DNA of 34,443 nucleotides, taken from Chloroflexota bacterium. Lineage in GTDB: Bacteria > Chloroflexota > Dehalococcoidia > E44-bin15. Positions 1 to 34,443 of the stretch are shown in pieces. Both the position numbers and the translations under genes were made by a program. The notes beneath the pieces are model-generated. The model worked only from the letters and a program-made list of their open reading frames with translations. It ran no database searches and was not told where the DNA came from. Location of the stretch: assembly GCA_030626475.1 (NCBI GenBank), contig DAOUOW010000008.1, forward strand, positions 1 through 34,443, written 5' to 3'. Within the stretch, counting starts at the first letter, position 1; each line of letters opens with the position of its first letter.

Positions 1-361
1 AATGGAGGAGTGGAAGGCCAGCTCCGGAGGTCTTGCCGCCGATCTGCCGCTGGCTGTCTTGGTAGATGGCGGCAGTGCCAGCGGTAGCGAGGTGCTTGCC
101 GGGGCGCTTCAGGACCACGGGCGCGCCCCACTTATCGGCACCACTACCTATGGCAAGGGGAGCGTCCAGCTCATCCATGAGCTCAGCGATGGCTCCGCTC
201 TATATGTGACCTGGGCCCGCTGGCTCACTCCCAATGGTCACCTTATAGAAGGACATGGGCTGACCCCAGATTTTGAGGTGCCGATAACGGAGGAAGACAT
301 AGCCCAGGGCATCGATCCTCAGCTTGAGCGCGCCATCGATTACCTCGAGACCGGAGCATGA
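1..361 (+). CDS. C-terminal processing peptidase, S41 family (3' portion; truncated by window edge)
   Basis: Translation contains VLVDGGSASGSEVLAGALQDHGRAPLIGTTTYGKGSVQ, the S41 catalytic Ser/Lys region. The reading frame is open to the 5' edge of the window. Confidence 0.9.
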   Translation, partial: MEEWKASSGGLAADLPLAVLVDGGSASGSEVLAGALQDHGRAPLIGTTTYGKGSVQLIHELSDGSALYVTWARWLTPNGHLIEGHGLTPDFEVPITEEDIAQGIDPQLERAIDYLETGA

Positions 362-391
362 ACCTGCACCTCGATTGTGATAGAATAAGTT

Positions 392-850
392 ATGGCTGTA
401 AAGATAATTAGCCTCAACCGCAAAGCCTACCATGACTATGATGTCCATGAGAGTGTTGAGGCGGGCATCGTTCTTACTGGCACCGAGATTAAGTCCATTC
501 GTGGCGGCAAGGCAAATCTTCGCGATGCCTATGCCCATCCCCAGGGGGGAGAGCTGTGGCTTTTCAATGCTCATATCGCTCGCTACGAGGAGGGCAGTCG
601 CTATAATCACGAACCAACTCGCCCGAGGAAGCTCTTGCTTCATCGAAGGCAGATCGATGAGCTTGCGGGGCAGGTGATGCAGAAGGGCTTTACCCTGGTG
701 CCGTTAAAGTTGTACCTTAAAAATGGAATCGCCAAGGTGGAACTAGGCTTGGCCAAGGGAAGAAAGCTTCATGATAAACGTGAATCCATAGCGCGTCGCG
801 AGGCGGAGCGGGAGATGGAACGCGCCATGAAGCTGGCGAAAAGGGGCTGA
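392..850 (+). CDS. smpB: SsrA-binding protein SmpB
   Basis: 152 aa with SmpB hallmarks: NRKAYHDYDVHESVEAGIVLTGTEIKSIRGGKANLRDAYA, RKLLLHRRQI, LAKGRKLHDKRESIARREAEREMERA. Directly upstream of tmRNA. Confidence 0.97.
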   Translation: MAVKIISLNRKAYHDYDVHESVEAGIVLTGTEIKSIRGGKANLRDAYAHPQGGELWLFNAHIARYEEGSRYNHEPTRPRKLLLHRRQIDELAGQVMQKGFTLVPLKLYLKNGIAKVELGLAKGRKLHDKRESIARREAEREMERAMKLAKRG

Positions 851-921
851 AAAGGGAGAGTGCTCGATATTTGGTATCCTCGATGACACCGAGTAAATTC
901 CCTTCGTAAACAGCGAAAAAT

Positions 922-1263
922 GGGGACGAGTGGTTTCGACAGGGGAAGAATGCCCCGGAATTGCAGGCCGAGGTGCCACTGATCTCGTAAAACAAGTGGC
1001 GAAAAATAAACGACAACCACGTCTACGCTAGCTAAGCTGGACACATCCCCCCCGCCTCCCTCGATGGGTGGGGGTGGATGACGAGCAGTCGGGGTGCGGC
1101 AATCCTGAGGTCGATAAGGGTTGCCAAAGAAACTATCGACTGGCTCAGCCGTACTCCGTCGGCAGAGGACGGTTGGGTGAGAGCAAAGAGCTGACTAAGC
1201 CTGTAGCATATTCTGGGCTAGCCTCCTCTGGACGGGGAGTTCGACTCTCCCCCGTCTCCACCA
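922..1263 (+). ncRNA. ssrA: transfer-messenger RNA (tmRNA, SsrA)
   Basis: 5' GGGGACGAGTGGTTTCGACAGGGG (acceptor 5' strand plus conserved TTCGAC region). 3' T-arm/acceptor GGGGAGTTCGACTCTCCCCCGTCTCCACCA. GGGGACG pairs with CGTCTCC; encoded CCA. Adjacent to smpB. Confidence 0.95.
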
Positions 1264-1275
1264 GAAAACTTAGAG

Positions 1276-1305
1276 GCGCTAGCTTTACATAGCTAGCGCT
1301 TTTTC
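1276..1305 (+). terminator. Rho-independent terminator downstream of ssrA
   Basis: Perfect hairpin GCGCTAGCT-TTACAT-AGCTAGCGC followed by TTTTT. Confidence 0.85.
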
Positions 1306-1371
1306 TGTTTGGATGAGGTTTTGGTGCTGATGTAGATCGACTTCAAAGCGGTCTCTCGTTCCGTTTGGGGC

Positions 1372-1457
1372 ACATAACAGCGACTGTACGGAAAGCTCGT
1401 TGCACTTCGCTTTCCCAAATTGGCTTCGCCAACTTCGTATAGTCACATATGTTATAT
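1372..1457 (-). other. attC-like folded inverted-repeat element (predicted three-way junction)
   Basis: Outer stem GACTGTACG (1382-1390)/CGTATAGTC (1436-1444) with one G-T wobble; inner hairpins GGAAAGC/GCTTTCC (1390-1396/1409-1415) and TTGGC-TTC-GCCAA (1420-1432); outermost arms ACATAAC/GTTATAT. Lies about 50 bp past the stop codon of the minus-strand ORF 1507-2934. Confidence 0.45.
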
Positions 1458-1506
1458 TCAATAAACCTGGAGTCCTATAGAATTAGAAGGGGCAGTTTTC
1501 CGTCTA

Positions 1507-2934
1507 TCACAGAACTATTCTTTTAGGCCAGGGCTCTTGCTTCGAGGTTCCCCACAACTTGCTAATGTAATCTATTGAAAATAGATCCTCCAAGGCATGT
1601 AGCCAATATGCTCCCCTATCTGTAAGAACTATTCGATCTCCATCATCTTTTAAGAATCCAAGGAAAGACATTGGTTTTATGTATTTCCCGTAGACCTCAT
1701 CAAACTCTTTTCCAAATCTTTTCTTGAAATCACTTCTCTTAAACTGTGTCTCATAGATTCTCCAATAAAACCAGCCTGCCATTTGCATATTTTCTGAGAG
1801 CTCAAGGGATAGAGCGATTGGCATCCTTCCATTTTCAAGAGCCTTGATATATTCGGCAACATTGAAGGTGTTGAGGTAGAAAATGTCCTTCAGATAAGAG
1901 GCTCCGCTTGCACCAAGACCAACGTAAAGAGGCACTGTCACAGAACAATACTTTGGAACTCCCTGTCTAGTGAATGCCCAGACAGATGTTCTTTCAAAGC
2001 CAGCACTATAAAATATATCCTCTAGAATGCCAAGCATCTTTCTTCTCTTAAATATACTGGAGATTTTGTAGTTGTTTACATCACCAGCCCCTCCCATTTT
2101 GGTGTATGGAAATCTAAAAAGAGGGTAAGCTGCAACTTGGTCTACACCCATTTCAACCAAGGCTTGGCCTGCTTGCTCTACTTCGCTATAAGTCTGGTTT
2201 GGTAATGCAAAAATGAAGTCCACATTAACGCATTCGAAGTTCTTACTAACAGCCCGTTCGACTGCTGCCTTTACTTCTTCTGTAGTATATGGCCTGTTTA
2301 AGGTCTTTAGATGCCTGTCTTGCAGAGCCTCCAATCCCATGCTCAGATGCTTTACGCCCATGGAGGTAATGGTATTGAGATTGTCTAATGTCAAATGATT
2401 GGGATGGCTTTCCATGTGGATACCACACTGCATATTAAAGGTCTTGAAGATATACTCCAAACTCTCCTCAATGCCACTAGAAAGCATTGTTGTAGGAGTT
2501 CCACCACCAATATAAAAGGAAGTAACAGGCCTATCACCAACCACCTCAGAATAGAAGTCAATCTCTCTTTTAACAGCGTTTGTGTATCTCTTTGCTACAT
2601 CAGGATTATAAATCTCTTTGTTATAAGGGCAGTAAGGACATATTTGCTCACAAAAAGGGATGTGAAGATAAAGCCCGAATTCATCAATGTCTTGGAATTT
2701 TCTCCCCAGATCCTCAAGTGAAGGAATTTTATCTTCAAGTGCAAGATCTTTCTCTTTAGTTAATAATCTCCTAAGCTTTGTTCTTAAAAAATCTTCAATC
2801 ATACCAAATACACCCTGAACTCTCTTGAGATTGGATATTAAACCGGGATTTCCCATTTCAACTAATGTGGCTATTCTAAGCAGCTGGTTGCCGGGTGTCA
2901 ATGCCTCTAACAAGCCCGAGAAACTGGTTCCCAT
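1507..2934 (-). CDS. Radical SAM protein, coproporphyrinogen III oxidase/HemW-like family
   Basis: CEQICPYCPYN (CxxxCxxC Fe-S/SAM motif), FYIGGGTPT, HMESHPNHLT, MGVKHLSMGLEALQDRHLKTLNR. Roughly 85-residue N-terminal extension before the radical SAM core; start codon uncertain. Confidence 0.85.
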   Translation of the reverse strand: MGTSFSGLLEALTPGNQLLRIATLVEMGNPGLISNLKRVQGVFGMIEDFLRTKLRRLLTKEKDLALEDKIPSLEDLGRKFQDIDEFGLYLHIPFCEQICPYCPYNKEIYNPDVAKRYTNAVKREIDFYSEVVGDRPVTSFYIGGGTPTTMLSSGIEESLEYIFKTFNMQCGIHMESHPNHLTLDNLNTITSMGVKHLSMGLEALQDRHLKTLNRPYTTEEVKAAVERAVSKNFECVNVDFIFALPNQTYSEVEQAGQALVEMGVDQVAAYPLFRFPYTKMGGAGDVNNYKISSIFKRRKMLGILEDIFYSAGFERTSVWAFTRQGVPKYCSVTVPLYVGLGASGASYLKDIFYLNTFNVAEYIKALENGRMPIALSLELSENMQMAGWFYWRIYETQFKRSDFKKRFGKEFDEVYGKYIKPMSFLGFLKDDGDRIVLTDRGAYWLHALEDLFSIDYISKLWGTSKQEPWPKRIVL

Positions 2935-2986
2935 ATCACACCCGGCTTGTCATTGGTTGGAATCCGCCCCCGCTACCAAGACGATT

Positions 2987-3010
2987 AAGGGAAGCATCTC
3001 TGCTTCCCTT
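2987..3010. other. Perfect 9-bp hairpin inside the ssrA-associated insert
   Basis: AAGGGAAGC-ATCTCT-GCTTCCCTT. Confidence 0.6.
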
Positions 3011-3169
3011 CGTATGTGTAGAGGGCATAATACTGCTACCAGTCAGGTGGCTAGCATAGGATAGCGACGGCCGACAGTGCTAAGAGCCCGGGCTTCTGAA
3101 GACTGCTTTCAAAACCTACGGCGAGGGCTCGCCTCTCGCACAAACTTCTGCGGATTATTTCGGTACGAT

Positions 3170-3197
3170 GGAGTTCGGCCCTCCCCCGTCTCCACCA
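3170..3197 (+). repeat. Partial duplication of the ssrA 3' end (att-like direct repeat)
   Basis: GGAGTTCGGCCCTCCCCCGTCTCCACCA vs GGAGTTCGACTCTCCCCCGTCTCCACCA at 1236-1263: 26/28 identical, last 17 bp exact. Confidence 0.85.
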
Positions 3198-3207
3198 AAG
3201 GAATAAT

Positions 3208-3240
3208 AGGGGTTCCACGAAATCAGTTGGGGCCCCTTTT
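3208..3240 (+). terminator. Terminator-like hairpin directly after the duplicated ssrA 3' end
   Basis: AGGGGTTCC-acgaaatcagtt-GGGGCCCCT, 9-bp stem with G-U pairs, followed by TTTT. Confidence 0.6.
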
Positions 3241-3344
3241 GAATATTGACTTGGTTTTGGCTGCGTGATAAAATACACAACGGAAGTCCTGAGCAACGCA
3301 TATCATTAAATTATTGCTGTAACATGAAAAGCGAGATTGGTTTG

Positions 3345-3388
3345 CCTCTACCCGGCACACGAAAGCATACCTCGGGGAGAGGTTTTTT
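3345..3388 (+). terminator. Terminator/attenuator-like hairpin upstream of the stress-protein/acs cluster
   Basis: CCTCTaCCC ... GGGgAGAGG followed by TTTTTT. Confidence 0.55.
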
Positions 3389-3390
3389 AT

Positions 3391-3404
3391 GTTAACATGT
3401 TAAC
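3391..3404. promoter_or_regulatory. Perfect 14-bp palindrome, candidate operator
   Basis: GTTAACATGTTAAC is self-complementary and lies immediately upstream of the AAGGAGG ribosome-binding site of the 3420 ORF. Confidence 0.45.
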
Positions 3405-3419
3405 CAAGAAGGAGGCTCT

Positions 3420-3932
3420 GTGGCGAAGACAGCGGTTAAGCTATTTAAAGACCCAATAAACGCAGAAAAAGCAGCAGCGGAGCTTGAGGCAAAGGGATTC
3501 AAGGCGGATGAGATTGGTATTCTGGTACATGACAAGAAGAAAGCAGCGAAATTCACCAGCTCCAAGACAGCGGAAATAACGCTGCCAGAGGCAGGTTCTG
3601 CCGTGGCACTGGGTGCTGCGGCCACCGCCCTAGCCAAAGCCAGTGCCAGCAGTGAAGAGGCTATGGCGACATTAACCGATCTGTTAGGCCTTCCTGAGGA
3701 AACGGTTAGATATTATGATTTTGGCCTCGCTGCGGGCGGTGTCCTCATCAGCGTTCATACTGATGAGGCACGTCTGTCCCAGGCTCAGGAGATTCTGAGA
3801 TCGGCCGATGTGTTGGTTGCTGCGGCCAAGGGTGAGATGTGGGGCTCAAGCCCCGGATTTGCCTCCGCCGGTCGAATGGCAGAGACGGACCCCATTGACG
3901 CTAAGATGACCGGCGATTTTCGAAGATACTAA
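3420..3932 (+). CDS. YflT/general stress protein 17M-like domain protein
   Basis: N-terminus VKLFKDPINAEKAAAELEAKGFKADEIGILVHDKKKAAKF resembles YflT-type domains; GTG start with AAGGAGG RBS. Confidence 0.6.
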   Translation: MAKTAVKLFKDPINAEKAAAELEAKGFKADEIGILVHDKKKAAKFTSSKTAEITLPEAGSAVALGAAATALAKASASSEEAMATLTDLLGLPEETVRYYDFGLAAGGVLISVHTDEARLSQAQEILRSADVLVAAAKGEMWGSSPGFASAGRMAETDPIDAKMTGDFRRY

Positions 3933-3962
3933 TCCGTTTTTATTAGTTAGGAGGAATATAGG

Positions 3963-6200
3963 ATGTCTCGCTTTATTGCTACATCGGCAATCAGGGGTGC
4001 TCAGGGTGTTGTTAAGCAAGCGGAAGATATGCTTAAGGATGCTCTGGAGAAGCTGGGGCCTGATGTGCCCATCGCTCTTGTCGATAAAGAGGGGGTGGGC
4101 ACAACCTATTATCTCCCCGTAATCTATGGCTATTCAGGGCATAAGGTGGAGAAGCTGGGCGACATGACAACGCCCCTGGAGCATGCAAAGAGCCTGCTGC
4201 CCCCGGTCCCCAGCGAGAACCTTTGGCTCCCCTACCTTGGTGAGACCATGGACGCTGGCGTGGCCACCCTATTCGCCGAGGAGATCATCGAGGGAATTCG
4301 CTTTGCCAAGGGGGAGCAACCAGAGGTGCGCAATGGGTATAAGTTCAACGGCCCCATAAGCGACGTCCAGACGCGCTCCTGGGGAATTCAGATGGTTGAT
4401 GGCAGCATGCCTGGTTTTGCCGCTGTCATCGGTGCAGCAAAGAGTAATGAGGTAGCGGTCAAGATAGTGCGTGAGCTTCAGTCCAAGGGGCAGCTTGTCT
4501 TTCTATCCAGCACATCCAACGGTCGTTCCATCGTGGATCAGCTACTGGAGGAGGGCGTAGAGTTAGGCTACCAAACCTTCACTGTTCCCTTTGGCACGGA
4601 TACTATCTCTGTGGTCTATGCTGCTGGCTATGCCACCCGCGCTGCCTTTAGCTTTGGCAATATCGCGCCCGGCAACTGGCGTGAAATACTACTCTATAAC
4701 AAGTTTCGCTGTTTCGCCTTCGCCCTGTGCCTCGGGCCCATGGATGACCTTAAGTGGGCCACCGGTGCCGGGGCCATCACCTATGGCTTCCCCGCCATCT
4801 GCGATACCGTGGTGCCCCATATCCTGCCTACGGGTATCACTAAATATGAGCATGTGGTCAGCATGCCCTTCGATGACATCCCAGGAAGGGATGATATGGA
4901 GCGGGCGGAGAGGCTGGTGCAGCGCTGCATCGAGGTGAGAGGGATCAAGATCAAGATCCCTAAGGTTGACATTCCCGTTGCCTTTGGCCCCGCCTTTGAG
5001 GGCGAGGTGGTTCGCCGTGAGAACCTCCGTGCTGAGGCTGGGGGCAAGGGCGGCACTTGCTTTGAATGGCTGACGATGAAGGATATGGATGAGGTTGAGG
5101 ATGGCAAGATCACCGTTGTCGGGCCAGAGTTCGACAGCTTTGAGGAGGGGGCAAAAGTCCCCCTGGGCATCGTGGTGGATGTAACAGGTCGCAAGATGCA
5201 GAAGGACTTCGAGCCTGTTCTGGAGCGCCAGATCCACCACTTCATGAACGGCGCTGAGGGCGTCCAGCATATAGCGCAGAGGGACATTGCCTGGCTCCGC
5301 TTCAGTAAATCGGCAGTGGATAAGGGCTTCAGCCTGAGACACCTTGGCGTCATCCTGCATACTAACTTTCACAACGATTTCGGTGCCATCGTGGACAAGG
5401 TGCAGATTACCCTCTACACCGAGCTCGATAAGGTTGAAGAACTGAGGAAGCAGGCTCGCGTCGTCTATCGTGAAAGGGACGCCCGAATAGCAGGTATGAC
5501 CGATGAAGCGGTGGACACCTACTATAGCTGCACCCTTTGCCAGTCCTTCGCCCCCAATCACGTGTGCGTGATAAATCCCGAGCGCACCGGACTTTGTGGC
5601 GCCTATAGCTGGCTTGACTGCCGTGCCGCCTTCGAGATCAGCCCCACCGGTCCCAACCAGCCCGTTCCTAAGGGAAAATGTATCGACCCGGTGCTGGGAG
5701 AATGGGAAGGGGTAAACAGTTTCGTCTATGAGCATTCCAACAGGAATATAGAGCGTTTCACCATCTACTCCCTCATGGATTCCCCGATGACCACCTGCGG
5801 TTGCTGTGAGTGTGTGATGGCGATCATCCCTGAGGCCAATGGGGTGATGATCGTGAACCGAGATGACTACAGCATGACCCCCTGTGGCATGACCTTCACC
5901 ACCCTGATGGGCACTGTAGGTGGTGGTCTGCAGACGCCGGGGATGATGGGGCACGCCAAGCTCTTTATCACCAGCAAGAAGTTTATCCCCGTGGAGGGGG
6001 GTATCAAGCGGGTGGTCTGGCTTTCGAAGAATGTCAAGGAAGAGTTCGCCGAAGAGCTCAAGGAGGTCTGTGAGCGCGAGGGTGTTCCTGACCTCATGGA
6101 TAAGATCGCTGATGGCACTGTAGCAACCACTGTTGAGGAGTTGCTCCCCTTCTTGGAAGAAAAGGGGCATCCGGCTCTCACTATGGAGCCCATAATCTAG
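3963..6200 (+). CDS. acsB: Acetyl-CoA synthase (CODH/ACS complex, ACS subunit)
   Basis: 745 aa. A-cluster region CTLCQSFAPNHVCVINPERTGLCGAYSWLDC, TTCGCCECVMAIIPEANGVMIVNRD, GMTFTTLMGTVGGGLQTPGMMGHAK. RBS AGGAGG upstream. Confidence 0.96.
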   Translation: MSRFIATSAIRGAQGVVKQAEDMLKDALEKLGPDVPIALVDKEGVGTTYYLPVIYGYSGHKVEKLGDMTTPLEHAKSLLPPVPSENLWLPYLGETMDAGVATLFAEEIIEGIRFAKGEQPEVRNGYKFNGPISDVQTRSWGIQMVDGSMPGFAAVIGAAKSNEVAVKIVRELQSKGQLVFLSSTSNGRSIVDQLLEEGVELGYQTFTVPFGTDTISVVYAAGYATRAAFSFGNIAPGNWREILLYNKFRCFAFALCLGPMDDLKWATGAGAITYGFPAICDTVVPHILPTGITKYEHVVSMPFDDIPGRDDMERAERLVQRCIEVRGIKIKIPKVDIPVAFGPAFEGEVVRRENLRAEAGGKGGTCFEWLTMKDMDEVEDGKITVVGPEFDSFEEGAKVPLGIVVDVTGRKMQKDFEPVLERQIHHFMNGAEGVQHIAQRDIAWLRFSKSAVDKGFSLRHLGVILHTNFHNDFGAIVDKVQITLYTELDKVEELRKQARVVYRERDARIAGMTDEAVDTYYSCTLCQSFAPNHVCVINPERTGLCGAYSWLDCRAAFEISPTGPNQPVPKGKCIDPVLGEWEGVNSFVYEHSNRNIERFTIYSLMDSPMTTCGCCECVMAIIPEANGVMIVNRDDYSMTPCGMTFTTLMGTVGGGLQTPGMMGHAKLFITSKKFIPVEGGIKRVVWLSKNVKEEFAEELKEVCEREGVPDLMDKIADGTVATTVEELLPFLEEKGHPALTMEPII

Positions 6201-6223
6201 TGCCAAAACTTGGAGGAAACACC

Positions 6224-6256
6224 TAAACAAGGGTCGACTTCCTCGACCCTTGTTTA
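6224..6256 (+). promoter_or_regulatory. Perfect 14-bp intercistronic hairpin between acsB and acsD
   Basis: TAAACAAGGGTCGA-CTTCC-TCGACCCTTGTTTA; no T-run follows. Confidence 0.8.
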
Positions 6257-6286
6257 ACGAGAGGTTCAAGGAAAGGAGAGACTGTC

Positions 6287-7240
6287 ATGGCAGCAGTTGA
6301 AGTACCTATTGAGAAGTGGACGGGAAAGGTGCACGAGGTGACACTGGGGGGCAACGGCAGGAAAAGCGTGGTCGTCGGCGGTGAGTCCACCCTCCCCTTC
6401 CTCCACTTTGAGGGCTCGTTGCCCCGCAGACCGGTAATTGCCATAGAGGTTCGGGACAGTGAGCCCAAGGATTGGTCGCCCCATCTGGTTGATGCCTGGG
6501 GCGATGTCCTCGCTGACCCCGCAGCCTGGGCTAAGAAGGCAATGGAGTACGGTGCTGATATCATCGCCCTCTCCCTGAGGAGCGCCCACCCTGAAGAGGG
6601 CAATACCGGTGCTGATGAGGCGAGGAAAAACGTGGATAAGGTTCTCTCCGCAGTGGATATCCCCCTCATCATATACGGGCCCGGGGTGGCGGAAAAGGAT
6701 AACGAGGTGCTGGTGGCAGCCTCTGATGTTGCCAAGGGGCAAAGGGTAGCCCTGGGCAATTGTGAGGAGAAAAACCATCGCACCATCGCCGCCACTTGCA
6801 TCGCTGATGGGCATGTCGCCATTGGCAAGACCCCCATCGAAATCAACCTTGCCAAGCAGCTCAACATCCTTCTTTGCGATGTCGGGCTTTCCCGAGATTC
6901 CATCCTCATGGACCCTACCACCGGGGCCTTAGGCTACGGTCTGGAATACACCTACTCAGTGATGGAGCGGCTCCGCCTGGCGGCGCTGGGGGGAGACGCC
7001 ATGACCGCTATGCCCATGATTTGCACCGCAGGCGAGGAGTCCTGGCGGCAGAAGGAGGCGAAGTTCGCTGAGGGGATGCCCGAGGCCTGGGGTGACCATC
7101 TGGAACGGGCACTGACCTGGGAGGAGATAACCGCCTTCTCACTGTTTGCCGCTGGTGCCGACATCATGGTGGTCAGGCACCCGGGGACGGTGGAGAGAAT
7201 GAAGGCAGTGATTGACAGGCTTATGAGCGAGAGCGCTTGA
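6287..7240 (+). CDS. acsD: Corrinoid/iron-sulfur protein small subunit (CODH/ACS delta)
   Basis: 317 aa CdhD/AcsD-type sequence (EKWTGKVHEVTLGG, VAIGKTPIEINLAKQLNILL, DPTTGALGYGLEYTYSVMERLRLAAL) in acs cluster context. Confidence 0.93.
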   Translation: MAAVEVPIEKWTGKVHEVTLGGNGRKSVVVGGESTLPFLHFEGSLPRRPVIAIEVRDSEPKDWSPHLVDAWGDVLADPAAWAKKAMEYGADIIALSLRSAHPEEGNTGADEARKNVDKVLSAVDIPLIIYGPGVAEKDNEVLVAASDVAKGQRVALGNCEEKNHRTIAATCIADGHVAIGKTPIEINLAKQLNILLCDVGLSRDSILMDPTTGALGYGLEYTYSVMERLRLAALGGDAMTAMPMICTAGEESWRQKEAKFAEGMPEAWGDHLERALTWEEITAFSLFAAGADIMVVRHPGTVERMKAVIDRLMSESA

Positions 7241-7254
7241 GAGGAGGCGACCAA

Positions 7255-8607
7255 ATGGCACTTACTGGCATTGAAATCTATAAACATCTGCCAAAGACCA
7301 ATTGTAAGGAGTGTGGCTTTCCTACCTGCCTTGCCTTTGCAATGAAGCTTGCTGCCAAGGCCGTAGAGTTATCGTTGTGCCCCTATGTTTCCGAGGAGGC
7401 CCAGCAGGCCCTGGAGGCAGCTTCCAGGCCTCCTATTCGCCTGGTGACCATCGGCGCAGGCGAAAGTAAAATCGAGGTCGGCAATGAGGTGGTCATGTTC
7501 CGCCATGAGAAGACCTTCTACCACCCCCCGGGCTTTGTGGTGCGGGTTAAGGACAGCGAGCCTGCCGATGCTGTAGGCAAGCTCGTGGCTGAGGTGGCGG
7601 GTTATAGCGTGGAGCGGGTAGGTATCGAGCTCAAGATGGACGGCTTCGCCATCGAGAACGAGTCCAAGGATGGCGGTAACTTCGTCAAATGCGTGGAACT
7701 GGTCTCCTCCAAAACAGACCTCCCCTTGATTCTTATGTCCACTGACTCCTCAGTCATGAGCCAAGCCCTGGATAAGGTCGCCAGCGCCAAACCGCTAATC
7801 TACGCCGCGAATAAAGATAACTGGGAGCAGATGACGGAGCTTGCCCTCAAGCATCAGTGCCCGCTGGCAGTTTGTGAGCCTGAGGGGATGAGCGAGCTTG
7901 CGGAGCTGGTGGAAAATGTTACCGGTAAGGGGGTGGAGGATGTGGTCCTCGACCCCGGTGCCCGCGACTTTGGCCCATCTCTCGTCAACCTGACTCAGCT
8001 TCGCCGCCTGGCAGTGAGGAAGAGCTTCCGCCCTCTGGGTTACCCCATCATCACCTTCCCCGGCGAGGCGGCGGCAAATGCGGAGGAGGAGGCACTTCTT
8101 GCCGGGCAGCAGGTTGCCAAGTATGCCGGGATTATCGTCCTCGACCATTTCTCTCCTGGCATGGCCTATCCCTTGCTCACCCTGCGCCTTAACATCTACA
8201 CCGACCCGCAGAAGCCGATTCAGATGTCGCCCGGAATATACGAGATTGGCACTCCAAAACCGGAAAGCCCGCTATGTGTTACCACCAACTTCTCCCTCAC
8301 CTACTTCTCCATCGCCGGTGAGCTGGAGTCCAGTGGCATTCCTTCCTGGCTCCTGGTATGCGATACCGAGGGGCTCTCGGTGCTCACCGCCTGGTCTGCG
8401 GGCAAGTTCGATGCTGAGAGGATTGCCAAGACGGTGAAGGAGTTCAATGTCGCCGATACGGTCAGCCATCGCAGCGTAATCCTCCCCGGTAAGGTGGCAG
8501 TTCTGAGGGGCGAGCTTGAGGAGGAGCTCCCTGAGTGGAAGATCATGATAGGCCCGCCCGAGGCCTGGGATGTGGGTGGCTATCTAAAGCAACATTGGTC
8601 AGCCTAA
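7255..8607 (+). CDS. acsC: Corrinoid/iron-sulfur protein large subunit (CODH/ACS gamma)
   Basis: N-terminal 4Fe-4S motif KTNCKECGFPTCLAFAMKLAAKAVELSLCPY. Start placed at ATG 7255 (GAGGAGG RBS at 7241-7247) rather than the 7237 ORF start. Confidence 0.94.
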   Translation: MALTGIEIYKHLPKTNCKECGFPTCLAFAMKLAAKAVELSLCPYVSEEAQQALEAASRPPIRLVTIGAGESKIEVGNEVVMFRHEKTFYHPPGFVVRVKDSEPADAVGKLVAEVAGYSVERVGIELKMDGFAIENESKDGGNFVKCVELVSSKTDLPLILMSTDSSVMSQALDKVASAKPLIYAANKDNWEQMTELALKHQCPLAVCEPEGMSELAELVENVTGKGVEDVVLDPGARDFGPSLVNLTQLRRLAVRKSFRPLGYPIITFPGEAAANAEEEALLAGQQVAKYAGIIVLDHFSPGMAYPLLTLRLNIYTDPQKPIQMSPGIYEIGTPKPESPLCVTTNFSLTYFSIAGELESSGIPSWLLVCDTEGLSVLTAWSAGKFDAERIAKTVKEFNVADTVSHRSVILPGKVAVLRGELEEELPEWKIMIGPPEAWDVGGYLKQHWSA

Positions 8608-8639
8608 CAGCATCGCATGATAATAAGGGGTGATATCGG

Positions 8640-9398
8640 GTGACTAAGACCATCGTCATTGCAGGAAAAGGGGGCACGGGCAAGACCGCTGTCGCCGCCC
8701 TTCTGATCAATCTTCTCATTGAGAAGGGTGTGGTTCTCGCCATTGATGGTGACCCTAGCTCCAATCTTCACATGGCACTGGGACTGCCACTGGAAGAGAC
8801 CGTGGGCGCTGTGCGCGAGGAGATGCTCGATTCCAAGGTAAGGAAGCGCCTCATCGGGATACCGAAGCAGGATTACCTGGAAATGCGGGTTCAGGAGTCG
8901 CTGGTAGAGTCAAAGGGGTTTGACCTTTTGGCTATGGGTCGCCCTGAGGGTCCTGGCTGTTACTGCCTGGCCAATCATTGGCTTCGTGCCTGCATTGACC
9001 GCCTGGCCAATAATTATGACTATGTGGTCGTCGACTCCGAAGCTGGTATGGAGCACATAAGCCGCCAGACGACACAGGATGTTGACATCCTGCTCCTCAC
9101 CTCAGACCCAACGATAAGGGGGATATCTGCTGCCGCACGGATGAAGGAGCTCATTGGCGAACTGAGGAGCCATGTCGACAGGATCGTCTTGGTGGTCAAT
9201 CGGGTGGCTGACGGTCTGCCCACGGAGATTGAGGCGGCGATAAAGGAGGCAGGCCTTGAACTCATTGGCGTGCTTCCTGAAGACCCGGCGATGATGAAGC
9301 TGGAGATAAGAGGTGCGCCCCTTATTGAGCTTCCCCCCGACTCACCCCTCAAGAATGGGGTTTTGGAGATAGCGAGGAAGCTTGATTTGGTTGGATAG
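8640..9398 (+). CDS. cooC: CooC-type nickel-insertion/CODH maturation ATPase
   Basis: P-loop IAGKGGTGKTAVAALL, AIDGDPSSNLHMALG, YDYVVVDSEAGMEHISRQT, LLLTSDPTIRGISAAARM. GTG start. Confidence 0.88.
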   Translation: MTKTIVIAGKGGTGKTAVAALLINLLIEKGVVLAIDGDPSSNLHMALGLPLEETVGAVREEMLDSKVRKRLIGIPKQDYLEMRVQESLVESKGFDLLAMGRPEGPGCYCLANHWLRACIDRLANNYDYVVVDSEAGMEHISRQTTQDVDILLLTSDPTIRGISAAARMKELIGELRSHVDRIVLVVNRVADGLPTEIEAAIKEAGLELIGVLPEDPAMMKLEIRGAPLIELPPDSPLKNGVLEIARKLDLVG

Positions 9399-9467
9399 AG
9401 CAAGAGGGTTTATAGAAAGCAAGATTTTCTGCTGGGGGCGCTCTAGGTTGAAAAAAGGAGGAGAACT

Positions 9468-10388
9468 GTGATCGCTATCGGGGAATGTCTGCAGATTATA
9501 TCAACAAGGGTGAGAACAGCCATTGAGGGACGGGACAAGGGCTTCGTTCAGGACCTGGTCAAGCGCCAGGTGGATAAAGGGGCTAACATGCTCGACCTTA
9601 ACATCGGTCCCCAGAAGAAGGCAGGCCCTGCGGTGATGGAATGGCTGGTGAACACCGTTCAGGAGGTGGTGGATGTCCCGCTGTCCCTGGACACCACTAA
9701 TCCTGAAGCCATCAAGGCAGGGTTGAAGATCTGCAAGCAGAAGCCGATGATCAATAGCACCAATGCTGACCCGGAGCGAATGGGCGTTTTGTTCCCTCTG
9801 GCTGCAAGTCATGATTGCAATATCATCGCCCTCACCCTGCGCGCCACCGGGCTGCCGGTAACGGCTGAGACCAGGGTAGAAATCCTTTCTGAAGACCTGC
9901 TCCCAGTCATAGAGGAGCATGGCGTTCCCTTGGAGAATGTTTATCTCGATCCTCTAGTGCTCACTGTGAATGGCTGTCAAGAACACTCCCCCGAGGTGAT
10001 CAAGGCGGTGCGCATCTTCAGGCAGCTAACCGATCCCCCATTTCACACCACCTGTGGGCTTTCCAATATATCCAGCGGCGCTCCCCCAGAGGTGAGGCCC
10101 ATCCTCAATCGCATCTACCTGGTGATGCTTATGGGAGCCGGCCTTGATTCCGCGATCCTCGACCCATTTGATGACCAGATCATGGAGGCTTTACGCATCA
10201 TCGAGAACCGCGATGATTCCACCGCCAAGGGCAAAGTTTACCTCGCACTCTATGATGCTTATGCTGCGGATGAGGAGTTTGACCCCGGCATCATCGATAC
10301 CAGCAACCCGGAGCACAGCGATATCTTGAAAACGATCCGGGTTCTGGAAGGCAAGACCCTCTACGCCCACGGCTATCTCAGGCTATAG
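9468..10388 (+). CDS. acsE: Methyltetrahydrofolate:corrinoid/iron-sulfur protein methyltransferase
   Basis: 306 aa pterin-binding fold: GANMLDLNIGPQKKAG, VPLSLDTTNPEAIKAGL, MINSTNADPERM, TTCGLSNISSGAP. GTG start with AAGGAGGAG RBS. Confidence 0.93.
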   Translation: MIAIGECLQIISTRVRTAIEGRDKGFVQDLVKRQVDKGANMLDLNIGPQKKAGPAVMEWLVNTVQEVVDVPLSLDTTNPEAIKAGLKICKQKPMINSTNADPERMGVLFPLAASHDCNIIALTLRATGLPVTAETRVEILSEDLLPVIEEHGVPLENVYLDPLVLTVNGCQEHSPEVIKAVRIFRQLTDPPFHTTCGLSNISSGAPPEVRPILNRIYLVMLMGAGLDSAILDPFDDQIMEALRIIENRDDSTAKGKVYLALYDAYAADEEFDPGIIDTSNPEHSDILKTIRVLEGKTLYAHGYLRL

Positions 10389-10391
10389 GTT

Positions 10392-12068
10392 TTAGCCTCT
10401 GCCGAATTCCCTCTCCAGTTGGGAGGAACTAAAGCGGATCATTGTCGGTCTGCCATGGGGGCAGGTGAGAGGTAGCTCCGTCTGCTCTAGCTCACGCACC
10501 AACTGGCGCATCTCATCCGGGCTTAATACCTGGCCCGCCCTTACCGCGCTATGGCAGGCCAGAGAAATGGCTACCTTTTGCTCCCATTCTTCTGGGTTTC
10601 CTTCGCTGCCCAGAGCATCAAGCACTTCCCCCAGCGCTTCAGCGACCTTCTCTTTGACTACGGCAGGCACAGCGCGCACAAGGTAAGTTCGCTGACCAAA
10701 GGCTTCGATGGCGAAGCCATAGGCGGCGAGAATTTCACCTCCCACCTTGAGCAACTCTTCCTGGCGAGGTGTAACCTCAACGGTCACCGGCTCAAGCAGC
10801 CCCTGAACCTCTACCTCCCTCCGTGCTTGCTGGGCGCGAACCTTTTCAAACAGGATGCGCTCGTGGGCGGCATGCTGATCGATAAGGTATAGGCCATCGG
10901 GTCCCTCAGCGATGATGTAGGTGCTGGCCGCCTGACCGAGGACGCGCAGGATGGGAAGTCGCCTTTCTGGTTCCGTGGGGGCGAAGAGGGGCGCTGCGAC
11001 AACCTCCTCCTTCTCCGCCCATAATGGCTCCCGTTTGATGGGACTCCCGACCGGGGTCGGGTGCCTTACTACTGGCACGGGCATCTGTTCCACCAGAGCG
11101 GCTCGCACCGCTTTCTGGACGGCGGCAAACAGGGCATGCTCAAAGCGAAATCTGACCTCGGTCTTGGTCGGATGGACATTGATGTCAACATCATCGCCGG
11201 GAAGGGAGATATTGAGCACCGCTATCGGATGCCGCCCCACCATGAGCATTCCCTGATAGGCGTCCTCCACGGCGCGGCTCAAGAGGCGGCTCCTAACCCA
11301 GCGCCGATTGACGAAGAAGCTGAGGTGGCTGCGGCTGGAGCGAGAAAGCGAAGGGGCGCTGACAAAGCCCGAGATGCGGGGCAACAGCTCCCCTTCTTTT
11401 ACCTCGATCATGGCCTCGGCGGTCTCCAGCCCATAGACCTTGACCAGGGCATCGCGCAGGCTGCCACTTCCCGGGGTCTGAAGAGCCATCCTCCCCTCGA
11501 CGATGAGGCTGAACCTCACCTCGGGGAAGGCGAGGCAATACTGGCTCACCAGATTGGAGATGTGACCGCTTTCCGTTGCCACCGACTTGAGGAATTTGAG
11601 GCGAGCAGGAACATTGCGGAAGAGATTGCGCACCGTGACCGTGGTCCCCTCAGGGCAGCCTCTTTTCTCTTTTTTGACCACTGCGCCATTTTTGAGGGCG
11701 AGGTAGGTTCCCGCTATCTCACCTGTGGTGCGGGTCAGAATCTCTACTTCGGCGACGGCGGCGATGCTGGGCAGCGCCTCACCCCTGAAGCCAAGGCTGG
11801 AAATGGTTTCGAGGTCGGCCATGACGTTGATCTTGCTTGTGGCGTAGCGATGGAAGGCAAGCTCGACCTCATCGGCGGGGATGCCGATGCCGTTATCGCT
11901 GACCCGGATCAGGCTAACCCCGCCGCCACGAGCCTCGATTGAGACCTGGGTGGCGCCGGCATCCAGTGAGTTCTCGATAAGCTCCTTCACCACCGATGCC
12001 GGCCTCTCCACCACCTCGCCAGCAGCGATCTTGGAAACGACGTCTGGGGCTAAGATTTTGATAGGCAT
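10392..12068 (-). CDS. mutL: DNA mismatch repair protein MutL (endonuclease-type C-terminus)
   Basis: MPIKILAPDVVSKIAAGEVVERPASVVKELIENSLDAGAT; LGFRGEALPSIAAV; DQHAAHERILFE matches the DQHA(x2)E(x4)E endonuclease motif. Confidence 0.97.
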   Translation of the reverse strand: MPIKILAPDVVSKIAAGEVVERPASVVKELIENSLDAGATQVSIEARGGGVSLIRVSDNGIGIPADEVELAFHRYATSKINVMADLETISSLGFRGEALPSIAAVAEVEILTRTTGEIAGTYLALKNGAVVKKEKRGCPEGTTVTVRNLFRNVPARLKFLKSVATESGHISNLVSQYCLAFPEVRFSLIVEGRMALQTPGSGSLRDALVKVYGLETAEAMIEVKEGELLPRISGFVSAPSLSRSSRSHLSFFVNRRWVRSRLLSRAVEDAYQGMLMVGRHPIAVLNISLPGDDVDINVHPTKTEVRFRFEHALFAAVQKAVRAALVEQMPVPVVRHPTPVGSPIKREPLWAEKEEVVAAPLFAPTEPERRLPILRVLGQAASTYIIAEGPDGLYLIDQHAAHERILFEKVRAQQARREVEVQGLLEPVTVEVTPRQEELLKVGGEILAAYGFAIEAFGQRTYLVRAVPAVVKEKVAEALGEVLDALGSEGNPEEWEQKVAISLACHSAVRAGQVLSPDEMRQLVRELEQTELPLTCPHGRPTMIRFSSSQLEREFGRG

Positions 12069-12104
12069 CTTAAATCTGTCCTCTTAATAGTTAACTAGGT
12101 AGCT

Positions 12105-12695
12105 TCAAGAAGGCCTGTGCAACTGGCCTCTAAGATAGGTCATGAGAGCCTCAACCTTTCGCCTATCTTCGTCATTCTCCGGTTGTGCCATATACTCTGG
12201 GGGAAACTCGTTAGACTTGTTAGGCTTGCTGAGTTTGTAAATATTCCAAGCAATGACCTTGCCTTCTTCCCGTAACAAATCGCCAAGTTTCTCTGTGCGC
12301 GGGATGAGGTGTATGTGCAGGTGATATTTGTCTGATGACTTCTCAAAAGCAGATTCGAAAAAGTAAACCACATATACTCGCCGAACGGGATCCTTTGGAA
12401 ATTCGATCGCCCAATACTGACGCATAGCCAAGTCAATGTTTTGAATGTTTTTGCCAAGCGCGTTCGCTTCATCGGTGTTGAGATCGGTCAATTCCATTCG
12501 GTGAAAGCGCGGCTGCAATGCCATCCAACCAAGAAAGCCCTCATCGCCACCGTAATGGTTGAGTATCCAATTGCCATCCAATTCGATAATGCCTCCGCCT
12601 CTGCGAGGCTCTTCGATTCCTTGAGAGATTCTACATCCTTTGCAGCAGTCGTGGTATATTTCTGCACCCATATACTGACCCTCCTTGCTCCCCAC
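12105..12695 (-). CDS. HIT-like domain protein
   Basis: YHLHIHLIPR (HxHxH HIT motif), N-terminal CCKGC; start may be the internal ATG (MGAEIYHDCC). Confidence 0.7.
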   Translation of the reverse strand: MGSKEGQYMGAEIYHDCCKGCRISQGIEEPRRGGGIIELDGNWILNHYGGDEGFLGWMALQPRFHRMELTDLNTDEANALGKNIQNIDLAMRQYWAIEFPKDPVRRVYVVYFFESAFEKSSDKYHLHIHLIPRTEKLGDLLREEGKVIAWNIYKLSKPNKSNEFPPEYMAQPENDEDRRKVEALMTYLRGQLHRPS

Positions 12696-12749
12696 CGTTA
12701 GTCCAGTGGTTCCAATGTAAAAATGCTCCCCAGACAGGATTCAAACTTT

Positions 12750-15311
12750 TCACCCCTCCTTGGCCTTCTTTTTTAGCTCGTAGAGCTTGTTTAGCGCCTC
12801 GAGGGGGGTCATGGAATCCACATCCAGCTTTGAAAGCTCCTCCAATAGCGGCGATGAGGGCGAAAAGAGGGGAAGCTGCTTCGGCTGGCGGGCTCTCCTG
12901 CCCCTCGGCTTCCCTTTCTGTTCTCGCTCGCCCTCAAGCTCCGCCAGCACCTCCTGGGCGCGGTTGATCACCGAGCGGGGCAGGCCAGCAAGCTGCGCCA
13001 CATGGATGCCATAGCTCCTGTCGGCGCCGCCGGGGAGGATTTTGCGCAGGAATACCACCTTGCCACCTTCCTCAGCGACGGCGAAGTTGAGGTTCTTCAC
13101 CCTGGGCAGGAAGCTGGCGACATCCACCAGCTCGTGGTAGTGGGTGGCGAAAAGGGTCTTAGCCCCCAGCCGGGGGTGATTATGGATGTATTCCGCCACC
13201 GCCTGGGCGATGGAGATGCCATCGTAGGTGCTGGTTCCGCGCCCGATCTCATCGAGGATGACCAGCGAGCGAGGCGTGGCGTGGTTGAGGATATTCGCCG
13301 TCTCCTCCATCTCCACCATGAAGGTCGACCTTCCCATAGCCAGCTCATCCTGAGCCCCAACACGGGTGAAGAGGCGGTCCACAAGCCCGATGGATGCCGA
13401 ATCAGCGGGGACAAAGCTCCCCATCTGAGCCAGGAGCACGATGAGCGCCACCTGCCTCAGGTAGGTGGACTTCCCCGACATGTTGGGGCCGGTGAGGATG
13501 ATCATCTGGCAGTCCTTATTAGCAAGGTAGGTGTCATTGGGGACGAAGGGCTCATCGGTGATCATCTGCTCCACCACGGGATGGCGACCGCCGGAGATGA
13601 TGATGGTGTCGTCACTGGTTAGCTTCGGTCTCACATATCCGTTGCCGGCTGCCACCTCGGCCAGGGAGGAGAAGACGTCTATCTGGGCCAGGGCTGATGC
13701 CACCTCCAGTATGCGCTCCGCGCTGGCACCAACCTGCTGGCAAATTTGGCGGAAAATGGCGCCCTCAAGCTCGGCGATTCTCTCCTGGGCATTGAGGATC
13801 AGCGATTCATATTCTTTAAGCTCGGGGGTGAAGAAGCGTTCTGCCCCCACCAGCGTCTGCTTGCGAATGTAAGTGTCGGGAACCTGGGGCAGATTGGGCT
13901 TCGAGACCTCGATAAAGTAGCCAAACACCCTGTTATAGCCCACCTTGAGCGACTTTATGCCTGTTCGCTCCCTCTCCTGGCGCTCAAGGTTTGCAAGGTA
14001 TTTCTTGGCATCCTTGGAGGCAACTCGAATCTGGTCCAGCTCCGCCGAGAAGCCCTCCTTGATGACGCCATCACCGAGGCTTGCCGGCGGTTCTTCCGCG
14101 ATAGCCTTCGCTATCAGGGTGATAACATCGGAGCAAGGCTTGAGTTCCCTCACCAGCCAGCCCAAAGCCGCGGAATCGGCTGCTGTCGTCATCGCCTCCC
14201 TGATCCCGGAGGCGACTTCCAGGCTGCGGCGAAGCGCAATCACCTCCCTGGGGGTGGCGATACCACTTCTAATGCGGTTCACCAGCCGCTCCAGGTCAGC
14301 GACGCGGTCGACAAGAGCGATGGTCTTGGTGCGCTGCTCTACCCGGTTATGAAACCACTCCACAGCATCGAGTCGCTGTTCTAGTGGTGTTATGTCAAGC
14401 AATGGCTGCCCCAGCCATCTCTTGAGCAGCCTGCCCCCCATCGCCGTCTTGGTGAGATCGATCACCGAGAGCAGCGAGCCCTGGGTGGTCACGAGGCGGA
14501 AGGTTTGAAAAAGCTCCAGGTTTCGTCTCGTCTGCGGGTCGAGGGTCATAAAAGATTCGGTGGAGTAGGTGGCAAGCCTGGTGAGTTGTCCCAACGCTCC
14601 CTTCTGCGTCTCGCCGAGGTAATGGAGGATGGCGCCCGCCGCTCCTATCGCCAGTGGCAGATGGGCACAGCCATATCCCTCCAAGGATGCGGCTTCGAAG
14701 TGCTCCATCAGAAGCTGGCACGCGGTCTCCTGTTCAAACCACTGCTCATCGATGGGGGTTACCGGAGAAGGAGAAGATGAATCAGCGAGGTCGGAGCCGC
14801 GTGGAGCGAGAACCTCGGAGGGGTTGAGGCGCTCCAGTTCGGCCAGGGCGCGCTCCCGGGAGACCTGGGTGGTGGCGAATTCGCCCGTTGTTATGTCGGC
14901 ATAGGAGATACCTGCCTCCTCCCCGTCACCGACTATCGCCGCCAGATAGTTATTGGCCTTCGCCTCCAGAAGCTGGGGCTCAACAACGGTTCCCGGGGTT
15001 ACCACCCGAATAACGTCCCGCTCCACCAGCCCTCCGGCTTTGGGCTCAGTAAGCTGCTCGCAGATGGCCACCTTGTAGCCCTTGTTTATCAGCCTGGCCA
15101 GATAGTTATCCAGGGCATGGAAGGGGATGCCGGCCATGGGAACTCGCTGCCCTTTGCCCATCTCCCTGGAGGTGAGCACGATATCCAGCTCCTTGGAGGC
15201 GATCTTGGCATCCTGGTCAAAGGTCTCATAGAAGTCGCCGAGGCGGAAGAAGACAATGGCCTCGGGGTATTTTCGCTTGATCCTGAGGTATTGCTTTCTC
15301 AGCGGGGTCAT
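12750..15311 (-). CDS. mutS: DNA mismatch repair protein MutS
   Basis: 853 aa. TPLRKQYLRIKRKYPEAIVFFRLGDFYETF, Walker A TGPNMSGKSTYLRQVALI, LDEIGRGTSTYDGISIAQAVAEYI, ATHYHEL. Confidence 0.98.
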   Translation of the reverse strand: MTPLRKQYLRIKRKYPEAIVFFRLGDFYETFDQDAKIASKELDIVLTSREMGKGQRVPMAGIPFHALDNYLARLINKGYKVAICEQLTEPKAGGLVERDVIRVVTPGTVVEPQLLEAKANNYLAAIVGDGEEAGISYADITTGEFATTQVSRERALAELERLNPSEVLAPRGSDLADSSSPSPVTPIDEQWFEQETACQLLMEHFEAASLEGYGCAHLPLAIGAAGAILHYLGETQKGALGQLTRLATYSTESFMTLDPQTRRNLELFQTFRLVTTQGSLLSVIDLTKTAMGGRLLKRWLGQPLLDITPLEQRLDAVEWFHNRVEQRTKTIALVDRVADLERLVNRIRSGIATPREVIALRRSLEVASGIREAMTTAADSAALGWLVRELKPCSDVITLIAKAIAEEPPASLGDGVIKEGFSAELDQIRVASKDAKKYLANLERQERERTGIKSLKVGYNRVFGYFIEVSKPNLPQVPDTYIRKQTLVGAERFFTPELKEYESLILNAQERIAELEGAIFRQICQQVGASAERILEVASALAQIDVFSSLAEVAAGNGYVRPKLTSDDTIIISGGRHPVVEQMITDEPFVPNDTYLANKDCQMIILTGPNMSGKSTYLRQVALIVLLAQMGSFVPADSASIGLVDRLFTRVGAQDELAMGRSTFMVEMEETANILNHATPRSLVILDEIGRGTSTYDGISIAQAVAEYIHNHPRLGAKTLFATHYHELVDVASFLPRVKNLNFAVAEEGGKVVFLRKILPGGADRSYGIHVAQLAGLPRSVINRAQEVLAELEGEREQKGKPRGRRARQPKQLPLFSPSSPLLEELSKLDVDSMTPLEALNKLYELKKKAKEG

Positions 15312-15325
15312 CTTTTCGCTCTTTT
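15307..15325 (-). repeat. Direct repeat copy 1 (mutS start region)
   Basis: The minus strand reads AGAGCGAAAAGATGACCCC across the mutS start codon; GTCATCTTTTCGCTCT (15307-15322) recurs exactly at 15807-15822. Confidence 0.75.
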
Positions 15326-15350
15326 CGACCTTTGGGCTATTGTATCTGGA

Positions 15351-15788
15351 TTAGCTCGACTCACTCGCTTTCTTACCACTGCGCTTTTTTCTTGGCATAA
15401 ATCTAAGCACTCTAATAAAGTATGCAACCCCGATAAAATAGAACCCTATCACAAATGTAAGCGTACTTACCGCTACAAAGTAGCGACTCCACTCGAAGTT
15501 ACTCTCTTGATAGGGGCCCCAGTTAAACCCCAGCATTGGCGCAGCTATTCCGATCAAAGCAATCGAGCCAAGCACTATAGTGATCACAAAAGATATGATT
15601 CCGAGGGCTAGACAGAGGGGGATTAATTCTTTGGACTGAAAAACAGCCGCCAACCGTTGATGGGGCTCAATGGTATCTAGAATCTCCCGAAGTTCTCTAG
15701 AAGATGGACGCAGGACGACAAGTGCAATGGCAATCTGTACAGTAACGGCGGTAAAACTCAACGCTGCTACTTCTTGAATTGAGTTCAT
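15351..15788 (-). CDS. Small multi-pass membrane protein, function unknown
   Basis: Several hydrophobic segments (LSFTAVTVQIAIALVVL, LALGIISFVITIVLGSIALIGIA, FVAVSTLTFVIGFYFIGVAYFI) and a basic C-terminus. Start at ATG 15788 with AAGGGG RBS. Confidence 0.65.
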   Translation of the reverse strand: MNSIQEVAALSFTAVTVQIAIALVVLRPSSRELREILDTIEPHQRLAAVFQSKELIPLCLALGIISFVITIVLGSIALIGIAAPMLGFNWGPYQESNFEWSRYFVAVSTLTFVIGFYFIGVAYFIRVLRFMPRKKRSGKKASESS

Positions 15789-15806
15789 AATCAATCCCCT
15801 TGTGGA

Positions 15807-15822
15807 GTCATCTTTTCGCTCT
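15807..15822 (-). repeat. Direct repeat copy 2 (vestigial mutS start region)
   Basis: Minus strand AGAGCGAAAAGATGACTCC vs AGAGCGAAAAGATGACCCC at the mutS start: 18/19 identical. Confidence 0.75.
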
Positions 15823-15903
15823 CGGCGTTATTCTACTAACAAACAACAGGTAAAGTAAATAGGGAGAGCACTTGACACCGCAAGGCATCGTGACGTATAT
15901 TTA

Positions 15904-15965
15904 GCTACCTCCTGAGATTGTTCCCTGACAAAGGGACCTCGGTAGCCGGGCAAAAAAGCCTGGCT
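15904..15965 (+). promoter_or_regulatory. Structured leader upstream of lipoprotein gene
   Basis: GCTACC (15904-15909)/GGTAGC (15941-15946) enclosing TCCCT-gacaa-AGGGA, overlapping a second hairpin AGCCGGGC-aaaaaa-GCCTGGCT (15944-15965). Confidence 0.4.
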
Positions 15966-15992
15966 CATTGAACCGCCATAAAAAGAGGTCAA

Positions 15993-16382
15993 ATGAAAGC
16001 CAAGAAACTCATCATATTCACGCTCTTGGCCATCCTAGTGCTATCAGCCTTTGCGTGTGGCAAGGGTGGTGGAGACGAAGTTTCGCCCACGCTCTCCCTC
16101 AATGAGGCCAGGGAGCTTGCGGCAGATTACATCTATCGCCAGTTTGATGACATCCCGTGTGCTGATGGCAGGAGGGTTGGTAACGAGTTTGCCGCTGAGT
16201 GGATACAAGGTATTATATATAGTACTGAGGGCACCTGGCATGAGGGTGGTTACTGGGTACTGAACCCCGGGTATCCTTCTCAGTTCACCGTGTATGACGA
16301 GAACCTTCTGGTGGTGCCCAACGGAGGTGCTATAGACGTCCTAAATATCTTGAAGGGCTGGTCCTATGATGCCTGCCATTGA
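15993..16382 (+). CDS. Putative lipoprotein, function unknown
   Basis: N-terminal signal MKAKKLIIFTLLAILVLSAFAC with lipobox-like LSAFAC, then a soluble domain; AGAGG upstream of ATG. Confidence 0.65.
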   Translation: MKAKKLIIFTLLAILVLSAFACGKGGGDEVSPTLSLNEARELAADYIYRQFDDIPCADGRRVGNEFAAEWIQGIIYSTEGTWHEGGYWVLNPGYPSQFTVYDENLLVVPNGGAIDVLNILKGWSYDACH

Positions 16383-16464
16383 GTCCATGAAGCTAGTTGC
16401 TGTTCAATACACGAGAGGGACAGTAGGACTCGCAGCTGGCGTGAGCGCCGAGGAAGCTGCTCCT

Positions 16465-16716
16465 TTAACGCCGAGGTCGCTGAAGCAATATACTAACAAC
16501 TATACTGGTGTTAGCGAACATAAGGCTGTGTGAATTAATTTCCCACCCCTCACCATCAGGCATTGTAGCCATGGCGTTTGGCAACTGGCCTGCAAATTCG
16601 CCGAGTGCATTAAAAAGTGATGCTCGGCTGTGCTCCTCTTCGAAATTCGGTATCCCAGAAGTTGGGTCAGGGGTAATAAATTGCATTACAACTCGGTATT
16701 CATACGGATGTTCCAT
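16465..16716 (-). CDS. Small conserved-looking protein, 83 aa, function unknown
   Basis: Good RBS (GGAAGGAG) upstream of ATG at 16716; compact soluble composition. Confidence 0.55.
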   Translation of the reverse strand: MEHPYEYRVVMQFITPDPTSGIPNFEEEHSRASLFNALGEFAGQLPNAMATMPDGEGWEINSHSLMFANTSIVVSILLQRPRR

Positions 16717-16876
16717 GATGCTCCTTCCTAGATTGCTATCATCATATCACATGCATACTCTAAAATACTGGTAACATTCTACTCGCCTTATTTGTTGATT
16801 CTACTAAAAATCGCTCCCGACAACAATTTTTTCGCTCTTTTGCGCCTTTTCGATAGAGGCCTCGATTGATAAATCT

Positions 16877-16906
16877 AAAGGCCCGCCAATTGGCGAGTCC
16901 CTTTTC
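16877..16906 (-). terminator. Terminator-like hairpin downstream of the nfnB-like gene
   Basis: CGCCAATTGGCG core with partly paired AAAGG/CCTTT flanks. Confidence 0.4.
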
Positions 16907-16921
16907 CTGTTAGGAATTGAA

Positions 16922-18313
16922 TTACCCTCTCAGGGTTTCGTCGATGGAGGCGGCGGCCCTTTTGCCTGCTCCCATGGCGCTGATCACGGTGGCAGCGCCA
17001 GTAACTATGTCGCCCCCGGCCCAGACACCGGGCTTGGTAGTCTTACCCGTTTCCTCATCGGCGACCACAGTGCCCCTCCTGGTTACCTCCAGGTCCTTTG
17101 TTGTTTTGGACACCAAGGGGTTGGGCGTGGTGCCCAGGGCCACAACCACAGTATCAACATCGATGGTGAACTCACTGCCGGGCTTGACGATGGGACGGCG
17201 CCTGCCGCTGTCATCGGGCTCCCCCAGCTCCATCTGGTAGCATTCCATGCCTGTCACCCAGCCCTGATCGTTGCCGAAGAACTGCTTGGGATTGGTGAGG
17301 AGCTTGAATATGATGCCCTCCTCCTTAGCATTCTCCTTCTCCTCCAATCGTGCTGGCATCTCAGCCTCGGAGCGGCGATAAACGATATAGACCTCCTCGG
17401 CGCCAAGCCTCAAGGAGCATCTGGCGCCATCCATGGCCACATTGCCAGCACCTATCACCGCCACCCTCCGCCCTGCCTTGATCGGGGTATCGTATTCAGG
17501 GAAGAGATAGGCCTTCATCAGGTTGGTTCGGGTGAGGAACTCGTTGGCGGAGTAAATGCCGTTGAGGTTCTCACCGGGAATGTTCAGGAACATGGGCGCT
17601 CCCGCCCCAATGCCGAGAAAAACCGCATTATAGCCGTTCCCCAGGAGGTCGTCCACGGTAAATGTCTTGCCCACCACAGAATCGAGCCTGACCTCCACCC
17701 CCAGCGACCTGACGTAGTCCACCTCGGTCTGGACGATGTGCTTGGGCATCCTGAACTCCGGTATGCCATACATCAGCACGCCGCCAGCTATATGGAGGGC
17801 CTCAAAGATGGTGACCTCATGCCCCAGCTTGGCCAGGTCGGCGGCTGCGGTGAGCCCCGCCGGCCCCGAGCCCACTACTGCGATCCGCCTTCCCGTGGGC
17901 TTAGCGATCTCGGGCTTTTCCATCTCTCCCTGAGCCAGCTCCCAGTCGGCGACATAGCGCTCCAGGCGACCGATGGCTATAGGAGCGCCCTTCTTGGCCA
18001 AGGAGCATGTTTCTTCACACTGGGTCTCCTGGGGGCAGACCCGCCCGCAAATGCCGGGAAGGCTGTTCTTGCTCTTCAGGATTCGCACTGCATCCCTCAT
18101 GTTGCCCTGGCGCACAGCATCGATGAATTCAGGAATATCCACCTCCACCGGGCAGCCATCAACGCAGGCTCGCTTAGGGCATAGAATGCAACGGCTGGCC
18201 TCAGCCAGCGCCATCTCCGCAGTATATCCCAGGGCTACCTCATTGAAATTCTTAGCCCGCACCAAGGGCTCTTGCTTGGGCATTGATATCCGATTTAGAT
18301 CCAATTTGGGCAT
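16922..18313 (-). CDS. nfnB: NADH-dependent reduced ferredoxin:NADP+ oxidoreductase large subunit / GltA-like (NfnB)
   Basis: CILCPKRACVDGCPVEVDIPEFI, CGRVCPQETQCEETC, VVGSGPAGLTAAADLAKLGHEVTIFE, VAVIGAGNVAMDGAR. 4 bp from a FNR-like subunit gene, as in NfnAB. Confidence 0.88.
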   Translation of the reverse strand: MPKLDLNRISMPKQEPLVRAKNFNEVALGYTAEMALAEASRCILCPKRACVDGCPVEVDIPEFIDAVRQGNMRDAVRILKSKNSLPGICGRVCPQETQCEETCSLAKKGAPIAIGRLERYVADWELAQGEMEKPEIAKPTGRRIAVVGSGPAGLTAAADLAKLGHEVTIFEALHIAGGVLMYGIPEFRMPKHIVQTEVDYVRSLGVEVRLDSVVGKTFTVDDLLGNGYNAVFLGIGAGAPMFLNIPGENLNGIYSANEFLTRTNLMKAYLFPEYDTPIKAGRRVAVIGAGNVAMDGARCSLRLGAEEVYIVYRRSEAEMPARLEEKENAKEEGIIFKLLTNPKQFFGNDQGWVTGMECYQMELGEPDDSGRRRPIVKPGSEFTIDVDTVVVALGTTPNPLVSKTTKDLEVTRRGTVVADEETGKTTKPGVWAGGDIVTGAATVISAMGAGKRAAASIDETLRG

Positions 18314-18317
18314 GGTC

Positions 18318-19166
18318 CTATTTCTCGCTTCCAGACTTACTTAGTTGCTCCCACATCTCCAGGGAGCGCTTTTCCTCGTCGAGGTAAATCCTCTGCCGAG
18401 CGAAGAGCAGGTCCCAGTCCACCTGGTGGCCATCGAAATCGGGGCCGTCAACGCAGGTGAACTTGGTTTCGCCACCCACTTCTACCCGACAGCAGCCACA
18501 CATCCCGGTGCCATCTACCATGATTGGGTTCAGGCTGACAATGGTCTTGACCCCAAATGGCTGGGTAGTCAGGGAGCAGAACTTCATCATCACCGTGGGA
18601 CCGATGGCGATGACCCGATCGATCTTCTCATTGCTTTCCAGCAGCTCCTTGAGCGGCTCGGTGACCACCCCCTTGCGGGCGTAGGAGCCATCATCGGTGG
18701 TGACTATCAGGCTATCGCTAACGCTGCCCAGGCGGTCCTCCCAGAACAAGAGGTCCTTGTTCCTTGCCCCCATAATGGAGATCACTTTATTACCCGCCTC
18801 CTTCAGGGCACGGGCGATGGGCACTATGGTGGCCACGGCAAACCCTCCCCCGACACAGACCACGGTGCCGAATTTCTCGATGTGGGTCGGCAGTCCCAAA
18901 GGACCGGCAAAGGTGGGAATGTAGTCGCCAGCCTCAAGTTGAGCCAGCTTCCTTGTTGTCGCCCCCACCGCCATGACGACGATGGTGATGCTTCCCTCCT
19001 CGCGATCCCAGTCGGCGATGGTGAGCGGGATGCGCTCGCCCTTCTCATCCACCCTTACGATAACGAACTGCCCTGCTTGAGCCTTGCTGGCGACCGCAGG
19101 CGCCTCGATCTTGAAAAGATGGATGCTGGGCACCAGGTCTTCCCTCAGCAGTATCTTATACATCAT
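18318..19166 (-). CDS. nfnA: Ferredoxin-NADP+ reductase-like small subunit (NfnA / SudB type)
   Basis: YKILLREDLVPSIHLFKIEAP, AGQFVIVRVDEKGERIPLTIAD, C-terminal 2Fe-2S ligands MVDGTGMCGCCRVEVGGETKFTCVDGPDFDGHQVDWD. Confidence 0.88.
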   Translation of the reverse strand: MMYKILLREDLVPSIHLFKIEAPAVASKAQAGQFVIVRVDEKGERIPLTIADWDREEGSITIVVMAVGATTRKLAQLEAGDYIPTFAGPLGLPTHIEKFGTVVCVGGGFAVATIVPIARALKEAGNKVISIMGARNKDLLFWEDRLGSVSDSLIVTTDDGSYARKGVVTEPLKELLESNEKIDRVIAIGPTVMMKFCSLTTQPFGVKTIVSLNPIMVDGTGMCGCCRVEVGGETKFTCVDGPDFDGHQVDWDLLFARQRIYLDEEKRSLEMWEQLSKSGSEK

Positions 19167-19183
19167 TCACTCCTTTTGCGGGC

Positions 19184-19234
19184 AAAAAGAGGAGCAGCAG
19201 TATTTGTCGTGAGGGAAACTTCAAACTGCTGCTC
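19184..19234 (-). terminator. Rho-independent terminator downstream of the FAD oxidoreductase gene
   Basis: On the minus strand GAGCAGCAGT ... ACTGCTGCTC followed by CTCTTTTT. Confidence 0.7.
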
Positions 19235-19288
19235 TTTCATAACCAAAGAAAGAATCGTGATTTTTATAACAATCCCTCATTAATCATA

Positions 19289-20608
19289 CTACGAAGCACC
19301 AGGAAATTCAACCTCGCCGGTAACGATTCTGCTTATCTTGAGCCCCAGCCCTACGCTATAATTCATCCCTCTATCTTCGGGATATATCTGGGTAGTGTTC
19401 GCAAGATAAAGACGGGAAATCGGCGTCTGATGCTCAGGGATGCGGGAGGAATAGTCTTTAGTTATGATGGGTTGCCCTGCTTCCTCCCGGAAGAGATGGC
19501 GCTCTTCGATCCAGCTGGCGTCAAACTCGGGATTGATTTTTCGAAGGTGAGGCAGATAGTGGTCAAGAAGCCCGTTGGCGTCTAATTGATAGAGAGGGCT
19601 GTCCTTGGCCACATAGTTAGAGAGATAAACAATTCGCTTGCCCCCGTAGTTATCTGCAGCAACGAAGTTGGTATGCTCAATAACGGCGACAAAAGGGATA
19701 GCGGGGTCGCTGATATTGAGCCAGTAGATATGGGAAAGGGGCTTCTTCAGCGTCAGGACGAGGCAGATCGCCGCCTGATAGCATACCCCCTCCAGCTTGG
19801 CAGCGTAGTCCGCTGGCATCTGGGGCACCATGTTGAGGAAGGCGGGCGAGGGGACGGTAGCCACAATGGCATCGAAGGGGTGCACCCGCTCTCCCACCTC
19901 AAGCCCAACCGCTTTTTCATCCTGGACCACGATTTTACTGACCGGCGATGAGGTGTAAATCCTTCCCCCAGCGTCAAGGATTCGCTCTTGCAGGGCATCG
20001 ACCATAACCCCAAAGCTCCCCTGAAGATAGCCAAGGCGTTCCTTGCCTTTGGCCCGTGATCCCAGGCGCAGGTGCACCTTGCCCCAGAGCCAAACCATGC
20101 TGATCTCATCGGAGCTGGCCCCAAACTTGCCCTTTAGTAGTGGCCCCCAGACTACCTCGTAATTGTGCCTCCCCGTGTACTTAGTAATCCACCCTTGGGC
20201 GGTTATCCCCTCAAGGTGAGGCCAGTTTTTATAGCGCCTGAGATAGAGCGAAACGAGCCCCAGCCGCGCTCGGTCAATCAGGCTTACCGGCCTGAATTTA
20301 AGGAGGTGCCAGGGGGTGCCAAAATCATATATCCTCCCCTGGTGCAGGAAGCCGACTCTGGAGTCCAGCCACACCAGCTTTTGGCTTAGCCCCAGCTCAT
20401 CGACCAGCCGTATTATGTCAACATCGCTGCTGAAGATATGGTGGTAGAACCTTTCCAGGCGTTCTCCCCCCACCTCGAAGGTAGCCACCTGACCACCAAG
20501 CTCAGCCTCTTTTTCGAACACCGCCACTTGATGCCCTTTTTTGCTCAGTTCGTAGGCTGCACTTAGCCCTGCTAGCCCGCCGCCAATTATGCCGATGTTC
20601 ATCCCCAC
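19289..20608 (-). CDS. NAD(P)/FAD-dependent oxidoreductase (protoporphyrinogen oxidase/amine oxidase-like)
   Basis: Rossmann GIIGGGLAGLSAAYELSKKGHQVAVFEKEAELGGQVATFEVGGERLERFYHHIF; C-terminal NTTQIYPEDRGMNYSVGLGLKI. Confidence 0.8.
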   Translation of the reverse strand: MGMNIGIIGGGLAGLSAAYELSKKGHQVAVFEKEAELGGQVATFEVGGERLERFYHHIFSSDVDIIRLVDELGLSQKLVWLDSRVGFLHQGRIYDFGTPWHLLKFRPVSLIDRARLGLVSLYLRRYKNWPHLEGITAQGWITKYTGRHNYEVVWGPLLKGKFGASSDEISMVWLWGKVHLRLGSRAKGKERLGYLQGSFGVMVDALQERILDAGGRIYTSSPVSKIVVQDEKAVGLEVGERVHPFDAIVATVPSPAFLNMVPQMPADYAAKLEGVCYQAAICLVLTLKKPLSHIYWLNISDPAIPFVAVIEHTNFVAADNYGGKRIVYLSNYVAKDSPLYQLDANGLLDHYLPHLRKINPEFDASWIEERHLFREEAGQPIITKDYSSRIPEHQTPISRLYLANTTQIYPEDRGMNYSVGLGLKISRIVTGEVEFPGAS

Positions 20609-20654
20609 CCTACCTTTCTCTGGACATTATAGTTTAGGAGGATATAGGCTGCAA

Positions 20655-22463
20655 TCAGGGACTGCCCTCAGGGAAGTAGGCGATGCCCTCGGTGGACCAG
20701 TAGGGACCCGAGGTCTCCCGCTCAAGGAAGTAATCCCACCACATCCTCCAGCTATCGGAGTCAAAGAAGCAGTATTCCCTGTATTCCTCAGGAAACCACA
20801 AACGGTGGCGAAATTCTTGCCCTTCACCATATTCCCCCAGATAGGGCTGGACAGCCTGCTCATTGCCGGCGCTGAGGAGGAGGACCGTGCCTCGAGGGGG
20901 ACGATCGATGGCAGAAAGGTTGGGATAATCAACATTCTTATAATCCCTGAGATACCAATGCCAGGGCCAGGTAAGGGGGGAATCAACCGTGACCCTTAGC
21001 TCCTTTCCCTCTCCCCTTTCCTCAGCCAGCGCCTCGATCTGGTCCATGATCTGGGGCACGTCTGAGGATATCCCGGCATAGACCAGCATCTGGGGAGGCT
21101 CATCGCCCTGCTCGTAGCTTGCCTGAAGGGCAACATTGGCGCTGAAGGAAAAGAGGAACAGGATGGTGGTGATGCTGACTCCGACCGCGAAGACGAAGAG
21201 CAGGAGAATACGCGTGGAGGGCTGCGTGGTGAAGGGCCATGCCCTTGCCCCTTTCCAAGCGAAGGAGCGGAAAACTCGGCCTAAGAACATCCCCCCGAGG
21301 AGAATGATGGGGAGCGCCATATGGAGGGAAAGCCAGGGCATCTTCTCCCCAAACGAGGAATAGATAATGAGGCTCAGCACTGTCCAGTAGATCAGGAACC
21401 AGGAGAAGAGGCTCCGCTTCATCAAAAAGTAGATGGCGCCGATAGTGGCCAGGAGCAAGGGCAGAAACTCGTACCAGGATAGAAGGAGGGGATAGTAATA
21501 CCAGGGTTGTTCCCCTCTGGCCACATCCTGCTGAGCGATCCAGTAATCCATTGCGTTCCACATGCCGCTGCCAAAGCCGAAGATATGGGTGAAGAAGGTG
21601 GTATAGAAAAGGGCGAAAATGCCATAGAAAATAAGGGCGCTCAAGAGCCAGCGGCGCACGTTCCAGCGGAGCCCGATGGCTGCTGAGACGACGAACAGCA
21701 GCACCACGGTAAGCACCTTGGGCCAGAGAACCCCGGGGGAGATGTCCACCCCTGGGATTAGCTCAATGGCTGCAGCAAATAGCGGCAGCGCCAGGGTGCT
21801 AAGCAGGATCAGATATTCAGCGGGGGCCGAGAGGTTGTGGAGGTCGAATCCCCTTCCGACCCTGGATAGTAGCCCCCTGGCGGAGACAATGAGCAGGAAG
21901 GTGGCGAAGATGAACACAGTGATATAGCTAACCTCCTTGGTGCAGAAGCCGAGGCTCAAGGCAGCAGCGCTGAAATAGAGGTATCTTGCCTTTCTCTGCT
22001 CAAAATAACGCCACATGAATATGACCAAAAGGAGTGTCCAGAAGGCGATGTATATATCGTTTCTGGCATAGCGGCTGAAGTAGAGCAGCGTTGGAGAGAA
22101 GGCGAGGAGGATTGCCACCGCCAGGCTGCCCCAGCGACCAAGTTGCCGACGCAGGAAGTAGGGAAGCACCACCAGGGCGGTGCCAAAGAGGGCAGGGAGA
22201 AGGCGCGCTGTGAAGTCGCTATCGCTAAAGAGGGAGAAACTGAGGGCGGTGCCAAAGAACTGGAACGGGCCGTGCATCATGGGCATATGCTCATAGCCCT
22301 GCCCCTGATAAAGACGCCAGGAATATAAGGCATGCAGGCTCTCATCGTGAGTGATAGCAGCCGAGCCCAAGTCCCAGAGGCGCATCCCGAGGGCGATCGC
22401 CGCCAGCAGGAGATAGGGGGCCATTTCCCAATCGAGGCGAAAAGAGCGCAGACGCCTAACCAC
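20655..22463 (-). CDS. TIGR03663-like multi-pass membrane protein (Agl23/glycosyltransferase-39-like)
   Basis: ITHDESLHALYSWRLYQGQGYEHMPMMHGPFQFFGTAL, FSPTLLYFSRYARNDIYIAFW; multiple TM segments; starts within the stop of the upstream gene (TAGTG). Confidence 0.78.
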   Translation of the reverse strand: MVRRLRSFRLDWEMAPYLLLAAIALGMRLWDLGSAAITHDESLHALYSWRLYQGQGYEHMPMMHGPFQFFGTALSFSLFSDSDFTARLLPALFGTALVVLPYFLRRQLGRWGSLAVAILLAFSPTLLYFSRYARNDIYIAFWTLLLVIFMWRYFEQRKARYLYFSAAALSLGFCTKEVSYITVFIFATFLLIVSARGLLSRVGRGFDLHNLSAPAEYLILLSTLALPLFAAAIELIPGVDISPGVLWPKVLTVVLLFVVSAAIGLRWNVRRWLLSALIFYGIFALFYTTFFTHIFGFGSGMWNAMDYWIAQQDVARGEQPWYYYPLLLSWYEFLPLLLATIGAIYFLMKRSLFSWFLIYWTVLSLIIYSSFGEKMPWLSLHMALPIILLGGMFLGRVFRSFAWKGARAWPFTTQPSTRILLLFVFAVGVSITTILFLFSFSANVALQASYEQGDEPPQMLVYAGISSDVPQIMDQIEALAEERGEGKELRVTVDSPLTWPWHWYLRDYKNVDYPNLSAIDRPPRGTVLLLSAGNEQAVQPYLGEYGEGQEFRHRLWFPEEYREYCFFDSDSWRMWWDYFLERETSGPYWSTEGIAYFPEGSP

Positions 22464-24616
22464 TATTCCTCCCTGACCTGATAGATGATAACTCCCTCGT
22501 CCTCAAACGCCACATCCATGAAATCGCCAAACTTGAGCAAACCCCCGGTTTCGTATCTCGCCCGTTCCAATGCACCGATGTAGACGTATTCCACATCATA
22601 TTTTCTCATGAGATCGATCGCTTCGCTATGATCCACGGTATTATAGATGGTGTCCACATCCCTCGTTCTCTCTTCTACTGCGACCCAATCACCACGCCAC
22701 ATCAGCTCGTGATTTGGCCAGCCAATTACTGTTGGCAATCCAGTCATCGCTGAAATATGGGAGCTGTACTTATAGGGGATTCCTGGGGCCTCGAGAATTA
22801 CTGGCAAACCCTCTATTTCTTCATTTATCCACTGGATGGCTTCATAGTCGCCTTTGTTTATGGACTCGATATAGGCTGTCCCGTCCAGGGTCCCACTGTT
22901 AATCCCGAAAAAGGTATGTCTGCCGCTGGTCCAGCTTGTGGTGGCGGCTATGGGATGAATCGACGCGGCCAGTATTAGTAAAAGCAATACGCTGAACCAG
23001 GCAATCTTTATCTTACCCTTAAGCCCATGCAAAAGAGAAAGAACAGCATACGCCGCAGCTATGCCGAAGAAAATCCATATTCCAAAGTAGAGCTTCAAAA
23101 TGGTATTGAATCTCTCAAAGGGCGGGCCGAAACTATCATTGATATAGAAAAGGTCGCAAAATAGCATCAGCAATCCCCCTATGAGAATGAGAAAGAGAAT
23201 AAACCTGCGCTCCCCTTCAGGGTTCGCCTTGTGTATGTAATAAAGGGATAGCAGGATCACGGGGATCGCTATTAGGAGAAGATGGAATTTCAAGAGCAAG
23301 GCTGCCAAAAGGATAGCAACGGCTATGGGAACGCCGAGCTTCCAGGGAAATGGTCTTTCTCTCCCCAGCACAGCAAAGAAAGAAACCAGAACAAAGGAAA
23401 AGAGGGCGAATATCTCCAGAAAGCCTGCTAGAGACGTCCTCTCCGTGACCAAGCCGAGGCCGTCAATTGCCCCGTAACCCCGGGAAAGGTAATAAGGGAT
23501 GTACAACAGCACACTCAAGGTAACAATGCCGACAATGGCTTTCCTATTCAGCTTCAGTAGCAGGGCGGCACCCAAGGTGAGTATCACATATACTGGATAG
23601 TCCCAGGTATGGACTAGGGAAAGAAAGCCCAGACAAATGCCTAATATGAAAACATCTATCAGCCATCCCCATCGTGTTTGAATCCCGGTGGAGCTAGATT
23701 TTTTGAACAGGGCAAAGATCAGGGTGATGAACATGATTTGAAACGGGATTGCTATAAGCCAGGCATTGAGGTCTGCTTTAAGAAGGCCCTGGTAGGGATA
23801 GAAGTTCAGAGCGCCGGGAATGATGTGGTTAGCAGTCCAAAAATCGAAAGAACGCATCCAGTCAATGATGCTTGAGGCTTCTATGGGAGAATAACCCAAA
23901 ACAGTGCTGTTAAAAATATAGCCGATGAATTGAAACGCTCCAGATATATAACCCACAAAGCAGACGAAGATGGCGGTGACCAATCCATATAATTTCCTTC
24001 GCGTTATGTTGTAACCCAGGCCATAAGAAGCAGTCATCGCCAGGGCGATGAAGGTCGCCCCCGCCAGATTGTAGGATATCGCTGCTGGCACATGGGAAAG
24101 CAGGCTTAGATTGGCTATCAGGAGATGACCGCCATAGTAATACGATATGCTTTCACCGGCAAACCAGGGGTCGGCAGGTGGGAAATAGTCGCCCCTCAAA
24201 ATCGATTGAGTGAAGCCGAAATTCATGTAATGCTCTGAATAGGCGAAGTAAATGTCGGGGTTTTGCATCTGAACGATTACGAATATGAGAAAGGAGGCGG
24301 TAAAGATCAACTCGGTGATCAATATCGATTTTCTGTTCACTCTTACTAAGCTGCTCAGTTGCTTTCTGCCGAGGAACAGAGAAATGGCGCCGAGGAGGAT
24401 AAGGGAGGTTAAAAGGCTGATGTATCCGAAGGGAAGCAAATGGAGGCTGGAAATCAGCCAGCAGAGGAATGTCAGCAACACTATCCCCACCAGTTTAGAG
24501 ATGGCGTAGCCTCTATCGGCTAAACTGCTGCATACTCTAGATACCAGGGGAAAGCTTAGCCAGCCAATGACTTCTACTATTAGCCACCAGCATATAACAT
24601 ATCCGACCTGCATCAT
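22463..24616 (-). CDS. DUF2298 (Chlor_Arch_YYY/TIGR03662-like) multi-pass membrane protein
   Basis: 717 aa polytopic. SEHYMNFGFTQSILRGDYFPPADPWFAGESISYYYGGHLLIANLSLLSHVPAAISYNLAGATFIAL; adjacent to the TIGR03663-like gene. Confidence 0.78.
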   Translation of the reverse strand: MMQVGYVICWWLIVEVIGWLSFPLVSRVCSSLADRGYAISKLVGIVLLTFLCWLISSLHLLPFGYISLLTSLILLGAISLFLGRKQLSSLVRVNRKSILITELIFTASFLIFVIVQMQNPDIYFAYSEHYMNFGFTQSILRGDYFPPADPWFAGESISYYYGGHLLIANLSLLSHVPAAISYNLAGATFIALAMTASYGLGYNITRRKLYGLVTAIFVCFVGYISGAFQFIGYIFNSTVLGYSPIEASSIIDWMRSFDFWTANHIIPGALNFYPYQGLLKADLNAWLIAIPFQIMFITLIFALFKKSSSTGIQTRWGWLIDVFILGICLGFLSLVHTWDYPVYVILTLGAALLLKLNRKAIVGIVTLSVLLYIPYYLSRGYGAIDGLGLVTERTSLAGFLEIFALFSFVLVSFFAVLGRERPFPWKLGVPIAVAILLAALLLKFHLLLIAIPVILLSLYYIHKANPEGERRFILFLILIGGLLMLFCDLFYINDSFGPPFERFNTILKLYFGIWIFFGIAAAYAVLSLLHGLKGKIKIAWFSVLLLLILAASIHPIAATTSWTSGRHTFFGINSGTLDGTAYIESINKGDYEAIQWINEEIEGLPVILEAPGIPYKYSSHISAMTGLPTVIGWPNHELMWRGDWVAVEERTRDVDTIYNTVDHSEAIDLMRKYDVEYVYIGALERARYETGGLLKFGDFMDVAFEDEGVIIYQVREE

Positions 24617-24653
24617 CCCTAGAACCTAACGATATACGGGGGCGATTGAAGGG

Positions 24654-25616
24654 TCAAGAGGATAGAGCCTCGATAAAGGTTTGGGCATCAAAGGGGGCTA
24701 AATCATCCAGGGCTTCGCCGGTGCCGATGAAGAGGATGGGTATCTTCAGCTCATCGCAGATGGCGAGCACGATTCCCCCCTTGGCAGTGCCATCCAATTT
24801 AGCCAGAAAGACCCCGCTAACGCCGACGGCATCGGTGAAATATCTGGCTTGGCTGAGGCCATTCTGCCCCGTGGTGGCATCGAGGACCAGAAGCACCTCG
24901 TGGGGCGCTGTGGGATCGCTTCTGGCCGCCACTCGCTTGATCTTCTTCAGCTCCTCCATCAGGTTGAACTTGGTATGGAGACGCCCTGCGGTATCGATGA
25001 TCACCACATCCACATGGCGACTTTTTGCCGCCTCAAGGCTATCGAAGACCACCGCCCCGGGGTCGGCGCCGGGCTGATGGCAGATAACGTCAGCTCCGGC
25101 ACGCTGCCCCAGTATCTTAAGCTGATCGATAGCCGCTGCCCTGAAGGTATCGGCGGCAGCCATGATAACTTTCTTCCCCTGCTCCTTAAACAAGTATGCC
25201 AGCTTGGCAATGCTAAGCGTTTTCCCACCCCCATTTACGCCCACTGCCAGGATTACTGTCGGTACTGAGGCAGAGAGAGATATGGGCTGTGTCGCTTCTC
25301 TAAGGGCATTATCCACCTGTAACATGCTCACCATCTCCTCTTTCAGGGCTGAGCGTATCTGGGGGCCTTCCTCAATCTTCTCCCTTTCCACCCTGGCCCT
25401 CACCCGCTCCAGGAGCTCGGTGGTGGTGCGTACCCCCACATCGGCGGAGATGAGAAGCTCCTCCAACTCCTGCCACAGCGCCTCATCCACGGCGGCGCGG
25501 TCAAAGAGGTGCACCACCTTGCGGAACCAGCCCTCCCTGCTGCGCCTCACCCCTTGCTCTGTCTTTTCCAATTTTTCCGCCATCTCAAACCTCGCCAAGT
25601 TGTAGCATGATAGCAT
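24654..25616 (-). CDS. ftsY: Signal recognition particle receptor FtsY
   Basis: GVNGGGKTLSIAKLAYLFKEQGKKVIMAAADTFRAAAIDQLK, VDVVIIDTAGRLHTKFNLMEELKKI, VFLAKLDGTAKGGIVLAI. Start may be the internal MAEKLEKTEQ. Confidence 0.95.
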   Translation of the reverse strand: MLSCYNLARFEMAEKLEKTEQGVRRSREGWFRKVVHLFDRAAVDEALWQELEELLISADVGVRTTTELLERVRARVEREKIEEGPQIRSALKEEMVSMLQVDNALREATQPISLSASVPTVILAVGVNGGGKTLSIAKLAYLFKEQGKKVIMAAADTFRAAAIDQLKILGQRAGADVICHQPGADPGAVVFDSLEAAKSRHVDVVIIDTAGRLHTKFNLMEELKKIKRVAARSDPTAPHEVLLVLDATTGQNGLSQARYFTDAVGVSGVFLAKLDGTAKGGIVLAICDELKIPILFIGTGEALDDLAPFDAQTFIEALSS

Positions 25617-25660
25617 AGCAGCGGAGGAGGGTCAATGAGAGGAGGGTGAAGCTGATGCAA

Positions 25661-26188
25661 CTAGAGTTGCCTTCTTATTATGGAGTAATAAACACAGTCA
25701 ACAAATTCGCCGTTGAAATAATCTTCTTCTCGATGCACGCCTTCCTGAATGAATCCTGCCTTTTCATACGCTCTGATTGACCGAGGATTATTTGCTCTAG
25801 CCACAATCCAGATTCTATTGAGATCAAATTTGTCGAAAAGGTATCTAACAAGGGTTTTTAGCGCATCGGTACCATATCCTTTGCCGCAGTCCTCCTCATT
25901 ACCGATGACGATATCAAGCTCCACTCTCTTATGAACATAGTGAATATCGTTGTAGGCGACCACTCCAATTGCGACATTGTTCACCTCTATCATGAAGCAT
26001 CTTCCTTTTTCAGGGGCAGAACCATCAAAGTAATACGCCTTCCAATCAGCCCGGAACTCATCCAGAGACGGTTTCCTATCCTTGCTATACCAGTAACCAC
26101 TTTCAATTGCCCATTTGTAGAATATTGGCACCTCATCTGGCTTCATGGGTCTAAGATCGATCTTTTCCCCGCGAATCATCATTCCCAC
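25661..26188 (-). CDS. GNAT-family (RimJ/RimL-like) N-acetyltransferase
   Basis: IDLRPMKPDEVPIFYKWA, ELDIVIGNEEDCGKGYGTDALKTLVRYLFDKFDLNRIWIVARANNPRSIRAYEKAGF. Confidence 0.88.
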   Translation of the reverse strand: MGMMIRGEKIDLRPMKPDEVPIFYKWAIESGYWYSKDRKPSLDEFRADWKAYYFDGSAPEKGRCFMIEVNNVAIGVVAYNDIHYVHKRVELDIVIGNEEDCGKGYGTDALKTLVRYLFDKFDLNRIWIVARANNPRSIRAYEKAGFIQEGVHREEDYFNGEFVDCVYYSIIRRQL

Positions 26189-26198
26189 CCCCTGTGAA

Positions 26199-27074
26199 TC
26201 ACGTTAGACTGAGCCCCAGCGTTCTTTCCACCAGCTCCTTATAGGCTGCCATCAGCCTCTTGGTCACTGCTCCCGGCCTGCCTGAGCCAATGGGTTTGCC
26301 ATCGACGCTAGTTATGGGCACAATCTCCCGCACCGATGTGGTGAGGAAAGCCTCCTCCGCTTGCAGGAGGCGCTCCGCCGGGATTTCCCCCTCAACAGCC
26401 TCGATGCCCAAGGCTTGAGCCAGCTCCAGAACCGCCTCTCGCGTGATTCCAGGCAGGATGCCACTTTCCTGGGATGGGGTGAGGAGTAGTCCCCCAGCGA
26501 CGAGAAAGATATTGCTTGTGCTGCACTCGGCAATAAATCCTCTCTCATTGAGCAGGATAGCCTCCTCTGCCCCCAATGCCGCCGCTTGGGAAAGCGCGAC
26601 AAAGCTATCCAGGTAAGCGGTGGCCTTGAGCTGTGACAGCGGTGAAAGGCTGTTTCGCCTTGTACTCACTATGGCGGCGCGGATGCCCCTCCGGTAAACC
26701 TGCGGCGATGGCGGAACAAGCTTCTCGGCGGAAACGAAGACCGTGATCACGCCCGAGCTTGGAGGCGCTAAACCCCTCTCCCCAAGCCCTGCGGAAACGG
26801 TAAGCCGAACCCGGGCGTCTTTGAGCCGGTTAGCCTCCAGCGTATCATAGATAGCCTGCTCCAGGTCATAGGCCTCAAGCTCAGAGGCAAGGGCGAGCAT
26901 CGCTGCGGAACGCCGTAGCCGAGCCAGGTGTCGGTCGAGGCGAAAGATGCGCCCGTTGTAGGAGCGCATCGTCTCGAAGAGACCGTAGCCGTAAAGGAAG
27001 CCGCGGTCAAGGGGCGAGAGCTTGGCCTCTTGAGCAGGCACCAGCGTCCCATTGAGGTAAACGATCCCCTCCAT
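26199..27074 (-). CDS. pabC: Class IV aminotransferase, likely 4-amino-4-deoxychorismate lyase
   Basis: SPLDRGFLYGYGLFETMRSYNGRIFRLDRHLARL, AECSTSNIFLV; next to pabA/pabB. Branched-chain aminotransferase activity cannot be excluded from sequence alone. Confidence 0.8.
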   Translation of the reverse strand: MEGIVYLNGTLVPAQEAKLSPLDRGFLYGYGLFETMRSYNGRIFRLDRHLARLRRSAAMLALASELEAYDLEQAIYDTLEANRLKDARVRLTVSAGLGERGLAPPSSGVITVFVSAEKLVPPSPQVYRRGIRAAIVSTRRNSLSPLSQLKATAYLDSFVALSQAAALGAEEAILLNERGFIAECSTSNIFLVAGGLLLTPSQESGILPGITREAVLELAQALGIEAVEGEIPAERLLQAEEAFLTTSVREIVPITSVDGKPIGSGRPGAVTKRLMAAYKELVERTLGLSLT

Positions 27075-27083
27075 TCAAGTCTC

Positions 27084-27674
27084 CTAAGAATTATCCCTCC
27101 ATCGGGGGCTTGAGAAGCTGAGGAAGCGGCGCAGCACCTCGTGCCCCACCTCGGTGAGGATGGATTCGGGATGAAATTGAACTCCTTCCACCACCAGATC
27201 GCGGTGGCGCACCCCCATGATCTCCCCACTATCTGTGTGCGCTGTGACCTCGAGATAAGAGGGTAGGGTTCCCGGTTTAATAGCCAGGGAGTGATAGCGC
27301 CCCCCTTCGAAGGGGTTGGGCAGACCTTGGTAAATAGTCTTGCCATCGTGGTAGATGGGCGAGGTCTTGCCATGAGTGGGCACGCCCACCCGCACGATAA
27401 GCCCGCCATAGGCATGTGCGATGCACTGATGCCCCAAACAGACGCCCAAAATGGGGGTCTTGCCCCCAAAGTGGCGCACCACATCGTTGGAAATCCCAGC
27501 CTCCAACGGAGTGCAAGGCCCGGGGGAGATCACGATGTGGCTGGGGCTGAGGGCATCGATTTCCGCTAGTGTGACCTGGTCATTGCGATAGACCACAGGC
27601 TCCCCTCCCAGCTCCCCTATATATTGAACCAGGTTATAGACGAAGGAGTCGTAGTTATCGATGAGCAGGATCAC
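27084..27674 (-). CDS. pabA: Aminodeoxychorismate/anthranilate synthase glutaminase component
   Basis: MILLIDNYDSFVYNLVQYIGELG, ISPGPCTPLEAGIS, ILGVCLGHQCIAHAYGG, GVQFHPESILTEVGHEVL. Confidence 0.93.
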   Translation of the reverse strand: MILLIDNYDSFVYNLVQYIGELGGEPVVYRNDQVTLAEIDALSPSHIVISPGPCTPLEAGISNDVVRHFGGKTPILGVCLGHQCIAHAYGGLIVRVGVPTHGKTSPIYHDGKTIYQGLPNPFEGGRYHSLAIKPGTLPSYLEVTAHTDSGEIMGVRHRDLVVEGVQFHPESILTEVGHEVLRRFLSFSSPRWRDNS

Positions 27675-29095
27675 CGTACCCCCATGGCAAGCTGCGGTGA
27701 AAGTTCAAGCGCCTCGATCAGGGCCTTAGCTTTGTCCAGGGTCTCTTGGTACTCAGCCTCAGGGTCGGAGTCATAGACAATGCCCCCGCCAACCTGAAAG
27801 TAGGCTTTGCCATCTTTGATAATGAAGGTGCGAATCACGATGTTGATGTCCATCTCGCTGCCGAAACTCAAATAGCCGATAGAGCCGGTGTAAATGCTCC
27901 TCCTTGTTGGCTCCAGTTCATCGATGATCTCCATAGCACGCACCTTGGGCGCGCCGGTGATCGAGCCTCCGGGAAAGGTAGCCTTCAACAGATCAATCCG
28001 GTTCTTATCCTCACGGAGTCTGCCTACCACCGTGGAAGTGAGATGGAATACGGTGGCATAGGTCTCGAGGAGGCAGAGTTCGCTCACCCTTACCGTTCCA
28101 TAACGACAAACTCGGCCCAGGTCATTTCTTTCCAGGTCCACGATCATCACATTCTCCGCCCGGTCCTTGATGCTGTGGAGAAGTTCCTGAGCCAGGGCTT
28201 CATCCTCCGCTGCAGACCTCCCCCGGGGACGAGTCCCCTTGATCGGGCGCGTCTCCACCATGTCGCCCCGGACTCGAAGAAACCTCTCCGGCGAGGCGCT
28301 GACAACGGTTACCCCATCGAAGTTGAGGTAGCTGGCAAAGGGGGCGGGATTAATCAGGCGCAATCTGCTGTAGAGTTCGTAAGGGGTGATGGGCAGAGCA
28401 GCCTCGAAGCGCTGTGACAGGTTAACCTGGAAGATGTCCCCGGCACAAATGTATTCCCTGGCAGCAGCTACCGCTTTGACATACTCCTCATGGGTGAAGT
28501 TGGAATGCAAGACCACTTTCTTCGAACTAGGTGCCATCTCAGAATAATGTGTCTCAGCTATCTTGTCTTTCAGCTCATCAAGGCGCTCCTGGGCCCGCCT
28601 CACCCTTTTCCCCTCCTCCAGTTCGGGGAAACCAGTGGAGACGATATATGCCTTCCCCTCCAGGTTGTCGAAGGCGAGGATGGTATCATAGAAGGCAAAG
28701 TAGCACTCCGGGAGCTGGAGGTCATCGATGGCAGTGGCGGGCAAGCGCTCGATGAAGTGGCACAGGTCATAGCTGAAGTAGCCCACCGCACCGCCGATGA
28801 GAGGGATGGGGGATGAGGACGAGTCCAGCGCATATTTCTCCAGCAGCTCGCCCAGCACATCGAAAGGATTGCCCTCAATTATCTCCTCCCTATCACCGTG
28901 AAGAAGGGCGATTCGCTCACCACAGCTTTTTAGAACGAGAAAAGGGTCGCTGCCGATGAAGGAGTAGCGCCCCAGCTTTTCCCGGTCCATTCCGCTATCG
29001 AGAAAGAAGCTGAAAGGTCTATCCTTAAACGCCTCAAACGCCTGAGGAGGGCTGAGAGGGGTGGCAACCTCCTCCATCACAATGTCGCGCTTCAT
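27671..29095 (-). CDS. pabB: Aminodeoxychorismate synthase component I
   Basis: Chorismate-binding domain: FQVNLSQRFEA, VETRPIKGTRPRGRSAAEDEALAQELLHSIKDRAENVMIVDLERNDLGRVC, FPGGSITGAPKVRAMEIIDELE; 4-bp overlap with pabA. Confidence 0.92.
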   Translation of the reverse strand: MKRDIVMEEVATPLSPPQAFEAFKDRPFSFFLDSGMDREKLGRYSFIGSDPFLVLKSCGERIALLHGDREEIIEGNPFDVLGELLEKYALDSSSSPIPLIGGAVGYFSYDLCHFIERLPATAIDDLQLPECYFAFYDTILAFDNLEGKAYIVSTGFPELEEGKRVRRAQERLDELKDKIAETHYSEMAPSSKKVVLHSNFTHEEYVKAVAAAREYICAGDIFQVNLSQRFEAALPITPYELYSRLRLINPAPFASYLNFDGVTVVSASPERFLRVRGDMVETRPIKGTRPRGRSAAEDEALAQELLHSIKDRAENVMIVDLERNDLGRVCRYGTVRVSELCLLETYATVFHLTSTVVGRLREDKNRIDLLKATFPGGSITGAPKVRAMEIIDELEPTRRSIYTGSIGYLSFGSEMDINIVIRTFIIKDGKAYFQVGGGIVYDSDPEAEYQETLDKAKALIEALELSPQLAMGVR

Positions 29096-29099
29096 GCTT

Positions 29100-32009
29100 T
29101 CAAACGCTCTCCTCTACTATTCTCCTCTCTTCCTCTGTGAGACCGTAGAGATCATAGACCAGGTTATCAATGTGGCGATCGGTGCGCTCTGTCTCACGCA
29201 TAAGCTCATCCCGCTCATTGCAAGGTGTTTTGCGGATAGGGGCGAGACGCTTATTGAGCTCCAGCATCCGCTCCACCAGAGCCACCAGCTCATCATGCAT
29301 CCTCTTTTCCGCCGGGTTATCGAAGTCAATGCGGTGGATGGGGAGTTGTTTTAGGAACATGGTTTTATAAATATAGAATCCACTAGCTTTAGGAACTGTG
29401 GTCTTCTTATAATAGAATTCTAAAAGAGAGGAATTCAGGATGCCTAGTAAGTAGAAGTAGGTTCTCAAAGATTTGCTTTTAGGTAGGATGCCACAAACCG
29501 TGTCCAAGTAGAATGTGGACTCTTCGCAATAAGCGAACCTATTACTAGAAGCCAACTCGGGGACGATTATCTTGTTGGGTGCTTGCTGCAGGAAGGAGCG
29601 CTCGCACCATAATTCATACCAAGCCTTTGACGATTTATCAAAGTATTCCCGCCCGGCGAGGTTCTGCCTGTGAGAAGAGAGGTATTCCCAAGTTACGGGG
29701 AAAAGATTTGCTAAATCTTCCTCTGGGATAAGCTCTGTATGATTTTCTTTACTTCGATAGGGATATATGACAACATTTTGCGCTGGTTCATGAAAATACT
29801 GATGAATCTGCCTTCCTTGAACGGCCGGCTTCAAAAGTTCCTTTTCCAACCCTAACCCATCAGCTTTATCTATCGGCAAGAGGAAAACCTGATTCTTCCC
29901 AGTCACGATACCTTCCGAAATACTTTCTGTTAATTCGCCCAAAATTATATTTGCCTGTGTTTCAATCTTAGCCACAATTTGTTCGCTTGTTTTATCTCTG
30001 AATGTCCATCCAGCGTCTTGAAGCACATTCTGTTCTACGGGAAAGTGCTCCCCATCTATGCTTTTAGGAATATACACCAAGCGATGCTGAGAAGTGGGTT
30101 TGGATCTTTCGAAAATAAAAATACCAGTATAGTTTAACGCTTGCTCAAAGACTTGCTGGTCTTGAAAATCGACAATTTGCAAAATCTTGCAATTTCTTTT
30201 CAGAAATTTCCTTAAGGTCTCACCGTGTTGTCTTTTCGTAAAGTTGGTTGGGCAAATAAAACCTAAAAGTCCATCTTCTTTTAGTAGCTTTATTCCCCTT
30301 TCAATAAATGGTAAGTATAAGTCAAATCGTCCCTGGCAAGCTTCGTACACATTCCTGAAGTAATCTTTATCTTCCTTAAAACCGTGAAACCCCACATACG
30401 GCGGATTGCCTATCACCACATCAAAGCCGCCATCCTTCATAATATCCCTAAACTCCTCCTCCCAGTTGAAGCGATGTTTCTCCTCCCACATTTCGCCAAA
30501 GTAACGGCGCAGTTCTTCATCCGTGCCTGAGATTAGAGAGTTGCCGCGGCGGATGTTATCGGCCAGCGGTGGCAGGGTTTCCTGCCCCGATAGGCTACAC
30601 AGCAAAAGACTGAGGCGGGCAATCTCTACCGCCTGCTGGTCAAGGTCAACGCCGTAGACATTCCTGAGCAAAATGCGTGTGCGCTCCGACTGGTCAAGCT
30701 CAGCCGGGCTTTTACCCTGCTGGCGGGCATGATAGGACAACAGCTCCTCATAGGCGCGGGTCAGGAAAGAGCCTGAGCCGCAAGCAGGGTCTAATACTCT
30801 TATGTTAAGTATATCATTATAGCTGTGCTCTTCTATAAAGCGCCCCACCGTCTGCTTCACGATATAATCCACCACCCAAGGCGGGGTATAGTAAATCCCT
30901 TCCCCCTTCCGCTTCTCTCTCTTAGCGGTGAGCTCCATGTAGGGCTCGGCGGGGAAAAGCCGTTGCTGGGCTTCTTTTACCTCTTTTTTAATCAGTTCCG
31001 GCACATAGCCGAGATACTGCTCATATACTGTTCCCAGCACATCGGAGCCAATAGTGGCAAAGTTCCAGTCAGCAAGCCCGCCGGGAACCTCATAAAGCCC
31101 CTGAATGATGTCCGACAGAATTCTATCATTATGAACAGAAACTAAATCCCAGCGATCCATAGCCAAGGGGAAAAGGTCGCTGTCATACAGGTCGGCAAAT
31201 TGGTGAAAAATGTCCCGCAAGCTGCCCATAAGGTCAGTCTTTCCACCAGAACTCTCCCACTGATGACGAGCAGCTAATAAATTCCTATCTATAAGGCCTC
31301 TATCCTCAGCGGTGCGAATAAAAATGAGGCGATTGAGTAGATGCTGAACTAGCTGGTCAACCTCGGGCCAAGTAAGCCTTTCTTCTCTATCATCCTTATA
31401 GTAGAGGTAAATTGCATTGAAAAGCGTTTCCCGCCAGTCTCTTAGCTGAGCATAAAGCCGCTTTTCAACAGCTAGACGTGGCGGCAGACGTCCATATGCT
31501 TCGGCCTCTTTATCTAAGTCTCCTGCAGCGACCGCCTCACGTGACAGTAACCAGAGGCGGTGAAAGTCCGAGGGGTAATTTTCACAGGTGAGGTTAAGAA
31601 ATGCAATTTGGTTGATGTCCCTTGTTTCACGCTCAGCGTTGAAAACCCGTAGCGTCTTAAAATTGGTAAGAACAGCCCAGGTAACCCCTTTGTTGTAAGC
31701 ATAACCTATCGCTTGCCTAATCCATCTCTCTTCATTTATATCGACATGCAAGGCTTTAATCTCGAGGCAAAACTTAGACACCTTATTCAGTTTGAACAGG
31801 TAGTCTACCCGCCCTGCTGTTATCGTTTTCTCCGCCTCAACCTCGTCCAGATTTGAAAAATCCCAGCCGAGAGCTTCAAATAGAGGCTGTATGAAAACAT
31901 CCTTGGTATTAGCCTCTTTGTAACGCTTAATTGCACGACCGTCTAATCCCTCGTATTTAGCTATCAGCCGCTGCATCTCTTGCTTTGCCTCTTCGGGTGT
32001 CATCTCCAT
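29100..32009 (-). CDS. Type IIG (Eco57I-like) restriction endonuclease/N6-adenine DNA methyltransferase
   Basis: 969 aa. N-terminal nuclease-like RVDYLFKLNKVSKFCLEIKALH, SAM motif VLDPACGSGSFLTRAYEELL, catalytic FDVVIGNPPYVGF, C-terminal specificity region. Confidence 0.9.
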   Translation of the reverse strand: MEMTPEEAKQEMQRLIAKYEGLDGRAIKRYKEANTKDVFIQPLFEALGWDFSNLDEVEAEKTITAGRVDYLFKLNKVSKFCLEIKALHVDINEERWIRQAIGYAYNKGVTWAVLTNFKTLRVFNAERETRDINQIAFLNLTCENYPSDFHRLWLLSREAVAAGDLDKEAEAYGRLPPRLAVEKRLYAQLRDWRETLFNAIYLYYKDDREERLTWPEVDQLVQHLLNRLIFIRTAEDRGLIDRNLLAARHQWESSGGKTDLMGSLRDIFHQFADLYDSDLFPLAMDRWDLVSVHNDRILSDIIQGLYEVPGGLADWNFATIGSDVLGTVYEQYLGYVPELIKKEVKEAQQRLFPAEPYMELTAKREKRKGEGIYYTPPWVVDYIVKQTVGRFIEEHSYNDILNIRVLDPACGSGSFLTRAYEELLSYHARQQGKSPAELDQSERTRILLRNVYGVDLDQQAVEIARLSLLLCSLSGQETLPPLADNIRRGNSLISGTDEELRRYFGEMWEEKHRFNWEEEFRDIMKDGGFDVVIGNPPYVGFHGFKEDKDYFRNVYEACQGRFDLYLPFIERGIKLLKEDGLLGFICPTNFTKRQHGETLRKFLKRNCKILQIVDFQDQQVFEQALNYTGIFIFERSKPTSQHRLVYIPKSIDGEHFPVEQNVLQDAGWTFRDKTSEQIVAKIETQANIILGELTESISEGIVTGKNQVFLLPIDKADGLGLEKELLKPAVQGRQIHQYFHEPAQNVVIYPYRSKENHTELIPEEDLANLFPVTWEYLSSHRQNLAGREYFDKSSKAWYELWCERSFLQQAPNKIIVPELASSNRFAYCEESTFYLDTVCGILPKSKSLRTYFYLLGILNSSLLEFYYKKTTVPKASGFYIYKTMFLKQLPIHRIDFDNPAEKRMHDELVALVERMLELNKRLAPIRKTPCNERDELMRETERTDRHIDNLVYDLYGLTEEERRIVEESV

Positions 32010-32013
32010 CTTC

Positions 32014-32031
32014 TCACCCCCACAAATCCTT
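32014..32031 (-). repeat. Duplicated HerA C-terminal codons (KDLWG-stop) immediately upstream of the RM gene
   Basis: AAGGATTTGTGGGGGTGA vs AAGGACTTGTGGGGGTGA (herA stop region 32074-32091): 17/18 identical, exactly 60 bp apart, same frame. Confidence 0.8.
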
Positions 32032-32073
32032 TTTCGCCCTTATAGCCGCATCCAAAATAAAGGGTCTCCGCTT

Positions 32074-33723
32074 TCACCCCCACAAGTCCTTGCTTTCCTC
32101 CTCAGCCTTCTTCTTTAGCTCTATCGCCTCGCGGAAGCCAAGCTCCTTGTAGGACTGGGGTGAGCCATATTCCCTGGTCCTCACCACCACCGGCATGGGG
32201 ACGGCATGACCAAAGATTAGCGCCTGCTGCTTGGTCTCCAGCTTGGAAAGCACCGCCTTGAGCTCGCTCTTGCCTGGAACCCCGGTGAGCACGCTCTCGA
32301 TGTCCCGCTCATTGTCGAGGAGGCATGTTATCTTGGTTCCCATCTGGCTCATCACCTCCTCATCGATGCCGCTGGGGCGCTGGTCGATCACCAGCAGGGT
32401 GACATTATACTTTCTCATCTCGCGGGCAATGGTGCCAAAGATGGTCTGGTTTGCAATAGCTGGATTGAGGAACTTGTGCGCCTCCTCGATGGTGATGGCC
32501 AGGGGTTTGGGTTTAGCAATCTCCTCGCCCATGGCCCTCTCCACCTTCTCCCGATACTGGGCGTGGATGCGCCGCGTCAAGAGGTTGGCCACTAAAACGT
32601 AGGCGGTAATATCATCGTAGCGTCCGAACTCCAGAACGACATTTGTCCCCCGGTCGAGATACTCCAGGATGCGCTGGATGGCGTTATCCCTGGCATGGGG
32701 AACGAGGAAGCGAAGCCTTCTCAGCGCCTCGAGGCGACGCCTGAGGGCAGCCATGGTGGCTTCATGCTCCCCCAGGGCCTTTGCCAGCTCATTGAGCTCC
32801 TCCCTGCCCTCGAGGGCGAGAAAGCACTCCAGCCACTGGCGCTCGCCAAAGTGGCGGGCAAGGCGATAGGTGGCTTGAGCCGCGGCCTCGGTAAGGTTCA
32901 GCGTCTCCCCTAGCATCTCGATGTCCTCAGGCTCGATCTCGTCGTAGCCGACCTCGACCACGAAGTCGGTTGACACCTTGCGGCGGCGGGCGCTCTCCTC
33001 GTCGAGGGCGAAAACAGCTACCTTGGAGGGGAAGAGCTGCTTTAAGCCCTTCACCTTGCGCCCCTCCTCGCTGGTGCCCTCCCAGCCATACTCGCTGTGC
33101 ATATCGAAGACCAGGTTCGCCGCCGCATTCTCCTGTATTATGCCGATGAGAAGCAGCCTGGCGAGGAAGGTCTTGCCGGTGCCGCTCTTGCCGAAGACGC
33201 CGTTGGAGCGTTTTACAAACTCAGTGGGATTGAGCCGCACCTTTATCTCCATGTCCAGCGGGGTGCCAATCCAGAACTGTTTCTCCTCCACCCGACCAAA
33301 GACCCATTCCACATCCTGCTCGCTGGCCTCTTTCACCACCGAGAAGTGGGCGGGGACGGTCTTCACCTGCTGCGGCCCCTCAAGCAGGCTCAAGGCATCG
33401 CCGCTCAGGGTGAGCTGCGGCTGAACATGGACCCTGCCGAAGGTGCTGGTTCCAGCCACGACCTCGGCGATAAAGGGATCGGAGACCTCGGGGGGATTTA
33501 TCATCAGCCTCGAGTCAATGGCATCCAGGGCGATGTCGGTGATCATGCCCAAAAAGCGCCCCTTATCGCCCTCGATGGTTACGTAGCGCCCGACGCCGAT
33601 GTCCTCAACCGAGGTGGCGCTGTCCAGCTTAACCTCCACCCCCCTGCTCAGCGAGCCTGAGACCACAAGCCCGAGCCTTTTCTCGTTTTCGCCCTTGTTC
33701 TCGTTATGTAAACTTTCGCTCAC
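32074..33723 (-). CDS. HerA-like/DUF87 ATPase with HAS-barrel N-terminus
   Basis: Walker A NGVFGKSGTGKTFLARLLLIG, Walker B KPLAITIEEAHKFLNPA, LLVIDQRPSGIDEEVMSQMGTKITCLLDNERDIESVL. Confidence 0.9.
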   Translation of the reverse strand: MSESLHNENKGENEKRLGLVVSGSLSRGVEVKLDSATSVEDIGVGRYVTIEGDKGRFLGMITDIALDAIDSRLMINPPEVSDPFIAEVVAGTSTFGRVHVQPQLTLSGDALSLLEGPQQVKTVPAHFSVVKEASEQDVEWVFGRVEEKQFWIGTPLDMEIKVRLNPTEFVKRSNGVFGKSGTGKTFLARLLLIGIIQENAAANLVFDMHSEYGWEGTSEEGRKVKGLKQLFPSKVAVFALDEESARRRKVSTDFVVEVGYDEIEPEDIEMLGETLNLTEAAAQATYRLARHFGERQWLECFLALEGREELNELAKALGEHEATMAALRRRLEALRRLRFLVPHARDNAIQRILEYLDRGTNVVLEFGRYDDITAYVLVANLLTRRIHAQYREKVERAMGEEIAKPKPLAITIEEAHKFLNPAIANQTIFGTIAREMRKYNVTLLVIDQRPSGIDEEVMSQMGTKITCLLDNERDIESVLTGVPGKSELKAVLSKLETKQQALIFGHAVPMPVVVRTREYGSPQSYKELGFREAIELKKKAEEESKDLWG

Positions 33724-34310
33724 CTTCTTATTCTCCTCAGGATGGTGTTCAGCCTGTTTGGCTCTGCCCCCAATAGCACTGCCAGCTTCTTGCCCGCCGT
33801 CACCAGAAAATGGCGCGGGTCTGGCTGCGCCTGGGCGGCATGGCGCAGGGAGGCGGCAATTAGCTCATCGGCCTGGCCTTTAGCGGCGACGAGGATGCTC
33901 AGGAAATCGAAGGACTGGCTGAATTTTTCGACCTCTTCAGCGTCGCACACATAGACAAAGCTATGGATTCTTGCTGGCCTCGGTGGGAGGTAGTGATGAA
34001 GTTTTTCGTCCTCTTCGCCCTCCCGGTGTCCCACCACCAGGGCAGTGAAGTCGGTGCGCAGCAGCTTGGCCAGTTGCGGGCTGGAGCGGAAGATGTCCTC
34101 TTCCTCGACCTCCTCCCTCCCCCGGGCGATGGGGTGACGGCCGGGCTCGATGCTTGTGGTGGCGGCATCGCAAACGACCCCATAGATCTCTATCTCCCCC
34201 TCCCTGGTCTTCACCAGGCTGCCGAAGGGGGGAGGCTGGTGCAGCTCATAGCACTGCGCCATAAACTCGCCGGTCGAGGCCTCAATGATTTCACCTATCT
34301 TAGCTTGCAA
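33720..34310 (-). CDS. HAS-barrel domain protein, operonic partner of HerA
   Basis: KIGEIIEASTGEFMAQCYELHQPPPFGSLVKTREGEIEIYGVVCDAATTSIEPGRHPIARG (HAS-barrel-like); ATGA overlap with the HerA gene. Confidence 0.7.
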   Translation of the reverse strand: MQAKIGEIIEASTGEFMAQCYELHQPPPFGSLVKTREGEIEIYGVVCDAATTSIEPGRHPIARGREEVEEEDIFRSSPQLAKLLRTDFTALVVGHREGEEDEKLHHYLPPRPARIHSFVYVCDAEEVEKFSQSFDFLSILVAAKGQADELIAASLRHAAQAQPDPRHFLVTAGKKLAVLLGAEPNRLNTILRRIRR

Positions 34311-34443
34311 ACCGATTCTCCTTTTTTACGCCTCCGCGCTTTGAGAAGGACAAACACGCTGTTAGATTTTCCACTTCCCCTTAAAATATGTATCCTTTAC
34401 GCTCTTCGCCTTGGTTTCTGCCCACGATTCCAACCCCATCCTC

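Follow-up and report, generated by a model that had tools for sequence, protein, structure and literature searches.

A small one-gene islet inserted at the 3' end of ssrA in a Dehalococcoidia genome

In the genome of a Chloroflexota bacterium, the tmRNA gene (ssrA) is followed by a short stretch of foreign DNA that contains a single gene, encoding a radical SAM protein. The stretch occupies positions 1264-3197 of the window (the whole 34,443 nucleotides that were analysed, from contig DAOUOW010000008.1) and is a genuine, precise, site-specific insertion that left ssrA intact. We consider it probable, at roughly 0.68, that it is a small non-autonomous islet whose movement depends on a recombinase encoded elsewhere. 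Relative to known ssrA islands, the single gene, the composite ends, and the lack of an integrase are new, while the kind of element is itself known.

The ssrA insertion site in the window and in relatives

The tmRNA gene was found intact at 922-1263 on the forward strand, where it matched Rfam family RF00023 over its full length with 172.8 bits; ARAGORN did not call a tmRNA at these positions. Its 3' end forms the left attachment site (attL). The last 28 bases (1236-1263, forward strand) recur in direct orientation at 3170-3197 (attR), with 26 of 28 positions identical and the final 17 bp an exact copy of the ssrA end. No third copy with up to 3 mismatches was found in the window, for which shuffling predicts 0.00 matches, and the two copies are the only ones in the whole 1.12-Mb genome (60 contigs, 68% complete). 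The segment thus has ssrA on one side and a directly repeated ssrA 3' end on the other, as is characteristic of the ssrA islands of Dehalococcoidia. The DNA between the copies also differs in composition from its surroundings. The GC content of 1264-3169 is 0.427, compared to 0.560 before and 0.546 after it, and all 1.9-kb windows elsewhere have at least 0.457. In 15 other genes of the window, GC3 ranges from 0.50 to 0.79, whereas the cargo gene has 0.38.

The DNA of 60 relatives was searched, and the regions downstream of ssrA were aligned. An empty site is present in four genomes from the family (G004, G005, G009, and G011): in these, ssrA is directly followed by a homologue of the sequence from 3198 onwards, in the order terminator, TTGACTTG...TAAAAT promoter, and YflT/CODH-ACS operon. 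A flank of the TTGACTTG type also follows ssrA in G014, an outgroup from another family of the order. Together, the four empty sites and this outgroup flank indicate that the sequence from 3198 onwards is the ancestral flank and that 1264-3197 is an insertion. In the window, this flank (3198-3274, forward strand) consists of a terminator and the TTGACT-17-TAAAAT promoter of the operon; the hairpin following the second repeat copy has a folding energy of -16.8 kcal/mol (z -2.2), and relatives have corresponding hairpins immediately behind ssrA. On both sides of the insertion, the window continues in the gene order of a same-genus genome at about 90% identity. An earlier note, made from the letters of this DNA, had described the repeat, the AT-richer segment, and the hairpin marking an ancestral ssrA 3' end, and had read them as an insertion; all of this was reproduced. 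The note had also named a finding that would speak against an insertion, a radical SAM gene at this locus in all relatives, and the gene was absent from the ssrA locus in every relative seen.

Other small units were found at the same site. In G001, which belongs to the same genus, the same flanks enclose a different one-gene insert of 1.26 kb (L090, 3924-5184), whose gene encodes a CAP12-TIR protein; the right repeat copy retains only CGTCTCCACCA, directly before the same flank. G002, from another genus, contains two one-gene units in tandem (1.27 and 1.61 kb), which lie between ssrA 3' ends and encode a DUF975-like membrane protein and an APH/EcKL-like kinase. A single unit of 1.22 kb with an enoyl-CoA hydratase gene and a degenerate distal repeat copy is present in G003. 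These three genomes thus hold at least 4 other one-gene units (1.2-1.6 kb) at ssrA, each with an intact gene and without a recombinase, and with terminators after the left att copies. Judging from these alignments, the ssrA 3' end in the source family is a likely docking site for a series of one-gene units that themselves lack an integrase.

Of 197 genomes sampled across the class, 112 had the exact 17-bp ssrA end, and about 10, counted by hand, had at least two same-strand copies on one contig. Some of these copies are spaced by 1.2-1.3 kb (G183 and G022) and others by 3-60 kb; tandem att copies at ssrA occur in G002 and G027. Two further observations concern cargo and site. CAP12-TIR is a Pycsar-type effector domain, and the islet of G001 may carry a defence gene. 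In G022, a second, degenerate tmRNA-like copy of about 320 bp lies 1.3 kb past ssrA, with a HicB-like gene in between (L154, 761-2074).

The radical SAM gene and the ends of the islet

The sole gene of the islet is located at 1507-2802 on the reverse strand and encodes a HemN/HemW-like protein of 431 amino acids with the Pfam domains Radical_SAM and HemN_C. The single radical SAM gene of the earlier note was confirmed, while the open reading frame listed for it, 1507-2934, proved too long: the homologues, from 14 loci, start at residue 45 of that frame, which sets the gene at 1507-2802. The first 44 residues were ruled out as a mobile N-terminal domain, and correspond to the promoter and leader. 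The protein carries a CxxxCxxC motif, in which C51, C55, and C58 are invariant among the homologues. No named NCBIfam member (HemN, HemW, HutW, or PRK08629) reached its curated cut-off, with scores of 194 against 355 for PRK08629 and 134.8 against 205.4 for HemW.

The 14 homologous loci, at 64-80% identity, are spread over many phyla, including Actinomycetota, Planctomycetota, Spirochaetota, Aminicenantes, KSB1, Cloacimonadota, Bacteroidota, and others. By sequence inspection, most of those with enough flanking sequence contain a tight cluster with a second radical SAM gene of about 292 amino acids, a partner that is missing beside the solitary gene of the window. The two-gene cluster (431 and about 292 amino acids) was seen at L118, L119, L121, L122, L124-L128, and L130, in some cases extended by a third gene (about 188 amino acids), and its conservation across many phyla makes it a candidate for an unnamed pathway. 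Among the other genomes of the family, the cargo gene was absent, apart from a C-terminal fragment of 33 amino acids at a contig end in G004, which is 88% identical. An additional att-like match near this fragment (G004:C14) has the wrong orientation and was judged coincidental. No relatives of the protein were found in viral contigs, and a phage origin of the cargo was rejected on this ground.

The gene is preceded by a promoter, TTGACA-17-TAGAAT (2901-2873, 11 of 12 positions matching), and a leader motif, TTGAAATGGGAAATCCCGGTT (2861-2841), which together span 2841-2901 on the reverse strand. The noncoding flanks of the gene measure 243 and 367 bp. Besides its copy in the window (2841-2861, reverse strand), the leader motif, TTGAWATGGGAAATCCSGGNT, occurs at G000:C10:9285-9305 and in about 18 further places in 8 genomes. 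In several cases it lies a few bases past sigma-70-like promoters of unrelated genes, encoding radical SAM, DUF169, enoyl-CoA hydratase-like, and other proteins, and it is a candidate operator or leader element of a regulon.

The left end of the islet (1264-1310, forward strand) carries a strong intrinsic terminator with its stem at 1272-1303 (z -4.9), and comparable terminators come after other att copies of the family. As the islet brings its own terminator at this end, transcription of the tmRNA is predicted to stop before the cargo. This hairpin, straight after the tmRNA, was absent from the earlier note.

The right end (3157-3180, forward strand), ATTTCGGTACGATGGAG..., resembles an attP half and is not derived from ssrA, as judged by comparison with one of the two units of G002 (unit a). 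Directly upstream of CTCCCCCGTCTCCACCA, the window unit and G002 unit a are identical at 19 of 24 bases, in register, whereas ssrA at the same 24 positions shares only 10 with the window unit and 8 with unit a. A departure from ssrA upstream of the repeat, which characterizes insertion into the T-loop, is thereby present. The 17-letter right-end motif ATTTCGGTASGAKGGAG, which was defined from the same two units that share it, was found free of mismatches only at these two junctions among 14 genomes. The common sequence has the form expected of an attP half-site, and would place the exchange point in the T-loop part of ssrA.

Further inside, a fragment of a tRNA-Met 3' end, comprising T-arm and acceptor, was found at 2949-2981 (forward strand), with an alignment score of 41 compared to 25 for the best of 300 shuffles. 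It resembles the scar of an attachment site and is directly followed on its 3' side by a hairpin (2985-3012, forward strand, z -4.6), just as hairpins come right after the tRNA-Met att copies of G002. A tRNA-Met 3'-end fragment is also part of G002 unit a, and in both units it lies 130-220 bp further in from the right end. The scar and hairpin inside the right end make the islet a composite. An Rfam search of 2800-3200 gave no match, and the fragment with its hairpin (2949-3008) was absent from the earlier note.

The proposed recombinase and the origin of the islet

We propose that a circular form of the unit recombined site-specifically with ssrA, within the T-loop portion of the gene, and that ssrA stayed intact in this way. 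The recombinase would have acted in trans, and would more likely be a relative of the DsiB serine recombinases of the class than a tyrosine integrase. The cargo would be read towards ssrA from its own promoter. Judging from the tRNA-Met scar, a second attachment site in an RNA gene may have contributed to the assembly of the unit or have been a stage on its route.

Profile searches gave no match to PF07508 in the source genome and none to PF00589 on the ssrA contig, in agreement with the earlier note, which had seen no integrase. Among the matches listed, a recombinase adjoined ssrA in none of the 12 family genomes in which ssrA was located, and no tyrosine integrase was next to ssrA on the family's ssrA contigs. 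A recombinase acting on the islet ends was not found in the 68% complete genome. The premise of the earlier note, that a tyrosine integrase would target this site, gained no support: the integrase beside ssrA in this class is a large serine recombinase (PMC3146451). Such a recombinase adjoins ssrA in G019, G027, G029, and G045, and in G027 it is followed by genes judged from their sequence to be ParB- and Mom-like. In several other families of the class, DsiB-type arms (GTGTTTCAGG...GAAACAC) flank att copies. From this ssrA island setting, the class of the organism was deduced to be Dehalococcoidia. These arms, GTGTTTCAGG and GAAACAC, are clear in those families and absent from the ends of the window islet, and DsiB-type ends were therefore rejected for it.

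Another large serine recombinase, of 470-476 amino acids, is vertically kept in G001, G003, G007, G009, G012, G010, and G002 (L167-L173), where it sits between a coiled-coil gene and, mostly, RNase HI. The position of the catalytic serine is not a serine in any of the 7 copies. As this residue is replaced, the RNase H-linked protein cannot be the catalyst and was rejected as a trans-acting integrase; it looks like a domesticated, inactive recombinase.

The earlier note had called the element either decayed or mobilised in trans. That pair of options stands, and the sister units, equal in size and likewise devoid of an integrase, speak for the non-autonomous version rather than for simple decay. 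Under decay, an ssrA island of normal size would have integrated here together with an integrase of its own and later have been reduced by deletion to one gene. We regard this as a possible but unlikely origin. The 243 and 367 bp of noncoding DNA around the gene would fit it, as would the loss of the second radical SAM gene that is usual at homologous loci and the tRNA-Met scar, which shows that other boundaries were formerly present. However, the cargo gene is intact across its 431 amino acids, and independent decay to one size and plan is a less likely source of the recombinase-less one-gene units at the same site in G001, G002, and G003. A related account, which overlaps with decay, holds that integrase-bearing islands stacked at ssrA and that excision left one-gene segments between the att sites of the tandem array. 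Accretion and excision have been proposed for Dehalococcoides, and the tandem att copies of G002 and G027, the tRNA-Met copies of G002, and the nested scar of the window unit are consistent with such a history. Its parent islands were not seen, however, and among the matches listed 0 of 12 family genomes have a recombinase beside ssrA, which makes this origin doubtful.

It is very improbable that the islet is an integron-type gene cassette. Between the stop codon of the radical SAM gene and the left end lies an imperfect hairpin (1380-1465, reverse strand, DNA fold z -3.0) that is superficially attC-like, being an inverted repeat with outer boxes ATATAAC and GTTATGT and an inner imperfect stem. 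The cargo is also sporadic across phyla, as a cassette gene might be. Nevertheless, the hairpin has no extrahelical bases, its spacers are unequal, and its core boxes match the consensus at 6 of 7 positions by eye. By inspection, no such structure follows the gene in the homologous loci that were read, and the relatives define the boundaries as ssrA repeats. A chance repeat next to a vertically inherited gene, or an assembly artefact, is hardly credible: the assembly is fragmented into 60 contigs, but 0.00 chance matches are expected, both flanks follow the same-genus gene order at about 90% identity, and four relatives have the empty site.

A non-autonomous islet thus remains our preferred reading. 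A more general form of it seems improbable to us, in which arrays of one-gene cassettes in this family would use RNA-gene 3' ends, those of ssrA and tRNA-Met, as attachment sites, their units having a left-end terminator and conserved ends and being moved in trans by a recombinase outside all units. This would amount to integron-like gene collecting without attC. Like integron cassettes, the units have one gene each, occur in tandem, and have their recombinase outside the unit; in contrast to them, they attach at RNA-gene 3' ends with terminators rather than attC, and no platform integrase was identified.

Relation to known islands and to tRNA-Met sites

Genes for vinyl chloride reductase are known to be carried by ssrA islands in this class. 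In Dehalococcoides, 31 such islands were described in 2011, with 20-bp repeats, tandem arrangement, and insertion in the T-loop; 16 of the 31 have an integration module, in which the serine recombinase DsiB comes first, and the other 15 lack it and were proposed to be cis-mobilizable (PMC3146451). Their contents include rdh operons and other genes, and those with vcr are about 12 kb long (PMC3146451, PMC2764846). The units described here belong to the same class by tree position and, like the published islands, target the T-loop, have direct repeats of roughly 20 bp and a lower GC content, occur in tandem, and often lack a module; a genome of the same class (G027) has a DsiB-ParB-Mom-like module at ssrA. 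In their T-loop insertion point, tandem repeats, and module-less members, the two groups match. They differ in that the present units are 1.2-1.9 kb long with one gene and other end sequences, and an integrase-bearing parent was not found in the family. The motif TTCAGRSMGMRKCCA, directly upstream of the repeat in Dehalococcoides, is absent from the window unit, which has ATTTCGGTACGATGGAGTTCG there. This motif has been described for one genus only, and the window unit was accordingly filed as a variant rather than as a Dehalococcoides-type ssrA island. The DsiB module next to attL is absent as well, a feature that is not strictly defining because 15 of the 31 published islands lack it.

The ssrA-linked dcpA islands of Dehalogenimonas likewise lie just downstream of ssrA, with direct repeats of 11-25 bp and low GC, but they are about 23 kb long and contain recombinase, primase, and other genes (PMC13390414), compared to 1.9 kb and one gene here. 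With cis-mobilizable elements (CIMEs), the window unit shares att sites at both ends and the absence of recombinase and transfer genes; unlike CIMEs, usually thought to be remnants that moved with a neighbouring element, single units here stand alone at the site. Tyrosine-integrase islands at tRNA and tmRNA genes also have a direct repeat of the RNA-gene 3' end and leave the RNA gene intact. Here, in contrast, no such integrase was found by ssrA on the family contigs, among the matches listed, and the right end upstream of the T-loop is not ssrA-derived.

If the proposed reading is true, a pair of attachment half-sites with a terminator and a gene is nearly all that the smallest mobile form of these islands requires. 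This would account for the way in which solitary genes, for example those for the radical SAM enzyme or for a TIR effector, become established in streamlined genomes, and the islet yields a defined att sequence with which the recombinase can be traced.

In G002, tRNA-Met 3'-end fragments, each with a hairpin, are arranged in arrays with a spacing of 0.9-2.5 kb, both downstream of a tRNA-Met gene and on another contig (L203, 6828-9769, and L204, 5194-8753, reverse-complement coordinates). The units lack an integrase and contain 1-2 genes, which encode, among others, MscL, a PEMT-like protein, and an Oxidored_molyb protein. In G004, a phage tape-measure-like gene was observed upstream of a solitary tRNA-Met 3'-end copy (L206, 1918-7092, reverse-complement coordinates); a prophage probably ends here, at a tRNA site of this kind.
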